In this document: piece by piece, positions 1 through 64,000 of the stretch
Layout: the number at the start of each line of letters is the position of its first letter
Numbering within the stretch: the first letter of the stretch is position 1
Assembly (NCBI GenBank): GCA_024349765.1
Contig: AP026074.1
Coordinates: 124,001 to 188,000 of the forward strand
Direction of reading: 5' to 3'
DNA length: 64,000 nucleotides
DNA from: Streptomyces nigrescens
Lineage (GTDB): Bacteria; Actinomycetota; Actinomycetes; Streptomycetales; Streptomycetaceae
Notes under the pieces: model-generated
Told to the model about the DNA's origin: nothing
Databases searched by the model: none
What the model saw: the letters and a program-made list of their open reading frames with translations, nothing else
Translations under genes and position numbers: made by a program

Positions 1-1876
1 CCAGCAGACGGGCGGCGATCAGTGAGGTGCCGCCCGCCGCGGTGAAGTTCTCGGCCAACGTGGTCTCCGGGCGGGCGAGCAGATCGCGCACCGCGCCGAG
101 CACGAGCCGTTCCCCGGGGGTGGCCCCGTCGGAGAGCACCTCGGACCCGGAGGGCTCCGCGGGGCCGGACGGGCCGTGCGAGCCCGGTGATCCGGCCGAG
201 CTGCCCTCCTCGGTCGCCCGGCGCACCAACTCCGCCCGGTCCACCTTGCCGTTGGCGTCCAGGGGGAAGACGTCGACGAGGCGCACGGCCGAGGGGACGG
301 CCTGCTCGGGCAGCCAGGCCCGGACCGCCGTCAGCAGCCCCTCCGCGAAGCCCTCCGCCGACGGCGCCGTACCGCTCGGGGTGGTGCCCCCGGCCGGCCG
401 CACGTACGCCACCAGGCGGGCGCGGCCGTCGGACGTGCGGGGCGCGACGACGACGGCGCTGCGCACCGCCGGGTCCTGCTCGAACGCGGCCGCCACCTCG
501 GCCGGTTCGATCCGCACACCGCTGATCTTCACCTGGTCGTCGAGGCGTCCGAGGAACTCCAGCTGCCCGTCCTCCCGCATCCGCACCCGGTCCCCGGTGC
601 GGTACAGCCGGTCCACGCCGGGCGGCAGGGCGAGGCCCGCGGGCGGGGCGGTGAAGCGGCGCGCGGTCAGTTCGGGGTCCAGGTAGCCGAGCGCCAGGCA
701 CTGCCCGCCGAGACGCAACTCGCCCTCGGTGCCGCGGGGGACGGGGCGGCCGTCGGCGTCGGTGACCACCACGGTGACGCCCGGTACCGGTCCGCCGATC
801 GGCGGCGCGCTCTCGACGTCCTCCGACCCGGGGGCGTCCGTACCGCGCATGGCGTACGAGGTGGCGAGGACGGTGGCCTCGGCCGGGCCGTAGGCGTTGT
901 GGACGGTGGCCGTCACCTCCGCGCCCGGACGGCGGCGCAACCGGTCGCCACCGACCATGAGATGACGCAGTGTCAGGCCGCGGGGCCAGGGGCGGTCGAG
1001 GAGCGGCTCGATCATCGGGGTGGCCCCGATCGCCACCGATACCGCCGCCCCGCGCCACCAGTCGGTGAGCACCTGCGAGTCCCAGCGGACCTCGTCCGGG
1101 GCCGGCACCAGCGCGGCGCCGGACGTCAGTCCGGCCCACAGTTCCAGTACGTGCGGGTCGAAGGCGACGCCGATGAGCAGGGAATGGCGGTCGCCCGGAG
1201 CCAGGCCGGTCTCCGCGCGGTACCAGTCGAGCAGGGTGCCGAGGCCCGCCTCGGCGACCGCGACCGCCTTGGGGCGGCCGGTGGAACCAGAGGTGAGTAC
1301 GGCGTAGAACGCCTCGGCGGGGGCACGGCGGGCCCCCTCGCCGGGTCCGTCCGCGAACGCTGCGACGGCCTTCGCGGGGGCATTGGCACCCACCACGGGC
1401 AGGGGCAGCACCACCTCGTCGACCAGCTGCTCGGACGTCCGGAAACGGGGCGGCAGCAGCGCCGGATCGCCGATCAGGCAGGCCACGTCGAGGTCCTCGG
1501 TGACGGCCTCGACCCGGCGTTCACCGGGCTGCGGGCCGAGCGGCAGGTAGACCGCGCCGAGCCGGGCGAGGGCGACGGCGGTCACCACCAGCGCGGCCGA
1601 CCGGTCCAGGCAGACACCCACCAGGTCGCCGGGGCGGACCCGGTCGCGGAGCGCGTCCGCCACCTCGTCGGCGGCGGTGCCGATCTCCCGGTACGTCCAG
1701 GTGTGCGCGCCGTCGACGACCGCGGGTGCCTCGGGTGTGCGGGCGGTCCACTCCGTGAAGCGGGCGAGCACACCGGCCGGGGCGCCGGCCGCGGGCGTGG
1801 CGCCGTGGGCGATGCTCAGCGGGCCGTCCTGGGCCCGGGAGGCCTGGGGTGCCTGGGGGGTCGGGTTCGGGGACAT
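1..1876 (-). CDS. Non-ribosomal peptide synthetase, adenylation + carrier (C-terminus outside window)
   Basis: Partial gene read leftwards; the C-terminus lies beyond base 1. It starts with ATG (protein MSPNPTPQ...) overlapping the stop of the upstream synthetase as ATGA, so the two are translationally coupled. An adenylation domain is clear: LTSGSTGRPKA (A3), FDPHVLELWAGL (A4), NAYGPAEATV (A5), YRTGDR (A7) and the DANGKVDR lysine (A10). A carrier domain with the phosphopantetheine motif AGGTSLIAARLL begins at the window edge. The start lacks a condensation domain, so the condensing partner must come from the neighbouring proteins or from beyond the window. By eye, the substrate-pocket residues read D-P-L-I-M-G-A-V-L-K, which I cannot assign to an amino acid. 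Confidence 0.93.
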   Translation of the reverse strand, partial: MSPNPTPQAPQASRAQDGPLSIAHGATPAAGAPAGVLARFTEWTARTPEAPAVVDGAHTWTYREIGTAADEVADALRDRVRPGDLVGVCLDRSAALVVTAVALARLGAVYLPLGPQPGERRVEAVTEDLDVACLIGDPALLPPRFRTSEQLVDEVVLPLPVVGANAPAKAVAAFADGPGEGARRAPAEAFYAVLTSGSTGRPKAVAVAEAGLGTLLDWYRAETGLAPGDRHSLLIGVAFDPHVLELWAGLTSGAALVPAPDEVRWDSQVLTDWWRGAAVSVAIGATPMIEPLLDRPWPRGLTLRHLMVGGDRLRRRPGAEVTATVHNAYGPAEATVLATSYAMRGTDAPGSEDVESAPPIGGPVPGVTVVVTDADGRPVPRGTEGELRLGGQCLALGYLDPELTARRFTAPPAGLALPPGVDRLYRTGDRVRMREDGQLEFLGRLDDQVKISGVRIEPAEVAAAFEQDPAVRSAVVVAPRTSDGRARLVAYVRPAGGTTPSGTAPSAEGFAEGLLTAVRAWLPEQAVPSAVRLVDVFPLDANGKVDRAELVRRATEEGSSAGSPGSHGPSGPAEPSGSEVLSDGATPGERLVLGAVRDLLARPETTLAENFTAAGGTSLIAARLL

Positions 1877-4800
1877 CACGCCTCCGTCGCAGTGGTCGCA
1901 GTGGTCGCAGCAGTCACAGTGGTCACAGCGGTGGTGGCCGTGGTGGTCGTAGGAGCCGCGGCCGCCGTGGGCGCGGCGGCGAAGGCCGCGAGGGCGCCGG
2001 CCTGGTCGGCGAGTACCGGGTTGCGGAAGAGCAGCCGCAGCGGCGGGCGTTCGCCCAGGTGGGGCTCCAGCCAGGCGGCCAGCTGCGCGGCGAGCAGCGA
2101 ATGCCCGCCGACGTGGAAGAAGTGCGAGGTCGCGTCGAAGCGGCGGTGGCCCAGGACCTCCTGCCAGCCGTCGCCGACCAGCGCCGTCAGCGGATCGTCG
2201 GACACCGGGCCGGCGGCGTCGCCCTCTCCGGACGGGCCCGCGGACGCCGGCGCTTCCACCGGAACCGTCGGCTCCAGCGCGGCGGCCGTACGGGACAGCG
2301 CCACCCGGTCCGGCTTGCCGCCGGCCAGCCTCGGCAGCACGTCCAGCCGCGCCCACCGCCCCGGCACCAGCGCGGCCGGCAGCCGGCGGCTCAACTCCGT
2401 GTGCAGGGCCTGCTCGTCCCACTCCGCGCCCGGTGCGCCCGGGACGGTGCGCTCCAGGAAACCGACGAGCCGGGGCCCGCCGGGGGCCTCACGGTCCAGG
2501 ACGACGGCGCAGGACCGGCCGCCGAGCACGGCCGAGGCGGCGGACTCCACCTCCTCCAGCTCGATGCGGTAGCCGCGCAGCTTGACCTGGTTGTCCCGGC
2601 GGCCCAGGAAGTAGAGCAGCCCGTCACGGCCGCGGTAGCCGAGGTCACCGGTGAGGTAGACCCGTTCCCCGCCGAGCGCGTCGACCGTGACGAACCGGGC
2701 GGCGGTGGCCTCCGGGTTGCCGACGTACCCCTCGGCGAGCCCGGCCCCGGCGATCGCCAGCTCGCCGACCGCGCCGTCCGGCAGCGGACGGTGACCCGAG
2801 TCCAGCACGTGGACGCGCTCGCCGGGCAGTTCGGTGCCGAGCGGGATCTCCGCGCCCTCGGCCAGGCCGTCGCGGGTGATCTCGTGGACGGTGGAGCTGA
2901 TGGCGGCCTCGGTCACCCCGTAGACGTTGAGCACGGTGGCGTCGGTGTCGGCGAGGAAGGTGCGCATGACCTCGGCCGGGAGGCGCTCCCCGCCGAGGAC
3001 CAGCAGCCGCGGCGCCCACCGGCCGTCGCGCAGGGCGGGTGCCATCTCGTCACGGGTGGCGAGGAAGTAACTGGTGGGCAGGTTCGCCACGGTGACCCGG
3101 GCGGCGGACAGCAGCTCGGTCAGCTCGGCCCCGGTGGGCACCTCGTACTCGGGCACGACCAGGCACGCCCCGGCGTACAGCGACGGCAGCACCTCCTCCA
3201 GCGCCACGTCGAACGACGGCTGGGCGAACAGCAGCGCCCGGTCGCCCGGCGCCAGGCCGAACCGCTCGGCCGCGCCGGTCAGATGGTTCGCCAGCGCCGC
3301 CCGTCCGACGGCCACGGGCTTGGGCACACCCGTCGAGCCCGAGGTGTGGATGATGTACGAGGCGCCCGGCACCACCTCCGCGTTCCGGGCCCGGGGAAGG
3401 ACCGGCGCGTCGACCGGGGCCACCGGAAGACCGGCGGGGACGGCGACGAGGGAGGGGTCGAAGGGGACGGTGGCCGCGGCCTCGGCGGGGGTCAGTACCA
3501 GGGCCGGGGAGAGCCGCTCCAGCAGCAGCTCCCGCCGCGCCGGCGGGTCGGACGGCGACAGCGGGCAGTACACCGCTCCGCTCCGCAGACACGCCAGCAG
3601 CGTCACGACCGAGTCGACGCCGCGCGGCAGCACCGCGGCCACCGGCTGACCGGCCGTCACCCCCGCGGCGCGCAGCCGCGCCACGAGCGAGTCCACCTGC
3701 GCGTCGAGGTCGCCGTAGGTGATCCGGCGGGCGCCGACGAGCAGTGCCGGCAGCGACGGGTCATGGGAGGCGGCGGGGTCCAGCGGGTCACGGGCGGCAC
3801 CGTCGTGGGCCGCCGGTGTGAGGGGCGTGCCGGCCGGTGCCGGGACCGGCTCGGGGGCCGACGGCGGCGCCAGGTCGGCGAGAACGGTGCCGGGGGCGTC
3901 GAGGTAGGCCCGCAGCAGGTCGCGGAAGCGCCCGGCGAGCAGCTTCGCCACGTCCTCCCCGAACATGTCGGCGTCGTAGTCCCACACCAGCGTCATGCCC
4001 GGCGCACCGTGCCGCGGGGTGACCCCGCGCCGGTCGTCCGGGAGCAGTACCACGTCCAGGTCGAAGCGGGTGGTGCCGGTGTTGAAGCCCTCGAAGAGCG
4101 TGATGTCCAGACCGGGCACGTCGATCTCGGGCAGCTCTGCGTCGTGGGCGCTGAACATCACGCTGAACAGCGGGTTGTCCGCCCCCGAGGTGTGCAGACC
4201 GAGCGCCCGGGTCAGCTCCTGGACCGGCACCTCCTGGTGCGGCAGCGCACGGATCAGGGTGTCGGTCACCTCGTCCATGGACTCCTCGGCCGGTGCGTCC
4301 GGATCCAGCCGGAGCGGCAGCGGGATCGTGTTCACGAACATCCCCACCGCGTCCTCGAACCCGCGCGGACGGTTGCCGACCGCGGTGCCGATGACCATCT
4401 GGGTGCGGCCGCTGTGCCGGCGCAGCAGCTCGGCGAAGAGCCCCAGCAGCGCGGCGAACGGCGTCAGGCCGCGCGAACGGGCGTGCTCCCGCAGCCGTTC
4501 GGCGAGGTCGGCGCCGATCGACTGGCGCAGCTGCCCGCCGTGGTGCCGGCGCCGCGAGCCCGGCCGGGTCAGCCCGGGCAGCGGCATGTCGTAGGAGAAG
4601 TCGCGCAGTTCACCGGTCCAGAACTCGAGGCCGGCCCGCCGCTCCTCGTCGCCCGCGGCACCGCTCTCCCGCTGCGCCCGGACGTGATCGGCGTACGAGG
4701 ACGGGGCGGGCAACTCGACCGGCTCGCCCAGGACATGGCCCCGGTAGACGGTGAAGACGTCCCGCAGCAGGATCGCGAAGGAGTGGCCGTCGTGGATCAG

Positions 4801-5202
4801 ATGGTGCTCGACGTGGATCAGCCGGTGCCGGTCCTCCGCCAGCCGGACCAGCGTCCAGCGCAGCAGCGGCGCCTGATAGGTGTCGAGCGGGGTCTCCGCC
4901 TCGGTGCGCAGCAGCTCCTGGAAGGCGCCGTCGGGGTCGTCCGCCCCGCTCAGGTCCACCGTCCGCAGCCGCGGCGCACAGCCCTCGGCGACGCGCTGGC
5001 CGGGCACCGCGCCGGGGACGGCGACGAGTTCCAGCCGCAGACCGGGGTGCCGGTCGAGGACGGCGGCGAGCCCGCGGCGCAGGGCCTCGGCGTCGAGGGT
5101 GCCCCACAGGTCGAGGGCGGCGGTGAAGTTGTACGCGCGGCTGCCCGGCTGCACCTGTTCGTGCAGCCAGACGATCTCCTGCGAGGAGGAGAGCGGAAGC
5201 AT
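1876..5202 (-). CDS. Non-ribosomal peptide synthetase module C-A-PCP
   Basis: About 1108 residues, one full elongation module. The condensation domain (about 1-430) has an intact HHxxxDG motif (His133, His134, Asp138, Gly139). The adenylation domain has IIHTSGSTGVPKP, FDVALEEVLPSL, NVYGVTEAAI, YLTGDLGYR and GGKPDR. The carrier domain has FFHVGGHSLLAAQL. A Thr/Ala-rich low-complexity tail ends the protein. ATG was chosen because AAGGA lies 8 nt upstream and the condensation domain starts immediately after (MLPLSSSQE). Pocket residues by eye are D-V-E-N-V-G-V-I-S-K. Glu at position 239 and Asn at 278 resemble ornithine-type codes, a weak inference. No thioesterase or epimerase is visible here. 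Confidence 0.95.
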   Translation of the reverse strand: MLPLSSSQEIVWLHEQVQPGSRAYNFTAALDLWGTLDAEALRRGLAAVLDRHPGLRLELVAVPGAVPGQRVAEGCAPRLRTVDLSGADDPDGAFQELLRTEAETPLDTYQAPLLRWTLVRLAEDRHRLIHVEHHLIHDGHSFAILLRDVFTVYRGHVLGEPVELPAPSSYADHVRAQRESGAAGDEERRAGLEFWTGELRDFSYDMPLPGLTRPGSRRRHHGGQLRQSIGADLAERLREHARSRGLTPFAALLGLFAELLRRHSGRTQMVIGTAVGNRPRGFEDAVGMFVNTIPLPLRLDPDAPAEESMDEVTDTLIRALPHQEVPVQELTRALGLHTSGADNPLFSVMFSAHDAELPEIDVPGLDITLFEGFNTGTTRFDLDVVLLPDDRRGVTPRHGAPGMTLVWDYDADMFGEDVAKLLAGRFRDLLRAYLDAPGTVLADLAPPSAPEPVPAPAGTPLTPAAHDGAARDPLDPAASHDPSLPALLVGARRITYGDLDAQVDSLVARLRAAGVTAGQPVAAVLPRGVDSVVTLLACLRSGAVYCPLSPSDPPARRELLLERLSPALVLTPAEAAATVPFDPSLVAVPAGLPVAPVDAPVLPRARNAEVVPGASYIIHTSGSTGVPKPVAVGRAALANHLTGAAERFGLAPGDRALLFAQPSFDVALEEVLPSLYAGACLVVPEYEVPTGAELTELLSAARVTVANLPTSYFLATRDEMAPALRDGRWAPRLLVLGGERLPAEVMRTFLADTDATVLNVYGVTEAAISSTVHEITRDGLAEGAEIPLGTELPGERVHVLDSGHRPLPDGAVGELAIAGAGLAEGYVGNPEATAARFVTVDALGGERVYLTGDLGYRGRDGLLYFLGRRDNQVKLRGYRIELEEVESAASAVLGGRSCAVVLDREAPGGPRLVGFLERTVPGAPGAEWDEQALHTELSRRLPAALVPGRWARLDVLPRLAGGKPDRVALSRTAAALEPTVPVEAPASAGPSGEGDAAGPVSDDPLTALVGDGWQEVLGHRRFDATSHFFHVGGHSLLAAQLAAWLEPHLGERPPLRLLFRNPVLADQAGALAAFAAAPTAAAAPTTTTATTAVTTVTAATTATTATEA

Positions 5203-5335
5203 GGGCGGTCCTTGATGAGTGGTCGGATCGGAGTGGCGCGGCCGGGCATGGTCGGGCCGGCAGCGCAGTGCGCAGGCCGGGCCGCGGATCGCGCGGCCGG
5301 CTGCGATGGCTCCAGGGGAGCCGGATCGGACGAGG

Positions 5336-5377
5336 AAGGAGCGAATGGAGGGAAAGGAGCGAATGGAGGGAAAGGAG
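5336..5377. repeat. 18-bp direct repeat, 2.3 copies
   Basis: Two exact copies of an 18-bp purine-rich unit (AAGGAGCGAATGGAGGGA) plus a third partial AAGGAG lie in the 188-bp gap between the condensation protein and the C-A-PCP gene. On the transcribed strand the tract is pyrimidine-rich. No function is evident. Confidence 0.7.
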
Positions 5378-5390
5378 GGAGGCGGCCGGG

Positions 5391-6716
5391 TCAGCCGACC
5401 GCGGCGGCCGGGGCGCCCAAGGCGCCGGTCAGCGCGGCGAAGGCGTGCTCGGCCGTCTCGTCGGAGTGCACCGCGCGGTCCCACACCATGCGCAGCTGCA
5501 GTTCCGGACCCTGGGTGACGGACACCGCGAAGGGTCCGCGTACCGCTCTGCCGTCGATGTGGATCTCCCGGCCGTCGACGCCGCCGAGCCGGAGCGGGGG
5601 CCGCCGCCGGGCGTCGTCGACGGTCAGCAGTCCGTCGAGGCCGCCCCGCCAGCCGGACCCGGCGGCCCGTGCCGCGTGCACCACCGCGTCGAACGGCGTG
5701 CCGGCGTGGTCCAGGTCGTCCCACCACGCGCCGGCCGTCTCCTCCGGTGTCACCGGGCCCGTGCCCGTCGCGGTGGGGAAGACCACGGTGTTGAGGAAGC
5801 AGCCGAGCACCGGTGCGGCGCCGGACGGACGACCGCCCCACGGGTAGCCGAGCGGCACCACGTGCCCCTTCCCGTACAGCACCTCCGCGGCGGCGCGGCA
5901 GGCGTCCAGCAACTGCGGGAAGGACGCCCCGGTCTCCGACGCGGGTATCCGCCGCTCGGCCGAACCGCTCGGCAGCCCGTCCCGCGCCAGGCTCTGCGGC
6001 CCGTTCGCGGACCGCGCCCGTTCACCCACCGCGCGGAGCCGGTCGCCCCAGTACGCCATCGCCGCCGGCGAACCGGCCCGGTCCTCCGCGGCCAACTGCA
6101 GGAGCACGGCCTCCCGGTAGGCGTCCAGCTCGGCGGCGGCGTCGGCGGTCGACGGGCGGTCCGCCGCGCGGTCCTCGGCGTAGGCGGCGCCCAGCTCCTC
6201 GACGATCCGGTTCAGCGACTGGCCGTCGCACGCGGTGTGCTCCAGCACGACGGCGAGCACCTCCCGCGGCCCCTCGGCGTCCGGCCCGTCCGCTCCCTCC
6301 GCGCCGTCCGCCGTGAGGAACAGCCGCAGCGGCGCCCCCTGCGGGGCCCAGTCGCGCAGGACCCGCCGCAGCGCGGCCGCCGCGTCCTCCCCCGGCGCCC
6401 GGGAGACCCGTGTCACCGGCACCTCCGGCGGCCCCAGCCGGAGCACCGGGGTACCCCGCAGTACCTCAGGACGGGCGCGCAGCACGGGATGCAGTGCGGC
6501 CAGGCGCCGGGCGGCCGCGGCGAGGCGCGCGAGGTCCACCGTGCCGCGCGGGAAGGAGAAGAACATCGGCACCAGGTCGGGCCGCCCGGCCGGGTCCATG
6601 GCCCGTACGAGGACGAAGCGCCGCTGGGCACCGGTGACCGGCAGCAGGGCCGGTGCCCCGTCGCCGTCGTCGAGCCGGCGGAAGCGGGCCAGGTACTGGC
6701 TCGTGATGCTGTGCAC
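5391..6716 (-). CDS. Free-standing condensation-domain protein
   Basis: About 441 residues, resembling an NRPS condensation domain with no adenylation or carrier domain attached. The catalytic motif reads E159-H-T-A-C-D164-G: the second histidine and the Asp-Gly of HHxxxDG are kept, while the first histidine is Glu. Later features typical of the fold (LGCFLNTVVFPT, TPFDAVVHAARA) are present, so the domain is complete. GTG (protein starts HSITSQYLARF) was chosen because the fold begins there and AGAGAGG lies just upstream; a longer reading frame upstream is compositionally non-coding. It sits between the exporter and the synthetase on the same strand. It probably condenses or releases a peptidyl or acyl intermediate. 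Confidence 0.85.
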   Translation of the reverse strand: MHSITSQYLARFRRLDDGDGAPALLPVTGAQRRFVLVRAMDPAGRPDLVPMFFSFPRGTVDLARLAAAARRLAALHPVLRARPEVLRGTPVLRLGPPEVPVTRVSRAPGEDAAAALRRVLRDWAPQGAPLRLFLTADGAEGADGPDAEGPREVLAVVLEHTACDGQSLNRIVEELGAAYAEDRAADRPSTADAAAELDAYREAVLLQLAAEDRAGSPAAMAYWGDRLRAVGERARSANGPQSLARDGLPSGSAERRIPASETGASFPQLLDACRAAAEVLYGKGHVVPLGYPWGGRPSGAAPVLGCFLNTVVFPTATGTGPVTPEETAGAWWDDLDHAGTPFDAVVHAARAAGSGWRGGLDGLLTVDDARRRPPLRLGGVDGREIHIDGRAVRGPFAVSVTQGPELQLRMVWDRAVHSDETAEHAFAALTGALGAPAAAVG

Positions 6717-6804
6717 GGAGGCCTCTCTGGGGAGGGAGAAGTGAGGTGGGGGAGGCGGGGAAACGGGGGAGACGCAGGGGGCGGCGGCTCGGGCAGAGCA
6801 CGCG

Positions 6805-8139
6805 CTAACCGCGTCCGGCGGCCTCGACCGGCTGGCCGGCACCGGCGGCGCCGCTCTCCTCCGACGCTTCGTCGATGACCGGCAACTCGCCCTCCCCGAG
6901 CGGGAGTTCACGCATCCGCCGCAGCGGTGAGAGCAGCAGCGGCAGGGGTACGAGGAGGAATCCCACCGCGCACCACACCAGCGCCACACGGGCGCCGAAC
7001 GCATCGGCCAGGGCACCGCCGGCCAGCGCGCCGAGGGGCAGGGTGCCCCACATCACGAACCGCAGGGTGGCGTTCATCCGGCCGAGCAGCCCGGGCGGGC
7101 AGACCGCCTGCCGGAAGCTGACCTGGGCGACGTTGTAGACGACCGCCCCGAAGAAGACCACGCCGGAGCCGAGCGCGAACAACGACGCTCCCACGCCGCG
7201 CCCGGACAGCGGCCACAGCACCGCGAACGGGCCGGTGACCAGTGCGGACAGCCAGATGATCCGGGCCCGGCCGAGCCGTGCGGCGAGCGGGCCGGCGCAC
7301 AGGGCGCCCGCCAGGCCGCCGAGCGCGGCGGCGGACAGCACCAGGCCGACCGCCGCGGGTGCCAGCCCCAGCTCCCGCACCAGGAAGACGGACTGGGTGG
7401 CCATCAGCATGGCGGAGAAGAGGTTGGCCAGCCCGGTGGCCGTGGCGATCACCCGGAGCAGGCGGTGGCCGAACACGAAGCGCAGCCCCTCGCCGACGTC
7501 CTTGCGGAGCGAGGCTCCCGGTGCGCGTTCCGGCAGGCTCTCCGGCCGCTTGATGCGCCACAGGAACAGCGCGGAGAGCGCGTAGCCGCAGGCGTCCGCC
7601 ACGATGGCCAGCGGCGCGCCGAGCAGCTGCACCAGTCCACCGCCGAGCCCGGGGCCCGCGACCTGCGCCGAGGAACGGACGGTCTCCAGCGCTCCGTTGC
7701 CGGCGACCAGCTGGTCCTTGGGCAGCAGTTGCGGTACGAAGCTCTGGTGGGCGACGTCGAAGAAGACCGTCGCCACACCGGTGACCAGGGCGACGACGTA
7801 CAGCTGGGCCATCGTCAGCACCCCGGCGACGGCGGCCAGGGGGATGCTCGCCATGGCCACGGCCCGCACCACATCGGCACGGATGAGCAGCGGCAGCTTC
7901 CGCATCCGGTCGACCCAGGCCCCCGCGGGCAGACCGACCAGCAGGAACGCGGCGGTCTCGGCCGCGGTGAGCAAACCCACCTGGAACGCGGGCGCGTTGA
8001 GCTGGAGTACGGCGACGAGGGGCAGCGCGACCAGGGTGACCTGGGAACCGAAGAGTCCGGCCGCGGCTCCGGTGAGGAGCAGGCGGAACTCGGGCATGCG
8101 CAGCGGGCCGCTTGTGGCGGCTCGGGGTCTGACGGGCAT
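6805..8139 (-). CDS. MFS exporter, EntS-like
   Basis: A 444-residue major facilitator superfamily protein with about 12 hydrophobic segments. The loop-2 motif region (AGAWVDRMRKLPLL) is typical of the DHA3/EntS-type exporters often found in peptide and siderophore clusters. The N-terminus is short and polar, and the C-terminus is an acidic tail. It is the first gene of the minus-strand set that continues into the condensation protein and both synthetases, so export of the cluster's peptide is the natural inference. No iron box was found upstream, so a siderophore role is not supported by regulation. Confidence 0.88.
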   Translation of the reverse strand: MPVRPRAATSGPLRMPEFRLLLTGAAAGLFGSQVTLVALPLVAVLQLNAPAFQVGLLTAAETAAFLLVGLPAGAWVDRMRKLPLLIRADVVRAVAMASIPLAAVAGVLTMAQLYVVALVTGVATVFFDVAHQSFVPQLLPKDQLVAGNGALETVRSSAQVAGPGLGGGLVQLLGAPLAIVADACGYALSALFLWRIKRPESLPERAPGASLRKDVGEGLRFVFGHRLLRVIATATGLANLFSAMLMATQSVFLVRELGLAPAAVGLVLSAAALGGLAGALCAGPLAARLGRARIIWLSALVTGPFAVLWPLSGRGVGASLFALGSGVVFFGAVVYNVAQVSFRQAVCPPGLLGRMNATLRFVMWGTLPLGALAGGALADAFGARVALVWCAVGFLLVPLPLLLSPLRRMRELPLGEGELPVIDEASEESGAAGAGQPVEAAGRG

Positions 8140-8423
8140 GCCGATGACATTCGGGGACCCGGCGATCCCCAGTCAAAACGAAGAGCGCAGTTTCAGACGG
8201 TTTTCTTCACCAATTGTGCACACGGACCGGAAATTTTCCGTCAGATCCTGGCAACGGCGGGATGTCCGGCACCTGTGGTGCCTGGTCCGTCGGCAGGTCC
8301 GGTCGGGCTGACGGGGACTCAAGATCCCTCCGGTCCGCACGCAACGTCACGAGTCGCACTCTGACCGAAAACTGCCATCGATGTCCCCTTATGAACGGAA
8401 CCCGCGCTTCACCCGCTATGTGG
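8140..8423. promoter_or_regulatory. Upstream region of the NRPS cluster with a 13-bp palindrome
   Basis: This 284-bp gap is less GC-rich than its surroundings and holds no gene. At 8228-8240 lies the perfect dyad CGGAAA-T-TTTCCG, about 90 bp upstream of the exporter start. It is the best candidate operator for the peptide cluster. A clear -35/-10 pair could not be assigned. Confidence 0.4.
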
Positions 8424-8892
8424 TCACCGGCCCGTGCGGGAGACGGTGGCACGGACCCACTTGCCGCCCTCGGCGGCCGGTCCGCAGGACCAGGAGTCGG
8501 CGAGCGCATCGACGATCAACATCCCGCGGCCGCAGTCCTCGTCGCGGCCGGCCGTGCGCTGTATCGGCAGCAGCGCGGAGCCGTCGTGCACCTCGATGTG
8601 GAGTGCCTCGGTTTCCGGCACCAGTCGGAGAGTGATCACGGCGTCCCGGCCGCGCCCCCGCTCGCGGCATCCGGCCGGCAGCCGGCCGCCGTGGCGAATG
8701 GCGTTCGTGGCCAGCTCGCTGACGATCAGCACGGCCGCTTCGATGAGCTCTTCGCCCTCGCCCCCACCGACGCAGGGCCTTCGCGGTGAAGGTCCGCGCC
8801 TCGCGGGCGGCGGGCAGGACTGCCGGCAACGTGAGTGACGCAGACGTCAGCTCGGCATCCCGGGGGATGGCGATTTCCGCCGTAGCAGTCAT
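8424..8892 (-). pseudogene. SpoIIAB/RsbW-type anti-sigma ATPase, frameshifted
   Basis: Two frames together give one roughly 155-residue histidine-kinase-like ATPase of the kind common in Streptomyces. The N-terminal part (MTATAEIAIP...AREARTFTAKALRRWG) is in one frame. The remainder, with the N-box SELATNAIRHGG and the G-box region DCGRGMLIVDALAD, is in another. The switch falls at a run of five C on the plus strand (8761-8765); removing one base restores GEGEELIEAAVLIVSELATN. Such proteins bind sigma factors or phosphorylate anti-anti-sigma factors. Either the gene is dead or the homopolymer is miscalled. Confidence 0.8.
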
Positions 8893-8922
8893 TTTCTTTA
8901 ACCCTTCAAGCAGGCCAGGCAT

Positions 8923-9516
8923 GTCATCGACGCGGCCGCACTGATCGAGCCGCTGTCCTGCGCGGTACGCGGCTTCGACGTCCTGCCGCGCCGCCTCGGG
9001 GACCACTACCTCATCTACGGCGCCGGCACGATGGGCCTGATGATGCTCCAGCTCGCCAAGGCGGCCGGCGCGGCCTCCCTCTCGGTCGTCGACATCAACA
9101 AGGGCCGGCTGGAGGTCGCCGAACGGCTGGGCGCGGACGCCACCGCGACGGACGCCACCGCCCTGGACCGGCCGCAGAGCTGGGAGACCGTCATCGACTG
9201 CACCGGCGTCATCCCCGTCATCGAGGACGGCCTCACCCGGGTCCGGCGCGGGGGCACCTTCCAGCAGTTCGGCGTCGCCCCCTCCGCGGCCAAGGCGTCC
9301 TTCTCGCCGTTCAGCGTCTACAACGACGAGATCACCATCGTCGGGTCGATGGCCGTCCTGCACAGCTTCGGCCGCGCCGTGGACCTGATGGCCAAGGGCG
9401 TCCTCGACGCGGACACGATGCTCACCCACAGCTTCGGACTGGACGACTTCGGCACCGCCCTGCAGACCTTCCGCGACGGCTCCGGCCGCAAGATCCGGCT
9501 CCGCCCGCAGGCCTGA
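8923..9516 (+). pseudogene. 5'-truncated zinc-type polyol/sorbitol dehydrogenase
   Basis: About 197 residues corresponding to the C-terminal two thirds of a medium-chain dehydrogenase. It begins abruptly at the segment DAAALIEPLSCAVRGFDVL, followed by the NAD-binding GAGTMGLMMLQLAK and a normal C-terminus. The N-terminal catalytic half, with the zinc ligands and about 140 residues, is missing. There is no start codon or ribosome-binding site near the break; instead the sequence runs straight into the upstream leader of the oppositely oriented anti-sigma gene. It lies just upstream of xylulokinase, as in polyol operons, so this is the remnant of such an operon. Confidence 0.85.
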
Positions 9517-9559
9517 ACTCCCTTACGGTCCCGTCTCGTTGCACGGAAGCGACATCGTC

Positions 9560-10962
9560 ATGCCCACAGTTGCCGGGGTGGACTCCTCTACCCAGTCCTG
9601 CAAGGTCGTCGTCTGTGACGCCGACACCGGGGAGATCCTCCATCGGGGCCGCGCCACCCATCCCGAGGGCACCGAGGTCGACCCCGAGGCCTGGTGGCGG
9701 GCGCTCCTCGAAGCGGGCAACGGCCTGCTGGAACACGTGGACGCCCTCGCGGTCGCCGGACAGCAGCACGGGCTGGTGGCGCTCGACGCGGCCGGGCAGC
9801 CGGTGCGGGACGCGCTGCTGTGGAACGACACCCGCTCGGCGCAGGCCGCGGCGGACCTCATCGACGACCTCGGCGGGCCGGAGAAGTGGGCCCGGGCCGT
9901 CGGCACCGTACCGGTCGCGGCCATCACCGTCGCCAAACTGCGCTGGCTGGCCGAGCACGAGCCGCGGCACGCGGACCGCACCGACCGGGTGCTGCTGCCG
10001 CACGACTGGCTGACCTGGCGGTTGTGCGGCGGCCCCGGTACGCCCGCCGAACCGGTCACCGACCGCGGCGACGCCTCGGGCACCGGCTACTGGTCTCCCG
10101 CGAGGGCGCCTACCGCCGCGACCTCCTCGCCCTCGCCTTCGGCGGCCGCACCCCCGAACTGCCGCGCGTCCTCGGCCCGTACGAACCGGCCGGCCGCACC
10201 CCGCACGGCGCCCTCGTGGCGTCGGGGACCGGAGACAACATGGGCGCGGCCCTCGGGCTGGGCATCCGGCCGGGAGACGTGGTGATCTCCCTGGGCACCA
10301 GCGGCACCGCCTTCGCCCTCGCCGACCACCCGGTCGGCGATCCCACCGGCGCCGTCGCCGGCTTCGCCGACGCCACCGGCCGCTTCCTGCCGCTGGTGTG
10401 CACCCTCAACGCCGCCCGGGTCCTCAGCTCCACCGCCCGCATGCTCGGCATCGACCTCGACGACCTCGACGCCCTCGCCCGCGCGGCCGAGCCCGGCGCC
10501 GGCGGACTGGTCCTGCTCCCTTACCTCGGCGGCGAGCGTACCCCCAACCTCCCGGAGGCCGCCGGCAGTCTCACCGGCATGCGCAAGGCCAACATGCACC
10601 CGCCGAACTTCGCCCGGGCCGCCGTCGAAGGCATGCTCTGCAACATGGCCGACGCCCTCGACCGGCTACGGGCCCAGGACGTCAGCGCCCGGCGCGTCCT
10701 CATCATCGGCGGAGCGGCCAAGGCCCCCGTGGTCGGCGAGATCGCCGCAAGGATCTTCGGCACCCCCGTCACCGTCCCCGAACCGGAGGAGTACGTCGCC
10801 CTGGGCGCGGCCCGGCAGGCCGCCTGGGCCCTCGCCGGCACTCCCGAACCCCCGCACTGGCCCCTCGCCGCGGCCCGCCGCATCCCCGCCCCGGCCGACG
10901 GCTCCACCGGCCGTCGCATCCGGGAGGCCTACGCCGACGCCCGGGCGACGATGTACGGATGA
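9560..10962 (+). pseudogene. xylB: Xylulokinase, frameshifted
   Basis: FGGY-family sugar kinase. The N-terminal part ([12 protein letters not shown], phosphate-binding; [14 protein letters not shown]) runs to [10 protein letters not shown] near 10092. The rest ([42 protein letters not shown]) is one frame over, so a single base is missing at about 10092-10099. Apart from that it is full length for xylulokinase (about 467 residues). GGAAG lies 10 nt before the chosen ATG. With the truncated dehydrogenase upstream it points to a former pathway of polyol to xylulose to xylulose 5-phosphate. It is either a true pseudogene or a base-calling error. Confidence 0.85.
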
Positions 10963-11083
10963 GCGGAGTCGGCCGCCCGGCCCCGGCCCGCAGGGTCGGT
11001 CGGCGGCCGAGGCGATGGAAGAGGTGGCCGAGGAGGTGGACGGCCCCCGCAGTCACTGCGACGCGTCGGCTGCGGCCGGGGAG

Positions 11084-11710
11084 TCAGCCCTCGATGAGGG
11101 TGGCCACGGCCCGGCACAGGAGGTGCACGCTGCGCCGGAACTTCTCGTCCTGGTCCAGCCGGGGCATCTCGGTGAGCAGGAGCGGGAAGCGCGCGTGCAG
11201 GTCCGCGTAGACCTCCTCGGTGACGGGGGCCGTCCGGGCCTCGCTCTGTTCCTGCAGCACGAATCCGGTGAGGTGGCTGAGCAGGGTGTCGGCGGCGGTG
11301 CCGGCGTGTTCGGCGGGGACGCCGGCGTCGCGGAGGGTGTGCAGGAGGCGTTCCATCAAGGACAGGCCGCCGGTGCTGAGCATCCTGGGGCTGTCGGCCA
11401 GTAGGAGCGCGCCGCCGGGGTGCTGGAGCAAGGCCTGGCGCAGGGTGGTGGCCTGGGCCTCGATGCGGTCCTGCCAGGTCGCCCCGGGCGGCAGGGCGGC
11501 CAGCGCGGCGCTGCCGTCGTCGTGGGCCTGCCGGCAGACCCGGTCGGCCATCAACGCGAGCAGTTCGTCCTTGCTGCGCACGTGGTAATAGAGGCTGCCC
11601 GCGTGCGCGCCGAGCCGTTCGGCCACCTGGCGCATGGACAGGGCGTGGTATCCGACCTCGGCGAACGTGGCCATACCGGCGTCGATGATCCGCTCCTTGG
11701 TGAGCTTCAT
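11084..11710 (-). CDS. TetR-family repressor
   Basis: About 208 residues. The N-terminal TetR helix-turn-helix is plain (KERIIDAGMATFAEVGYHALSMRQVAERLGAHAGSLYYHVRSKDELL); the C-terminal domain resembles the TetR_C class I ligand-binding fold. ATG (MKLTKER) is preferred over a TTG eight codons upstream because the conserved domain starts there. It is divergent from a rhomboid-like gene, and two related palindromes lie between them, so autoregulation and control of the neighbour are likely. The ligand is unknown. Confidence 0.88.
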   Translation of the reverse strand: MKLTKERIIDAGMATFAEVGYHALSMRQVAERLGAHAGSLYYHVRSKDELLALMADRVCRQAHDDGSAALAALPPGATWQDRIEAQATTLRQALLQHPGGALLLADSPRMLSTGGLSLMERLLHTLRDAGVPAEHAGTAADTLLSHLTGFVLQEQSEARTAPVTEEVYADLHARFPLLLTEMPRLDQDEKFRRSVHLLCRAVATLIEG

Positions 11711-11730
11711 CTGTTTACCGTAAAGGTTTT

Positions 11731-11786
11731 CCAACGGTGTTCGAAAGCTGTGTTAGCCTCCCGCCGACCATTTCGAACGGTGTTGC
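11731..11786. promoter_or_regulatory. Paired TetR operator candidates
   Basis: Two copies of an imperfect CGAAC-GGT-GTTCG palindrome lie at 11731-11743 (CCAACGGTGTTCG) and 11774-11786 (CGAACGGTGTTGC), 43 bp apart, in the short space between the divergent TetR and rhomboid genes. Each has one imperfect half-site, as is common for TetR dimers binding in pairs. Confidence 0.6.
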
Positions 11787-11798
11787 AGGGGGCGGGAC

Positions 11799-12476
11799 AT
11801 GGACGCGGTGCTTTTCAACGTGACCACGGCCGCGTTGATGGTGATGATCATCAACAGCGGGCTCGGCGCGATCGGACGGGACACGCTGCGCGGGCGCCCC
11901 GTCCCGTGGGCCGCGGTCGGCCTGACCGTCCTCGCGGTGGCCGGCGTCGTCCTCCAGCTGTGCTGGTCGGGCGCGATGGCCGCGCTCGACAACGACCCCG
12001 CCAAGAGCGGCTGGTGGCGGGTGCTCACCTCGGTCTTCCTGCAGAACGGCGGCCCGGGCGGCGCCCTGTGGAACATCGCCACCCTCGCCCTCGCCGCCGC
12101 GCTCGCGCAGTGGCTCTGGGGCGGCACGCTGACCCTGGTCTTCTTCGCCGCCGGCATCCTCCTGCCGGAGCACCTCGACGCCCTGCTCGGTCTCGGCAGC
12201 GGCCCCAGCACGGACCCGCGCAACTTCGCCGGCAGTTCCGGCGCGACCTACTTCCTGGGGGCCACCCTGGCCCTGGCTCTCCTGACCCGCACCCGCGTCA
12301 AGAAGCAGCAGGCCCTCGCGATCGCCGTCCCGGTGCTCGGCCTGCTGATGTGGCTCCTGCAGGAGAACGGCCACGGCCTGGTCACCGTGTACGGCTTCGC
12401 GCTCGGCGCGCTGGCCTGGGCGGTACGCCGCTTCCTGGGCCGCACGGAGACCGAACCGTCGCCGCACTCGGCGTAA
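11799..12476 (+). CDS. Rhomboid-family intramembrane serine protease
   Basis: A 225-residue polytopic membrane protein with about six hydrophobic helices. The rhomboid catalytic elements are recognisable: the Asn in ALWN (Asn92), the GxSG serine motif GSSG (Ser147) and a histidine in NGHGLV (His192). The spacing of Ser and His is right for the family. It would cleave membrane substrates within the bilayer; the substrate is unknown. It is likely controlled by the divergent TetR gene through the two palindromes between them. Overall similarity is loose, so a rhomboid-like protein of lower activity is possible. Confidence 0.7.
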   Translation: MDAVLFNVTTAALMVMIINSGLGAIGRDTLRGRPVPWAAVGLTVLAVAGVVLQLCWSGAMAALDNDPAKSGWWRVLTSVFLQNGGPGGALWNIATLALAAALAQWLWGGTLTLVFFAAGILLPEHLDALLGLGSGPSTDPRNFAGSSGATYFLGATLALALLTRTRVKKQQALAIAVPVLGLLMWLLQENGHGLVTVYGFALGALAWAVRRFLGRTETEPSPHSA

Positions 12477-12503
12477 CAGGCAGCCGGGCGCCGGCGATCG
12501 GCG

Positions 12504-13451
12504 TCAGCGCACAGCGAGCACGATCTTCCCCTTGGCGCGACCGGTCTCACTGAGCTCATGTGCCTTGGCGGCCTCCTCCCAGGGCAGCGCCTGATCGACG
12601 ACGACGTTCAGCGCGCCGCCCGACACCAGCTCGCCGATCCGCTGGAGGTCGGAGCCGGACGGGGTGAAGCCGAACTCGACGTAACGACGGCCGAGTTCGG
12701 CCGCCCGCTCCCTGACCGCAGTGCGGTCCGGCCCGGTGCCCCGGACGTCGAGCAGCACCCCTTGTGCGGTGAGGGTGGTCAGCGAGCGCGGCCCGTACGC
12801 GCCGCTGATCGGATCCAGCACCACGTCGATGTCGCGCGCCACCTCCTCGAAGTCGACGGTGGTGTAGTCGATCAGCTCGTCGGCACCCAGCCCGCGCAGG
12901 AAGTCGTGCTTGTCCTGCCGGGCGGTGCCGATGACATGGGCGCCACGGGACTTGGCGATCTGCACCGCGAGATGTCCGATGCCGCCGGCCGCCGCGTGGA
13001 CGAGCACCCGCTGACCGGCATGGACGTCGGCGACCCGGACGAGCGGCTGCCAGGCGGTGAGCGCCGCGGTCGGGAGCGCCGCGGCGTGCAGATGGTCCAG
13101 GCCCGGCGGGACGGAGGCCAGGGAGTCCTCCGGTACGGCCACGTACTCGGCGTAGGTGCCGCGCGGCGGCAGGACGGCTGCGAACACCGCGTCACCGGGC
13201 CGGAACCGCGTCACCTGCTCACCCACTGCCTCCACCACACCGGACAGGTCCAGCCCCAGGACGAAGGGCGGCTCGCCCAGCCTGGCCAGCAAGCCCGAAC
13301 GCCGCTTCCAGTCGGCCGGGTTGACCCCGGCGGCATGCACCCGCACCAGCACCTCGCCGGGTCCCGTCGCCGGCCGCTCGGTCTCGACGACCTCCAGGAC
13401 CTCCGGACCGCCGAACACCCGCTGGCTGACCGCCCGCATACCGCCGCTCAT
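12504..13451 (-). CDS. NADP-dependent quinone oxidoreductase (MDR family)
   Basis: A 315-residue zinc-independent medium-chain reductase of the quinone-oxidoreductase type. It has an N-terminal GroES-like domain (GPEVLEVVE, AAGVNPADWKRRSG, LGLDLSGVVEAVG), the nucleotide-binding motif HAAAGGIGHLAVQIAKSRGA and the C-terminal AHELSETGRAKGKIVL. No structural zinc cysteines are present. The start is MSGGMRAVSQ; an alternative is the Met four codons later. It is divergent from an HxlR regulator, a frequent pairing in which the regulator responds to quinones or other electrophiles. Confidence 0.88.
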   Translation of the reverse strand: MSGGMRAVSQRVFGGPEVLEVVETERPATGPGEVLVRVHAAGVNPADWKRRSGLLARLGEPPFVLGLDLSGVVEAVGEQVTRFRPGDAVFAAVLPPRGTYAEYVAVPEDSLASVPPGLDHLHAAALPTAALTAWQPLVRVADVHAGQRVLVHAAAGGIGHLAVQIAKSRGAHVIGTARQDKHDFLRGLGADELIDYTTVDFEEVARDIDVVLDPISGAYGPRSLTTLTAQGVLLDVRGTGPDRTAVRERAAELGRRYVEFGFTPSGSDLQRIGELVSGGALNVVVDQALPWEEAAKAHELSETGRAKGKIVLAVR

Positions 13452-13515
13452 CTCGCTGCCTTCCGCACCCACTCCGCCGTGGCCGGCCGGCCACGTCTCC
13501 ATCCTGGAAGAAGGC

Positions 13516-13559
13516 GGTACCCGTTGTGAAGTAGGCACCTGTTTGATATCTAGGTACCT
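13516..13559. promoter_or_regulatory. HxlR operator candidates
   Basis: The divergent promoter holds a direct repeat TAGGCACCT (13532-13540) and TAGGTACCT (13551-13559), plus an upstream GGTACC at 13516-13521. The spacing of about two helical turns suits a dimeric winged-helix regulator. Confidence 0.45.
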
Positions 13560-13560
13560 C

Positions 13561-14004
13561 ATGGATACCACTGCGCACGCCGACCGGACCGACCCGGCCG
13601 GCCGGGCGGAGCGACCCGACTGGAAGCTCACCTATCGCCGGGACTGCCCCTCGCGGACCGTCATCGAAGTGCTCGCCAACAAGTGGGCGTTGTACGTCCT
13701 GGGCGCCCTGCGGCGCTACGACCGGCCGATGCGGTTCAACGAGCTGCGGCGGGTCCTCGACGGCATCACGCAGAAGATGCTGACCCAGACCCTGCGGGCC
13801 CTCGAACGCGACGGCCTGGTCAGCCGCACCGTCTATCCGACCGTACCGCCGCGCGTGGAGTACGCGTTGACCGCGCTCGGGGTCGAGGCCGGGCAGCTCA
13901 CCGCCGCCATCGCCGACTGGTCCGTGGCGCACGCCCGGGAGATCCTCACGGCTCGCGAGCACTTCGACGAACGGGACGCCACACAGCCGGCACCGGTGCG
14001 GTAG
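13561..14004 (+). CDS. HxlR-family regulator
   Basis: 147 residues with the HxlR/MarR-like winged helix: CPSRTVIEVLANKWALYVLGAL, RFNELRRVLDGITQKMLTQTLRALERDGLVSR and the wing YPTVPPRVEYALT. The family cysteine is present in RDCPSRT near residue 24; in YodB/HypR-type members this residue senses quinones, disulfide stress or hypochlorite. The ATG directly follows the last operator-like repeat, with no good ribosome-binding site, so the message may be nearly leaderless. It is divergent from the quinone oxidoreductase gene, its probable target. Confidence 0.88.
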   Translation: MDTTAHADRTDPAGRAERPDWKLTYRRDCPSRTVIEVLANKWALYVLGALRRYDRPMRFNELRRVLDGITQKMLTQTLRALERDGLVSRTVYPTVPPRVEYALTALGVEAGQLTAAIADWSVAHAREILTAREHFDERDATQPAPVR

Positions 14005-14022
14005 CACGCCCCCGGCAGGTCC

Positions 14023-15243
14023 CTAACGCCCCGCCCTGCGCTTGTTCCAGACGTCGAAGCCGACCGCGGCGAGCAGCACGAGGCCCTTGATGACCTGCTG
14101 GTAGTCGGTGCCGATGCCGACCAACGACATGCCGTTGTTGAGGACGCCGAGGACCAGGCCGCCGATGACCGCCCCCATGACCGTGCCGACGCCGCCGCTC
14201 ATGGAGGCGCCGCCGATGAACGAGGCGGCGATGGCCTCCAGTTCGAAGTTCAGGCCGGCCTGCGGCGTACCCGCGTTGAGCCGGGCGGCGTAGACACATC
14301 CGGCGAGCGCCGCCAGGACACCCATCGTGACAAAGACGGCGAAGGTGACGCGCTGGTCCTTGACGCCGGACAGCTGCGCGGCCGCCTTGTTGCCACCGAG
14401 GGCGTACACATGCCGGCCGACGACCGCGTTGCGCATCACCTGACCGAGGGCGAGCAGCAGCCCGCACATGAGGAGCATCACGACCGGCACGCCGTGGAAA
14501 CTGGCCAGCGTCAGAGCGAGGGCCACCACGGCGGCGGTGATCGCGGTGCACCTGGCCACCCACAGACCGGTCGGCAACACGTCCAGCCCGTGGGCCAGTT
14601 GGCGGGAGCGCTGCCGCCCTTCCCGTAGCAGGAGGAGGACGACGGCACAGAGGCCCAGCGTCAGGGTGGGGTTGTGGTACTGCGTGTACGGGCCCACCTC
14701 CGGGAGGAAGCCCTTGGCGAGGTCCTGGAAGCCGTCCGGGAACGGCGCCAGGGACTGGCCCTCCAGGACGAGCTGCGTCGCGCCGCGGAACAGCAGCATG
14801 CCGGCCAGCGTCACGATGAACGACGGGATCCCGAGGTACGCGATGAAGAAGCCCTGCCAGGCCCCCGCGACCGCGCCGATCAGCAGCGAGAGGAGCAGGG
14901 CGGGCACCCAGGGCAGACCGTGCTTGACCATCAGCACCGCGGCCATCGCTCCGACGAAGGCGACCAGCGAGCCGACGGACAGGTCGATATGGCCCGCGAT
15001 GATGACGATCACCATGCCCATGGCCAGGATGAGGATGTAGCTGTTCTGCTGGATCAGGTTGGAGACGTTGTTCGGCAGCAGCAGCGTGCCGTCGGTCCAG
15101 ATCTGGAACAGCACGACGAGGAAGGCCAGCGCGATGAGCATGCCGTACTGACGCATGTTGGCGCGGGCCCCGTGGATCAGGAGCGCCATCGCCGGCGGCG
15201 AGGCGGGCGTGTCCTCGGGGGGAGTGCTCGTGAAGGCGGTCAT
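14023..15243 (-). CDS. Sugar ABC transporter permease (MmsB/XylH type)
   Basis: A 406-residue inner-membrane permease of the BPD_transp_2 class (RbsC/XylH/GguB) with about 10 hydrophobic helices. Hallmarks are GHIDLSVGSLVAFVGA and the cytoplasmic loop RHVYALGGNKAAAQLSGVK that docks with the ATPase. It is the last gene of a set read from the dehydratase side: binding protein, ATPase, permease. It imports a monosaccharide or sugar acid feeding the enzymes encoded upstream. The Gly-Gly-Ala-Ser-Met-Ser-Gly-Gly-Val motif near the C-terminus is typical of the family. Confidence 0.93.
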   Translation of the reverse strand: MTAFTSTPPEDTPASPPAMALLIHGARANMRQYGMLIALAFLVVLFQIWTDGTLLLPNNVSNLIQQNSYILILAMGMVIVIIAGHIDLSVGSLVAFVGAMAAVLMVKHGLPWVPALLLSLLIGAVAGAWQGFFIAYLGIPSFIVTLAGMLLFRGATQLVLEGQSLAPFPDGFQDLAKGFLPEVGPYTQYHNPTLTLGLCAVVLLLLREGRQRSRQLAHGLDVLPTGLWVARCTAITAAVVALALTLASFHGVPVVMLLMCGLLLALGQVMRNAVVGRHVYALGGNKAAAQLSGVKDQRVTFAVFVTMGVLAALAGCVYAARLNAGTPQAGLNFELEAIAASFIGGASMSGGVGTVMGAVIGGLVLGVLNNGMSLVGIGTDYQQVIKGLVLLAAVGFDVWNKRRAGR

Positions 15244-15252
15244 GGCGGGGCC

Positions 15253-16893
15253 TCAGCTCCCGTTCTCGGTCATCTGGCGCAGGGTCATATGGCGCATCAG
15301 GACTTCCTGGGTGGCCTCGGCACGGGTGACCTCACCGGTCAGCCGGCCCTCGGCCATGGTGTAGATCCGGTCGCACATCCCGAGCAGTTCGGGCAGTTCG
15401 GAGGAGAGGAGGAGCACCGCCTTGCCGCGGGCCGCGAGGGCGTCGATCACGGTGTAGATCTCGTACTTCGCGCCGACGTCGATGCCGCGGGTCGGCTCGT
15501 CGAGGATCAGCACCTGCGGGTCGGTGTGGATCCACCGGCTCAGCACGACCTTCTGCTGGTTGCCGCCGGACAGCCGGCCCACCCGCTCGGCGACCGTGGG
15601 CGTCTTGATGTTCAGGGACGTGCGGTAGTGCTCGGCGATCCGGCGCTCGCGGTGTTCGTCCACGAAGCCGCGCACACCGTTCCGCCGGCCGGCGTCGCTT
15701 CGCCGCATGCCGGGCAGCGAGGCCAGGGAGATGTTGCGCTGCACGGTGTCGAGGAGGTTCAGACCGTAGCGCTTGCGGTCCTCGGTGACGTAGGCGAGGC
15801 CCGCGGCGATGGCCGCCGGTACGGTCCTGGTGTCGACCTCACGTCCGCCGACGGCCACCGTCCCGGCGACGTACTGCCCGTAGGAGCGCCCGAAGACGGA
15901 CATCGCGAGTTCGGTGCGGCCCGCGCCCATCAGCCCGGCGATGCCGACGATCTCGCCGCGGCGCACGGTGAGCGACACCCCGTCGACGACCGTGCGCCGG
16001 TGGTCGGCCGGATGCCGTACCGTCCAGCCGTCGACGGCGAGGGCGATCCGGCCGGCGTCCTCGCCCCGGTAGGGGGTGCGGTCGGGGAAGCGGTGGTCCA
16101 GATCGCGGCCGACCATGCCCCGGATGAGGCGTTCCTCGGACAGTTCCGGTGCGGCGGACGGTGAGTGACGTACCGTCAGGGACTCCACCGTCCGGCCGTC
16201 GCGCAGGATGGTCACCGAGTCGGCGATCGCCCGGATCTCGTTGAGTTTGTGGGAGATGACGATGCCGGCGACGCCCTGGTCACGCAGCTGAAGGAGTAGT
16301 TCGAGCAGGTGCGCGCTGTCCTGGTCGTTGAGCGCCGCCGTGGGCTCGTCCAGGATGAGCAGCTTCACCTCCTTCGACAGGGCCTTGGCGATCTCCACCA
16401 GCTGCTGCCGGCCCACGCCCAGCTCCGATACCGGCGTCTGCGGCTTCTCGCGCAGCCCCACCCGCGCAAGCAGCCGGCTCGCCTCGCGGTAGGTGCCGTT
16501 CCAGTCGACGGTGCCGCGGGCCGAGCGCCGCTCGTTGCCGAGGAAGATGTTCTCGGCGATCGACAGCTGCGGCACCAGCGCCAGCTCCTGGTGGATGATG
16601 ACGATGCCGTGCCGCTCGCCGGCCCGGATGTCCTTGAAGGCCACCGGCTCGCCCTCGAAGCGGACCTCGCCCTCGTAACTCCCGTGCGGATGCACCCCGC
16701 TGAGGACCTTCATCAACGTGGACTTCCCCGCGCCGTTCTCCCCGCAGACGGCGTGGATCTCACCGGGCCGTACGGTCAGATGCACGTCGGACAGCGCGGT
16801 GACGCCGGAGAACGTCTTCGTGATCGCGCGCATCTCCAGGACGGGGCGCGGTTGGCCGGCGACCGGCCCCGGCTCCCCGGCGGGCCGGGTCAT
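15253..16893 (-). CDS. Sugar ABC transporter ATP-binding protein (MmsA/XylG type)
   Basis: 546 residues with two fused ATPase domains, as in RbsA/XylG/GguA. The N-terminal copy has the Walker [17 protein letters not shown], the Q-loop [11 protein letters not shown], the signature-like [15 protein letters not shown] and Walker [10 protein letters not shown]. The C-terminal copy has a degenerate Walker A ([16 protein letters not shown]), signature [11 protein letters not shown] and Walker [13 protein letters not shown]. It starts inside the stop of the upstream binding-protein gene (ATGA), which indicates translational coupling. It energises the adjacent permease. Confidence 0.95.
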
Positions 16894-17993
16894 CGCAGCT
16901 GTCCCGCGGTGAAGTACCCCTCCTGCACCAGGAGTTGGGTGTTGCTCCTGTCGATGCTGACCGGCTTCAGCAGATACGCCGGCACGGTCTTCCTGCCGTT
17001 GTCGTAGTCGGTCGTGTTGTTGACCTCGGGCTTGCGGCCGTGGAGCACGGCATCGCCCATCTGCACGGCCCGCGCGGCGAGTTCGCGGGTGTCCTTGAAG
17101 ACGGTCTGGGTCTGCTCGCCCCGGATGATGGACTTCACCGATGCCAGTTCCGCGTCCTGCCCGGTGACGATCGGCAGGTCCGCGCCCCGGTAGCCGGCGC
17201 TCTTGAGCGCGGAGATGATGCCCAGCGAGATGCCGTCGTACGGGGACAGCACCGCGTCAACCTTCTCCTCGCCGTAGTTCTTGCTGATCAGGTCGTCCAT
17301 CCGCTTCTGTGCGGTACCGCCGTCCCAGCGCAGCGTGGTGGCCTGGTTCATCCTCGTCTGCTTGCTGCCGACCACCAGCTGGCCGCTGCGGAGGTACGGC
17401 GTGAGGACGGCGAGGGCGCCGTTCCAGAAGTAACGGGTGTTGTTGTCGTCGGGCGAGCCCGCGAACAGCTCGATGCGGTAGCTCGTGCCCGCGTCCCTGC
17501 GCGGCCTGCCCAGTTTCAGCTTGTCGACGAGGTACTGCCCCTGGAGGCGGCCGACGCGTTCGTTGTCGAAGGACGCGTAGTAGTCGACGTTCTTCGTGCC
17601 CATGATCAAGCGGTCGTACGCGATCACGGGGATGCCCGCGTCGTGCGCGCGCTGCAGTACGTCGGTGAGCGCGGAACCGTCGATGGCGGCGACCACCAGC
17701 AGCCGGTGTCCCTCGGCGATCATGTTCTCCAGCTGGGCGACCTGGTTCTCGACCTTGTCGTCGCCGTACTGAAGGTCGGCCTGGTACCCGGCCTCGCGGA
17801 ACTGCTCCGCCATGTTCCGGCCGTCGGCGATCCAGCGCTCCGACGCCTTGGTGGGCATGGCGATGCCGATGGTGCCGCCGCTTCCGCGGTCGGGCCGGTA
17901 GCGGCTGCCGCCCCTGGCCTCCTGGCCGCAGGCGGTCAGCGAGACGGCGAGCAGGGCGGCGCTCGCGGTGACGAGAAGCGTGCGGGATCGCAT
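16890..17993 (-). CDS. Sugar-binding lipoprotein of ABC transporter (ChvE type)
   Basis: 367 residues. The signal peptide ends in a lipobox, [10 protein letters not shown], so Cys at about residue 22 would be lipidated. The mature part is a periplasmic-binding-protein fold related to ChvE/Mms[79 protein letters not shown]. This subgroup binds aldoses such as galactose, arabinose or xylose, or their acids. The start is the ATG opening the signal peptide. It overlaps the ATPase gene by the ATGA junction. Confidence 0.93.
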
Positions 17994-17998
17994 GGGGA

Positions 17999-18973
17999 TC
18001 AGTCCCTTTCCGGTACGGGGAAGCGGTCGAGCCGGCCCGGGTGGCGGGCGCCCAGCGGTGACATCCCGCCGTCCGCGCCGTGCCGGGCCAGCAGGTCCAG
18101 GACCAGGCGTCCGCGCCGGACCCGCTCCCGGGCGGTGGCGAGGGCGTGCTCGCGCAGATGCGCGCCGTAGGGGTAGATGCCGGACGCGTTGCTCAGACCG
18201 AACTTGAGGTACACGGGGGCGCCGCGCCGGATGAGCTCGGCCGCCTCGTACATCCGCACATAGCCGCCGAGGTCGTCGGGCGCCTCGACGTACATGTCCA
18301 GCGGGGCACCGCTGACCCGCCGGATCTCGGTGAGGTGGTCCGCGGTCAGATCGGAGGGCACGTTGAGCGAGTCGGCGCCGAGCCGCTCGTACACGGCGAA
18401 CGAGGCGGGATTGACCGGCCCGGACAGCGCGGACACCTTGAAGGTGGTGTCGGCGGGCAGCAGCCGGGCCGCCCGCAGCCGGTGCAGCGTCCACAGCACG
18501 CCCTCGTCCGCCACGAGCAGACAGCGCACCCCCAACTCCGCGGCGCGCAGGGCGTCTTCGACGCAGCCGGCGAGGCCGTCATGGCCGCGGGCGCGCAGGC
18601 CCGCACCGCCGGAGCAGGTGCGGGTGGAGCCGCCGATGTCCCAGGTGCCGCGCGGCCCGGTGAACAGGCACAGCTCGATGTCGCGCTCGGCGCACGCCCC
18701 GGCCATCTCGGTGATCTCCCCGTCGGTGAGCAGCCACACGCCGCTGCCCTGACTGATCCGGTGCACCGGCACATCGAGGCGGGCACTCTCCGCCAGCACG
18801 ACGGACAGCGCCTCCGGGCCCTCCACGGAGGGGATCTCGGTACGCCAGACACCGCCGTCGGGAAAGGTGTGCGGTGAGGCGTCCGCGGGGTGGACCGGGG
18901 GAGTGGGGTGGCCGATGCGGGCGAGGGCGCCGGCTCCGGGGCGACGAGGTGCTGACTCTGATGGGGCGGTCAC
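17999..18973 (-). CDS. U32-peptidase-like TIM-barrel protein in sugar-acid operon
   Basis: About 324 residues, start GTG with GGGAG upstream. The sequence resembles the TIM-barrel domain of the U32 peptidase/collagenase-like group (FKVSALSGPVNPASFAVYERLGADSLNVPSDLTADHLTEI, then APLDMYVEAPDDLGGYVRMYEAAEL). The longer C-terminal region of true U32 proteases is absent. It ends 5 bp before the binding-protein gene and so is co-transcribed with the importer. No protease role fits this setting; since the operon has a dehydratase but no recognisable 2-keto-3-deoxy-sugar aldolase or kinase, an enzyme of sugar catabolism is an attractive guess. The assignment to U32 rests on pattern similarity only. 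Confidence 0.6.
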   Translation of the reverse strand: MTAPSESAPRRPGAGALARIGHPTPPVHPADASPHTFPDGGVWRTEIPSVEGPEALSVVLAESARLDVPVHRISQGSGVWLLTDGEITEMAGACAERDIELCLFTGPRGTWDIGGSTRTCSGGAGLRARGHDGLAGCVEDALRAAELGVRCLLVADEGVLWTLHRLRAARLLPADTTFKVSALSGPVNPASFAVYERLGADSLNVPSDLTADHLTEIRRVSGAPLDMYVEAPDDLGGYVRMYEAAELIRRGAPVYLKFGLSNASGIYPYGAHLREHALATARERVRRGRLVLDLLARHGADGGMSPLGARHPGRLDRFPVPERD

Positions 18974-19089
18974 GAGGCTCCCATGGTCGAGTGTTCGGTA
19001 TGTCGGACGGCGTTCGGGATCACGGGTGTGCGGAGGCCGTGCACCTGCGGATGCGTAGGAGGGGTTGGGGTGTGCGGAGGCATGGGGGG

Positions 19090-19128
19090 TGCGGTGGTAC
19101 GGGGCGGGCGCTGCTCCGTACCACCGCA
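19090..19128. terminator. Intergenic hairpin, 13-bp perfect stem
   Basis: TGCGGTGGTACGG (19090-19102) pairs perfectly with CCGTACCACCGCA (19116-19128) around a 13-nt loop, in the 195-bp gap between the dehydrogenase and the U32-like gene. There is no T-run, as is common in Streptomyces. It may terminate or attenuate transcription between the enzyme genes and the transporter genes. Confidence 0.6.
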
Positions 19129-19168
19129 CGTCTCAGGACCGCGCCAGCGGCTCAGGCACGGGAGTGAC

Positions 19169-20227
19169 TCAGGGGCGCAGAAGCACTTTCCCTGTCGCCG
19201 GGTCGCCGTCGCCGACCAGGGAGATGGCCTCGGCGAACCCTTCCAGGGGGAACTCATGGGTGATCAGCGGTGCCGGGTCGAGCAGCCCGCGGCCGAAGGC
19301 GCGCACCGCGTACGACCAGGCCGACGACGGCGCCCCGAAGATGCTGCGGATCTCCAGCTGGCTCAGGGACAGGTGCACCGGGTCGATCCCGTCCGCACCC
19401 GGCGGGAACATCCCGGTGAGCACCACCCGGCCGCCCCGGCGGGCCAGCAGACAGGACGAGGCCGCGGTCGAGTGCGCCCCCGCCGTCTCCACGACCAGGT
19501 CGAAGCAGCCGTTGCGCTGCGTCGCCTGCTCGGGGGTGCACACCGCGCTCGCGTCGCACCGCAGTGCCTGGGCGCGACGCCCGGACCGCGGATCGACCAC
19601 CACGAGCTCGGCGGGTTCCGTCGCGGCCAGCAATTGCAGCGCGAGCAGCCCGAGCGTGCCCGCCCCGACCACCGCGATCCGCTCCCCGGGCCGCGGCCGC
19701 CCGGCCCGCACCGCGGCGGCGACCACGGCGGCCGGCTCCAGCAGCGCGGCCGCCCGCAGATCGGCGTGGTCGGGCAGCAGGTGCAACAGCGCTGCGGGCA
19801 CGGTGAGATGGTCGGCGAAACCGCCCGGCTCGGTGAAGCCGGTCTCGGCGTAGCCGCTGGTGCACAGGCTGGTCTCGCCGGCCCGGCAGCGCTCGCACTC
19901 CCGGCACGCCCGGAACCCCTCGGCCACCGTCTTGCGCCCCACCAGCGCCGGATCGACCCCCGCGCCGACCGCCGCCACCGTGCCGGACCACTCATGACCG
20001 GGCACGACGGGATAGTGGACGTACCCGGCGTCGCGCCGGCCGTCGTAGACCTCGCGGTCGCTCCGGCAGATCCCGGCGGCGGCCACCCGCACCAGGACCT
20101 CGCCCTCCCCGGGCTCGGGCACCGCGCCGTACACCAGTCGGTGGTGCCGGGGCCGCTCGACGACGATCGAGCGGCTGACTTCCGACCCGCGGTCCCGCCC
20201 CACCGCGTCCCCGCCCGCCCGGCTCAT
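19169..20227 (-). CDS. Zinc-dependent alcohol/sugar dehydrogenase
   Basis: About 352 residues, medium-chain dehydrogenase with catalytic zinc (CRSDREVYDGRR, GHEWSGTV) and a structural-zinc cysteine cluster (FRACRECERCRAGETSLC). The NAD-binding motif is VVGAGTLGLLALQLLA. It resembles threonine, sorbitol and L-galactonate-type dehydrogenases. The start ATG overlaps the dehydratase stop as ATGA. Likely roles are oxidising the imported sugar to its lactone, which the SMP-30 lactonase would open, or oxidising a later keto-deoxy intermediate. The exact substrate cannot be read from the sequence. Confidence 0.88.
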   Translation of the reverse strand: MSRAGGDAVGRDRGSEVSRSIVVERPRHHRLVYGAVPEPGEGEVLVRVAAAGICRSDREVYDGRRDAGYVHYPVVPGHEWSGTVAAVGAGVDPALVGRKTVAEGFRACRECERCRAGETSLCTSGYAETGFTEPGGFADHLTVPAALLHLLPDHADLRAAALLEPAAVVAAAVRAGRPRPGERIAVVGAGTLGLLALQLLAATEPAELVVVDPRSGRRAQALRCDASAVCTPEQATQRNGCFDLVVETAGAHSTAASSCLLARRGGRVVLTGMFPPGADGIDPVHLSLSQLEIRSIFGAPSSAWSYAVRAFGRGLLDPAPLITHEFPLEGFAEAISLVGDGDPATGKVLLRP

Positions 20228-21378
20228 CGCGGCCGCCTCTGCTCCCAGCCCTCGGCCCAGAGGTCGAACCGGGCCGGCTGCTGCGGGAACTCGGCCGCGG
20301 CGTCCGCGTCGAACTCGACACCCAGACCGGGCGCGTGCGACACCGCGAAGCAGCCGGTCTCCGGATCGACGTACGGCGCACCCCGCACCACCTCCGTGAT
20401 CTCCGCGTCCGCGAAGTCGTTGAAGTGCTCCAGCACCTTGAAGTTCGGTGTGCAGGCGGCGAGTTGGAGCGAGGCCGCGGTCAGTACCGAACCACCGACG
20501 TTGTGCGGGGCCACCAGCACGTAATGCGTCTCGGCGGTCGCGGCGAGCTTGCGGGCTTCGAGGATGCCGCCGATGTGGCCGAGGTCCGGCTGGATGATGT
20601 CGGCGGCCTGCGCCTCGAACAGCTCCCGGAACTCGATCCGGTCGTGGATGCGTTCCCCGGTCGCCACCGGCAGGTCCACCTTGTCCGCGACCTTCTTCAG
20701 GGCCTTGAGGTTCTCCGGCGGCACCGGCTCCTCCAGCCAGGCGGGCCGGAAGGGCGCCAGCTCGCGGGCGAGCCGGACCGCCGTGGCCGGGCTGAAGCGG
20801 CCGTGCATCTCCAGCATCAGCTCGGTGTCCGGGCCGACGGCGTCGCGTACCGCCTCGATCAACGACACGGCGTACAGGGTCCGTTGGTGGTCCAGCTCGA
20901 AGTGGCCGGTCCCGAACGGGTCGATCTTCAGGGCCCGGTAGCCGCGCGCCACCACCTCCTGCGCCGCCTTGTGGTACGCCTCCGGGGTGCGCTCGGTGGT
21001 GTACCAGCCGTTGGCGTACGCCATGACGCGATCGGTGACCCGGCCGCCGAGCAGCTGCCACACCGGGACCCCGAGTGCCTGGCCCTTGATGTCCCAACAG
21101 GCCATCTCCACACAGGCGATCCCGGACATCACGATCTCGCCGGCCCGCCCGTAATCCCCGTACTTCATGCGACGGACCAGGTCCTCGACCGCGAACGGGT
21201 CCGATCCGCGGATGTGGTGGGCCTCCGCCTCGCGCACATAGCCGAGCAGGGCATCGGTGCGGCCCAGCATCCTGGTCTCGCCGACCCCCGTCAGCCCCTC
21301 GTCAGTGTGGACGAGTACATAGGTGAGATTGCGCCAGGGGGTTCCGACGACGTGTGTGCTGATTCCCGTGATGCGCAC
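20224..21378 (-). CDS. dgoD: Galactonate-type sugar-acid dehydratase
   Basis: 384 residues, enolase superfamily, mandelate-racemase subgroup, closest in appearance to D-galactonate dehydratase. Metal-ligand motifs are in order: LMLEMHGR, WLEEPVPPEN and ATGERIHDR; then QPDLGHIGG and the catalytic-histidine segment VAPHNVGG. It removes water from an aldonate to give a 2-keto-3-deoxy acid. GTG is the start, backed by GGAGGGG about 9 nt upstream. It heads the minus-strand catabolic set, facing the IclR gene. Related acids (fuconate, arabinonate, gluconate) are possible substrates. Confidence 0.85.
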   Translation of the reverse strand: MRITGISTHVVGTPWRNLTYVLVHTDEGLTGVGETRMLGRTDALLGYVREAEAHHIRGSDPFAVEDLVRRMKYGDYGRAGEIVMSGIACVEMACWDIKGQALGVPVWQLLGGRVTDRVMAYANGWYTTERTPEAYHKAAQEVVARGYRALKIDPFGTGHFELDHQRTLYAVSLIEAVRDAVGPDTELMLEMHGRFSPATAVRLARELAPFRPAWLEEPVPPENLKALKKVADKVDLPVATGERIHDRIEFRELFEAQAADIIQPDLGHIGGILEARKLAATAETHYVLVAPHNVGGSVLTAASLQLAACTPNFKVLEHFNDFADAEITEVVRGAPYVDPETGCFAVSHAPGLGVEFDADAAAEFPQQPARFDLWAEGWEQRRPR

Positions 21379-21396
21379 GGCAATTGCCCCTCCATG

Positions 21397-21426
21397 TCGT
21401 TCGAAATTTCGTCACTCGTTCGAAAT
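21397..21426. promoter_or_regulatory. IclR operator candidate
   Basis: Direct repeat TCGTTCGAAAT at 21397-21407 and 21416-21426 (19-bp period). The first copy forms the palindrome CGAAATTTCG at 21402-21411. It lies between the divergent dehydratase and IclR genes, just upstream of the dehydratase ribosome-binding site. Confidence 0.6.
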
Positions 21427-21583
21427 GGTGGCGTGACCGTAGTCAGGTCCCGATGGGGGTGTCAATGGGTTGCGCAGCGGCCGGTCCGTCCCCACCATTG
21501 CCCGGCGAACCCCCCTGTGCATAGCCTGCGTTCGGCATACCGGTCAGCGACCGGCTCCTCGAACGAAACGGGTGGTGAGGCAC

Positions 21584-22360
21584 ATGGGACGTCTGGTCCC
21601 CGCGGTGACCAGGGCGCTCGACATCCTCGAGCTGTTCCTGGAAGGCGACGGAACCCTCTCCGCGCCCGAGATCACCCGCAAGTTGCAGCTGCCGCGCACC
21701 ACCGTGCACGAGCTGCTCACCACCCTCGCCGCCCGCTCGTACCTGGTGCCCGCGCCCGGCCGGCCCGGCCACTACCGTCTCGGCGTCCGCACCTACCAGC
21801 TCGGCAGCCGCTACGCCGAACAGCTCGACCTCGCCGCCGAGGGCCAGCAGGTGGCCCGCGAGGTGGCCGAGACCTGCGACGAGACCGTGCACGTCGCGAT
21901 CCTGGAGGACCTCGACGTCATCTACATCGCCAAGGTCGACTCCATCCACGCCGTCCGCATGGTCTCGGCCGCCGGCCGCCGCCTCCCCGCCCACTGCACC
22001 GCGGTCGGCAAGATGCTGCTCGCCGCCCTGCCCGCCGACGAACTCGACCTCCGCATCGAGGAAGCGGGCCGGCTGGACGCGATGACCCACCACAGCATCA
22101 CCGACCCCGAGGCGCTCCGCTCCGCGCTCGCCGTCGTCCGTGAGCGCGGCATCGCCGTCGAGCACCGCGAGTCCAACCCGGACGTGAACTGCGTGGCCGC
22201 GCCCGTACGGGACGGCACGGGCCGGGTCGTCGCCGCCCTGTCCATCTCCGTACCCGTGATCCGCTGGAGCGAGCAGCGCGAGGCCGAACTCGCGGAGCTG
22301 GCCGCCAAGGGCGCCTGCGACCTGTCCGTACGCCTGGGCCACCGCGGCGGCCACCGGTGA
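21584..22360 (+). CDS. IclR-family regulator of the sugar-acid genes
   Basis: 258 residues. An N-terminal winged helix (AVTRALDILELFLEGDGTLSAPEITRKLQLPRTTVHELLTTLAARSYL) is followed by the IclR effector domain (VHVAILEDLDVIYIAKVDS, AHCTAVGKMLLAALP, GIAVEHRESNPDVNCVAAPV). GTGAGG precedes the ATG. Divergent from the dehydratase and coupled by a GTGA overlap to the lactonase, it is most likely the local regulator acting at the 21.4-kb repeats, with an acyclic or lactone intermediate as effector. Confidence 0.92.
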   Translation: MGRLVPAVTRALDILELFLEGDGTLSAPEITRKLQLPRTTVHELLTTLAARSYLVPAPGRPGHYRLGVRTYQLGSRYAEQLDLAAEGQQVAREVAETCDETVHVAILEDLDVIYIAKVDSIHAVRMVSAAGRRLPAHCTAVGKMLLAALPADELDLRIEEAGRLDAMTHHSITDPEALRSALAVVRERGIAVEHRESNPDVNCVAAPVRDGTGRVVAALSISVPVIRWSEQREAELAELAAKGACDLSVRLGHRGGHR

Positions 22361-23199
22361 GGGCCGAGGTCGCGGTCCGCGCCGCGGCCACCCTCGGCGA
22401 GGGCCCCACCTGGGACCCGGCGACGGACCGGCTGATCTGGGTGGACATCCTCGGCTCCCGCATCCACACCTACCAGCCGGGCGGCGGCCGGCGCACCGTG
22501 ATGGCCACCGAACAGCACGTCGGCGCGGCCAAACCGCGCGCGGCCGGCGGCCTGGTCGTCAACCTGCGGGACGGCATCGCCCGCTACGACGCCGACGGGG
22601 CGTTCTCCTGGCTCGTACGCGATCCCGTCCCCGGCCGCCGCGGCAACGACGCCGCCGTCGCCCCCGACGGCTCGCTCTGGGCGGGCACCATGCGTGACGA
22701 CGAGGCCGCGGGCGGCGGCACGCTCACCCGCATCGCCCCCGACGGCGAGACGCGGGTGCTCTTCCCCTCCGTCGCCGTCAGCAACGGCCTCGCCTGGAGC
22801 CCGGACGGCACCCACCTCTACTACATCGACTCCCCGACCCGCCGCATCGACGTCTGCCGCATGGACGGTCAACGTCCCTCGGAGCGCCGCCCGTTGGTGG
22901 AGATCGAACCCGGTGCGGGCTTCCCCGACGGACTGACCGTCGACGCCGAAGGCTGCCTCTGGGTCGCCCTCTGGGACGGCGGCCAGATCCGCCGCTACAC
23001 CCCCCACGGCCGCCTGGACCGCACCCTCCGCCTCCCCGTCCCCCGCCCCACCGCCTGCTGCTTCGGCGGCCCGTCGCTACGCGACCTTTACGTCACCACG
23101 GCCGGAGCCGGCTCTCCTCACCCCCACCCCCTGGCGGGCTCCCTCCTGGTGGTCCCGGACGCGGGCCAGGGGATGCCGGCGGTGCCCTTCGCGGGCTGA
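22357..23199 (+). CDS. SMP-30/gluconolactonase-type sugar lactonase
   Basis: 280 residues, six-bladed propeller of the SMP-30/regucalcin family. Divalent-metal ligand motifs are LGEGPTWDPATDRLIWVDI (Glu near residue 15), AVSNGLAWSPDGTHLYYIDSP and FPDGLTVDAEGCLWVALWDGG. It hydrolyses a sugar lactone to the aldonic acid used by the dehydratase. It starts at a GTG overlapping the IclR stop codon. The C-terminus is slightly short, but all blades appear present. Confidence 0.9.
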   Translation: MRAEVAVRAAATLGEGPTWDPATDRLIWVDILGSRIHTYQPGGGRRTVMATEQHVGAAKPRAAGGLVVNLRDGIARYDADGAFSWLVRDPVPGRRGNDAAVAPDGSLWAGTMRDDEAAGGGTLTRIAPDGETRVLFPSVAVSNGLAWSPDGTHLYYIDSPTRRIDVCRMDGQRPSERRPLVEIEPGAGFPDGLTVDAEGCLWVALWDGGQIRRYTPHGRLDRTLRLPVPRPTACCFGGPSLRDLYVTTAGAGSPHPHPLAGSLLVVPDAGQGMPAVPFAG

Positions 23200-23277
23200 A
23201 CCGCCCGCTCCGAAGCCCTACAGGCGGCGCAGCCGGCGCCGCATCGTGGCCGGGCTGGTGGGACGGGCCGCCCGGGC

Positions 23278-23297
23278 GCACCTGAGGTGTCAGGTGC
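23278..23297. terminator. Hairpin between convergent genes
   Basis: GCACCTGA-GGTG-TCAGGTGC forms an 8-bp perfect stem with a 4-nt loop, overlapping the stop codon of the minus-strand gene and about 80 bp after the lactonase gene. It may act as a terminator for both strands. Confidence 0.45.
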
Positions 23298-23586
23298 CCG
23301 GTACCACGGCGCCGCGGCCCGCCCGGACCGCCTGGAGTACGGCCCGGTGGAGCGCGCGGAGGCCGCGCGGCGGGAGCGGGACCGGGCTGCCTTCGAGGTC
23401 GTAGCACTCCTCCGCGCCCGTGTACCGGACGGTGACGCGCGCCGTGCCGTCGCCCCGGTCGGCGGTGGTGACGGTCAGGTCGCCGGTGATGATGCCGACC
23501 TGGACCGTCATCGCCCCACCGGGGCCGGCGGTGATCTCATCGGTGAGCGCGTCACCGTCGTGGGTGTTCACTGCGTGGGTGGTCAC
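23290..23586 (-). CDS. Small protein coupled to the HNH nuclease gene, function unknown
   Basis: 98 residues starting at a GTG that overlaps the natural stop codon of the HNH gene (GTGA), the arrangement expected for coupled translation. The N-terminal half is beta-rich (GGAMTVQVGIITGDLTVTTADRGDGTARVTVRYTGAEECYDL) and the C-terminal part is an Ala/Arg-rich helix. There is no signal peptide, so it would stay in the cytoplasm. No family was recognised. The coupling suggests a role linked to the nuclease, such as protection or regulation, but nothing in the sequence proves this. Confidence 0.6.
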   Translation of the reverse strand: MTTHAVNTHDGDALTDEITAGPGGAMTVQVGIITGDLTVTTADRGDGTARVTVRYTGAEECYDLEGSPVPLPPRGLRALHRAVLQAVRAGRGAVVPGT

Positions 23587-24305
23587 TCTTCGCAGGTGTC
23601 CAGCATCTCGTCGAGCTTGTCCTTCTCCGGCTCGGTGACGTTCAGTTGGTAGAGGTGCTTGATGTCGGTCCAGGCACGGGCGTAGACGCACCAGTAGGCG
23701 TGCCGCGGCGGAGCTCACTGGTCCGGGGACTGGTCGCCCTTCTGCCGGTTGGAGGAGGCGGAGACCGCGATGAGCTGTGCGTGGACGAGGTCGTTGGCGA
23801 AGGTGCGGCGCTTCGGGGTGGTCCATTCATCGGCGCCGGAACGCCAGGCGTTGGCCAGCGGCACGATGTGGTCGATGTCGAGCTGACCCGACGCGTGGAA
23901 GACCTTGCTGTCGTATGCGCTGAACCAGGTCCCCGAAACGGCCCGGCACTTCTCGTCCTGCTGGACGTCCGTGCCGTCCCGGGAGAGGACGACTTCGCGG
24001 GTGTCGCATTCGCCGTACTGCTTGATCCAGTGCGGGAATTTCGCGCGGCTGTATCCCTCCATCGAATGGGGTGTGTCGATGTTGAGGTCGGCGAGTTCTT
24101 CGCGCGCCACATCGGCGGGCGGCGGCTCCGGCAATTCCCGCGGAGAGGTGGGGAATACGGTGTCGGCGGGGCGGATGACGGCGGCGGGATGAGAAGGTGA
24201 ATGAGGGGCGGCAGCGGCGGTTGCGGTGGCCGGTACCGCTGGGACAATTGCGGTGGCGATGAGAGCGGTTGACGTGGCGACTCGGCGCCACCAGGCGTTG
24301 GTCAT
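23583..24305 (-). pseudogene. Secreted HNH endonuclease (DUF1524 type) with in-frame TGA stop
   Basis: Reads 196 residues to a TGA at 23715-23717, then continues in the same frame (APPRHAYWCVYARAWTDIK...LDTCEE) to a normal stop at 23583. The full gene would be about 240 codons, the usual family length. Features are a signal peptide (about 1-30), the catalytic DIDHIVPLANAW (His146) and the Asn in SASSNRQKGDQ. The stop replaces the tryptophan expected in this family's DQ...W.PP segment (TGG to TGA). Without the tail, which holds conserved Trp and Cys residues, the fold is probably incomplete. Start ATG chosen; a GTG lies one codon before. Confidence 0.8.
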
Positions 24306-24308
24306 CAC

Positions 24309-24515
24309 TCGGAAAGCATCACCCGGGGAAACGATTTGCCATGCCGCTATTCACTCTTTGGTGGGGAATTCCGGAAATTGGCCCTCATATCGAATTGCGG
24401 GCGAGGGTGGCTTCGTAACCGGGCCGACCACGTGCTCCCGATTCCCTCACGGAACCCATAGGCTCCCGGAGTACGCAAGCACCACGGGATTCCCACCCTC
24501 CTGGAGGTCACACCC
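24309..24515. other. Divergent intergenic region
   Basis: This 207-bp gap separates the HNH gene from the CoA-transferase gene and is noticeably richer in A and T than its flanks, as expected for two back-to-back promoters. No convincing operator dyad was found. Confidence 0.5.
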
Positions 24516-25718
24516 ATGACCGAGCTCCCCGAAGGCGGGCTGCCGCTGGCCGGCATCACCGTCGTCAGTGTCGAGCAGGCGGTAGCGGCTCCCTACGCCT
24601 CCCGCCAGCTGGCCGATCTCGGCGCGCGCGTCATCAAGGTGGAACGTCCGGGCGGGGGCGACTTCGCCCGGCGCTACGACACCACGGTGCACGGGGAGTC
24701 CAGCTACTTCGTGTGGCTCAACCGGTCGAAGGAGTCCGTGACCCTCGACCTGAAGTCGGACCGCGGCCGGAAGGTGCTGGAGCAACTCCTGGGCGGTGCC
24801 GATGTGTTCGTGCAGAACCTGGCCCCCGGCGCGGCCGCCAGGCTGGGCCTGGGGGCGGACGCCCTCGCCGAGCGCTTCCCGTCCCTCATCCGGTGCTCCG
24901 TCTCCGGCTACGGCACCAGCGGCCCGTGGGCCGACCGCAAGGCGTACGACCTGCTGGTGCAGTGCCAGACGGGCCTGGTCTCCCTGACGGGCACCGCCGA
25001 GGAAACTGCCCGGGTGGGGGTGTCGATCGCCGATATCGCCGCCGGCATGTACGCCTACTCGGGCATCCTCACCGCACTCTTCACCCGGGCGACCACCGGC
25101 GTCGCCCGCGCCGTGGAGGTCTCCCTGTTCGAGGCGCTGGCCGAGTGGATGGGCCAGCCCGCCTACTACACCCGCCACGGCGGCACCCAGCCCCCGCGCA
25201 TCGGCACCCAGCACGCCACCATCGCCCCGTACGGCGCCTACACCGCGGCGGACGGCAAGGACGTACTGTTCTCGATCCAGAACGAGCGGGAATGGGCCGC
25301 CCTGTGCCGGCAGTTCCTGCGCCGGCCCGGGCTCGTCGACGATCCGCGCTTCGCCACCGGCTCCGACCGCGTGGTCCACCGCGCCGAGCTGAACGCGATC
25401 GTGGCCGAGCGGTTCGGTGAGCTGGACAGCGACCAGGTGATGAAGCTGCTGGACGAGGCGGGCATCGCCAACGCCGGCGTCAACGACGTCCAGGAATTCC
25501 TGGCCCACCCGGTGCTCGGCGCCCGGAACCGCTGGCGCGAGGTACGGATTCCCGGGGGAGCCGTGGTGCCCGCGCTGCTGCCCCCGGCGGACCTGGCCGG
25601 CACCGCCCCGCGCATGGACGCCGTACCCGCCGCCGGCGAGCACACCGAGAACGTCCTGACGGAACTGGGCTACAGCACGGCCGACATCGCCGCCCTGCGG
25701 ACCGACGGCGTCATCTGA
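24516..25718 (+). CDS. Family III CoA-transferase (CaiB/BaiF)
   Basis: 400 residues. It starts with the typical PLAGITVVSVEQAVAAPYASRQLADLGARVIKVERPGGGDFAR, followed by NRSKESVTLDLKSDRGR and the catalytic-aspartate segment RKAYDLLVQ. GIASA-like loops (GVSIADIAAGMYAYSGIL) are also present. GGAGG stands 8 nt before the ATG. It transfers CoA from an acyl-CoA donor to a carboxylate. It is followed on the same strand by an acyl-CoA dehydrogenase, so the pair probably activates and oxidises one carboxylic acid; the substrate is not evident. Confidence 0.93.
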   Translation: MTELPEGGLPLAGITVVSVEQAVAAPYASRQLADLGARVIKVERPGGGDFARRYDTTVHGESSYFVWLNRSKESVTLDLKSDRGRKVLEQLLGGADVFVQNLAPGAAARLGLGADALAERFPSLIRCSVSGYGTSGPWADRKAYDLLVQCQTGLVSLTGTAEETARVGVSIADIAAGMYAYSGILTALFTRATTGVARAVEVSLFEALAEWMGQPAYYTRHGGTQPPRIGTQHATIAPYGAYTAADGKDVLFSIQNEREWAALCRQFLRRPGLVDDPRFATGSDRVVHRAELNAIVAERFGELDSDQVMKLLDEAGIANAGVNDVQEFLAHPVLGARNRWREVRIPGGAVVPALLPPADLAGTAPRMDAVPAAGEHTENVLTELGYSTADIAALRTDGVI

Positions 25719-25806
25719 CCCCTGGCCCCACCCCGGCGGTCCTGCGATCCCGTGCGATCCCCGCCCTGCCTTCCCCTCCCCGCCCGCCAGCAAGGAGCGT
25801 CACAGC

Positions 25807-26976
25807 GTGAGCACCCTCGACGTCCTGTCCGAGGACGAGCAGCTCGTCGTCAGTACGGTGCGTGACTTCGTCGACAAGGAAGTGCGGCCCGTCGTCCGCG
25901 AACTGGAGCACGCCAACACCTACCCCGAGGCCCTGATCGCGCAGATGAAGCGGCTCGGCATCTTCGGTCTCGCCATCCCCGAGGAGTACGGCGGCACCCC
26001 GGTCTCCACGCCCTGCTTCGTCCTGATCACCGAGGAACTCGCCCGCGGCTGGATGAGCCTGGCCGGTGCGATGGGCGGCCACACCGTGGTCGCCAAGCTG
26101 CTGCTCCACTACGGCACGGAGGAGCAGAAGCGCCGCTATCTGCCGGCGATGGCCACCGGCGAGACCCGGGCGACCATCGCCCTCACCGAGCCGAGCGGCG
26201 GCTCCGACCTCCAGGCCCTGCGCACCGTCGCCCGCAAGGACGCGGACGGCGGATACCTCATCAACGGGTCGAAGACCTGGATCACCAACTCCCGGCGGTC
26301 CGCGCTGATCGCCCTGCTGTGCAAGACCGACCCGGAGGCCGAGCCCGCCCACCGGGGCATCTCGATCCTGCTCGTCGAGCACGGGCCCGGCCTGACGATC
26401 TCGCGCGACCTGCCCAAACTCGGCTACAAGGGCGTCGAAAGCTGCGAGCTCTCCTTCGACGACCACCGGGCACCGGCCGATGCCCTCCTCGGCGGGACCG
26501 AGGGCAAGGGCTTCGCACAGATGATGAAGGGCCTGGAGACCGGGCGCCTCCAGGTCGCCGCCCGCGCGCTCGGGGTCGGCCGGGCGGCGCTGGAGGACGC
26601 CCTCGCCTACGCCCAGGAGCGCGAGTCGTTCGGGAAGCCGATCTGGCAGCACCAGTCGGTCGGCAACTACCTCGCGGACATGGCCACCTCGCTGACCGCC
26701 GCCCGTCAGCTGACCCTGTACGCCGCCCGGGCGGCCGAGGCGGGCCGCCGGGTGGACATGGAGGCCGGCATGGCGAAGCTCTTCGCCTCCGAGACGGCCC
26801 TGCAGATCGCCGTCAACGCCGTCCGCATCCACGGCGGTTACGGCTACTCCACCGAATTCGACGTCGAGCGCTACTTCCGCGACGCGCCCCTGATGATCGT
26901 CGGCGAGGGCACCAACGAGATCCAGCGCAACGTGATCGCGAGCCAGCTGGTCACCCGCGGCGGACTCGACAGGTGA
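25807..26976 (+). CDS. Acyl-CoA dehydrogenase
   Basis: 389 residues, flavin-dependent. Family signatures are ALTEPSGGSDLQALRT, YLINGSKTWITN, QERESFGKPIWQHQSV and NAVRIHGGYGYSTEFDVERYFRDA. The catalytic glutamate is in IVGEGTNEIQRNVI near residue 373. The start is GTG with AAGGAG upstream. It introduces an alpha-beta double bond into an acyl-CoA. It lies 88 bp after the CoA-transferase and is probably in the same transcription unit. Confidence 0.95.
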   Translation: MSTLDVLSEDEQLVVSTVRDFVDKEVRPVVRELEHANTYPEALIAQMKRLGIFGLAIPEEYGGTPVSTPCFVLITEELARGWMSLAGAMGGHTVVAKLLLHYGTEEQKRRYLPAMATGETRATIALTEPSGGSDLQALRTVARKDADGGYLINGSKTWITNSRRSALIALLCKTDPEAEPAHRGISILLVEHGPGLTISRDLPKLGYKGVESCELSFDDHRAPADALLGGTEGKGFAQMMKGLETGRLQVAARALGVGRAALEDALAYAQERESFGKPIWQHQSVGNYLADMATSLTAARQLTLYAARAAEAGRRVDMEAGMAKLFASETALQIAVNAVRIHGGYGYSTEFDVERYFRDAPLMIVGEGTNEIQRNVIASQLVTRGGLDR

Positions 26977-26992
26977 GGCCCGGCCATCGCCC

Positions 26993-27823
26993 CTACCCGA
27001 CCATCGTCTGGGTGCCCAGTACGGAGAGGAGTTCCAGCCGTTCGGCGTCCTCGGTGCCGGGCTCGGCCGTGTAGACCATGATGCGCAGGTCGCTGCCGGC
27101 GACGCTGAGCAGGTCGCAGTCCAGCGTCATGGTGCCCACCTGCGGATGGTCGATGGTCTTGCGCGACGCCTCGTGCCGGCCCACGGCCCCGGAGTCCCAC
27201 AACTCGGCGAACCGGTCACTGTGCGCCCGCAGCTCCCCGATCAGCTGTCGCAGCCGCTGGTCCGCCGGATACCGGCGCGCCGCCGCCCGCAGGTCGGCGA
27301 CCACCGCGGTCTCCAACGCGCGCCGGGACCGCGTGGTGTGCCGGACCCGCCCGCCCGAGCCGAGGAAGGCCCGCCAGGCGCCATTGCGCTCCCGGCCCTG
27401 CCGCTCGCCCATCAGCGCCGTGTACAGCGGGTTGGCCAGCAGCAGCGTCCACGACGCGTCGGAGACCGCGACCGGCGTCCCGGTCAGCCGGTCCAGCATC
27501 CGGTGCACGCTCGGCGTGATGTACGCGGGCACCGTGCCCTGCCCCGGTGGCACCAGCCCGGCGACGTGGAACAGGTGCTCGCGCTCGGCTCCGGACAACC
27601 GCAGGGCTCGCCCCAGGGCCTCGACGACCTGCTCGGAGGGGTGGGTCGCCCGGCCCTGTTCCAGGCGGGTGACGTAGTCGACCGAGATCCCGGCCAGCAT
27701 CGCCAGCTCCTCACGGCGCAGTCCGGCCGCCCGCCGGTGGCCGCCCGCGGGCAGCCCGGCCGCCTCCGGGGAAGCGCGGTCGCGCCAGCGCCGCACCGTC
27801 CGCCCGAACTCCGTACTCGCCAT
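26993..27823 (-). CDS. XRE regulator with MmyB-like ligand domain (copy 1)
   Basis: 276 residues. The N-terminal helix-turn-helix (RRAAGLRREELAMLAGISVDYVTRLEQGRATHPSEQVVEALGRAL) is followed by the MmyB-like PAS-type domain (VSDASWTLLLANPLYTALMG, FAELWDSGAVGRHEASRKTIDHPQVGTMTLDCDLL). Related Streptomyces proteins control a neighbouring reductase, and the C-terminal domain may bind a fatty acid or similar ligand. It is divergent from an SDR gene with a 9-bp-arm dyad between them. The ATG (MASTEFG) was preferred to an upstream GTG. Confidence 0.92.
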   Translation of the reverse strand: MASTEFGRTVRRWRDRASPEAAGLPAGGHRRAAGLRREELAMLAGISVDYVTRLEQGRATHPSEQVVEALGRALRLSGAEREHLFHVAGLVPPGQGTVPAYITPSVHRMLDRLTGTPVAVSDASWTLLLANPLYTALMGERQGRERNGAWRAFLGSGGRVRHTTRSRRALETAVVADLRAAARRYPADQRLRQLIGELRAHSDRFAELWDSGAVGRHEASRKTIDHPQVGTMTLDCDLLSVAGSDLRIMVYTAEPGTEDAERLELLSVLGTQTMVG

Positions 27824-27851
27824 GCCCCCACTGTGCACCGCGCCCCCCGGA

Positions 27852-27880
27852 TCTTCCTGGTACCGCCAGTCCCAGGAAGA
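27852..27880. promoter_or_regulatory. Operator candidate for MmyB-type regulator, copy 1
   Basis: Perfect inverted repeat TCTTCCTGG (27852-27860) and CCAGGAAGA (27872-27880) with an 11-nt spacer TACCGCCAGTC, located between the divergent regulator and SDR genes. The core TGGTAC recurs in the second module's dyad at 36.77 kb. Confidence 0.65.
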
Positions 27881-27924
27881 CCGGACTCCTGGCTGCTCCC
27901 GGCCGGCCGCCGCAGTCTGGAGTC

Positions 27925-28632
27925 ATGACCACCACACTCATCACCGGAGCGAACAAGGGCCTCGGATTCGAGACCGCCCGCCGTCTCATCGCCGCGGGCC
28001 ACACCGTCTACGTCGGCAGCCGCGACGCCGCCCGCGGCCGGCGGGCCGCCGAACGGCTGGGCGCGCGGACCGTCCAGCTCGACGTCACCGACGACGCGTC
28101 CGTGGCGGCCGCGGCCGAGGCCATCGAGGCCGAGGGAGGGCTGGACGTACTGATCAACAACGCGGGCATCGAGAGCCGGGACGCCGACAACAACGTGCCC
28201 GGTGCCGCGGAGATCACTGCCGATGCGATGCGGCGGACCTTCGACACGAACGTCTTCGGCACGGTCCGCGTCACCCACGCGTTCCTCCCGCTGCTGCGGC
28301 GCTCACCGGCCCCGGTCATCGTCAACGTCAGCAGCGGCCTGGCCTCCCTGAGCCACGTCAGCGACCCGAGCAGCCCTGCGTACGCCTACCCGGGCGTCGC
28401 CTACCCGACGTCGAAAGCCGCGGTCAACATGATCACCATCCAGTACGCGAAGGCGTTCCCGGACATGCGGATCAACGCGGTCGAGCCCGGCTTCACCAAG
28501 ACCGACCTGAACGGCAACACCGGAACCCAGAGCGTGGAGCAGGGCGCCGAGATCATCGTGCGCATGGCCCAGGTGACCCCCGACGGCCCCACCGGCGGCT
28601 ACTTCGACGCGGCGGGCACCCTGCCCTGGTGA
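27925..28632 (+). CDS. Short-chain dehydrogenase/reductase (copy 1 module)
   Basis: 235 residues, classical SDR. NADP-binding TGANKGLGFETA, the NAG motif INNAGI, the active-site YPTSKAAVNM (Tyr-x-x-x-Lys) and PGFTKTDLNG are all present. The arginine in GSRDAARGRR after beta-2 suggests NADPH preference. It is divergent from the MmyB-type regulator and is presumably its target. Substrate unknown. Confidence 0.93.
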   Translation: MTTTLITGANKGLGFETARRLIAAGHTVYVGSRDAARGRRAAERLGARTVQLDVTDDASVAAAAEAIEAEGGLDVLINNAGIESRDADNNVPGAAEITADAMRRTFDTNVFGTVRVTHAFLPLLRRSPAPVIVNVSSGLASLSHVSDPSSPAYAYPGVAYPTSKAAVNMITIQYAKAFPDMRINAVEPGFTKTDLNGNTGTQSVEQGAEIIVRMAQVTPDGPTGGYFDAAGTLPW

Positions 28633-28733
28633 GTGGGCTCCGACGCGCCCATCTCCCGTATTCCGCCGCCCACTTGACCTTCCTTCCGTAGGGTTGTCGC
28701 AGCCGTACCACTGACTTCCTCGAAGGAGGAGCG

Positions 28734-28919
28734 ATGACAGCGGAGAGCCTCAGCCGCTTGACCTCCCGCGTGGCGCACTTCGTGCTCCACGGGCGCCGAC
28801 CCCGGCTCGACCATCCCGACTCGCACCGGGCCGCCCGGTCCAACCAGCACGCGGGCTTGATCCACCACTACCGTCCGTCCTCCCCGACGGGAGGCGGCGG
28901 CCTGCAAGGACCGCTCTGA
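28734..28919 (+). CDS. Small ORF with a strong ribosome-binding site, unknown
   Basis: 61 residues preceded by a near-ideal AAGGAGGA at 6-8 nt spacing, better than that of most genes here. The peptide is basic and His/Ser-rich (RVAHFVLHGRRPRLDHPDSHRAARS, ending GGGGLQGPL) with no membrane segment. No family was recognised. It stands alone between the SDR and a membrane-protein gene. It could be a genuine small protein or a leader; the coding signal is modest. Confidence 0.4.
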   Translation: MTAESLSRLTSRVAHFVLHGRRPRLDHPDSHRAARSNQHAGLIHHYRPSSPTGGGGLQGPL

Positions 28920-29001
28920 CGGTCCGGCCGCCCTCCGGCCCGCTCGACCGGGAGCACGGGCCGTGTTGCTGCCGGTCCGCGCTCTCGGGTTCGATGACCG
29001 G

Positions 29002-29469
29002 ATGACGCGCAACACGACGGCAGGGACCCCACGAGCCGCGAAGGCCTCCGGCGGTTTCGCCGGAGGCTGTCTGGCCGTGGGACTGATGGTGCTCAGCGCC
29101 CTGCTGATCCTGGTGAGCTTCGGGGCCACCACCGAGCTCGACGCACCCGATGCCTTCCCGGGGATCAAGGACAACCGCAGCGGCCTCGTACTGATGATCC
29201 TGATCCTCGGGCTGGCAGCCTTGCTCGGGGCGATGGCGACGGCTCTGCGCGCCTCCCGCAACGCGCTCCCCACGGCCGCGGCCGGCCTGGCCTGCGCCGT
29301 CCTGCTCGCCGCGGCCGGCTACCGCGCGTACACCCTCGCCCCGATGCTCACGTGCTGGGGCCACGAGTCCCTCGCCCACAACCCGGACGGCTCCTACACC
29401 TGCCACGACCGCAGGACGCGACCGCACGGGTCGCTTGCGAGGACTTCCTGGACACTCAACGACGCTTGA
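29002..29469 (+). CDS. Small membrane protein, unknown
   Basis: About 155 residues. Three hydrophobic helices are visible (FAGGCLAVGLMVLSALLILVSFG, LVLMILILGLAALLGAMAT, AAAGLACAVLLAAAGYRAY), followed by a polar tail with two cysteines (LTCWGHESLAHNPDGSYTC). No family was recognised. The start ATG (MTRNTTAG) is the first good one before the first helix. Its 3' end overlaps the -35 box of the following gene's promoter. Confidence 0.55.
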   Translation: MTRNTTAGTPRAAKASGGFAGGCLAVGLMVLSALLILVSFGATTELDAPDAFPGIKDNRSGLVLMILILGLAALLGAMATALRASRNALPTAAAGLACAVLLAAAGYRAYTLAPMLTCWGHESLAHNPDGSYTCHDRRTRPHGSLARTSWTLNDA

Positions 29470-29496
29470 CCCTCCTGTAACAGGAGGCCCTACGTT
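29466..29496 (+). promoter_or_regulatory. MerR-type promoter, 19-bp spacer with perfect dyad
   Basis: -35 TTGACC (29466-29471) and -10 TACGTT (29491-29496) are separated by 19 bp, the over-long spacer typical of MerR-controlled promoters. The spacer region carries the perfect palindrome CCTCCTGT-A-ACAGGAGG (29471-29487). The expected transcription start, about 7 nt after the -10, falls at the ATG of the following gene, so the transcript would be leaderless. Confidence 0.75.
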
Positions 29497-29503
29497 CCCT
29501 GGC

Positions 29504-30397
29504 ATGAAGATTGTTGTGCACGACACCGCGTCCGCCATGATCGATCTCCTGCAGCGGCCGTTGGACGAGCGGCCCGAGGCGCTGCGGGAGATGCTCAGTC
29601 CGCTGCAGGCGGTGATGGGTCCCGTCATGGGGGGCGTGGATCTGGTGCAGATGCATACTGCGATGGGTAGTGGATTTCGGCTTGATAGGGAGGATGCGCG
29701 TTATCTGCCCGCCGTGCGGCGGATGCGGGACGCGGGGGTGTGGGAGCGGATCGAGGAGTCGCTCACGGCGGCATGGGAGAGGATCAGCGGCGCGGTGCCC
29801 GGGATCAAGCATGCCGAGACCGTGCATGTCGTCCTGGTGCTGGGCGATCCGGATGATGACCACCTGACGGTGCGGAGTGCGGGCTACTTCGGGCTGGGAG
29901 GGATTCCGGGGGCGATCCATCTGGTGATGTGGCCCACCGAGACCAGCCTGCAGAAGATCGGCCACGCTGCCGCGCACGAGCTCCATCACAACGTGCGTTA
30001 TGCGAATGTCGCCTGGAACCCGATGGCCGTCACGGTCGGGGAGCAGGTCGTCGCCGAGGGGCTGGCCGAGGCGTTCGTGCGGGAGTTGGCCGGGGACGAG
30101 GCCATGGGACCGTGGGCGACGGCGCTGAGCGGTGCCGGACTGGACAGCGCGTACGAGAAGATCACTGCCGATATCGACGTCGCCGGGATGCAGAACCTGA
30201 CCGGGTACGTGCTGGGCGATGCCACGGCGCGGCGGATGGGGCAGCCCACCGTGGGGCTGCCGGACTTCGCCGGGTACGGAGTCGGACTGCGGATCGCGGA
30301 CGCGCATCGGGCGGCCACCGGACTGACCGCCGCCCAGAGCACCGCCCTGCCGGCGCGTGAGGTACTCCGCAACGCGGGTGTGGCGACCAGCGCGTGA
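29504..30397 (+). CDS. YjaZ-like zinc metalloprotease (DUF2268)
   Basis: 297 residues. The zinc-protease motif HELHH (His158, Glu159, His162) lies in IGHAAAHELHHNVRY. A downstream EGLAEAFVRELAG supplies the glutamate ligand typical of the DUF2268/YjaZ group. There is no signal peptide, so it is probably cytoplasmic. The gene follows a MerR-type promoter so closely that translation would be leaderless. The regulator is not adjacent; the only MerR protein in the window is at 44.1-44.9 kb. Its third-position GC is a little lower than that of neighbours. Confidence 0.8.
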   Translation: MKIVVHDTASAMIDLLQRPLDERPEALREMLSPLQAVMGPVMGGVDLVQMHTAMGSGFRLDREDARYLPAVRRMRDAGVWERIEESLTAAWERISGAVPGIKHAETVHVVLVLGDPDDDHLTVRSAGYFGLGGIPGAIHLVMWPTETSLQKIGHAAAHELHHNVRYANVAWNPMAVTVGEQVVAEGLAEAFVRELAGDEAMGPWATALSGAGLDSAYEKITADIDVAGMQNLTGYVLGDATARRMGQPTVGLPDFAGYGVGLRIADAHRAATGLTAAQSTALPAREVLRNAGVATSA

Positions 30398-30457
30398 GCG
30401 CGGAGCGGCGGAGGAGAGTGCTGGCGCCCGGGGGACCGGGCACGGCACAATTCGGCC

Positions 30458-31630
30458 GTGAAGATCACCGTTACCGCGCGCGAACTCAACCGGGCCACCT
30501 TGAGCCGCCAACTGCTGCTTGAACGAGCGCAGTTGGGCGTCACGGACGTGATGCGTCGGGTGGTCGCGTTGCAGGCTCAGCACGCGGCTTCGCCGTACCT
30601 CGCGCTGTGGAACCGGATCGAGGGGTTCAAGGCGGAGGACCTGGATGACGCGTTCGCCGGGGGCGCGGCCGTCAAGGCGACCCTGCTGCGGATGACGCTG
30701 CACGCGGTCCACGCCGAGGACTACCAGGTCTTCCGCGAGGCGATGCAGCCCACGCTGTACGCCGCGCGGCTCGGCTACCACTTCGCCGCGACGGGGCTCA
30801 CCCCCGCGGACGGCGACGCGCTGGCCCCGGAAGCGGTGAGGTTCGCCGAACAGGCCCGCACCGCCGGCGAGATGGAGACGTGGGTGGGGCAGCAGGTCGG
30901 GGCGGAGCGGAAAGCGGGGGCGTGGTGGGGGCTGCGGGCGTACGCGCCGCTGCTGCACGTCCCGACCGGCGGACCGTGGTCGTTCGGCGCCCGGCCGTCG
31001 TACGTCGCGGCGCGCACCGGCCCCGTCCCCGCGGGCCGGGAGACGAGGACGGAGGCGCTGACCACCCTCGTGCTGCGCTATCTGGCAGGGTTCGGGCCGG
31101 CGTCGGTGGCGGACGTGGCGCAGTTCGCCACGGTCCAGCGCACGCCGATCCGCCAGGTGCTCACCGCACTCACCGCTCTCGATGCCCGCGACGGCGCCGT
31201 CGAGAAGCTCCAAGGCCCCGACGGCGCCACGCTGTTCGACCTCCCCGGCGCCCCGCGCCCACCCGCGGACGTGCCGGCCCCGCCGCGGCTGATGGCGATG
31301 TGGGACAGCGTCCTGCTCGCCTACGCCGACCGTGGCCGCGTGATACCCCCGGCCTACCGCCGGCTGGTGATCCGTACCAACGGCGACGTGCTGCCCACAC
31401 TGCTGGTCGACGGGTATGTCGCCGGCGTGTGGCGCCCGGTCGAGGGAGGCGTCGAAGCGACGGCGTTCCACGCGCTGCCGCCCGCGGTGTGGGACGGGCT
31501 CGCGGCGGAGGCACGTGCGGTGACGGCTCTGCTGGCCGACCGCGACGCGGAGGCCTATCGCCGCTTCCACCACTGGTGGGGCAAGCTCACGCTCCCCGGT
31601 GAGGCACAGGTACGGCTGTTGCCGGGGTAG
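30458..31630 (+). CDS. AlkZ-like winged-helix DNA glycosylase family protein
   Basis: 390 residues, HTH_42 (winged-helix DNA-binding) family to which the interstrand-crosslink glycosylase AlkZ belongs. The family's QxQ signature is present as ALQAQHAASPYLALW (Gln39, Gln41). Later blocks also match the family (LRMTLHAVHAEDY, LVLRYLAGFGPASVADVAQF, MAMWDSVLLAYADRGRVI). Members near biosynthetic clusters protect against DNA-alkylating products; most genomic copies have no assigned substrate. The start is GTG. It follows the metalloprotease by about 60 bp and may share its transcript. Confidence 0.85.
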   Translation: MKITVTARELNRATLSRQLLLERAQLGVTDVMRRVVALQAQHAASPYLALWNRIEGFKAEDLDDAFAGGAAVKATLLRMTLHAVHAEDYQVFREAMQPTLYAARLGYHFAATGLTPADGDALAPEAVRFAEQARTAGEMETWVGQQVGAERKAGAWWGLRAYAPLLHVPTGGPWSFGARPSYVAARTGPVPAGRETRTEALTTLVLRYLAGFGPASVADVAQFATVQRTPIRQVLTALTALDARDGAVEKLQGPDGATLFDLPGAPRPPADVPAPPRLMAMWDSVLLAYADRGRVIPPAYRRLVIRTNGDVLPTLLVDGYVAGVWRPVEGGVEATAFHALPPAVWDGLAAEARAVTALLADRDAEAYRRFHHWWGKLTLPGEAQVRLLPG

Positions 31631-31672
31631 TCGCCGGGATGGTTGCCGGTCCAGGGGGGCCGCAGACGTCCG

Positions 31673-32560
31673 CTAGACGTTTGACTGGGACGTGGTACGG
31701 GCCAGGTGGTTGGCGGCCGACTCCGCCAGGGTGCGGAGCGCGGGGTGCCAGGGGCGGGCCTGCGGGCCGGTCAGCACGAGGCGGCGCGAGGTCTCGGGCG
31801 TCAGGGGCAGCAGGACCAGGTCAGGAGGGACGAGGGTGCGGGAGACCTCGGAGAGGATCGTCACGCCGATGCCGGCCTGCACCATGCTGATCAGGGTCGC
31901 CAGGTCGCGTACCCGGTGAGTGGGGTCGAAGCGCAGCCCGGCCAGTTTGTGGATCGTGCGGACGCGGGCCTCGCATCCGTTGGGTGAGATCAGGAACTGG
32001 TCGTCCTCCAGGTCGCGGATGTCCACGGCCGGCTCGCCCGCCAGGGGGTGGTCCCGGGGCAACAGGGCGCGGTACCCGTCCACGGCGAGCTGGATGCCGG
32101 GGCCGGGCTCCGGATCGATCAGGATGGCGGCATCGGCCGTTCCGTCGTCCAGCCAGGTGGTGGCCTCGGCGCTGTCCCCCTCGAAGACCCGGACCGTGAT
32201 GCGCGGTTGGTCCTCGCGCCAGTGCCGGAGCAGGCGGGGGACCAGCCCCTGGCAGACCGTCGGTGTGGCGGCCAGCCGGATGATGCCGGACATGGTCTCG
32301 GTGGCACTGGCCGCGATCTGTTCCACGGACCGGGCCGCGGACACGGCGAGGCGGGCGTGCGGCAGGACCCGTTCGCCGAGCGCGGTGGTACGGGCGGGGG
32401 TGGCCCGGACCAGCAGCGGGGCGGACAGTTCGCGTTCCAGGGAGGCGACGGCGTGCGACACCGCCGACTGGCTCATGCCCAGCTCCGCGGCGGCCGCACT
32501 GAAGCCGCCGGCGTCCACGACGGCGAGGAAGGCCCGCAGTTGGGGAAGGTTCACGGTCAT
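31673..32560 (-). CDS. LysR-family regulator
   Basis: 295 residues. The N-terminal winged helix (LPQLRAFLAVVDAGGFSAAAAELGMSQSAVSHAVASLERELSAPLL) is followed by the LysR substrate-binding domain (GIIRLAATPTVCQGLVPRLL, GVTILSEVSRTLVPPDLVLLPL). It is divergent from a tautomerase gene, with repeats typical of LysR sites between them. It probably activates the tautomerase and represses itself. Confidence 0.92.
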   Translation of the reverse strand: MTVNLPQLRAFLAVVDAGGFSAAAAELGMSQSAVSHAVASLERELSAPLLVRATPARTTALGERVLPHARLAVSAARSVEQIAASATETMSGIIRLAATPTVCQGLVPRLLRHWREDQPRITVRVFEGDSAEATTWLDDGTADAAILIDPEPGPGIQLAVDGYRALLPRDHPLAGEPAVDIRDLEDDQFLISPNGCEARVRTIHKLAGLRFDPTHRVRDLATLISMVQAGIGVTILSEVSRTLVPPDLVLLPLTPETSRRLVLTGPQARPWHPALRTLAESAANHLARTTSQSNV

Positions 32561-32570
32561 GCGTCGGCCT

Positions 32571-32594
32571 CATATGCGTATGACAGCTATGCGT
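32571..32594. promoter_or_regulatory. LysR binding-site candidate
   Basis: CATATGCGTATG (32571-32582) is a CATA-N4-TATG dyad. TATGCGT recurs at 32573-32579 and 32588-32594 with a 15-bp period. It lies just upstream of the LysR start, in the LysR/tautomerase divergent region. Confidence 0.5.
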
Positions 32595-32726
32595 TGGATC
32601 TATGGTGCCAGGTCGGGGACGCTGGCTGGGTGCCGCGCCGGCGTCGGCGAAGAGCCGCGCACAGGGCGCAGAGCACCCAGACGCAGAGACCGGGCGAAGA
32701 GCCCAGACGAAGAGGAGAGGCTTGCC

Positions 32727-33122
32727 ATGCCGTACTTCCGGGTCACCGTTCCCGACCCCGACCTCCCGGCCGACGTCCAGCGCGCCCTCGCCGAGGGGCT
32801 GACCCAGCTGGCCGTCTCGGCCCTGAACAAGTCCAGCGCGCGCACCATCGTCCAGATCAACCTGGTGCCGGCCGGCAGTTATTTCGTCGACGGCAAGCCG
32901 CTGAGCGGCCAACGTGACGCACACGTGGAGGGCAGTCTCACACTGGGCACCAACAGCGCCGCGGAGAAGGCCGACTTCATCGCCCGGGCCGGTGACCTGC
33001 TGTCGGAGATCCTCGGCCCGCTGCCCCGGGCCGGCATCGCGCTGCACGAACTGCACCCCGAGAGCTACGGCTACCACGGAATCACGCAATTCGACTTCTA
33101 CCGCCGGCCGGCAGGCACGTAG
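32727..33122 (+). CDS. 4-oxalocrotonate tautomerase-family enzyme
   Basis: 131 residues starting MPYFRVTVP, with the catalytic Pro directly after the initiator Met, as required in this superfamily. The length suggests a fused two-unit (MIF/MSAD-like) or long tautomerase rather than a 62-residue 4-OT. GAGGAGAGG lies about 8 nt before the ATG. It is divergent from the LysR gene. It would interconvert keto and enol forms of an aromatic-degradation or similar intermediate; no pathway partner is adjacent. Confidence 0.85.
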   Translation: MPYFRVTVPDPDLPADVQRALAEGLTQLAVSALNKSSARTIVQINLVPAGSYFVDGKPLSGQRDAHVEGSLTLGTNSAAEKADFIARAGDLLSEILGPLPRAGIALHELHPESYGYHGITQFDFYRRPAGT

Positions 33123-33157
33123 CCGGCGTCCCGGCACCCCCGCGGCCCGGCACCGCG

Positions 33158-33730
33158 TCAGGGCAGCGGCATGAGCCGGTAGAGGACGGTGGCGACCAGG
33201 TCGCGGGCGTACTGCGGGTCGAGGAGCCCCGGGCGGAAGAGGATGCGGTACATCACGGGCGCCACGACGTGGTCCATCACGGTGTCGGTGTCCGGCACGT
33301 GTTCACCGCGCTCCGCGGCCCTGCTGAGGATGGTGTCCACCTGGTCGACGGCGTAGGCGGAGCACTGCCCGGAGTTGCTGCCGTCCGGATCGCCGGCCAG
33401 GGCGTCGCGGATGTACGAGCGGCCCGGCGGGGACGACATCTCCTCCAGGAAGGCGGCGGCCCAGTGCTCCAGGTCCGCGCGGAGGTTCCCGTGGTCGGCC
33501 GGAGGTGCCTCGGGCCGCAGCCGCTCCACCGCGACGTCCGAGAGCAGCTCCTGGAGGTCTCCCCAGCGGCGGTAGAGCGTCGACGGGGTGACGCCGGCCC
33601 GGGCGGCGATCTGGGGGATGGTGAGGTCGCCGCGCCCCTGCTCGGCCTGGAGTTCGCGCACCGCTGCGTGCACGGACTGCTGTACGCGGGCACTGCGGCC
33701 TCCAGGCCGGGCAGCTGGTTTGGGACTCAT
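33158..33730 (-). CDS. TetR-family repressor of the amidase/MBL locus
   Basis: 190 residues. Helix-turn-helix: VHAAVRELQAEQGRGDLTIPQIAARAGVTPSTLYRRWGDLQELLSDVA, the subfamily with a tryptophan in YRRWGD. The C-terminal domain resembles TetR_C_11 (ALAGDPDGSNSG...YRILFRPGLLDPQYARDLV). It is the third gene behind the AtzG-like and amidase genes. TAACGCAAA, found in both arms of the long palindrome at 35.55 kb, also occurs right before this gene, which supports autoregulation. Confidence 0.9.
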   Translation of the reverse strand: MSPKPAARPGGRSARVQQSVHAAVRELQAEQGRGDLTIPQIAARAGVTPSTLYRRWGDLQELLSDVAVERLRPEAPPADHGNLRADLEHWAAAFLEEMSSPPGRSYIRDALAGDPDGSNSGQCSAYAVDQVDTILSRAAERGEHVPDTDTVMDHVVAPVMYRILFRPGLLDPQYARDLVATVLYRLMPLP

Positions 33731-33739
33731 GCCTCCAGC

Positions 33740-35179
33740 TTAACGCAAAATCGTTGCATCAGCGGGTGGGGTGGATGGGGCGACGGGGGTGGACGCGGGT
33801 GTCCGGTGGCCGGCTTCCGGACCGAGGAGGGTGACGGGCGGGTGGGCCGTCTCGTAGGCGCGTCCGGCGCGCAGGAGGGTGGCCTCGCCGAGCGCCCGGC
33901 CGATGAGCTGCATACCGATGGGCAGCCCCGCGCCGTCGAGTCCGACGGGCAGGGAGAGCGACGGCAGACCCGTGAGGTTCGCCGGGGCCGACAGCCTGAC
34001 GTACGCGTCGGACACGCTCTCGGTGCCTCCGGTGGCCGGCCAGCTGACCTCCTGCTGGTCACGGTGGACGGCCGTGCAGGGCACGGTCGGCGCGGCGATG
34101 AGGTCGACCTCGTCGAACAGCCGCGCCCAGGCACCCTGCATCAGGGTCCGGGCCCGCTGGGCGCGCAGGTAGTCGGTGGCCGGTACGAGCCCGCCCGCCT
34201 CCAGCAGGACGCGGACGTCGGGTCCGTACAGCTCCGGGGACGTGCGCAGGGTCTGTTCGTGCGCGGCGGTGGCCTCGGGCACCATGACGCCCCACTGGGT
34301 GGCCTGGACGTACTCGGTCATCGGAATGTCGATCTCGGTCAACTCGGCGCCGAGGGACGCGAGTTGACCGATGGCCCGGCGGACGGCCACTTCCACCTCG
34401 GGTGCCACCCGATCGAAGTAGTAGGTGCGGGGAACGGCGACGCGCAGGCCGGCCAGGCTCTCGTCCGTGCGGGCGGGCCCCTCCGTGGGGTGGTGACCGG
34501 TGAGGGCGGCGAGTACGAGCTCCGCGTCGCGCACCGTGCGGGTGATCGGGCCGACGTGGTCCAGGGACCAGGACAGCGGTGTGACGCCGTCCACGGGGAC
34601 GAGCCCGTAGGTGGGCTTGAGCCCCACGACACCGTTCAGGGCGGAGGGGACGCGGATCGAGCCGCCGGTGTCCGTCCCCAGCGCGAAGGTCGCCTCACCC
34701 GCCGCGACCGCCACCGCCGAGCCGCCGCTGGAACCACCGGCCACCCGGTCGGCGGCCCAGGCGTTCCGCGTCTGAGGCGTCGTCAGTCCGTAGGCGAATT
34801 CATGGGTGTGGGTCTTGCCCAGCAGCACCGCCCCGGCGCTGCGGAGGCGTGCCGCGACGATGCTGTCCTTGCGGGCCGTGTGGTGCGCGCGCACCCGGGA
34901 ACTGGCCGTCGTCGGCAGCCCGGCGGCGTCGATGAGGTCCTTCAGGGTCATCGGGATTCCGTGCAGCGGTCCGCGGTGCCGCCCCGCCGCGATGTCCCGT
35001 TCGGCCTGCGCGGCGGCCTTCCGGGCCTCGTCCGCGCACACGGTGACATAGGCCCCGAGATCGCCCTCCACCTCCGCGATGCGCTCCAGGGCCGAGTCGG
35101 TCAGGTCCACCGGCGAGAGCTCGCGAGCGGCGATCGCCCGCGCCGCATCGGCGAGCGAGAGTTCATACGGCAAGCGCAT
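33740..35179 (-). CDS. Amidase-signature hydrolase, AtzE/GatA type
   Basis: 479 residues. The Lys-Ser-Ser triad of the amidase-signature family is visible: Lys in MTLKDLIDAAG (near residue 80), the cis-Ser in AGGSSGGSAVAV and the nucleophile in LGTDTGGSIRVPS. It hydrolyses an amide bond. It overlaps by 17 nt with a small upstream gene resembling AtzG, so the two probably form a heterodimer like AtzE-AtzG (1-carboxybiuret hydrolase) or GatA with GatC. The substrate is unknown. The TetR gene follows directly. Confidence 0.92.
   Translation of the reverse strand: MRLPYELSLADAARAIAARELSPVDLTDSALERIAEVEGDLGAYVTVCADEARKAAAQAERDIAAGRHRGPLHGIPMTLKDLIDAAGLPTTASSRVRAHHTARKDSIVAARLRSAGAVLLGKTHTHEFAYGLTTPQTRNAWAADRVAGGSSGGSAVAVAAGEATFALGTDTGGSIRVPSALNGVVGLKPTYGLVPVDGVTPLSWSLDHVGPITRTVRDAELVLAALTGHHPTEGPARTDESLAGLRVAVPRTYYFDRVAPEVEVAVRRAIGQLASLGAELTEIDIPMTEYVQATQWGVMVPEATAAHEQTLRTSPELYGPDVRVLLEAGGLVPATDYLRAQRARTLMQGAWARLFDEVDLIAAPTVPCTAVHRDQQEVSWPATGGTESVSDAYVRLSAPANLTGLPSLSLPVGLDGAGLPIGMQLIGRALGEATLLRAGRAYETAHPPVTLLGPEAGHRTPASTPVAPSTPPADATILR
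33742..33755. promoter_or_regulatory. Half-site of the TetR operator before the repressor gene
   Basis: AACG-CAAAAT-CGTT is a short dyad containing TAACGCAAA, the half-site of the larger palindrome at 35534-35577. It lies within the 3' end of the amidase gene, about 12 bp upstream of the repressor start. Confidence 0.45.
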
Positions 35180-35402
35180 CTGCCTGCTCCTCTCCGGGGG
35201 TGCGGGACGACGGGTGGGTGAGGGTCGGCCGGGTGGCGGCCGGGGCGGCGTCCGACAGGTCCAGGTCGCGGAGCGGGCGCAGGACGTGCTGGATGTGGTT
35301 CGCCGTGGCTGCGATCACGTCGAGCCGTCCAGGTTCCACGGGCAGGCCCGCCCGCAGGGCCCAACGGGCCGCCTCCTGCGGGGAGAGATCTTCGGTGGTC
35401 AT
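35163..35402 (-). CDS. AtzG-like small subunit of amidase
   Basis: 79 residues (MTTEDLSPQEAARWALRAGLPVEPGRLDVIAATANHIQHVLRPLRDLDL). The pattern of a short N-terminal helix pair followed by LRPLRDLDL matches AtzG/DUF4089-type proteins, structural relatives of GatC that stabilise an amidase partner. The C-terminal 30 residues are low complexity. The start is the ATG with AAGGGATG upstream; an in-frame extension upstream is compositionally non-coding. It overlaps the amidase start, which supports co-translation. Confidence 0.75.
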   Translation of the reverse strand: MTTEDLSPQEAARWALRAGLPVEPGRLDVIAATANHIQHVLRPLRDLDLSDAAPAATRPTLTHPSSRTPGEEQADALAV

Positions 35403-35533
35403 TGCGGAACATCCCTTCCTGGGGTGTGAGTGTGTGGGCGTGAGTGCCCGGGGTGTGAGGGTGTGGGGCGCCGGTGTGCGGGTGTGGCCGGTGCCGCACG
35501 GTATCGGCGCCGAGGGGCCACTAAGGCTGAATA

Positions 35534-35577
35534 TTTGCGTTAGTGGACCGTACGGCATACCGTGCGACTAACGCAAA
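35534..35577. promoter_or_regulatory. TetR operator, 11-bp perfect arms
   Basis: TTTGCGTTAGT (35534-35544) and ACTAACGCAAA (35567-35577) are exact reverse complements, with a 22-bp spacer that is itself partly palindromic. It lies between the amidase set and the divergent MBL gene and should control both. It ends about 38 bp before the MBL start codon. Confidence 0.75.
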
Positions 35578-35615
35578 GAAACTGCTTTAGCTGAAGAGGG
35601 CCGAGGGAAGAAGCC

Positions 35616-36542
35616 ATGCATCAGTTCACGCCGCCCCCGCACGCCATCACCCACGGATCCGGGCCGGCCTGGGCCGTCGGCGATCTGCTGGTGCACCGTG
35701 TCGACGAGACGGAACTCCCGCCGCCGACCGGTGCCTGGCTGCTGCCCGATGCCACTTCCGACGTGGTGGATGACGCCCCCTGGCTGCGACCCGACTTCGC
35801 CACGTCCGACGGCGCGTTGCAGCTGGCCAGCCACAGCTTCGCGATCGAGGCGGACGGCCTGCGGGTGCTGGTCGACACCGGCATCGGCAACGGCAAGACC
35901 CGCGCCAACCCGGCCTGGGACCACCTGGACACCCCCTATCTCCGACGACTCACCGCGGCGGGCTTCGCGCCCGAAAGCGTCGACCTGGTCATCCTGACGC
36001 ATCTGCACACCGACCACGTCGGCTGGAACACCTTCGAGCGCGACGGGAGTTGGATCCCGACCTTCCCCCACGCCCGCTATCTGGTCGCACGCGCCGAGTG
36101 GGACTACTGGGCCGGCGTCGAAATGGACGAGCCGCGCCGGCAGATGTTCCGGGACTCGGTGCACCCGGTGCGGGACGCCGGGCTGCTCGACCTGGTCGAC
36201 GTCCCGGCCGCGGGCGGCGAAGTGGCCCCCGGCATCCGCCTGCGGCCCACTCCCGGTCATACACCGGGTCAGGTCGCCGTGGAACTCCACAGCGGTGCCC
36301 ACTCGGCCGTCATCACCGGTGACTGCGTCCACCACCCCGTCCAGCTGCACCGCCCCGCCATCACCAGCTGCGTGGACATCGACCCCGCCCAGGCCATCCA
36401 CAGCCGCCGCGAACTGCTCGCCTCGCTCGCCGACACCGAAACCCTGCTCCTGGGCAGCCACTTCCCCCCGCCGACCGCCGGCCTCGTCACCGCGGAGGGG
36501 GGCACCTACCGCCTGCGGCCCGTCCCTGGGGCTTCGTCCTGA
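35616..36542 (+). CDS. MBL-fold metallohydrolase
   Basis: 308 residues. The zinc motif HxHxDH is THLHTDHVGWN (His129, His131, Asp133, His134), with later ligands in TPGHTPGQ, TGDCVHHP and LGSHFPPP. The arrangement resembles lactonase-type MBL enzymes (AHL lactonase-like) rather than beta-lactamases. No signal peptide is present. It is divergent from the amidase operon and shares its operator, so both may act on one compound containing a lactone or ester and an amide. Confidence 0.88.
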   Translation: MHQFTPPPHAITHGSGPAWAVGDLLVHRVDETELPPPTGAWLLPDATSDVVDDAPWLRPDFATSDGALQLASHSFAIEADGLRVLVDTGIGNGKTRANPAWDHLDTPYLRRLTAAGFAPESVDLVILTHLHTDHVGWNTFERDGSWIPTFPHARYLVARAEWDYWAGVEMDEPRRQMFRDSVHPVRDAGLLDLVDVPAAGGEVAPGIRLRPTPGHTPGQVAVELHSGAHSAVITGDCVHHPVQLHRPAITSCVDIDPAQAIHSRRELLASLADTETLLLGSHFPPPTAGLVTAEGGTYRLRPVPGASS

Positions 36543-36827
36543 CCCGTCGCGAGCACGGCAGTGCGTCGAAGAGCTCCGGCCCGTACCGACGCAGCCGGTA
36601 GATGAGTTGCCGCACCCTCCGGCCCTGGCGTTCGTGAAGCCGAAGCGGGGCGCAGCGGATCGGGGGAAGCCGATCCGGTGCCCGAAGCCGGCTGACAACT
36701 GCCGTACTCCGACGGGCATCGCCATCGCGGTCCCTGTCGCGGGGGCGTTCAGAGGAGCGGAAGGTGGGAGTGGTACGCCCACCTTCCGGGGTCGTGCGCC
36801 CCCGGTTTCCGGCCTAGCCTCGATGCC
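36543..36827. promoter_or_regulatory. Regulatory gap with 11-bp-arm dyad for the second MmyB module
   Basis: This 285-bp gap has no gene. At 36758-36788 lies a perfect inverted repeat CGGAAGGTGGG / CCCACCTTCCG with a 9-nt spacer (AGTGGTACG), 40 bp before the regulator gene. It shares the TGGTAC core with the dyad of the first MmyB/SDR module. Confidence 0.65.
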
Positions 36828-37787
36828 ATGGAGATCGACACGGAGAACCTCCTCGGGCGCTTCCTGCGGGCCCGCCGCGAGCTGCTCCGGCCCGAGGACC
36901 TGGGCCTACCGGCGGGCGCCCGCCGCCGCGTGGCCGGGCTGCGGCGCGAGGAGGTGGCGCGGCTCGCCGGTGTGAGCACCGACTACTACGTACGGCTGGA
37001 ACAGGGCCGCGAGTGCCACCCCTCGGCCCAGGTGGTCGACGCACTGGCCCGGGCCCTGGAGCTGGAGGACGACGCGGCCGCGCATATGCACCGGCTCGCC
37101 CGCCCGTCCTCCGCTCGACGCCACCGGCCCGCCCGGCGCGGGCAGGTCAGCCCCCACCTGTTGCGCATGATGGCGGCCTGGCCGCACACCCCCGCCGTGG
37201 TCCTGGACCACTGCCTGACCGTACTGGCCGCCAACTCCCTGGGGGAGGCCCTGTTCGACGGCCACACCTACAGCGGGGACCTGGTCAGGCTGGTCTTCCT
37301 CGACCCGGACGCCCGCGACTTCTACCCCGACTGGGACCGGGTGGCGGCCAATGCCGTTGCCGGCCTGCGCGCGGCCGTCGACACCGAATACGACGACCCC
37401 CGCCTCATCGAGGTGGTCGGCGAGCTGTCGGTCAGGAGCGAGACCTTCCGCCGCCTCTGGGCCCGCCACGACATCCGCCGGAAGACCCACGAGACCAAAC
37501 GCTTCCACCACCCACTGGTCGGCGAACTCGCCCTGCACTACGAGTCGTTGACCGTGAACAGCGCCCCCGGCCAGCAACTCGTCGTCTACCAGGCCGCCCC
37601 GTCCAGCCGGTCCGAGGAGGCCCTCTCCTTGCTGGGAAGTCTCACCGCCGCTTCCGACGCCGCCACTGACGCCGCGGCCGAGCCCGTCGCCGAGCCCGCG
37701 CCCGATCCCGTCGCCGAGCCCGCGCCCGATCCCGTCGCCGAGCCCGTGGCCGATCGCGTGCGCGACGGGGACCCGCGCACGCGCTGA
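36828..37787 (+). CDS. XRE regulator with MmyB-like ligand domain (copy 2)
   Basis: 319 residues. HTH: VAGLRREEVARLAGVSTDYYVRLEQGRECHPSAQVVDALARAL. The MmyB-like domain (PAVVLDHCLTVLAANSLGEALF, RRLWARHDIRRKTHETKRFHHPLVGELALHYESL) follows. The C-terminus carries an unusual Glu-Pro-Ala-Pro-Asp-Pro-Val-Ala repeat tail of about 35 residues, encoded by a 24-bp tandem repeat. It is co-oriented with an SDR gene about 100 bp downstream. The domain order is the same as in the divergent module at 27-28 kb. Confidence 0.92.
   Translation: MEIDTENLLGRFLRARRELLRPEDLGLPAGARRRVAGLRREEVARLAGVSTDYYVRLEQGRECHPSAQVVDALARALELEDDAAAHMHRLARPSSARRHRPARRGQVSPHLLRMMAAWPHTPAVVLDHCLTVLAANSLGEALFDGHTYSGDLVRLVFLDPDARDFYPDWDRVAANAVAGLRAAVDTEYDDPRLIEVVGELSVRSETFRRLWARHDIRRKTHETKRFHHPLVGELALHYESLTVNSAPGQQLVVYQAAPSSRSEEALSLLGSLTAASDAATDAAAEPVAEPAPDPVAEPAPDPVAEPVADRVRDGDPRTR
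37689..37760 (+). repeat. 24-bp in-frame tandem repeat
   Basis: Two exact copies of a 24-bp unit (37689-37712, 37713-37736) and a third with three changes (37737-37760) encode an Ala-Glu-Pro-Ala-Pro-Asp-Pro-Val tail on the regulator. Copy number probably varies between strains. Confidence 0.75.
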
Positions 37788-37886
37788 TTGCGGTTCCTTC
37801 CGCGCATCGGCCCTTGACGGACGCCGCCGATGCGCCATGCCGCCGTGCCCGCGCGCCGCCCCACCACCCCCACTCAGGAGAACAGC

Positions 37887-38702
37887 GTGACCACGTCACA
37901 GCCACAGCCCCAAGCCGCTACCACCGCCCCGGAGGCCACCATCACCATGCCCGCGCCCGACCCCGCCACCACGTCCACCCCTGCCAAAGTCGTCCTCATC
38001 ACCGGCGCGAGCAGCGGGATCGGCCGCGCCACCGCGCAACGCCTGGCCCGCGAGGGGCACCAGGTGGTCCTCGGCGCCCGCCGCGAGGACCGACTGATCG
38101 AGATCGCGCGGGAGATCGAGGCCGCGGGCGGCAGGGCCGATGTGCGCCGCCTCGACGTGACCGACCGCGCGGACGTCACCAGCTTCGCTGAGGCCGCCGC
38201 CGAACGGCACGGCCGGATCGACGTCATCGTCAACAACGCCGGAATCATGCCGCTCTCGCGCCTCGACGCCCTCCAGGCCGACGAATGGGACCGCATGATC
38301 GACGTGAACGTCCGCGGCCTCCTCCACGGAATCGCCGCCGCCCTGCCCCACTTCCAACGCCAGGGCAGCGGCCACTTCATCACCGTCGCCTCGATCGGCG
38401 CCCACCAGGTGGTGCCGACGGGGGCCGTCTACTGCGCCACGAAGTACGCCGCCTGGGCGCTCACCGAGGGCCTCCGCCTGGAACTCGACCCGAGCATCCG
38501 TGTCACCACGGTCTCCCCAGGCGTCGTGGAGTCCGAGCTGGCCGATTCGATCACCGACGAGGCCGCTCGGGAGGCGATGCGGGCGTACCGCGCGGACTCC
38601 ATCCCGCCGAGCGGCATCGCCGACGCCATCTCCTACGCGATCGGCCAGCCGCCGGGCGTGGACGTCAACGAGCTCGTCATCCGCCCCGCCAAACAACGCT
38701 GA
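37887..38702 (+). CDS. Short-chain dehydrogenase/reductase (copy 2 module)
   Basis: 271 residues. A low-complexity N-terminal tail of about 32 residues precedes the SDR fold: VVLITGASSGIGRATAQRLA, VNNAGIMPLSRL, the Tyr-x-x-x-Lys motif YCATKYAAWALTEGLR and PGVVESELAD. The GTG start is fixed by AGGAG 6 nt upstream (at 37876-37880). It resembles oxidoreductases of the YdfG/serine-dehydrogenase type. It is probably regulated by the MmyB-type protein encoded just upstream. Confidence 0.92.
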   Translation: MTTSQPQPQAATTAPEATITMPAPDPATTSTPAKVVLITGASSGIGRATAQRLAREGHQVVLGARREDRLIEIAREIEAAGGRADVRRLDVTDRADVTSFAEAAAERHGRIDVIVNNAGIMPLSRLDALQADEWDRMIDVNVRGLLHGIAAALPHFQRQGSGHFITVASIGAHQVVPTGAVYCATKYAAWALTEGLRLELDPSIRVTTVSPGVVESELADSITDEAAREAMRAYRADSIPPSGIADAISYAIGQPPGVDVNELVIRPAKQR

Positions 38703-38782
38703 CCCCCCGTTGTAGGTGGGGTGGGATCGGGTACGCGCACCGGCACGACGGTTCCCCGTACGAGGAGAGGTGGGAAGACGAC

Positions 38783-39169
38783 GTGAGGGACCCAGAGGCG
38801 AGCGGGCAGGCCCGTGAGCAGGCGGCCCAGGTCCAGGTGGAGGTCACCGACTGCCGTGCCGAGGACGCCCATGCGGTGTTCGGCGCACTGAACGCGCTGT
38901 TCACCTCCAACCGGTCGACCGAGGACGTGCCTCGGGGCTCACCGGGAGCGAAGCCGACGGTATGGGCGGCGTCCGTTGACGTATCGGAGGCACCCGCCGA
39001 GGTGGAGCCGCGCCGGCTGGCCGAGCCGGTGACCGTCACCCTGCAGGGCGGCTACCGCGCGGTCCACCGCCTGCACGCGGGCCTGGCCCGCACATTCACC
39101 GTCCAGGACGTCGGATCGTCCTCCGGTGACCAGGAGCAGGAGTTGCAACTCCGTCTGCACTCGCGGTAG
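38783..39169 (+). CDS. Hypothetical protein
   Basis: 128 residues from a GTG, with GAGGAGAGG somewhat far upstream (about 16 nt). It begins with an acidic, Gln/Val-rich strand (QAAQVQVEVTDCRAEDAHAVFGALNALFTSNRS). It ends with a beta-rich segment (PVTVTLQGGYRAVHRLHAGLARTFTVQDVGS). It has no signal peptide or membrane helix and resembles no family I can name with confidence. Codon usage looks authentic. Confidence 0.5.
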   Translation: MRDPEASGQAREQAAQVQVEVTDCRAEDAHAVFGALNALFTSNRSTEDVPRGSPGAKPTVWAASVDVSEAPAEVEPRRLAEPVTVTLQGGYRAVHRLHAGLARTFTVQDVGSSSGDQEQELQLRLHSR

Positions 39170-39262
39170 TTCACCACGTAGGCCGTAGCGCCGGGGCTCC
39201 GGTCGCCAGAGACGTTCGCGGGCGGCCGTGGAGGTGCCGGCTGCCCGTGGAGGTCCGGCCGT

Positions 39263-40756
39263 TCAGCGCAGTTCCAGGCCGAGCTGCTTCTCCAGTACGG
39301 TCGCCTGTTCGGGCGTGGCGAAGAGGTAATGCGTGTCGTAGTTGCTGTCCCGGATACGCACGAACTGGACCAGGTGGAACCGGCGTGGGTCGACCTCGGG
39401 GTCGGGATCGACGTGCTCGATGAACTCCATGATCGCCAGGTGGTCCAGGTAGTCATCCGACTCGTGCTCGGTCTGCTGGGTCACCAGGACGCCGTTGCGC
39501 CTGAACTCCAGGACCTCGCCGAGCTTCTCGTCCTCGCGCAGCTGGACGTCGGTGATGGTGACCGCGCCCTCGGTGAGCGCCTCGGCCTCCGCCAGGATCC
39601 GCGCATAGCTCCCTTCGAGGTCGTCGACATCGTCCCCGTGAGCCGATATCGCCACACCGAACGCTTTGAGTGTGTCCGGCACTTCATGGGGTGGCAGCTC
39701 GTCGTGCGCGAAGTCGGCGTACTCGACGAGGACGCTGTCGACCTTCTCCTGCGACGCCATGCCCATCCGCGCCAGCAGCGCCCCCACGTGCGCGTACGAG
39801 GTCGCCCTGAACCAGATCAGCACGTCCCGGAGGCTTTCCTCCTCAAGGAACAGCTCACGCAGGCACCCCAGCGGAATCGCCGCACCCCCGACCCGCTTGT
39901 CCGGCTGGTCGATGAAGGGCACCTCGGTCCACGGACTCTCCCGCGACCCCGGGGCCCCGGGGTCGGCGTCCGGATCGAACGGGATGTACTGCCACACCGC
40001 CCCCTTGATGCGGCGGATCACCTCACCCATGTACCAGCAGGCGCCCTGCACGAACGGCTCATCCCGGGCCGCATCGAACTCCTCCGCCGTGGCGAACCGT
40101 TGCCGCACGACGGTTTCCAACCAGTCCAACGTGTCGGGGTGGAAATTCCACCGCCATGCTCCGTTGAACGCGTCCTCCGCCCAGGCGGAGAGTTCCTTGC
40201 TCCGCTCGTCCAGCCAGGCCGTCAGCACCGGGTCCTCCGGCATCGGCACCGTGGGGTCCACGCGCGGGGTGTGCTCCTTGACCGGCTTCCACCCCGGAAC
40301 CGCCTCCTGTAGCGCGGACACCGCTTCCCGCAGTCGCTCCACCTCATGGGCGAACGCGGTCCCGGTACGGACCCGGAGGGCGTGCGCTATCAGCAACCTC
40401 GGTGCAATGGGCGAGAGTTGGAGATCCGGGTCCGGCCAGACGACCGGCTGCCCCGGACGATCGTCGACCGGCCGGGTGTTCCAGCCCCAACCACCGCCCG
40501 CCGTGCCGAGCAGCACCTCGCCGAGATAGGCCATCGCACTCCGCACGAACTCCGCCCGCCTCTCGGGCTCTTGAACGGAGTCGTGGTGCTCCAGCAGACG
40601 AGCCTCCAGAGTCTCCAGCGACTCGGGGGAGTAGTCGAAGGGAACGCTCCTGCCGAGATGCACCTTCTCCAACAGCAGCAGCTGATACGGCAGATCGCCG
40701 ATCCACTGCTGAAGCAGCTGCTGGGGGGAGTTCTCCGGCTGTGTCTCAGGCACCAT
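39263..40756 (-). CDS. Unrecognised 497-residue cytoplasmic protein with internal duplication
   Basis: Two halves share a motif: FVRSAMAYLGEVLLGTAGGGWGWNTRP (near residue 70) and FVQGACWYMGEVIRRIKGAVWQYIPFD (near residue 235). Each is followed by an acidic Asp-Pro-rich loop and a Pro-(I/L)-x-Leu helix start. The last third contains a charged alpha/beta region (VTITDVQLREDEKLGEVLEFRRNGVLV). Trp and acidic residues are abundant, and no signal peptide or membrane segment is seen. Such folds occur among bacterial toxin-immunity families, but I cannot make that assignment here. It is monocistronic. Confidence 0.7.
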   Translation of the reverse strand: MVPETQPENSPQQLLQQWIGDLPYQLLLLEKVHLGRSVPFDYSPESLETLEARLLEHHDSVQEPERRAEFVRSAMAYLGEVLLGTAGGGWGWNTRPVDDRPGQPVVWPDPDLQLSPIAPRLLIAHALRVRTGTAFAHEVERLREAVSALQEAVPGWKPVKEHTPRVDPTVPMPEDPVLTAWLDERSKELSAWAEDAFNGAWRWNFHPDTLDWLETVVRQRFATAEEFDAARDEPFVQGACWYMGEVIRRIKGAVWQYIPFDPDADPGAPGSRESPWTEVPFIDQPDKRVGGAAIPLGCLRELFLEEESLRDVLIWFRATSYAHVGALLARMGMASQEKVDSVLVEYADFAHDELPPHEVPDTLKAFGVAISAHGDDVDDLEGSYARILAEAEALTEGAVTITDVQLREDEKLGEVLEFRRNGVLVTQQTEHESDDYLDHLAIMEFIEHVDPDPEVDPRRFHLVQFVRIRDSNYDTHYLFATPEQATVLEKQLGLELR

Positions 40757-40822
40757 GCGAACACTGTAGGGGCGACCACTGACAGTGACCGTTCTCGCAG
40801 GTCAAGCCGGCTGAGGTGACCG

Positions 40823-41161
40823 ATGTCAGGTGCTGAGCTGACGGCTCTCCGGGCACAGGACTCCCAGGCAAAGGACTCCCAGGTGAAGGACTCCCAGGCA
40901 CGGGATCGCCAGGCACCGGACTCCGAGGCACCGGACTCCCAAGCACCGGACTCCCAGGCACCGGACTCCGAGGCACCGGACTCCCAGGTGCATGGAATGG
41001 ACATACCGGTCATGGAGGGAAGGGGTCGCGTGGCCTGGGTGGCGCCCCGCCCGCAGGTCAGGCGCCTGCGGCAGCTGCCGGCAGGTCAGATCTCGGCCAG
41101 GTCTCGGCGCGGCCACGCTTTGGGTGGTGCGGCACCTCCGCGGCCCTCTGACGTTGACTGA
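40823..41161 (+). CDS. Possible ORF spanning the 15-bp repeats
   Basis: 112 codons from ATG. The first half is a string of Asp-Ser-(Gln/Glu)-Ala-Pro pentapeptides produced by the tandem repeat, and the second half is Arg/Pro-rich. There is no clear ribosome-binding site and no recognisable domain. The opposite strand is also open here and would read Leu-Gly-Val-Arg-Cys repeats. Expression is doubtful. Confidence 0.2.
   Translation: MSGAELTALRAQDSQAKDSQVKDSQARDRQAPDSEAPDSQAPDSQAPDSEAPDSQVHGMDIPVMEGRGRVAWVAPRPQVRRLRQLPAGQISARSRRGHALGGAAPPRPSDVD
40843..40992. repeat. 15-bp minisatellite, about ten units
   Basis: Nine recognisable units of consensus GGACTCCCAGGCACC, starting at 40858, 40873 and every 15 bp to 40978, with a degenerate unit before them. 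The units diverge at 1-4 positions. The array lies between an unrecognised gene and the iron-box promoter. Confidence 0.85.
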
Positions 41162-41172
41162 TCCGCAGTGCC

Positions 41173-41191
41173 TTAGGTAAGCCTTACCTTC
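41173..41191 (+). promoter_or_regulatory. DtxR/DmdR iron box
   Basis: TTAGGTAAGCCTTACCTTC matches the 19-bp actinobacterial iron box (TTAGGTTAGGCTAACCTAA type), with a perfect AGGTAAG-C-CTTACCT core at 41175-41189. It ends 30 bp before the start of the following membrane-protein gene, which should be repressed by iron-loaded DmdR/IdeR. Confidence 0.85.
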
Positions 41192-41221
41192 ATTATTTGC
41201 CCTTCTCGCCTGGAGCTCGAC

Positions 41222-41812
41222 GTGCCATCGCTGTCCGCCGCCACCACCGCCGCAGATCGCCCCCCACGGCTGCGGCCGCACGACTCGTGGTGGGCCGTCG
41301 GCGCCGCGGGCCTCCTGGCCGTCCTCGCCCTCACCTCCTGCCTGTGGGCCTCCGCCCACCTGCACCCCGACCCGGCTCTGCACACGGCGGCCCTCTTCGT
41401 CCACCTGGCCTCCATGGCGTTGGGATTCGGCGCGGTCTTGGTGATCGACTACTACGGTCTGCTGTGGCTGACCGGCAGATGCACCCTCGCCGAGGCGCTC
41501 ACCACGGCCGACCGGCTCCACACACCGGTCTGGTCCGGCCTCGCGGGCCTGGTGGGCAGCGGCGCCCTGCTCCACCCCGACCTCGGCTCCGCCCTCACCC
41601 GCACCAAGCTGGCCCTCGTCCTCGTCCTCACCCTCAACGGTCTGCAGGCCCGAGTCCTCGCCCGGCGCCTGGCCGGCCCCGCGGCCATCGCGCACCCGGA
41701 GGTGCCGGCGCTGAGGCCCCGGACCCTGTTGTGGGGCGCCGCCACCGCGGCGGTGTCTCAGCTGTGCTGGTGGGGAGCGGTCGCCATAGGCTTCCTCAGC
41801 AGTCGGCACTGA
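41222..41812 (+). CDS. Iron-regulated membrane protein, unknown
   Basis: 196 residues with four or five hydrophobic helices (AVGAAGLLAVLALTSCLWASAHL, AALFVHLASMALGFGAVLVIDYYGLLWL, GLAGLVGSGALL, KLALVLVLTLNGLQARVLA, LLWGAATAAVSQLCWWGAVAIGFL). Histidines near the helix ends could bind metal or heme. The start is GTG. The iron box just upstream places it in the iron-starvation regulon, so a role in iron or heme handling is plausible, but no transporter family was recognised. Confidence 0.7.
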   Translation: MPSLSAATTAADRPPRLRPHDSWWAVGAAGLLAVLALTSCLWASAHLHPDPALHTAALFVHLASMALGFGAVLVIDYYGLLWLTGRCTLAEALTTADRLHTPVWSGLAGLVGSGALLHPDLGSALTRTKLALVLVLTLNGLQARVLARRLAGPAAIAHPEVPALRPRTLLWGAATAAVSQLCWWGAVAIGFLSSRH

Positions 41813-41856
41813 GCGGCGAAGCCGTCCGGGCCGGCCAGCGTGTACTCGTCACTCTG

Positions 41857-43020
41857 TCAGCCATGGTGGCCGGGGCCGGGGCCGGGACCGGGAGCTCCGC
41901 CCATCATGCGGAGCATGTCGCGTCCGCCGGTCCGGAAGAAGCGGATGAGGAGGGCGGCGGCCAGGACGAGGAAGGCGATGTTGAGCCAGGTGGTGTAGTT
42001 CCACGTGACGCCTTCCATGGGGACCTTGGCGTCGGACTGGTCGGGGATGAGGCCGAGGCCGCCGAAGGCGAACTCGACGGCGTAGCCGGCGAGGACGGTG
42101 GCGAGATAGAAGGTCCCGAGGAGGAAGAGGGCCATCCTGGCGCCGTAGTACTTCCGGTAGATGTTGAGGATCGGCAGGATCAGCAGGTCCGCGAAGATGA
42201 ACGAGACGACGCCGCCGAAACTGATGCCGCCCTTCCACAGCACGACCGCGAGCGGGACGTTGCCGATCGAGCAGACGAACGAGGCGATCGCGACCAGCGG
42301 GCCGATGACCGGCCCCCACAGCTTGGCGGCCAGCGGATGGCCTTCGAAGAAGAAGCTGCGCCAGAACGCGTCCGGGACCCAGGCGGCGATGGCACCGGCG
42401 ATGAGCAGGCCGAGCACCAGGTCCCGGAGGATCGCCGCCCACTCCATGACGAAGACGTGACTCGTGGCGGTGGCGCCCTCCGGGGACAGCAGCCGCCGGG
42501 CGAAGGAGCCCTCGCGCCGTACGGACATGTCCATCGCGGCGTGACCCTCCATGGCGCCGGACAGGCCGCGTTCGGCCTGCTCGCGCGCCTGCCGCAGGAG
42601 CCCGTCACGCAGCAGCAGGCGGAACAGCACGGCCAGCACGACGATCATGACGGGACCGCCGACGAACTCCGCGGCCGTGAACTGCCAGCCCATGAGCAGC
42701 GCGAGGATCACCCCGAGCTCGATGACCAGGTTGGTGGAGGCGATCTCGAAGGCCATCGCGGCGGTGAAGTGCGCGCCCTTGCGGAACAGGGAGCGGGCCA
42801 GTGCCACCGCGGCGTAGGAGCAGGAGGAGGACGCCGCGCCCAGGCCGGCCGCGAGCGCGAGGGTGCGGGGCCGGTCATCGCCCAGTAGTGAGACCACGGT
42901 GGATTTGTGGACGACCGCCTGGACCACGGCGGACAGGGCGAAGCCCAGGATCAGGGCCCAGGTGATCTCCCAGGTCATGGAACCGGCGATCGACAGCGCA
43001 TGCAGTACGGAGTGGACCAT
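41857..43020 (-). CDS. DUF318/YraQ-family permease
   Basis: 387 residues, about 8-10 hydrophobic helices. It contains the family blocks SSSCSYAAVALARSLFRKGAHFTAAMAFEIASTNLVIELGVIL and FVCSIGNVPLAVVLWKGGISFGGVVSFIFADLLILPI, each with a cysteine. Family members include ArsP-type exporters of trivalent organoarsenicals. A His/Gly/Pro-rich tail ends the protein. The ATG start (MVHSVLHAL) precedes the first helix. No ars genes are near, so the exported substrate is uncertain. Confidence 0.85.
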   Translation of the reverse strand: MVHSVLHALSIAGSMTWEITWALILGFALSAVVQAVVHKSTVVSLLGDDRPRTLALAAGLGAASSSCSYAAVALARSLFRKGAHFTAAMAFEIASTNLVIELGVILALLMGWQFTAAEFVGGPVMIVVLAVLFRLLLRDGLLRQAREQAERGLSGAMEGHAAMDMSVRREGSFARRLLSPEGATATSHVFVMEWAAILRDLVLGLLIAGAIAAWVPDAFWRSFFFEGHPLAAKLWGPVIGPLVAIASFVCSIGNVPLAVVLWKGGISFGGVVSFIFADLLILPILNIYRKYYGARMALFLLGTFYLATVLAGYAVEFAFGGLGLIPDQSDAKVPMEGVTWNYTTWLNIAFLVLAAALLIRFFRTGGRDMLRMMGGAPGPGPGPGHHG

Positions 43021-43120
43021 CCCTGAAGCCTTCCCGCGGCAGTACGGGACGGGGGCGATCGACACGGCTGACGTGGCGGGCTTGCCGGTGGCGGGTGGCC
43101 GGCGGCTGGACTCGGCCTTG

Positions 43121-43161
43121 CGTACAGCGGGCCGGACCTGTGGTCGCCGGCCCGCTGTACG
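43121..43161 (-). terminator. Strong hairpin directly after the SRAP gene
   Basis: CGTACAGCGGGCCGG (43121-43135) pairs perfectly over 15 bp with CCGGCCCGCTGTACG (43147-43161) around an 11-nt loop, ending one base from the SRAP stop codon. It separates that gene from the permease downstream. Confidence 0.8.
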
Positions 43162-43923
43162 TCACGTATCCGGGCCACCCGAGCCACTCGGGTCGGCCGG
43201 TGCGTCCTCCAGGAGGTGGGGTCCGTTGTTGCGGACGTCATTGACCGCGGGGGAGACCGCGCGGGCGTTGAGGTGCCCGTCCGCCGGGGTGGTCAGGAGG
43301 GTGCGGAGCTCTTCGGGATCCTGGTGGGTGGGGTCGAGCCAGGCGTCGTAGTGCGCGGGGGCGATGGCCAGCGGCATGCGCGGGTGGACCCGGCCGGCCG
43401 CATCGGTGGCGTCGGTGGTGATGATGGTGCAGGTCGTCCACCACGCCGCCGGATCGTCGTCGGCCACGTCCGGGTCGCGCCAGAACTCGTACAGTCCCGC
43501 CATCGCCATCGGCTGACCGTCCTCGGGGCTGATGAAGTACGGCTGCTTACGGGGCTTGGACCTCCCCTCCATGGGGACCGCCTGCCACTCGTAGAAGCCG
43601 TCCGCGGGCAGCAGACAGCGGCGCTTGGCGAAGGCACGGCGGTAGGCCGGCTTCTCGTGGACGGTCTCCATCCGGGCATTGATCATCTTCGCGCCGACGT
43701 CCACGCTCTTCGCCCAGGACGGCACCAGCCCCCACCGCAGCGCCCGCAGCTGCCGCTCCACCTCGCCCGTCCCGTGATCAGGGCGCTCCAGCACCGCCCA
43801 CACGTCATCGGTCGGCGCGACGTTCCAGCTCGGCGCCAGCAGCTGCTCCGGGTTCCACCGGCTGACGTGGAACAGCCCGGCCAGATCCTGCGGACTGCGC
43901 GTGGCAACGTATCGACCGCACAT
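43162..43923 (-). CDS. SRAP-domain DNA-protein crosslink protein (YedK/HMCES type)
   Basis: 253 residues starting MCGRYVATRS, with the catalytic Cys at position 2 that forms a thiazolidine with abasic sites in single-stranded DNA. Other family residues are present: the Asn-Ala-Arg in MINARMETVHEKPAYR, Glu in ADGFYEWQ and His in VHPRMPLAI. It shields abasic sites during the SOS or replication-stress response. A strong terminator follows immediately, so the gene is transcribed alone. Confidence 0.95.
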   Translation of the reverse strand: MCGRYVATRSPQDLAGLFHVSRWNPEQLLAPSWNVAPTDDVWAVLERPDHGTGEVERQLRALRWGLVPSWAKSVDVGAKMINARMETVHEKPAYRRAFAKRRCLLPADGFYEWQAVPMEGRSKPRKQPYFISPEDGQPMAMAGLYEFWRDPDVADDDPAAWWTTCTIITTDATDAAGRVHPRMPLAIAPAHYDAWLDPTHQDPEELRTLLTTPADGHLNARAVSPAVNDVRNNGPHLLEDAPADPSGSGGPDT

Positions 43924-44076
43924 ACCCCCACTGTGACATGTGCGCCGTCTGGGGCGCGTGCTCTGGGAGGTGGCGTTTGGTCCTCAATGTGAACCGGGCG
44001 GCGGCGTCAGCAATGAGTCGCATGGGGCCGGGCGGGTCTGCGCCGTCTGCGGGACGCCTGTCCGCTCGTACTGCGC

Positions 44077-44925
44077 TCACTCCCAGGTCGCGGATTCCGG
44101 GTCGACGCCGTGGGTCTTGGCATTGGCGAAGATGATGTCGCGCAGCCATACGGTCAGGCCCGGGGCGATCGCGTCGTAGTACTCGGCATAGCCGGGTTCG
44201 CTGACGTACAACCGCCCGATGCACGCCTGCCGCGCGTGAGGACAGTCGAAGTACGTGGAGATCAGCGCGCGGTGGCGTTCCGCGAGGGCATTCGCGTCGT
44301 CGGAGCCCGGGGCGACGCCGGCGCGGCACGCGGCACCGAGGTCTGCGTTCAGGGCTTCGGTCGTGGCCGCGACCCCTTTCCAGTCCTCCGGTGTCATCTC
44401 GGCGGCCCGCTCGGTGTATTGCGCCCACTGCGCGCTCTCGCCCCAGCGTTCCTCGGCCTCCTCCACCCAGGCGGGCTGCCAGTCGGCACCGAAGATTTCG
44501 ACCTGCTGCTCCGGAGTCAATCGCATCCCCGTCCTGGATGCCTCCAGCATGCGATCGACCGCGTCGACCATCTTCTGCATGCGAGTGATGCGCTCCACGA
44601 GTTGTGACCGCTGCCGGCGCAGGTGGTCACGCGCTTGGGTAGCGGGGTCGTCCAGGATCCGGCCGATTTCGGCGAGCGGGATCCCAAGTTCCCTGTACAC
44701 CAGGACCCGGTGAATTCGGGAGACATCGTCGCCCGAGTAGACCCGGTAGCCGGCCCAGGTGCGGCCGCTCGGGCGTACGAGGCCGATCGCGTCCCAGTGG
44801 TGCAGCGTCTTCACGCTGACCCCCACCAGCGCAGCCGCCCGGCCAACGGTGAGGCCCTCGGGGCCGATCGGCTCGGCGCCTGCGGTGGGGAGGGCCGATT
44901 GCGGCTCGTGGGCGTCGCTCTGCAT
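44077..44925 (-). CDS. MerR-family regulator with TipAS ligand domain
   Basis: 282 residues. The N-terminal MerR helix-turn-helix (LTVGRAAALVGVSVKTLHHWDAIGLVRPSGRTWAGYRVYSGDDVSRIHRVLVYRELGIPLAEIG) is followed by a dimerisation coiled coil. The C-terminal TipAS-like domain (ERWGESAQWAQYTERAAEMTPEDW, HRALISTYFDCPHARQACIGRLYVSEPGY) in TipA binds thiopeptide and related drugs covalently. It is divergent from a macrolide glycosyltransferase gene, so a drug-responsive switch is plausible. No 19-bp-spacer MerR promoter is evident in its own upstream region. Confidence 0.92.
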   Translation of the reverse strand: MQSDAHEPQSALPTAGAEPIGPEGLTVGRAAALVGVSVKTLHHWDAIGLVRPSGRTWAGYRVYSGDDVSRIHRVLVYRELGIPLAEIGRILDDPATQARDHLRRQRSQLVERITRMQKMVDAVDRMLEASRTGMRLTPEQQVEIFGADWQPAWVEEAEERWGESAQWAQYTERAAEMTPEDWKGVAATTEALNADLGAACRAGVAPGSDDANALAERHRALISTYFDCPHARQACIGRLYVSEPGYAEYYDAIAPGLTVWLRDIIFANAKTHGVDPESATWE

Positions 44926-45091
44926 CGGCTCAGCGTCTCACGTCGCCGAGAGCGAGCCCAAGCGATGGCGAGGCGACCGGGAGGCCGTCGCCGCCCTTGA
45001 TTATCCGCCTCACATCCGCGACCGCCCGCTTGGCCGGCTGACCGTGCGCCCGAACGCGGGGGGAAATTGCCGCATCGGTAGAGTGTGCGAT

Positions 45092-46285
45092 ATGCCGAAA
45101 CACCTGTTATTCGTGACCCTTGCCGGGCACGGGCATGTCAACCCCACCCTCCCGCTGGTCGAGGAACTCGTGCGGCGGGGACACCGAGTGGACTACGCCA
45201 CCAGCGCGGAACACTCCGAAGCGGTCATCCGGGCGGGCGCGCGCTGGGTGGAACTGCCGCCGTGGGAAATGCTGACGCCGCCGCGCGAGTTCGGCCCCGC
45301 CGAGATCGCGAACTTCACGCGCAACCTGTTCACGGCAATGCGCTCGGCCTACCCCGTGCTGCTCGAGCACTGCCTCAGTGAGCTGCCGGACGCGATCTGC
45401 TACGACGCGATGAACTGGTCGGCCCGCGTCGTCGCCGAGAAGCTGGGCATTCCCGCCGTACGCTGTATTCCCAACTTCGCCTCCAATGAGACCTTTTCGC
45501 TCTTCGCCAACTTCATGGCAAGCCACGGCGGCGGCGACAATGCCGATGCCAACACCAACCCCTTCACCGCGGCCCTCGGTCCCGAGTGCGCGGAATTCTC
45601 CGCCGAACACGGTGTCGAGCTCGAACCGGCACACCTCATGGACGTGACGGAGAAGCTCAACCTGGTGTTCATACCGAGGGAGTTCCAGCCGGCGGGGGAC
45701 TCCTTCGACGAACGCTTCCACTTCATCGGCCCCTCGCTGGGCAGCCGCGAGAAGGACGAACCGTGGTCGCCCGCCGACCCCAACGCGCCCGTGCTGTTCA
45801 TCTCGCTGGGTACGGTTTTCAACGACCGGCCCGAGTTCTACCGCGCCTGCATCGAGGCATTCGGTCAGGGCCCGTACCAAGTGGCCATGACCGTGGGCAA
45901 TGTGGACATCGCCGAACTCGGCGAGATACCGCCCACCATCGACGTACGACCCCGCTTTCCCCAACCGGCCGTGCTCCGTCATGCGGACGCCTTCGTCTCC
46001 CACACCGGGATGAACTCCACGATGGAGGCGCTGTATTACGGGGTCGGTCTGATAGCCGTCCCCCAGATGCCCGAGCAGGCCGCCAACGCCGGACGGGTAC
46101 AGGAACTGGGGCTCGGTGAGCGGCTGGACGCCGCGACGGTGACGGCTGAGTCGTTGCGTGCCGCGGTCGCCCGCGTCGCCTCCGACCCCACGGTACGCGC
46201 CAACCTCGACCGGATGCGCAAGGTCGTCCGGGAGAGCGGCGGCGCCGCCCGCGGCGCGGACGTGATCGAGGACTATCTCCGCTGA
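45092..46285 (+). CDS. Macrolide-type UDP-glycosyltransferase (MGT family)
   Basis: 397 residues, GT1/MGT family like OleD and MgtA, which inactivate macrolides by glucosylation. Features are the N-terminal acceptor domain (HLLFVTLAGHGHVNPTLPLVEEL) and the donor-binding signature (RFPQPAVLRHADAFVSHTGMNSTMEALYYGVGLIAVPQMPEQAANA). The sixth codon (45107-45109) is TTA, read by the bldA tRNA, so translation should wait for the developmental switch. It is divergent from the TipAS-MerR gene. Self-resistance or drug tolerance is the likely role. Confidence 0.93.
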   Translation: MPKHLLFVTLAGHGHVNPTLPLVEELVRRGHRVDYATSAEHSEAVIRAGARWVELPPWEMLTPPREFGPAEIANFTRNLFTAMRSAYPVLLEHCLSELPDAICYDAMNWSARVVAEKLGIPAVRCIPNFASNETFSLFANFMASHGGGDNADANTNPFTAALGPECAEFSAEHGVELEPAHLMDVTEKLNLVFIPREFQPAGDSFDERFHFIGPSLGSREKDEPWSPADPNAPVLFISLGTVFNDRPEFYRACIEAFGQGPYQVAMTVGNVDIAELGEIPPTIDVRPRFPQPAVLRHADAFVSHTGMNSTMEALYYGVGLIAVPQMPEQAANAGRVQELGLGERLDAATVTAESLRAAVARVASDPTVRANLDRMRKVVRESGGAARGADVIEDYLR

Positions 46286-46341
46286 CCGCACGGCTGATCA
46301 CTGCGGAACACCGCTTCACCGCAGAGGTGTTGCTGCCGGTC

Positions 46342-46395
46342 GAGGGCGGGTGTGCACCGGGCGCCATCACCCATACCCGTTGCACACCCGCCCTC
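46342..46395. terminator. Bidirectional terminator, 15-bp perfect stem
   Basis: GAGGGCGGGTGTGCA (46342-46356) and TGCACACCCGCCCTC (46381-46395) are exact reverse complements around a 24-nt loop, placed between the convergent glycosyltransferase and membrane-protein genes. Confidence 0.75.
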
Positions 46396-46491
46396 CAGGG
46401 ATACGCCCACCCTCCAGGCGTGAGCCCCTCGCGTTACCCCGCCTGCCCTGCCCGGCGGTCGGTTATGCGGCGTGGGTGGGAGGACGACGGC

Positions 46492-47010
46492 TCACGCGGC
46501 GACGGGTTCCGCGTGGGGAGTGCGGTCCAGTCGCTCCAGGCGCTTGATCAGGCGGCGTACGGCGAGCAGCGGGAGCACGCCGAAGACGCCGAACGACATG
46601 TCGATGACCGACCACCAGATGGGGATCCCCCGGAGCGGCCCGCAGATGAGGGCGAGCGGGATGATTCCGGCGCAGGCGATCATGCCGAACTCGATGACCC
46701 AGATGTTGCGCACGGGATCGCGGTACGGCCCGTAGAAGGCGACGGCGATGACGAGGTGGGCGAAGGCCAGCCAGTCGGTGCCGTACAGCACGAACGGATA
46801 CTTCGCGTCGGTGGCGTCGAGGCCGTCACGCACGCGCTCGATCCACTCGGCGAGCCCCGGGAGCGCCTCGCCGACGGACGCGGCCCAGGACGTCAGCGCG
46901 CCGTGGACCAGGTGCAGTTCGGTGACGAGGGGGTCTGGTCGGCCGGTTCCGCGGCGGTCGGCAGGCCGGGAAATTGCGTCGAATGTGGAGTGGTCCTTTG
47001 AGAGGGTCAT
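46492..47010 (-). CDS. Membrane protein, unknown
   Basis: 172 residues. A soluble N-terminal third precedes about four hydrophobic segments (TDWLAFAHLVIAVAFYG, NIWVIEFGMIACAGIIPLALICG, IPIWWSVIDMSFGVFGVLPLLAVRRLI). It ends with a basic tail on the inner side. No family was recognised, and no good ribosome-binding site precedes the ATG. It is divergent from the Rid-family gene; the two starts are only 33 bp apart, so their promoters must overlap. Confidence 0.6.
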   Translation of the reverse strand: MTLSKDHSTFDAISRPADRRGTGRPDPLVTELHLVHGALTSWAASVGEALPGLAEWIERVRDGLDATDAKYPFVLYGTDWLAFAHLVIAVAFYGPYRDPVRNIWVIEFGMIACAGIIPLALICGPLRGIPIWWSVIDMSFGVFGVLPLLAVRRLIKRLERLDRTPHAEPVAA

Positions 47011-47043
47011 GGGCGTCCCGCACACGCCGCGAAAGGAATGTCC

Positions 47044-47454
47044 GTGCCTCGTGCCGTCACGTTGATCCGTTCCGCCTCCCTGTCCGATGTCGCCGAGTAC
47101 GCCTACGCGGCCACGGCCCCCGCTGAGTCCCGGCTGATCTTCCTCGCCGGGGCGTGCCCGTTGAACGACGACGGATCCACCGCGGCGATCGGAGACGTCG
47201 CCGGGCAGGCCGCCAAGGCCGTCGAGAACCTGCGGACCGCGCTGGCCGACGCCGGGGCGGAGCTGCACGACGTCATCAACACCCGCGTTCTGGTCGCCTC
47301 CAACCGCCAGGAGGATCTGGTCGCGGCATGGGAGGTGGTCCGGGACGCCTTCGGTGACCACGACGTTCCCAGCACGTTGATGGGTGTCACCGTGCTCGGC
47401 TACACCGACCAGCTCGTGGAGATCGAGGCCGTCGCCGCCGTGCTCGATTCCTGA
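47044..47454 (+). CDS. Rid-family protein (enamine/imine deaminase-like)
   Basis: 136 residues, YjgF/YER057c/UK114 fold (LIFLAGACPLNDDG, AAKAVENLRTALADAGAELHDVINTRVLV, QLVEIEAVAAVL). The GTG start is preferred over an ATG two codons earlier because AAAGGA then sits at a normal 7-nt spacing. The arginine that RidA uses to bind the enamine substrate (in the PAR segment) appears replaced, as PSTLMGVTV is found there. It therefore belongs to a subgroup whose deaminase activity is unproven. Confidence 0.88.
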   Translation: MPRAVTLIRSASLSDVAEYAYAATAPAESRLIFLAGACPLNDDGSTAAIGDVAGQAAKAVENLRTALADAGAELHDVINTRVLVASNRQEDLVAAWEVVRDAFGDHDVPSTLMGVTVLGYTDQLVEIEAVAAVLDS

Positions 47455-47505
47455 AGCGCCGGCGTCGAAGGGCCGCGAGGCCCTGCTGACGGATGCCGGA
47501 CGCTG

Positions 47506-47523
47506 GTTGAATCCCTTTTCAAC
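47506..47523. promoter_or_regulatory. Short dyad in the gap before the exporter operon
   Basis: GTTGAA-TCCCTT-TTCAAC is a 6-bp-arm perfect inverted repeat in the otherwise featureless start of the 47.46-47.85 kb gap. It may be an operator for the small ORF or the exporter gene. Confidence 0.35.
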
Positions 47524-47595
47524 TTTCCTCCGTATACGTGAGTGATGGGTGGTTCGAGGGGGGCTTGACGGAGGGGGAACGAAGAAGGGAAGAGC

Positions 47596-47757
47596 ATGGG
47601 AGTCCTGCAAATCCTGACTCCCGCGCTGGCCGACCGCCGTCGTGACCGCTCGACGACGGGCAGGCGCAGGGACACAGGCGATGACGACTTCGACCGCCGT
47701 CGGCGTCGGCACCGGCGTCACGGTGGACACCGTGGTCACGACAGGGGCCACCGATGA
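47596..47757 (+). CDS. Very basic 53-residue ORF, uncertain
   Basis: Starts at ATG with AAGGGAAGAG upstream. The peptide begins MGVLQILTPALADRRRDRS and ends in an Arg/His/Gly-rich stretch. It is the only plausible gene in a gap of almost 400 bp and is followed 88 bp later by the ABC exporter. The composition could equally reflect GC-rich non-coding DNA. Confidence 0.3.
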   Translation: MGVLQILTPALADRRRDRSTTGRRRDTGDDDFDRRRRRHRRHGGHRGHDRGHR

Positions 47758-47845
47758 AGGTAGGTACCGATCACTCCTGCTGACTGTCGGCGGCCGGGCC
47801 TTCGCCCGGCCGCATCAGTCGGTGCGGCGTGAGGCATGAGGCGGT

Positions 47846-49753
47846 ATGAGCAGCGCGCGGCCGATCGCTTCCTCCCCCGGTGACGCGCAGGGCGAGGGCG
47901 GGGGAAAGAAGACAGCGCGTCCTTCCGAGCGGCCTCCCTCCCTGCGTTCCCCGGAACCCATGACGGACGGCATCGTCGCGCCCGCTCCGCCCGTGCCCCT
48001 GCGCGATGTGTTCCGGCGCTTCTGGCCGTACACGCGCGGCGGCCGGCGCTGGCTGGTGGTGATCCTGGCCTTCATCGTGCTCGACCCGGTCGTCGACGCG
48101 GCAGAGATCTGGCTTTTCAAGATCGTCATCGACGACATGCTGGTTCCGCGCAATCTGCATCTCCTGCTGCCGATCGCCCTCGCCTACCTCGCGCTCACGT
48201 TCTTCGCCGGCGTCCTCGCCTTCGCCGACGAGGTGACCTCCACCTGGGTCAGCGAACGCTTCCTGCTGGCCCTGCGGTCCGATCTCTTCCGCCACGTCGA
48301 AGGTCTGTCCCTCGGATTCTTCGAGCGGCGGCGGCTCGGGGACGTGCTCTCCCGCGTGACCGGGGACGTCGATGCGGTCGAGACGTTCCTGCTCTCCGGG
48401 ATCGTGGACGCGATCGCCCAGGTGCTGCGGCTCGGGATCTTCCTCGGTGTGCTGTTCTACCTCCGGTGGGACCTGACCGTCCTCGCCCTCCTCATCGGGC
48501 CGCTGTTCTGGTGGACCGCCCGACGCTTCTCCCGGCGGGTGAAGGCCGCCTCGCGGGAGCGGCGGCGCCGCAGCGGCTCGGTCAGCGCGGTCACCGAAGA
48601 GGCCCTCGGCAACATCGTCCTCGTGCAGGCGTACAACCGGCAGCGCTGGGAGCACGGCAGGTTCGAGCGCGAGAACCTCGGCCGGTTCCGGGCGGCCATG
48701 GCGTCGGCCCGTATCGGTGCGGTGTACGCCACGGTCATCGACGTCATCGAGCTGGCCGGCGCGCTGCTCGTGATGGGCCTGGGCACCTGGGAGCTGACCC
48801 AGGGCCGCCTCACCCTGGGCGGCCTGATGGTCTTCCTGACCCTGCTGAGCCGGCTCTACAGCCCGATCCGCGGAATGTCCGGCCTCAGCAACACCTTCTA
48901 CTCGGCGTCCGCCGCCGCAGAGCGGATCATCGAACTGCTCGACCAGCGGCCCCAAGTCGTCCAGGCCGCGACCCCGCGCGAACTCGGGCACGCCCGCGGT
49001 GAGGTCCTGTTCGACGACGTCTCCTTCCGGTACCCGGGGACGACCGAGCCGGCCCTCTCCCGCGTCTCCTTCGCCGTGGCCCCCGGCGAGATCCTGGCAC
49101 TGGTGGGGGCGAGCGGAACCGGGAAGTCGACCGTCGCCAAACTGCTGCTCCGCTTCTACGACCCGGACCACGGAACCCTCCGCCTCGATGGGAACGACCT
49201 TCGTGATCTGCGCCTGGACGACCTACGGAACAACGTCGCCGTACTGCTCCAGGAGACCCTGGTCTTCCACGGCACGGTGCGCGACAACATCGCCTACGGC
49301 CGTCCCGACGCGAGCGAGGAAGACATCGTCGCGGCAGCTCACGCCGCGGACGCACACGGCTTCATCAGCCAACTTCCCCAGGGCTACGACACGGTGGTGG
49401 GCCAGCGCGGCCGGCTGCTCTCCGGCGGGCAACGACAGCGTCTCGCCATCGCCCGTGCCATGATCCGCAACGCTCCGCTCCTCATCCTCGACGAGCCGAC
49501 CACCGGCCTCGACGCGGAATCAGGCCGGCGCATCCTCGAACCACTGCGCCTGCTGATGAGCGGACGCACCACGATCCTGATCTCCCACAACCTGCTCACC
49601 GTCCGCGACGCCACCCAGATCGTGCTCCTTGAGGACGGCCGCATCGCCGACCAGGGCACGCACGGCCAGTTGCTCAGCCGCAGCGCGGCGTACGCCCGGC
49701 TGTACCGGCTGCACGTCCCCGACGACACACCGCTGGCCAAGGTGCCGTCATGA
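47846..49753 (+). CDS. ABC exporter half-transporter (permease-ATPase fusion)
   Basis: 635 residues. A hydrophilic N-terminal tail of about 60 residues precedes six membrane helices of the type I exporter fold (about 65-350) and a C-terminal ATPase. Visible ATPase motifs are Walker A GASGTGKST, Q-loop LLQETLVF, signature LLSGGQRQRLAIARAMI, Walker [13 protein letters not shown] and H-loop ISHNL. Start options are the first ATG or a Met 38 codons later (MTDGIVAPAPP). Its stop overlaps the start of a protein-kinase gene (ATGA), so exporter and kinase are made together. It probably exports a lipid, peptide or drug. Confidence 0.93.
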   Translation: MSSARPIASSPGDAQGEGGGKKTARPSERPPSLRSPEPMTDGIVAPAPPVPLRDVFRRFWPYTRGGRRWLVVILAFIVLDPVVDAAEIWLFKIVIDDMLVPRNLHLLLPIALAYLALTFFAGVLAFADEVTSTWVSERFLLALRSDLFRHVEGLSLGFFERRRLGDVLSRVTGDVDAVETFLLSGIVDAIAQVLRLGIFLGVLFYLRWDLTVLALLIGPLFWWTARRFSRRVKAASRERRRRSGSVSAVTEEALGNIVLVQAYNRQRWEHGRFERENLGRFRAAMASARIGAVYATVIDVIELAGALLVMGLGTWELTQGRLTLGGLMVFLTLLSRLYSPIRGMSGLSNTFYSASAAAERIIELLDQRPQVVQAATPRELGHARGEVLFDDVSFRYPGTTEPALSRVSFAVAPGEILALVGASGTGKSTVAKLLLRFYDPDHGTLRLDGNDLRDLRLDDLRNNVAVLLQETLVFHGTVRDNIAYGRPDASEEDIVAAAHAADAHGFISQLPQGYDTVVGQRGRLLSGGQRQRLAIARAMIRNAPLLILDEPTTGLDAESGRRILEPLRLLMSGRTTILISHNLLTVRDATQIVLLEDGRIADQGTHGQLLSRSAAYARLYRLHVPDDTPLAKVPS

Positions 49754-50829
49754 GCCGTACGCCGTCCCCCGAGCCCCCGCCGCTGGCGGCCGGAGCGAAC
49801 GTGGCCCCGGGCTACGAGGTCCTCGCCCACCTCTGCCGCACCGGCTGGCTGGACCTCTACGACGCCTGGAGCCAGGAGCGGGAGTGCCGATGCGTGGTGA
49901 AGGTGCTGCGTCCGGCCCGACGGGGCGAGCGGAGGCTGCGCGAGCGACTGCTGCAAGAGGGCCACTGGCTCCAGACCTTCACCCACCCGCACCTGGTCCG
50001 CGCCTACGAATCCGGTGAAACCCCGGAACCGTACGTCGTATTGGAGACGCTCACCGGCGCGACCCTGGCCCACCTCCTCGACCGCCGCCGGCGCCGCCTG
50101 GCCACCGACGACCTCACCCTGCTCGGCCTGCACCTGTGCTCGGTGCTGCACTACCTGCACGGCCAGGGCCTGCTGCACCTGGACATCAAGCCGTCCAACA
50201 TCGTGGTCGGCTGTCGGCGCGCAATGGTCCTCGACCTGAGCATCGCCCGCCCTCCCGGCTCCGCCTCGCCGGGCATCGGAAGCTTCTGCTACCTCGCCCC
50301 CGAGCAGGCCCGCGGCGGAACGCTCACCCCCGCGACCGACGTCTGGGGCCTCGGCAGCACGCTGTACGAGGCCGCCACCGGCGATGTCCCCTTCGACGTC
50401 CCCCTCGACGACACCGAGACCGATCGGTACCCCCAGCTCGACGAACGAGCACCGTCCGTCAGCACACGCCGGCGACTGCCCCACACCCTCACCGCGGCGA
50501 TCGACAGCTGTCTGGCCCCCGAACCGGGTGACCGGCCCTCCATGGCCCAAGTCACGGCAGCGCTGGAGGGCTTGCTGCCGTACGGCCGCCGCGGACCGCC
50601 GGTCGACGCATCGCCGACGATCATGAACCATTCACCGGGCTCGTTACGTACAACCAGACATCAGACACGAGTTACCGAACACGAATTACCAGTCACCAGT
50701 CACCAACTACCAGTCACCAACTACCAGTCTCCGGACACGGTTCGCCGAGTGCCGGGTGCGTCCGATGCCTCCGACCCGGCGAGCTCCGGGAGGCACCGAT
50801 GTCTTCTCACACAGTTGAGGCTTCGCTGA
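49750..50829 (+). CDS. Soluble Ser/Thr protein kinase coupled to the ABC exporter
   Basis: 359 residues, Hanks-type kinase with no membrane helix. Motifs are the lysine in CVVKVLRP (Lys51), the catalytic loop HLDIKPSN (Asp145, Lys147, Asn150), metal-binding Asp162 in DLS (DFG replaced) and LAPEQA. The glycine-rich loop is degenerate (LCRTGWLDLYDAW has one Gly). The C-terminal tail is unlike the rest: lower GC, two TTA codons (50644-50646 and 50686-50688) and a short tandem repeat. Both the TTA codons and the overlap with the exporter suggest developmental control of transport by phosphorylation. Confidence 0.88.
   Translation: MSRTPSPEPPPLAAGANVAPGYEVLAHLCRTGWLDLYDAWSQERECRCVVKVLRPARRGERRLRERLLQEGHWLQTFTHPHLVRAYESGETPEPYVVLETLTGATLAHLLDRRRRRLATDDLTLLGLHLCSVLHYLHGQGLLHLDIKPSNIVVGCRRAMVLDLSIARPPGSASPGIGSFCYLAPEQARGGTLTPATDVWGLGSTLYEAATGDVPFDVPLDDTETDRYPQLDERAPSVSTRRRLPHTLTAAIDSCLAPEPGDRPSMAQVTAALEGLLPYGRRGPPVDASPTIMNHSPGSLRTTRHQTRVTEHELPVTSHQLPVTNYQSPDTVRRVPGASDASDPASSGRHRCLLTQLRLR
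50701..50728 (+). repeat. 14-bp tandem repeat in the kinase tail
   Basis: CACCAACTACCAGT occurs twice in direct tandem (50701-50714, 50715-50728) and is flanked by related CCAGTCACC fragments from about 50688. It encodes part of the low-complexity tail of the kinase. Confidence 0.7.
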
Positions 50830-51224
50830 GGGGAGTTGCCGCCGGCTGCGCGCTCCTCAGCGCGGTGGCCCATCTCCTCCTCGTCCCCGAACATCTCAAA
50901 GAAACGCCGTACATGGGAATCCTGTTCGCCATCGGCAGTGTGGCGCTCCTCGTTGCCGCGGCAGGTCTCGCGCGGCGCAACCCCGTACCGGCGTGGCTGC
51001 TCGGCACGTTGGTCAGCGGTGGCATGGTCCTCGGCTTCGCGTTGTCCCGTACCGTCGGGCTGCCCGACTACCAGGAAGAAGGCTGGGATCCCCCTTACGG
51101 CGTCCTGTGCATGGTCGCCGAAGTGGTGTTCATCATCGCCTTCGTCGCCTGGTGCGGTGTGGCGAAGACGCCGACCCCGCCCGCTGAGGTCACCCACCCC
51201 ACCGCATCCGTACACGCTCAGTAG
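50799..51224 (+). CDS. Small four-helix membrane protein, unknown
   Basis: 141 residues with about four hydrophobic helices (GVAAGCALLSAVAHLLLVPEHL, MGILFAIGSVALLVAAAGLA, PAWLLGTLVSGGMVLGFALS, CMVAEVVFIIAFVAWCGVA). It starts inside the 3' end of the kinase gene. HLLLVPEHLKETPYMGILF resembles a DUF4386-like or DoxX-like pattern, but not enough to name. It is possibly the third member of the exporter/kinase unit. Confidence 0.65.
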   Translation: MSSHTVEASLRGVAAGCALLSAVAHLLLVPEHLKETPYMGILFAIGSVALLVAAAGLARRNPVPAWLLGTLVSGGMVLGFALSRTVGLPDYQEEGWDPPYGVLCMVAEVVFIIAFVAWCGVAKTPTPPAEVTHPTASVHAQ

Positions 51225-51341
51225 CCACGGCCGGCATGTCGTGACCGTGGCAAGGGAGCGGTGACCCGGAGGGAGAATGAATGCGTGGTCTTCCATAACC
51301 GCCGGGCAATCCCCTGGCCGGGGCGGACCGTAGACAAGGGT

Positions 51342-52013
51342 ATGCAGAGGTTGCAGCTCCCGGTCGGACGCATCCCCGACGAGGCGCTGCTCGCTGGCCT
51401 GGCCACGGGTGATCCGGAGCTCGCCGTCACGTTCGTACGGCGGTTCCAGCACACGGTCTTCGGCGTCGCGCTCGCGGTCACCCGCGATGCGCAGCTCGCC
51501 GAGGACATCGCCCAGCAGACCTTCGAGCGTGCGTGGCGGCACGCGCAGGTCTACGACTCGCGCCGCGGATCGGTGACGACCTGGCTGACGACCATTGCCC
51601 ACAACCTCGCCATCGACGCCGTCCGGTCGCGTCGGCCCGAGCCGGTGGCCCCCGAGGACCTCGACGCGCTCCTCGGCGCGGTGACCGACACCCCCGAGGA
51701 TCGGGCGCTCGCGGACGAGGCGTCGGCCGCCCTGCGGGCCGCGGTGGCGCAGTTGCCGGGCGAACAGGCCCGCGCCCTGGTGATGGCGGGCATCTACGGG
51801 ATGACCGCTCAGCAGGTCGCCGACCGGGAGCACATCCCGCTGGGTACCGCCAAGACCCGGATCCGGACCGCCATGGGCAAACTGCGGACCACTCTCACCT
51901 CGCCGGGCCCCGGATCCGCGAACTCCACGGTCCACCCCACGCATCCGAATCCCGCACCTGCGAATCCCGCCGATCCGCATCCCGCGTCTCCGAAGCGAAG
52001 CGGCCATGAATGA
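51342..52013 (+). CDS. ECF RNA polymerase sigma factor
   Basis: About 223 residues. Region 2 (AVTFVRRFQHTVFGVALAVTRDAQLAEDIAQQTFERAWRHAQVYDSRRGSVTTWLTTIAHNLAIDAVRSRR) and region 4 (LPGEQARALVMAGIYGMTAQQVADREHIPLGTAKTRIRTAMGKL) are complete. A Pro/Ala/Asn-rich tail (NPAPANPADPHPASP) follows. ATG (MQRLQLPVG) is preferred; a GTG at 51261 would add 27 poorly conserved residues. The 3' end overlaps the anti-sigma gene, so the two are co-translated. Confidence 0.92.
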   Translation: MQRLQLPVGRIPDEALLAGLATGDPELAVTFVRRFQHTVFGVALAVTRDAQLAEDIAQQTFERAWRHAQVYDSRRGSVTTWLTTIAHNLAIDAVRSRRPEPVAPEDLDALLGAVTDTPEDRALADEASAALRAAVAQLPGEQARALVMAGIYGMTAQQVADREHIPLGTAKTRIRTAMGKLRTTLTSPGPGSANSTVHPTHPNPAPANPADPHPASPKRSGHE

Positions 52014-52770
52014 GGCGGCCATGAACAAGGACCTGACCTGCGAACAGCTGCACGAGACCGGTGCCGAGCTGGCCCTCGGCGTGCTCTCGGGCCGGGAGCG
52101 GGCCGAGGCGGCCGCTCACCTGGACCGTTGCGCGGACTGTCGGGAGTACATCGAGCAGCTCGCCCTCGCCGGCGACGGGCTGCTGTCCCTCCTGCCCGGC
52201 CGCGAGCCGCCGGCCGGTTTCGAGACCCGGGTGGCGCGACGGCTGACCCGGCTCCAGGCCGCGCGGGACGGACGCGAGCCCGCGCGCAGTTCCGGGCTCC
52301 GCCGCACGGGACTCCGCAGAGGCGTACGGCTACGGGTCGCGTCCGCCGCGGCGGTACTCGCGCTGGGCTTCGGGTTCGGCGGCTGGGCCGTCGGTACCGC
52401 CATCGAGAACCTGGCCGCCGGCCCTGCGCCGTCCGTCCAGGCCGGGGCGGGAATGCTGCGGGCGAATATGACCGCAGCCGGTACGAACCCTCCACAACGG
52501 GTCGGCGAGATCTACGCCCATCCCGGACCACGCGGCTGGGTCTTCATGTCCGTCGACCTCGCCGACGCCGGCATCCGGTACAGCGGAAAGGCCACCTGCA
52601 CACTGGAGCGCACCGACGGCACGACCGTCCGGCTCGGCACCTTCAACCTCCGCAACGGCTACGCCTACTGGGGCACCCCGGCCTCCGTGAACCCCTCCAC
52701 GCTCTCGGGCGCCCGCCTCACCTCGACCGACGGCCACGTCCTCGCCACCGCGCACTTCACTGCCCGGTGA
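52006..52770 (+). CDS. Membrane-anchored zinc-finger anti-sigma factor
   Basis: 254 residues. The ZAS zinc-binding motif is in AAHLDRCADCREYIEQL (His-x3-Cys-x2-Cys). One transmembrane helix follows (VASAAAVLALGFGFGGWAVGTAI, near residue 115), with an extracytoplasmic beta-rich domain (GEIYAHPGPRGWVFMSVDLADAG). It would hold the co-translated ECF sigma factor at the membrane until a signal releases it. The start ATG lies 8 nt inside the sigma gene. The external domain is not a known sensor to my eye. Confidence 0.9.
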   Translation: MNEAAMNKDLTCEQLHETGAELALGVLSGRERAEAAAHLDRCADCREYIEQLALAGDGLLSLLPGREPPAGFETRVARRLTRLQAARDGREPARSSGLRRTGLRRGVRLRVASAAAVLALGFGFGGWAVGTAIENLAAGPAPSVQAGAGMLRANMTAAGTNPPQRVGEIYAHPGPRGWVFMSVDLADAGIRYSGKATCTLERTDGTTVRLGTFNLRNGYAYWGTPASVNPSTLSGARLTSTDGHVLATAHFTAR

Positions 52771-52921
52771 TCACTCCCGGCGGAGCGGCCTCCGCACGGG
52801 GAGACAGACGTTGCAGCCTCACCCCTGGCAACGTGACGCTACGCCCGATCCGGTGACACCGTGCATAGCGGCGTGCTGCCATGGGGATGCCATGCGGGCC
52901 GGAACCGGTCTTCAGAAAGGC

Positions 52922-53122
52922 ATGATCATGCAGGTCAGCGTAGGTGACAGACTGCTCATCCACGGGCGCATCGTCGGGCAGCGCGACCGGACAGCCGAGG
53001 TCATCGAGGTGCTGGGAGCGAACGGCGGCCCGCCGTATCGGGTGCGCTTCGAGGACGGTCACGAGACCATCATGTCTCCTGGCCCGGACACCGTGGTCCG
53101 GCCTTTCGCGGCCGAAGCGTGA
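52922..53122 (+). CDS. DUF1918 small protein
   Basis: 66 residues: VGDRLLIHGRIVGQRDRTAEVIEVLGANGGPPYRVRFEDGHETIMSPGPDTVV matches the SH3-like DUF1918 family, common and uncharacterised in actinobacteria. AAAGG precedes two candidate starts (52922 and 52928); the later ATG (MQVSVGD) has the better spacing. Confidence 0.85.
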   Translation: MIMQVSVGDRLLIHGRIVGQRDRTAEVIEVLGANGGPPYRVRFEDGHETIMSPGPDTVVRPFAAEA

Positions 53123-53419
53123 GGCCGTCGCGACGCTGAGCCGTCGATCGGACGGGCCGTGGAGGCGTCGAGGCGTGGAGGCGTCGAGTCGTCGAGCCGT
53201 CAGCGCCGCGTCATTGACACGACGGCACCCCTCAGACGCCTCTTCTCCCCGTCCTTGCCCCTGTCCCCGTTCGGGTCACCGCGAGCAGAGCCATGTCATC
53301 GGGCACGACGACGGGCAGCGGCTGGAGGTGGCGCACACACCGGCGTCTGACCGTGGTGCGCCCCGCACTCGGTGCCCTCGCGAACCCGCCCCCGCTCTGT
53401 CGTGCCGTCGGCCCGGGAC
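53123..53419. other. Gene-free convergent gap
   Basis: 297 bp between converging genes. At about 53160-53205 there is a short run of imperfect GTCGAG/GGCGTC repeats. No hairpin or gene was convincing. Confidence 0.5.
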
Positions 53420-53851
53420 TCAGCCGAGGTTGTCGCCCCAGCCGCCCTGGATCATCGTTTGGAACGCCCACGTTCCGTCCCGCCTGATCAGGATGTCGGC
53501 GTACCGCAACTGTCGGGTCTCGCCCTGGACTGTCATGGTCGAGTCCGTGAAGACCACGGCGATGGCGGGGGAGAGGAAGACGGGCGTTCGTGTCGACTCG
53601 AACGTGATGTCCTCGCCCCCGTCCCCCATGACATGGGTCATCGTCGCGATGAACCGCTCGCGGTCCCACTGTGCCGAACGGCCGTTTCCGGCCGCGTCGT
53701 CACTCACGAGGTTGAGGGGGAAGGCCGCCATGTCGGCCATCCGCTCGACGTTGCGCTTCGCGCTCTGGGCGTCGTACTCCGCGAACCAGGCGTCCAGGCT
53801 CGCGCGGTCCTCGGCGGTCGGGACATAGCCGGTCCGGGGCAGAACGGTCAC
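53420..53851 (-). CDS. SnoaL/NTF2-like protein
   Basis: 143 residues with the cone-shaped alpha+beta NTF2-like pattern: an N-terminal helix pair (AEDRASLDAWFAEYDAQSAKRNVERMADMAAFP), a Trp-Asp-Arg-Glu helix, then strands ending in RQLRYADILIRRDGTWAFQTMIQGGWG. GTG start. Members serve as cyclases, isomerases or dehydratases, or have no known role. An inverted repeat of the same motif found at the ArsR promoter lies upstream, which hints at co-regulation. Confidence 0.8.
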   Translation of the reverse strand: MTVLPRTGYVPTAEDRASLDAWFAEYDAQSAKRNVERMADMAAFPLNLVSDDAAGNGRSAQWDRERFIATMTHVMGDGGEDITFESTRTPVFLSPAIAVVFTDSTMTVQGETRQLRYADILIRRDGTWAFQTMIQGGWGDNLG

Positions 53852-53912
53852 GCTGGCTCCTCCTCTTCAAGGCTTTCGGGCACGCGTCGCGTACGCACGC
53901 ATCGAGAGCTCA

Positions 53913-53966
53913 TCAAGTTTGACTACGAAGGAGGGTAAGTGCTGTGCGTGGTCTAGTCAAAGTTGA
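53913..53966 (-). promoter_or_regulatory. Inverted repeat related to the ArsR site
   Basis: TCAAGTTTGACTA (53913-53925) and TAGTCAAAGTTGA (53954-53966) match as reverse complements at 12 of 13 positions with a 28-bp spacer. AAGTTTGAC also occurs (inverted) at 55216-55228, and TACTTTGACTGG in the tandem array near the ArsR gene. Confidence 0.6.
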
Positions 53967-54042
53967 ATAGAAGAGAAGTGGCGGCGGCCCAGTCGTTGGG
54001 TGTGGGCGTGGTACGCATGCGGGCCACCGGACGCGGCCGTCA

Positions 54043-54071
54043 GGAGCCGCAAGGCAGCCTCTTGCGGCTCC
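54043..54071 (-). terminator. Terminator hairpin of the oxidoreductase gene
   Basis: GGAGCCGCAAG (54043-54053) and CTTGCGGCTCC (54061-54071) form an 11-bp perfect stem with a 7-nt loop, about 30 bp past the oxidoreductase stop codon. Confidence 0.7.
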
Positions 54072-54101
54072 GGCCCGTTCGCCCGATCTGCGCAATAAGG
54101 C

Positions 54102-55103
54102 TCAGTGGTCGACGGTGACGACGATCTTGCCTACCTGGGTGCCCGCTTCCAGGTAGCGGTGGGCTTCGGCGATGTCGTCCAAGGGGAAGGTGCGGTCCAT
54201 GAGGGGGCGGAACGCGCCGGTGCGCAGGCCGGAGGAGACGAACGCGACGGCGCGGCGCAGGCGTTCCGGGTCGGCGGTGGTCTCCTGCGTGACGGTGTAG
54301 GTGCGCATGTTCAGGGCGGGCATGCCGAGTTCGAACCCCGGGTAGGGGGTCGGATCGCCGCTCAGTGCGCCGTACAGGAAGAGCGTGCCGTCCGGGGCGA
54401 CCGCCTTGGCCAGGTCCACGACGCCGGGGCCGGCGATGGCGTCGAAGACGAACTCGGCACCCCGGCCTCCGGTCAGGTCGAGCACTCGCGCGGTGACGTC
54501 CTCCTCGTCGGTGACGATCACGTCGGCCGCCCCCGCCTTGAGCAGCGCGTCCTTCTTGGCGCCGGTGCGGGTGGTCGCGATGGGCACCGCCCCGACGCGG
54601 TGGGCGATCTGGATCGCGGCGAGCCCGACACTGCTGGAGGCCGCGGTCAGTACGACCGTGTCCCCGGCACGCATCCCGCCGACCTCCACCAGCGCCCCGT
54701 ACGCGGTCAGGTACGGCATCCATACCGCTGCGCCCCCGACCGCGTCGAGCTCGTCGGGGCGGTGTACCACCGCGGACGCGGGGACGAGTGCGCGCTCGGC
54801 GTAGACGCCGTAGTCGTTCATCGAGAACGCGGGCACCACGCTGACCTGCTGGCCGACCTCGAATCCGGTCACGTGCGTGCCGACGGCCTCGACCACGCCT
54901 GCGGCCTCGGTGCCGAGCCGGGCGGGGAACTCCCTTACGGGTTCGATGTAGTTGCCGTCGCGGAACAGCACCTCGGCACGGTTGAGGCCGATCGCGTCGA
55001 CCCGGATCAGCAGCTCACCCGGGCCGGGTGTGCCGACCTCCAGGTCCTCCAGCCGCAGGACCTCCGGGCCACCGTGCTCATGGAACCGCACTGTTCTGGT
55101 CAT
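54102..55103 (-). CDS. Quinone-oxidoreductase-like MDR dehydrogenase
   Basis: 333 residues, medium-chain reductase without structural-zinc cysteines: GGPEVLRLEDLEVGTPGPGELLIRVDAIGLNRAE, the dinucleotide-binding TAASSSVGLAAIQIAHRVGAVPIATTRT and the ending HRYLEAGTQVGKIVVTVDH. It probably reduces quinones or enones with NADPH. It is divergent from an ArsR-type gene across a 17-bp tandem-repeat array and is terminated by a clear hairpin. Confidence 0.92.
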   Translation of the reverse strand: MTRTVRFHEHGGPEVLRLEDLEVGTPGPGELLIRVDAIGLNRAEVLFRDGNYIEPVREFPARLGTEAAGVVEAVGTHVTGFEVGQQVSVVPAFSMNDYGVYAERALVPASAVVHRPDELDAVGGAAVWMPYLTAYGALVEVGGMRAGDTVVLTAASSSVGLAAIQIAHRVGAVPIATTRTGAKKDALLKAGAADVIVTDEEDVTARVLDLTGGRGAEFVFDAIAGPGVVDLAKAVAPDGTLFLYGALSGDPTPYPGFELGMPALNMRTYTVTQETTADPERLRRAVAFVSSGLRTGAFRPLMDRTFPLDDIAEAHRYLEAGTQVGKIVVTVDH

Positions 55104-55235
55104 CGTGCATCCCCCTGTTCATGGACGTGAGTTGCGACCCGCGTGCGTGGTCGGCGAGACAACTGCCGCAACCGCGCCGCCGTGTCGGGCCTCACTCAAG
55201 CGGAAGGTACGACAGCTGTCAAACTTCGACACGGA

Positions 55236-55303
55236 TCGTACTTTGACTGGTGTCATACTTTGATGGATGTCGTATGTTGATGGGTGTCAGGCTTTGCTGG
55301 ACT
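55236..55303. repeat. 17-bp tandem repeats, probable ArsR operator array
   Basis: Four consecutive 17-bp units (55236-55252, 55253-55269, 55270-55286, 55287-55303) share TC-x-TA-x-(T/G)TTGA-x-GG-x-TG. They lie upstream of the ArsR gene in the divergent region. An inverted copy of the core (TGTCAAACTTCG) precedes the array at about 55217. Confidence 0.7.
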
Positions 55304-55334
55304 TCGTAGGACGAGCGTGGGAGGTCAACGCGCG

Positions 55335-55673
55335 ATGGCGGTAGCACGACGGAGCGGGCCGGAGCGGGTCCCGTCCCACCCGGACATCCGGGAGATCAGC
55401 CTGCAGCAGGTGCTTGAGGCCCTGGTCGACCCGATACGCCGGCGGATCGTCCGCGAGTTGTACGCCGCTCGCCGGGAGCTCGCCTGCGGCACGATCGACC
55501 TGCCGGTCAGCAAGTCCACGGCCACCCACCACTTCCACGTTCTGCGCGAGGCCGGTCTCATCAGGCAGTACTACGCCGGTACTTCCCGCATGAACGCACT
55601 GCGCAGCGAGGAGTTCGAGCAAGCCTTTCCGGGGCTTCTCCGCGCCCTCATGGAGCAGCGCGAGCGGGAATGA
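55335..55673 (+). CDS. ArsR-family winged-helix regulator
   Basis: 112 residues: QQVLEALVDPIRRRIVRELYAARRELACGTIDLPVSKSTATHHFHVLREAGLIRQYYAGTSRMNALR, with the typical recognition helix KSTATHHFHVLREAGL. No metal-binding CxC pair is present in the alpha-3 helix, so a small-molecule or redox signal is more likely than arsenic. The ATG has GGAGG about 11 nt upstream. It is divergent from the oxidoreductase and is likely its repressor. Confidence 0.9.
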   Translation: MAVARRSGPERVPSHPDIREISLQQVLEALVDPIRRRIVRELYAARRELACGTIDLPVSKSTATHHFHVLREAGLIRQYYAGTSRMNALRSEEFEQAFPGLLRALMEQRERE

Positions 55674-55796
55674 AACCCGGGCCATGGCCGGCGGGCGGTT
55701 CGGGCTGGGCGGCGGTCGGGAGTGGGAAGAAGCAGGGGCAGGTGCGCCCCCGCCTCCTCCCGCTCCCTCTGGTTCCTTCCAGTAGGCGTCCTCGCT

Positions 55797-57791
55797 TTAG
55801 TAGTCGTCCTCGCCGTAGAACTCATGGCGTTCGCTGATGTGCTCGTAGAGCTCGTCGACGAGCGGGGACTCGTCGGCCCACCAGGGGGTACGGGCGGCGG
55901 GTTCAGCGGAGCCGCCGGTGACCAGCGAGGGATCGACGGCGTCCATCCACGGGAACGCCTCCTCGTCGTCGAGTTCCTCGGCATCGATCTCGCTGAGCCG
56001 GCGGATCATGGGGACGGGCACGGTCGACTGCTGGTGCCGCACCATCCAGGTGTTGCGGAAGAAGTCGAACTGCAGGTGGTAGCAGTCGTCCGATTCGCTG
56101 AAGACGATCGGGGGGACGAGGAAGTGCGCCGCACCGACCGTGGCCGCGACGTCGATGTAATTGTCGGGAGTCCCGCCGGAATTCCAGCACGCGGCGAAGT
56201 TCACGGGCGTCAGCGGGTCTTTGCTGAGGATGTGTATCTGGTTGCCCCGGATCACGAACTTTTCCGGGTCGAGGACCACGTCCTCGCCGAGCATCAGGAT
56301 CGGCGCCGGCATGATGTGCGCCTTGGCGAAGGACTGAGCGCGCTCGTAGAGATCGACGATCTCATCGAAACGCGTGGCGTCGAACCTGCCGAAGTCATGG
56401 AACGGGCAGCACACGTTGTCCGTTTCTTCCCCATCCGGGAAGAAGGCCGACTTGTCGAACGACGACACGGGCGAGGACGACGGTATCGACGAGTCCGAGG
56501 GACCCGGTGAGCCCGATTTCTCGGAGTACTTGGCATTGAGGAAGGCGGGAATCCATGTGCCGTCCGGGCCTTCCGCCTCGACCACCGCCGTGTCGCACAG
56601 ATCGCGGAACGCCGTGTCGCCGAGCTTGCAATTGAAGTAGTCGAGCAGCGTGATCGCGGCGCATTCGGCCAGCGACAGGGTGTCGCTCTTCGGGAACCAG
56701 AAGTCGTAGCCGTTCGCGAGGAAATGCACGCCACGGAACTGCTTGTGGACGAAGGGCTCGCCGGTCTCTCCGGAGGTGAGGCCGTTCCAATGCGCCGCGG
56801 CGACCTGGTTGTAGTAGGCGTCGGCATGGCGGGCGAGCTCGGGAGCGAAGACGCTTTCGCCGGTCCAATAGCAGGCCTTGCTGAACAGCGCGCCGATCTC
56901 GGGATCGTGCGTGACGTCCGGTTCGCTGAAGACGAGTTCGGTCCGCAGGAAGACTTTGCGGCCGTCGCGGAAGGGCGCGCCCTCGTGCTCGTACCGCTGG
57001 TCGAAGATCACGCAGGTGAGGGGCTCGATCTCGGAGACCGCCGGCCCACCGACCAGGTCCAGGGCGGGATCGGCGGAGCCCCCGGTGAGGTAGAGCAGGA
57101 CGGTGTAGCGGGAGACATGTCCGCGGGCGGCGTCGTAGTAGGGCGTATCGCGGTGGTGGTGGAAGTTGCTGTCGCCGGGCTCGAAGCGATTGCAGCGGAA
57201 CACCGGATTCACATGCGAGAAGCCGTCGAGCGTCGCCTCCGGCATCGACGCCGTCACTGCCTTGGTGAGCGCCTCGGCGAGCAGCGCCGAGTGGAAGATG
57301 AAGCGTTCGCCGCCGCGCGAGGAGGCGTTGAGCGGCGGGACGTAGAGGTTGAGCGAGTCGAGCCGTTCCAGGCCGGCGCGGGTGGCATCCGGCAGCCGCA
57401 ACGACAGCGCGTACGCGTCCTGCCCGAGCTCGACGGGCTCGGCGAGCTCCAGATCGAGGGGGACGTCCGCAAACAGGTGGTCCAGCGGAACGATGTTCTC
57501 GAACGTACGGAACGACAGCTCGCGGGGATCGACGAAGACGGCGGCCAGGTGCGGCGCGCCCTCGCTGGGCCGGGCGAACAGCTCGCGCACATCGGCGTCG
57601 ATGCGCTCGGCGTCGACGAAGCGCACCGACTTGTGGCGCGCGGTGGGGTGCCAGGAGACCGACAGCCCGTCGAGCGTCGCTGCGGGCTCGGTGTCGGTCG
57701 CGTCGACCTCGGCGCGGTAGCGGGCGACCTCTTCGCCGGTGGCCTCACCGGTCGAGAGGGCGAAGAATCGGTCGCGGAGTTCGGCGCTCAC
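55797..57791 (-). CDS. Large 2OG-Fe(II) oxygenase-domain protein, unknown role
   Basis: 664 residues. The N-terminal half contains a prolyl-4-hydroxylase-like jelly roll with the iron triad His213-x-Asp215 (NFHHHRDTPYYD), distal His269 (DQRYEHEG) and a basic residue at the 2-oxoglutarate position (Lys279 in RKVFLRTEL). An acidic Ser/Pro linker (about 425-450) leads to a C-terminal region of about 200 residues with two cysteines (CCPFHDFGRFDATRFDEI) and no recognisable family. The start overlaps the stop of a leucine-rich-repeat gene by ATGA, so the two proteins are co-translated. Hydroxylation of a protein or peptide is a reasonable guess; the substrate is unknown. Confidence 0.75.
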   Translation of the reverse strand: MSAELRDRFFALSTGEATGEEVARYRAEVDATDTEPAATLDGLSVSWHPTARHKSVRFVDAERIDADVRELFARPSEGAPHLAAVFVDPRELSFRTFENIVPLDHLFADVPLDLELAEPVELGQDAYALSLRLPDATRAGLERLDSLNLYVPPLNASSRGGERFIFHSALLAEALTKAVTASMPEATLDGFSHVNPVFRCNRFEPGDSNFHHHRDTPYYDAARGHVSRYTVLLYLTGGSADPALDLVGGPAVSEIEPLTCVIFDQRYEHEGAPFRDGRKVFLRTELVFSEPDVTHDPEIGALFSKACYWTGESVFAPELARHADAYYNQVAAAHWNGLTSGETGEPFVHKQFRGVHFLANGYDFWFPKSDTLSLAECAAITLLDYFNCKLGDTAFRDLCDTAVVEAEGPDGTWIPAFLNAKYSEKSGSPGPSDSSIPSSSPVSSFDKSAFFPDGEETDNVCCPFHDFGRFDATRFDEIVDLYERAQSFAKAHIMPAPILMLGEDVVLDPEKFVIRGNQIHILSKDPLTPVNFAACWNSGGTPDNYIDVAATVGAAHFLVPPIVFSESDDCYHLQFDFFRNTWMVRHQQSTVPVPMIRRLSEIDAEELDDEEAFPWMDAVDPSLVTGGSAEPAARTPWWADESPLVDELYEHISERHEFYGEDDY

Positions 57792-58687
57792 ACGCTCCTC
57801 CAGTAGCTGCGCAGGGTGGTCGGGAGCTGAGGGGCGGAGGCGAGCTTCTGCACGCCCGCCTCGGAGACGTCGTCGCGGTACAGCAGGAGGCGCTGGAGCG
57901 AGCCGATGAACGGTGCCGACAGCAGGGCGTCAGCGCCGTCCTCGCCGATGTCGTTGTACCGGAGGTCGAGCTCGATGAGATTCGTCAAACCGCTCAGCGA
58001 GCGCACGCCCTCCGCGGTGACCGCGTTGCACTGGAGGTGCAGGCGCCGCACCGCCGCGAATTGCGGGGATGCGATGAGGGCCGCCAGACCGGAGTCGCCG
58101 ATGGCGCAGTACCGCAGGTCCAGCGTCTCGATCCGGCCGCTCCCGGTCGCGGCCGCGAGGGCCTCGGCACCGGGGTCACCCATGCGGAAGTACGAGAGGT
58201 CGAGGGCGCTGAGCCGGCCGAGGTCGACGCTCGCGAGACCGTCCGCCTCGATGGGCGGCGGCATGAGCGGTCCGTTCTCGTCCCAATGCTCTTCTTCGTG
58301 CCCCCACTCCTCGCCTTCCGGGTCATCACCCGCCTTGATCCGCAATGCGGTCACGAAGGGGCCTTGCAGGGCCTCTGCTATCAACGCGGGTGCCTCGTCG
58401 GACCAATCGACGGCGACCTTCGTGGCGAACCCGTGCCGACGCGCCTCGACGGATACCCCCGACGGCAACTCCGCGTCCCAGCTGTCCTGGTGCTTCTCCG
58501 ACAACAGCTGTATTTTCGACGCCAGTTGCTCGCGCTCGGCGCTGCCCGCCACTCGGGAACGTCGTTCCCATTCGATCAACTTCCCCCGGACATCGCCTCG
58601 TTCGTGCAGCGCGTCGGCATAAGCGCGCCACGCCGCAACGTCGTCGGGATGCTCGCGCAGTCTCTGTTCCAAAGCCGTGGCTTCCAT
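57788..58687 (-). CDS. Leucine-rich-repeat protein with TIGR02996 N-terminal domain
   Basis: 299 residues. Residues about 5-45 (LEQRLREHPDDVAAWRAYADALHERGDVRGKLIEWERR) match the TIGR02996 repeat-companion domain. About five ribonuclease-inhibitor-type leucine-rich repeats follow (LSALDLSYFRMGDPGAEALA, IETLDLRYCAIGDSGLAALI, VRRLHLQCNAVTAEGVRSL, LIELDLRYNDIGEDGADALL). ATG chosen with AGGGTG 8 nt upstream. Such repeats bind proteins, so it could present a partner to the co-translated oxygenase. There is no signal peptide. Confidence 0.85.
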   Translation of the reverse strand: MEATALEQRLREHPDDVAAWRAYADALHERGDVRGKLIEWERRSRVAGSAEREQLASKIQLLSEKHQDSWDAELPSGVSVEARRHGFATKVAVDWSDEAPALIAEALQGPFVTALRIKAGDDPEGEEWGHEEEHWDENGPLMPPPIEADGLASVDLGRLSALDLSYFRMGDPGAEALAAATGSGRIETLDLRYCAIGDSGLAALIASPQFAAVRRLHLQCNAVTAEGVRSLSGLTNLIELDLRYNDIGEDGADALLSAPFIGSLQRLLLYRDDVSEAGVQKLASAPQLPTTLRSYWRSV

Positions 58688-58867
58688 GTGGATCACCCTA
58701 GAGCCGGCCACTGACAATCGAGTTCCGCCCGAGGTCCTTCTCCGCAAGCAGGGCGAGAACTTCACCGTAAGCAGAGCGGGAACTTCACCGTCCCGGCACG
58801 TCGTTGCCCCCGTCCACAGGGCGGACGGGGGCAACGCGGCACCACGTAACGGTGGCTGGTGGCTACC

Positions 58868-59134
58868 TCACTTCCACCAGTACTTCACACCGCGGTGGTG
58901 TGAGCAGGTGCCGCTGGAGTGGCGCGAGTAGGAGTGGCTGTTGTCCTTGCAGCGCGCGGTCTCGTAGCGGTCCGCCGGCCTTTTTCCGGCCTTCCACCCG
59001 CATACGCCGGTGGTGTGGTGCACGCACCTGTGCGCGCTGTTCGTGCGCGGCAGCGTCGTCGACGCTTCCGCCGTGCCGGCGGCCCCGAGAACCAGGGCAA
59101 CGGCAGCCGCAGCGGCGGCGATATGGCTCTTCAA
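58868..59134 (-). CDS. Secreted DUF3761 small protein
   Basis: 88 residues. A signal peptide (about 1-24, ending AGTAEAS) is followed by the DUF3761 pattern: ETARCKDNSHSYSRHSSGTCSHHRGVKYWW. Four cysteines could form two disulfides in the exported protein. The start is TTG, supported by a GGGGGG tract at about 6-nt spacing and by the correct signal-peptide length. Function unknown; no neighbour suggests one. Confidence 0.85.
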   Translation of the reverse strand: MKSHIAAAAAAVALVLGAAGTAEASTTLPRTNSAHRCVHHTTGVCGWKAGKRPADRYETARCKDNSHSYSRHSSGTCSHHRGVKYWWK

Positions 59135-59316
59135 GAATTCCCCCCACAGGAATGGTGCTCAATGGCGCTCAATCGCGCTCTATTTCCGCCGTATCGTACA
59201 TAGGCGGTGAAGTCCGCCACCCGCGGTACGGGAAAAAATCATGGCCGGATTCTCGCCGTAGCTGCGATACGGCGCTCCAGGTGGAGCGGCGCGAAGCCGT
59301 CAGGAGCCGGCGACCG
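59135..59316. other. Upstream region of the DUF3761 gene
   Basis: 182 bp with locally lower GC (about 59150-59260), consistent with a promoter for the secreted protein. No operator dyad stands out. Confidence 0.4.
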
Positions 59317-60183
59317 TCACCGGGCGGGCCGGTCCGGTACCCGGTCGAGGAGGGGGCCGACCTCGTCGGCGACGATCCCCGGCTGTTCGGCCTGGAGGAA
59401 GTGACCCGAGTCGACTTCTCCGAACCGGCCGTCCGGCAGTGTCTCGACCCAACGGCGCTGGTGCTCGGCGATGACGGCCTGCTGCTGTTGGCGGCCCTTC
59501 CCGGGGCGGGACGCCGAGAGCAGGACCGTGGGGCATGTCGGGAGGGCGGGCGGCGCGGCGCGGAGCTGGGGAATGGCCGCGGCCACGGCCTTGAACTCCT
59601 TCCTCGTCTGCGCGATGCCGGCCGGGACGAAGTCCTCCGCGAGCATCGTCGCGTAGGTGTCCGCGGGGAAGACCCGGCGGATGTTCCCGCTGGCCATACG
59701 GGCCAGCGGGCGGAAGCGGACCAGCGCCTGCGTCACGCCCAGCGCACGGTCGACCTTGCGGGCGGTCTGGTCGAACGTGTCGTAGACGGGCGCGCTCTCC
59801 GGTGTCGGGTCGAGGAGCAACAACCCGCGTAGCCGAGGCCCCAGACTCTCCGCCGCGCGGCGCGCGACCAGCCCACCCATGCTGTGCGCGACGAGTACCA
59901 GGGGCGCGGAGTCGGGTACCAACGCGTCAACCAGCGCGACCAGGTCGGCGGCCATGTCGTCGATCCCCAACTGTCCCGTCGCGCGATCGCTCCGCCCGAA
60001 GCCGGCGCGGTCGTAGGCCAGCAGTCGTGCCCGGTCGGCCAGCAGCGGCACCACCGGATCCCAGCAGGTCCGGCCCAGGCCCTGACCGGCCTCGAAGACG
60101 ACCCATTGGGTGCCCCGCCCCGACTCCTCCACATAGAGCGACCGCCCGTTCACGGTCACCGTCCGCCCCGTCGTCCGCCTCAT
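59317..60183 (-). CDS. Alpha/beta hydrolase
   Basis: 288 residues. Nucleophile elbow AHSMGG, an oxyanion-side segment WVVFEAGQGLGRTCWDPV, AYDRAGFGRSDRA and the catalytic histidine in VDSGHFLQ are all in order. It has no signal peptide. It may cleave an ester or lactone. It is divergent from a winged-helix regulator, with a large dyad filling the 64-bp gap, so it is probably under that regulator's direct control. Confidence 0.92.
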   Translation of the reverse strand: MRRTTGRTVTVNGRSLYVEESGRGTQWVVFEAGQGLGRTCWDPVVPLLADRARLLAYDRAGFGRSDRATGQLGIDDMAADLVALVDALVPDSAPLVLVAHSMGGLVARRAAESLGPRLRGLLLLDPTPESAPVYDTFDQTARKVDRALGVTQALVRFRPLARMASGNIRRVFPADTYATMLAEDFVPAGIAQTRKEFKAVAAAIPQLRAAPPALPTCPTVLLSASRPGKGRQQQQAVIAEHQRRWVETLPDGRFGEVDSGHFLQAEQPGIVADEVGPLLDRVPDRPAR

Positions 60184-60204
60184 GGGTCCCCCGTCCGTCG
60201 AACG

Positions 60205-60238
60205 ATTTCATTTTCGATAACGGTATCACTTGTGAAAT
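60205..60238. promoter_or_regulatory. 34-bp interrupted dyad between hydrolase and regulator
   Basis: ATTTCA-N5-GATA-N4-TATC-N5-TGAAAT: inner and outer arms share the same centre (60221.5), forming one composite palindrome across the divergent promoter. Confidence 0.7.
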
Positions 60239-60247
60239 GGTAGGGGG

Positions 60248-60784
60248 ATGGATACCGCGGACCTGCTTCTCCATCCGGTACGCCTGCGGGTGGTTCACGC
60301 CCTGTCAGGCGGACGCGAGCTCACCACGGGCGAGCTGTGCGCCCGGATGCCCGAGGTGTCGAAGGTGACCGTCTACCGGCACGTTTCCTTGCTGACGGAG
60401 GCGGGCTTCCTCGAAGTCGCCGGGGAACACCGTGTGCGCGGCGCGGTCGAGCGTCGGTACCGGTTGCGTCAGAACCGTCCCTCGATAGACGCTGACGGCG
60501 CCGCGGCCATGTCCTTGGACGACCATCGCCGCGGTTTCGCCGCCGCCATGGTCGTCCTCATCGCCGAGTTCAACGCCTATCTCGACCGGGAGGGCGCGAA
60601 CCCGACCGCCGACTCGGTCTCCTACCGCCAGGGCACGCTCTGGCTCTCCCCGGACGAACTCAGCGGTCTCCTGGGCAAATTGGCCGAGGTACTCCAGCCC
60701 TGCCTAGGCAACGAACCCGCCCCGGGGCGCGTCCCGTACCTCCTGAGCCCCGTCCTCTTCCCTGCCGAGCCGCCGGATTCCTGA
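60248..60784 (+). CDS. Winged-helix regulator (ArsR-like HTH_20)
   Basis: 178 residues. HTH: DLLLHPVRLRVVHALSGGRELTTGELCARMPEVSKVTVYRHVSLLTEAGFLEVAGEHRVRGAVERRYRL. The C-terminal domain (DDHRRGFAAAMVVLIAEFNAYLDREG) resembles YdfF-type dimer/ligand domains. The start ATG lies 10 bp after the dyad, which would block transcription when occupied. Likely the repressor of the divergent hydrolase. Confidence 0.9.
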   Translation: MDTADLLLHPVRLRVVHALSGGRELTTGELCARMPEVSKVTVYRHVSLLTEAGFLEVAGEHRVRGAVERRYRLRQNRPSIDADGAAAMSLDDHRRGFAAAMVVLIAEFNAYLDREGANPTADSVSYRQGTLWLSPDELSGLLGKLAEVLQPCLGNEPAPGRVPYLLSPVLFPAEPPDS

Positions 60785-60818
60785 CGGCGACCGACAGGAC
60801 GTGCCTTCTCCGCCCTGG

Positions 60819-61214
60819 TCAGACCGCGGCGAAGAAGGCACTCATGCCGTCGATGTCCGAGAGGTAGCTGTCGATGGCGGTGATACGTCCGGACCGGATG
60901 GTCAGCACGGTCGCAAGGTGTTCGTCGAGCTTGCGGCCGTCGGGGGCGGTCGCGGTGTTGCGCAGCGAGAGCGCCGCGCCGTGTGCGCCGATGAGCACGT
61001 GCAGCAACTCGGTCCGCACCCCCCGATCCGCGATCTGCCGGGCCCGCTCCACGGCCAGGTCCGCCCCGCGGATGGTGCCGGAAATGGTGCCGGCCCCCGG
61101 CATGGACCAGGTGATCTCGTCGGCGAACAGATCACGCAGTGCCTGCCAGTCACGATCCTTGAAAGCGGCGAGGAACCGTTCGGCGATCGCGGGATCTGCG
61201 GTGTTCGTGGACAT
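60819..61214 (-). CDS. SnoaL-like protein
   Basis: 131 residues, NTF2-like fold: AERFLAAFKDRDWQALRDLFADEITWSMPGAGTISGTIRGADLAVERARQI, then GAHGAALSLRNTATAPDGRKLDEHLATVLTIRSGRITAIDSYLSDIDGMSAFF. AGGAG lies 11 nt upstream of the ATG. It sits 213 bp downstream of the ECF41 sigma gene on the same strand. No catalytic residues can be named; many such proteins remain unassigned. Confidence 0.85.
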   Translation of the reverse strand: MSTNTADPAIAERFLAAFKDRDWQALRDLFADEITWSMPGAGTISGTIRGADLAVERARQIADRGVRTELLHVLIGAHGAALSLRNTATAPDGRKLDEHLATVLTIRSGRITAIDSYLSDIDGMSAFFAAV

Positions 61215-61427
61215 GGGCCGGCATCTCCTGTTCTTCACCGAGTGCTGCCGGCGGCAGGTAGCCGCAACGGCAGACTCGCGGTGGGTCGAGCGATGAGTCG
61301 AGCCTAGGCCGCGGCGCCCGGTGGTGCGGGACGGCAGCGTGGTGCTCTCGCCACCCGCCAACTGGGGTCGAACGGCTGCCTGTTGTGTGCAGGGTGCCCC
61401 GGGAGGAGGGGGCGGCGCGCTCCTGAC

Positions 61428-62378
61428 TTACCGGGTGGCGACGTCGTGCCTGGTGCCCTCCGTGATGGCCCGGAGTTTGTCCGGGTTGGCGACGTTGTGC
61501 AGGGTGGTGATGCGGCCGTCGGCGTCGATGTCGAAGGTGACCGTGGCGATCACGCGGTCCGGTCCGCTGAACATCAGCCCCGGGCCGCCGTTGATCTCGA
61601 CCAATTCGGCGTGCATGTCGTCAGGCGCGATGCCCTGGTACGTCACGGTGCCGATGGCGGCGAACCAGGAGGCCACCGTGTGCGCGCCCACCACCGGGCG
61701 CAGGGCCTGGCGGACCTTGCCGCCGCCGTCGGTCCACAGCGTGACGTCCGGAGACAGCAACTCCATCAGGGTGTTGATGTCCCCACCGGTCGCGGCCGCG
61801 AAGAACTTCTCGGTGACCTCGCGCTGCCGCGACCGGTCCGCGGCGAAGCGCGGCCGACGGGCCTGTACGTGCTCGCGGGCGCGGTGGGCGGCCTGCCGTA
61901 CGGCGGCTTCGGAACGCTCCACCGCCTCCGCGATCTCGGCATGGCTGAAGCCGAAGACCTCCTTCAACACGAACACCGCGCGTTCCAGGGGGCTCAGCGT
62001 CTCCAGCACCACCAGCATCGCCATCGACACCGACTCGGCGGCCGTGACGGAATCGGCGGTGTCGCCGACGGTGAGGATGGGCTCCGGCAGCCATGGCCCC
62101 ACATACGTCTCCCGTTTGTGCCGGGTGGACCGCAGCCGCTCCAACGCCAGATTCGACACGATCCGCGTCAGGTACGCCTTGGGGTCGGCCACCTGCGAAC
62201 GGTCGGCGGCAGACCACTTGAGCCAGGCGTCCTGAACCGCGTCCTCGGCGTCGGCCGCCGTCCCGAGGATGCGGTAGGCCACCGAGAACAGCAGGTTGCG
62301 ATGCCGGTGGTACACCAGGTGGTCCGGGTCCGGATCCGTGGGCTGGTTCGGTGCGGGGGCCGCGGGCGGGTAGGTCAC
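61428..62378 (-). CDS. ECF41-type sigma factor with SnoaL-like C-terminal domain
   Basis: 316 residues. Regions 2 and 4 (LLFSVAYRILGTAADAEDAVQDAWLKW, LSPLERAVFVLKEVFGFSHAEIAEAVERSEAAVRQAAHRAREHV) are followed by a fused NTF2-like domain. The ECF41 hallmarks WLPEP, DGGGK and NPDKL are all visible. In this group the C-terminal domain both inhibits and activates the sigma factor, in place of a separate anti-sigma protein. It overlaps the upstream flavoprotein gene by ATGA, matching the usual pairing of ECF41 with an oxidoreductase target. Confidence 0.93.
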   Translation of the reverse strand: MTYPPAAPAPNQPTDPDPDHLVYHRHRNLLFSVAYRILGTAADAEDAVQDAWLKWSAADRSQVADPKAYLTRIVSNLALERLRSTRHKRETYVGPWLPEPILTVGDTADSVTAAESVSMAMLVVLETLSPLERAVFVLKEVFGFSHAEIAEAVERSEAAVRQAAHRAREHVQARRPRFAADRSRQREVTEKFFAAATGGDINTLMELLSPDVTLWTDGGGKVRQALRPVVGAHTVASWFAAIGTVTYQGIAPDDMHAELVEINGGPGLMFSGPDRVIATVTFDIDADGRITTLHNVANPDKLRAITEGTRHDVATR

Positions 62379-63676
62379 CGCGCCTCCCGTATACGGGTGA
62401 AGCGGCCGCCGCGCGGCCAGATCGCGCCCGAGGCGGGCATCTTCTTCATGCGGCCGTAGGTCGGCCAGGGGGAAGCACTCACCGTCTCCTTATACCGGGC
62501 CGCCAGACGGCCGGTCAGATAGAGGCGCCGGGGGCTGTCGTCGGGGTGCGTGAACTGCACGACCGCCTCGTGCCGGCCCAGGCTCACCGGCGTGTGGTAG
62601 TAGCCGAAGCGGAACGGCTTGGGCTGCCTGCCCTTGAGTGCGCGGGCGATGGACACCGCCGCGTGCACACCGGTCGGCATGCCGCCCTGGCAGGTGCCGT
62701 GCATGACCCCGTAGCCCTGGCGGATCGCCGCCGCGTCGCCGACGGCGTACACATCCGGGTGCGACACCGAACGCAGCGCGGCGTCGGTGACGATGCGGCC
62801 GTGCGCGTCGACCGTCAGCCCGGCGGCGGCCGCCAGCGGCGACACCCGGGTACCGCTGGTCCACAGCACCGCATCGGCGGGAACACTCTCGCCACCGGCC
62901 AGTTCGACCGCGTCGGGCAGTACCTTCACCACCTCGACCCCGGTGCGCACCCGGACGCCGAGGCGGTCCAGCGCGGCCCGCAAATACGCCCCGGCCTTCG
63001 GGTGCATCGCCGCACCGGGCTCCTGCCGGCCCAGCAGTACGACCTTCAGCTCCGGGTGCCGCTCGGCGATCTCCGCGGCCGCCTCGATGCCGGTCAGCCC
63101 GCTGCCGCCGATCACCGCCGTGCCGCTGCCGAGCTGCGCCAGCCGGTCGGCCAGCACCTCGGCGTCCTGGGCGCTGTTGAGGGTGTACGCGTGCTCCTCG
63201 ACACCCGGCACCGCCGCGGTGTCGGCCACGCTCCCCAGCCCGTACACCAGCGTGTCGTAGTGCAGCACCTGGTCGTCATCGACCCGTACGGTCCGTGCGT
63301 CCGCGTCCACCGACGTCACCCAGCCGCGCATGAAGCGCACGCCGGTGCCTTCCAGCAGTGCCGGGATGCTCAGCTCGGCGAGCTGCTGCCCGGTCGCCGT
63401 CATGTGCAGCCGCAGCCGCTCGGTGAACCGCTCCTGCGCATTCACCAGGGTCACCTGCACGTCCTCGCGCCGGCCGACCCTGGCCCCGAGCTGGATCGCG
63501 GCGGCCATGCCTGCGTAACCCGCGCCCAGGATGAGGACGCGGTGGGTGGCCGACTGATGTGGGTCCCTCTGAGGGGTGCCTGATTGAGGGGGGCCTGACT
63601 GATAAGTGGCGGTGTGGTGCGCGGTCGACCGGCTGGTGATCGCCACACCGGCTGCTGTTTCGTGCGGGGTGTTCAT
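62375..63676 (-). CDS. FAD-dependent NAD(P)H oxidoreductase (NDH-2-like)
   Basis: About 433 residues. After a His/Gln/Ser-rich N-terminal stretch of about 45 residues comes the FAD motif VLILGAGYAGMAAAIQLGARVG, the NAD(P)H motif AVIGGSGLTGIEAAAEIAERHP and the second FAD motif DVYAVGDAAAI. Its layout resembles type II NADH dehydrogenases or carotenoid/quinone reductases, without an obvious membrane anchor. Start ATG (MNTPHETA) chosen; a GTG six codons upstream also has AAGGA. It is coupled to the ECF41 gene and is the likely target of that sigma factor. Confidence 0.9.
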   Translation of the reverse strand: MNTPHETAAGVAITSRSTAHHTATYQSGPPQSGTPQRDPHQSATHRVLILGAGYAGMAAAIQLGARVGRREDVQVTLVNAQERFTERLRLHMTATGQQLAELSIPALLEGTGVRFMRGWVTSVDADARTVRVDDDQVLHYDTLVYGLGSVADTAAVPGVEEHAYTLNSAQDAEVLADRLAQLGSGTAVIGGSGLTGIEAAAEIAERHPELKVVLLGRQEPGAAMHPKAGAYLRAALDRLGVRVRTGVEVVKVLPDAVELAGGESVPADAVLWTSGTRVSPLAAAAGLTVDAHGRIVTDAALRSVSHPDVYAVGDAAAIRQGYGVMHGTCQGGMPTGVHAAVSIARALKGRQPKPFRFGYYHTPVSLGRHEAVVQFTHPDDSPRRLYLTGRLAARYKETVSASPWPTYGRMKKMPASGAIWPRGGRFTRIREAR

Positions 63677-63874
63677 CTTCTCGCCTGCCTTCACTTTCCT
63701 TCGCTCGCCTGCTGACGACCATCAGATGCAAGCTCCCCGTCCATTCGTGACATGGGGTCGATGTGACCTGCGACACGGTCGAGTTGCGGCGTGGCCAGGG
63801 GGGTGGGAGTGGCACAGGGGAGGCGGCTGAGACGTCCGAAGTGCGTTGTCAGTGGCGGGAGTTAGGCTCCGATC
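63677..63874. promoter_or_regulatory. Divergent promoter region
   Basis: 198 bp between the flavoprotein gene and the rightmost gene. GTGACATGG- and GTGACCTGC-like elements occur near 63747-63770. I could not fit the published ECF41 promoter spacing to them. Confidence 0.35.
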
Positions 63875-64000
63875 ATGGTGACTGAGATGAGTGATATGCA
63901 GGACGAACGGCCCGGAGAAGACCCGGGGGAGGGGGGCAGGAACGGGACCGACAACGGGTCGGATGAGGTGTTGCCGAAGCTGGGCAGTCATGCCGTACTG
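63875..64000 (+). CDS. Start of an unidentified gene (C-terminus outside window)
   Basis: 42 codons from an ATG run to the window edge without a stop. The N-terminus is acidic and Gly/Asn-rich (MVTEMSDMQDERPGEDPGEGG), then DEVLPKLGSHAVL. Too short to identify. The start is plausible because the reading frame is divergent from the flavoprotein gene, but internal Met codons (5th, 8th) could be the true start. Confidence 0.5.
   Translation, partial: MVTEMSDMQDERPGEDPGEGGRNGTDNGSDEVLPKLGSHAVL

Follow-up and report, generated by a model that had tools for sequence, protein, structure and literature searches.

A leucine-rich-repeat protein translationally coupled to a P4H-like oxygenase: a candidate two-subunit protein hydroxylase in actinobacteria

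The human collagen-processing enzyme P3H1-CRTAP-PPIB contains non-catalytic partners, of which CRTAP is not a leucine-rich-repeat (LRR) protein, while in fission yeast Nro1 negatively regulates Ofd1. Known bacterial protein hydroxylases are few, and the prolyl 4-hydroxylases (P4H) that modify EF-Tu are not known to have an LRR partner. Many P4H-like enzymes use small molecules. A role in substrate recognition is suggested, and left open, for the repeat-protein partner of Ofd1/Tpa1 in the part of PMC4396695 on which we draw.

Here we describe two adjoining genes of Streptomyces nigrescens, an LRR gene and an oxygenase gene, for which no apparent description as a pair was found in the literature. 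It is a slightly better than even prospect that they encode subunits of one Fe(II)/2-oxoglutarate (2OG)-dependent hydroxylase acting on protein, with a dedicated LRR subunit.

Coupling, distribution and co-inheritance of the pair

The pair lies in the window, that is, the whole stretch of 64,000 nucleotides that was analysed, and the gene coordinates of the initial annotation are correct:

55797-57791, minus strand: oxygenase subunit gene (664 aa, GTG start)
57788-58687, minus strand: LRR subunit gene (299 aa, ATG start)
57788-57791, minus strand: 4-bp overlap GTGA of oxygenase start and LRR stop (4-bp overlap at 31/31 loci)
57797-57801, minus strand: Shine-Dalgarno sequence GGAGG (TGG AGG) in the final LRR codons, 5 nt upstream of the oxygenase start

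The overlap had been read as ATGA; since the oxygenase starts with GTG, it is GTGA in the window, and ATG oxygenase starts occur at 9 of the 31 actinobacterial junctions compared. All 31 loci carry GGAGG or GGAGA (GGAGR) at identical spacing, 5 nt ahead of the oxygenase start. An AGR arginine codon occupies the ribosome-site position in 31/31 cases, compared with 46/893 elsewhere in the LRR reading frames. A functional role for W296 and R297 of the LRR protein was abandoned because this codon choice shows a ribosome-site constraint, and the conservation of the terminal W-R may be only the embedded ribosome site showing through.

Conserved adjacency across actinobacterial genomes had been set beforehand as a test, and it was upheld: the two genes adjoin at all 31 intact loci found in actinobacteria. 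With the 4-bp overlap and embedded ribosome site at every one of these junctions, the pairing is far beyond chance. The pair is nonetheless rare and patchy, with loci spanning several families of soil actinobacteria, three plasmids that carry it and one deletion scar; the genome searches behind this distribution, and behind the PF13640 member discussed below, scored at most three first-look candidates per genome. Distances between LRR proteins correlate with those between oxygenases (r=0.85 over 28 loci), and none of 2000 permutations reached as high a value. All 14 strong LRR-family matches in 13 actinobacterial genomes sit at known pairs, the three records matched by the LRR query in the plasmid collection are the three matched by the oxygenase query, and no unpaired full-length LRR relative was found in these genomes or this collection. 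A tblastn search found no relative in phages, and the 31 stretches retrieved from IMG/VR with two peptide patterns included none confirmed as relatives. Overall, the adjacency, the translational coupling, the co-inheritance and the lack of any unpaired LRR relative in these searches are strong support for regarding the two proteins as one unit.

A planctomycete relative of the oxygenase, 45% identical, also adjoins an LRR gene, in an arrangement that differs from the actinobacterial one. Its 9.2-Mb assembly holds about 20 LRR open frames (16 including the neighbour, plus C755, C65, C240 and C1128), which is a lower bound because the first look had 134 candidates; with 8000 genes assumed, the chance of an LRR gene at either flank is about 0.5% or more. 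The LRR neighbour is suggestive, and was judged after the fact.

Domain composition of the two subunits

The LRR subunit combines two features:

58574-58681, minus strand: TIGR02996-like head, residues 3-38 (26.2 bits, below cut-off in the window protein)
57824-58213, minus strand: five leucine-rich repeats (LRR_6), about residues 159-288

The repeats are genuine (PF13516, 63.3 bits). TIGR02996, annotated earlier as the head of the LRR protein, matches 17 of the 25 family members scanned with E <= 0.001, and falls short in the window protein itself, which scores 26.2 bits (E 5e-6) against the NCBI cut-off of 29.05; the head is broken or missing in three of 31 LRR genes (L009, L013, L033). The exposed positions on the concave side of the repeats are conserved above the rest (0.83 vs 0.71, Mann-Whitney p=0.022, 25 sequences), a modest difference among repeat positions that are not independent of one another. 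Of the same 25 members, 23 match the STM4015 family at E<=0.001, and the window protein reaches 34.2 bits, below the cut-off of 275, with its best stretch at residues 155-228, inside the repeats.

The oxygenase can be divided as follows:

56922-57221, minus strand: residues 191-290, a P4H-like core of double-stranded beta-helix type that contains H213, D215, H269, K279 and R283 (profile alignment and fold)
55992-56903, minus strand: C-terminal region, residues 297-600, which matched no solved fold
56397-56411, minus strand: CCPFH motif (C461, C462, P, F, H465), putative zinc ligands together with C399 and C535
55800-55991, minus strand: variable, mostly acidic C-terminal tail, residues 601-664

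Profile alignment and predicted fold support the assignment of the second protein as a P4H-like 2OG/Fe oxygenase. The iron/2OG set that had been noted is intact: H213-x-D215, H269 and K279, ten residues after the distal histidine, are identical in all 27 aligned members, which include the window protein and the planctomycete one, and R283 is likewise kept in 27/27. Lysine at this distance occupies what we take to be the position of the 2OG-binding basic residue of P4H. A strict spacing pattern for HxD...H fits 31 of 32 proteins, the planctomycete spacing being the one that differs. A PF13640 member aligns to the profile at HxD, H and GRK..LRT, including K279. In the AlphaFold model the strands of the core follow the usual order, and the block across residues 161-300 has pLDDT values of 62-94; the models are weak overall, with mean pLDDT 62.2 and, for the C-terminal model, 60.7. 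Foldseek returned 25 chains at E<=0.001, headed by the viral collagen prolyl hydroxylase vCPH (4.9e-6), with LH3 and P3H1 among the further best matches and SnoN, KanJ and HygX among the weaker ones.

None of the 27 members matches any Pfam 2OG family, even at E<=10, and four unrelated Pfam families match one member each (best E 0.043). The 664-aa oxygenase has no recognised match in Pfam, NCBIfam, PHROGs, PADLOC or PDB sequences; its family has been missed by the curated libraries searched. Its sole PDB profile match, NAA60 (E 1.3), is no better than chance and was rejected.

The C-terminal half resists assignment, as had been noted from the start: its best Foldseek E-value is 0.27, with none at E<=0.001, and it may be a new fold. 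Within it, C-x(0,1)-C-x2-[HC] is present in 32/32 proteins, and C399, C462 and C535 are invariant in 27/27 aligned members; these invariant cysteines, together with the exchange of H and C in C-x2-[H/C], make a zinc site likely. Over the final 60 residues the net acid count is at least 10 in 31 of 32 proteins, and 2 in the planctomycete one.

Genomic neighbours, proposed mechanism and alternatives

At 9 of 10 loci of one clade, genes for a double-AAA MoxR-like ATPase and an HExxH/vWA protein face the pair; the window contains no relative of either gene, and in genome G000 neither the AAA protein (at E<=1e-30) nor DUF2201 was found. DUF2201 occurs in 9 of 79 class genomes. Near nine DUF2201 places, taken from six of these nine genomes, there is no LRR or oxygenase relative at E<=1e-3, nor, at E<=1e-5, anything related to the AAA, DUF2201 and DUF6745 queries. 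The idea of the AAA/DUF2201 module as a general LRR partner was dropped on these nine places, and the module beside the pair is accordingly a separate subfamily.

Coupled translation of the LRR subunit and the oxygenase would lead to a heterodimer, in which the LRR subunit may bind the oxygenase, perhaps via its probably zinc-holding C-terminal half. The conserved concave face of the LRR subunit could then present one conserved protein substrate, whose docking would be followed by hydroxylation of a side chain, such as that of Pro or Lys, at the expense of 2OG and O2; in the one clade, remodelling of the enzyme or of its substrate may fall to the MoxR-like ATPase and the vWA/HExxH protein. The proposal of the initial annotation, that the substrate is supplied or recognised by the LRR subunit, is something we infer, and a role as regulator or chaperone would fit almost equally well. 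Co-translation and co-inheritance fall short of proving a substrate-receptor function for the LRR protein.

Independent action of two genes that share no more than a transcript is scarcely credible: 4-bp overlaps are common in bacteria, but here overlap, spacing and embedded ribosome site are identical at all 31 loci over several families, the LRR searches turned up no unpaired relative, and the planctomycete oxygenase also has an LRR neighbour. A possible, if doubtful, account is that the LRR protein is no substrate receptor but regulates the oxygenase, chaperones it or acts as its sensor; the negative regulation of Ofd1 by Nro1 is a parallel. Strict coupling would equally suit an obligate folding or inhibitory partner, and the oxygenase itself could be the ligand of the conserved concave face; in the portion of PMC4396695 used here, the helical-repeat partner of Ofd1/Tpa1 binds the C-terminal domain and the binding of Nro1 inhibits that of Ofd1 to Sre1N. 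Present evidence does not separate this account from a substrate receptor.

Tailoring of a small molecule or of a peptide natural product is an unlikely role for the pair, even though the hosts mostly belong to antibiotic-producing actinobacterial groups, the distribution is patchy and the antibiotic-tailoring oxygenases SnoN, KanJ and HygX appear among the weaker fold matches. At 30 loci with flanks, no biosynthetic neighbour is fixed beside the pair among the best 40 clusters occurring in at least three loci; the screen covered frames of at least 90 aa, shadow frames included, so that small precursor peptides fall outside it, and flanks of up to 8 kb (shorter at L025, L030, L031 and L034, about 6 kb for L004-L006). 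The position-fixed neighbours are AAA/vWA genes and DUF6745 genes, in separate clades. ABC transporters appear at 8 loci and protein kinases at 6, but with no constant offset from the pair, which is usual for common families. A dedicated LRR subunit would also be unexpected in a small-molecule enzyme. Still less probable is a conflict or stress-defence system in which the LRR protein senses an invader or a damaged protein, with the oxygenase as effector and MoxR/vWA helping in one clade. A rare and patchy pair, found on three plasmids and with one deletion scar, would suit such a system, and MoxR/vWA modules occur in predicted conflict systems according to the part of PMC7159879 considered; however, PADLOC gave no match at E<=0.01 except a similarity around the P-loop of the AAA protein, the concave face of the repeats shows conservation and not diversification, and a word search of PMC7159879, PMC10907252 and PMC8195603 found no link of 2OG oxygenases to ternary conflict systems.

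Returning to the two-subunit protein hydroxylase, we would tentatively, and with less than even confidence, extend it to an LRR-guided protein-oxidation system: a new class of bacterial hydroxylase with a co-translated LRR subunit, a new zinc-holding domain and one conserved cellular target, remodelled by MoxR/vWA in one clade, horizontally spread and shared with Planctomycetota. Since the partner is fixed by the gene architecture, the partner, the complex and the substrate are directly testable.

Comparison with known systems

The LRR subunit shows sequence similarity in its LRR part and head to proteins of the STM4015 family and TIGR02996, yet it lies far under the STM4015 cut-off and the match is partial, with its best stretch in the repeats. 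The MoxR-vWA ternary (VMAP) conflict system differs in that its MoxR ATPase and vWA genes are missing from the window, although they are present at nine other loci. With PF13640 (2OG-FeII_Oxy_3) and vCPH the oxygenase shares the HxD...H...K set, the beta-helix core and the GRK..LRT that closes this core, whereas it carries about 370 extra C-terminal residues and a dedicated LRR partner. P3H1-CRTAP-PPIB resembles the pair as a protein hydroxylase with non-catalytic partners (PDB titles), and the EF-Tu-modifying bacterial prolyl 4-hydroxylases (title of PDB 5v7y; a reference title in PMC4543633) as P4H-like enzymes with a core protein as target.

The uS12 prolyl hydroxylases OGFOD1/Tpa1p/Ofd1, as described in the relevant part of PMC4396695, share with the oxygenase a catalytic domain placed first, a separate C-terminal domain and acidic regions, as well as, in Ofd1/Tpa1p, a separate repeat-protein partner (Nro1/Ett1). 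Their RXS motif (Arg230, distal His218+12; same part of PMC4396695) is absent here, where lysine stands at His+10 and the residue at His269+12 is F281, followed by R283-T284-E285; no counterpart of their second, non-catalytic beta-helix was recognised by Foldseek at E<=0.001 in the weak model of the C-terminal half (pLDDT 60.7). Their partner is a helical-repeat protein, whereas that of the window oxygenase is an LRR protein, and translationally coupled. A small co-translated bacterial pair of this kind could be a clean model for the role of repeat-protein partners of the Ofd1/Tpa1 type.

Gene organisation and the translational junction

The pair lies on the minus strand of the window, and its two genes share four base pairs:

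57788-58687, minus strand: LRR protein, 299 aa
55797-57791, minus strand: oxygenase, 664 aa, GTG start overlapping the LRR stop by 4 bp

The initial annotation gave the overlap as ATGA; the sequence instead reads GTGA, GTG being the oxygenase start. Pfam LRR_6 repeats are recognised in the LRR protein at 63.3 bits, while its TIGR02996 head scores 26.2 bits, below the cut-off of 29.05. The 664-aa protein has no family match in Pfam/NCBIfam (E<=1), PHROGs (E<=0.1), PADLOC (E<=0.01) or PDB sequences (E<=1).

The junction was compared across 31 intact actinobacterial loci (the window, L004-L006, L009-L033, L072 and L073), a set that leaves out the duplicates G302 (= L010), G434 (= L032) and L071 (= L017) and includes the near relatives L072 and L073 as well as two copies from one strain (L016 and L022). 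At all 31, the LRR gene is directly upstream of the oxygenase gene and the overlap is 4 bp, the oxygenase starting with GTG in 22 and ATG in nine. Further, GGAGG or GGAGA stands exactly 5 nt before every oxygenase start, inside the LRR codons TGG AGR. The arginine codon at this embedded ribosome site (window 57797-57801) is AGR in 31/31, as against 46 of 893 arginine codons (5.2%) elsewhere in the same LRR reading frames, up to 280 codons each. The pattern reads as translational coupling under selection. Given that the embedded ribosome site fixes the AGR codon, the terminal W-R of the LRR protein need not serve protein function, and its conservation may reflect a constraint on the RNA.

The two genes also appear to be inherited together. 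The LRR profile matched strongly 14 times in 13 actinobacterial genomes, part of those found to carry the pair, and each of these matches sits at a known pair, two of them in one genome, the other matches being partial repeat matches only; in the plasmid collection, the LRR and oxygenase queries return the same three records. As far as tested, the LRR protein and the oxygenase are exclusive partners. Their distances correlate at r=0.85 over 28 loci (L009, L013, L033 and L034 left out), with none of 2000 permutations as high; since the shared descent of neighbours alone would produce such a correlation, it speaks for an absence of partner swapping rather than for contact. Damaged copies exist too: the LRR head in Streptomyces sp. 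NRRL S-337 (L009; 7107-7255) is split over three frames through either sequencing error or decay, and no recognisable head was found in L013 and L033. A remnant in genome G896 (L074; 5652-6418) retains LRR residues 1-43 and, a short way off, oxygenase residues 483-663, an arrangement that a single deletion running through the two genes could have left. Overall, it is strongly supported that the two genes form one unit.

Distribution and neighbouring genes

The oxygenase family is rare. Counting the source genome each time, it occurs in 1/61 genomes among close relatives, 3/394 of the class and 6/391 of the order (one of the six being the G896 remnant), in sets that overlap, G302 falling in two. 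The closest relative found (91-92%) is from Streptomyces sp. NRRL S-337. Three plasmids, two from Embleya and one from Streptomyces, carry the oxygenase. Scanning a genome collection described as covering 84,980 species with two peptide patterns yielded at least 26 loci (L009-L034), 25 actinobacterial and one in a Planctomycetota MAG, a lower bound because the scan relied on those patterns. Streptomyces sp. ODS25 has two divergent copies of the pair (L016, L022).

Among 392 planctomycete genomes, the family occurs in that one MAG only, a second match covering the core alone. Its oxygenase is 45% identical, and unlike the actinobacterial loci, where the LRR gene is directly upstream with a 4-bp overlap, the LRR gene here (L034 9920-10426) converges on the oxygenase gene, which ends 4 bp inside it. 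This LRR gene comes to some 10 bases from the end of the contig and could be truncated; tblastn with the window LRR protein did not find it. The assembly has at least about 20 LRR genes, so, with 8000 genes assumed, chance alone would place an LRR gene there at a rate near 0.5% or higher, and this is one case only.

Two other associations follow clades of the family:

L019 9968-13524, convergent to the pair: AAA/DUF2201 module
L018 5606-6991, opposite strand to the pair: DUF6745 gene

At nine loci (L019, L020, L027-L030, L032, L072, L073), two genes converge on the pair: one for a double-AAA MoxR-like ATPase, the other for a DUF2201/vWA protein that carries HExxH and D-x-S-G-S motifs. Both P-loops are found in 8/9 of the AAA proteins, and the AAA gene of L072 is spread over two frames. 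Together with L023 from Nocardiopsis, which has no AAA/DUF2201 genes within its flanks, the nine loci make up a single well-supported clade whose ten members come from three families. The L019 ATPase had no match in 148 class genomes, the source genome included (E<=1e-30, without a positive control). Another clade, of five Nonomuraea and one Dactylosporangium loci (L018, L021, L024, L025, L026, L031), has the DUF6745 gene upstream on the opposite strand.

The window pair has an ArsR-type regulator and a zinc-type dehydrogenase nearby, as well as a small DUF3761 gene (58868-59134) just upstream; a similar small protein is found beside the pair in L009. ABC transporters occur in the flanks of eight loci and protein kinases in six, the window among both, at scattered offsets; chance would give such recurrence, as these families are common. 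At window 47846-50829, an ABC transporter gene is followed by a protein kinase gene with a 4-bp overlap, and both families occur together in L009.

Two halves of the oxygenase and the LRR face

AlphaFold modelling on 27 sequences gave a mean pLDDT of 62.2; the core is better predicted, with block means of 62-94 between residues 161 and 300, and the ends are poor. Foldseek groups the core with prolyl hydroxylases: vCPH leads at 4.9e-6, and LH3 and P3H1 are among the hits that follow. In the viral library, giant-virus 2OG oxygenases rank first (5.2e-11). Support independent of Foldseek comes from a profile alignment: the family profile matches, at E 5.9e-4, a planctomycete protein that Pfam assigns to 2OG-FeII_Oxy_3, and the alignment pairs the HxD, His and GRK..LRT elements of the family with their counterparts in that protein. 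H213, D215, H269, K279 and R283 are invariant in 27/27 members. In the predicted fold, a short strand would carry H213, with D215 directly behind it; H269 would lie on a later strand and K279 would open the last, which is the usual order. Oxygenase chemistry, as judged from alignment and model, is well supported.

In the C-terminal half, 32/134 columns are invariant in residues 292-425 vs 54/181 in the core region 111-291, and C399, C462 and C535 are invariant in 27/27. A motif C-x(0,1)-C-x2-[H/C] is present in 32/32 proteins; cysteine replaces histidine in six (CACxxC in L019, L020, L029, L032, L072, L073), and such a swap in this setting suggests a putative zinc site. Modelled by itself (pLDDT 60.7), the C-terminal half had no Foldseek match to a solved structure at E<=0.001. 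Of 32 proteins, 31 have an acidic tail.

In the LRR protein, exposed concave positions of five repeats have a conservation of 0.83 vs 0.71 for the rest of the repeat and 0.89 for the core (25 sequences; p=0.022, the positions not being independent). What this face binds, whether partner or substrate, thus seems to be conserved rather than diversifying.

A putative protein hydroxylase and its nearest analogue

The best reading of the pair is a heterodimeric protein hydroxylase, in which the oxygenase and the LRR protein would assemble and hydroxylate a protein; that the substrate would be a protein is suggested by the kinship with P4Hs and by an LRR partner dedicated to the oxygenase. Since a bacterial P4H modifies EF-Tu, going by a PDB title and a reference title, EF-Tu is a conceivable candidate substrate. 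Among the matches listed from open-licence papers on TIGR02996, STM4015, DUF6745, and LRR in combination with 2OG oxygenases, MoxR/vWA, Gemmata and Streptomyces, none appears to describe the pair.

Among working systems, Ofd1/Tpa1 with Nro1/Ett1 comes closest. The RXS motif of the Ofd1/Tpa1 family is absent from the window oxygenase, and membership in that family is therefore not claimed. According to passages in PMC4396695, the repeat protein Nro1/Ett1 interacts with the C-terminal domain of the Ofd1/Tpa1 oxygenase, and Nro1 binding inhibits the binding of Ofd1 to Sre1N; in the same passages, the authors suggest Nro1/Ett1 as a possible substrate-recognition module.
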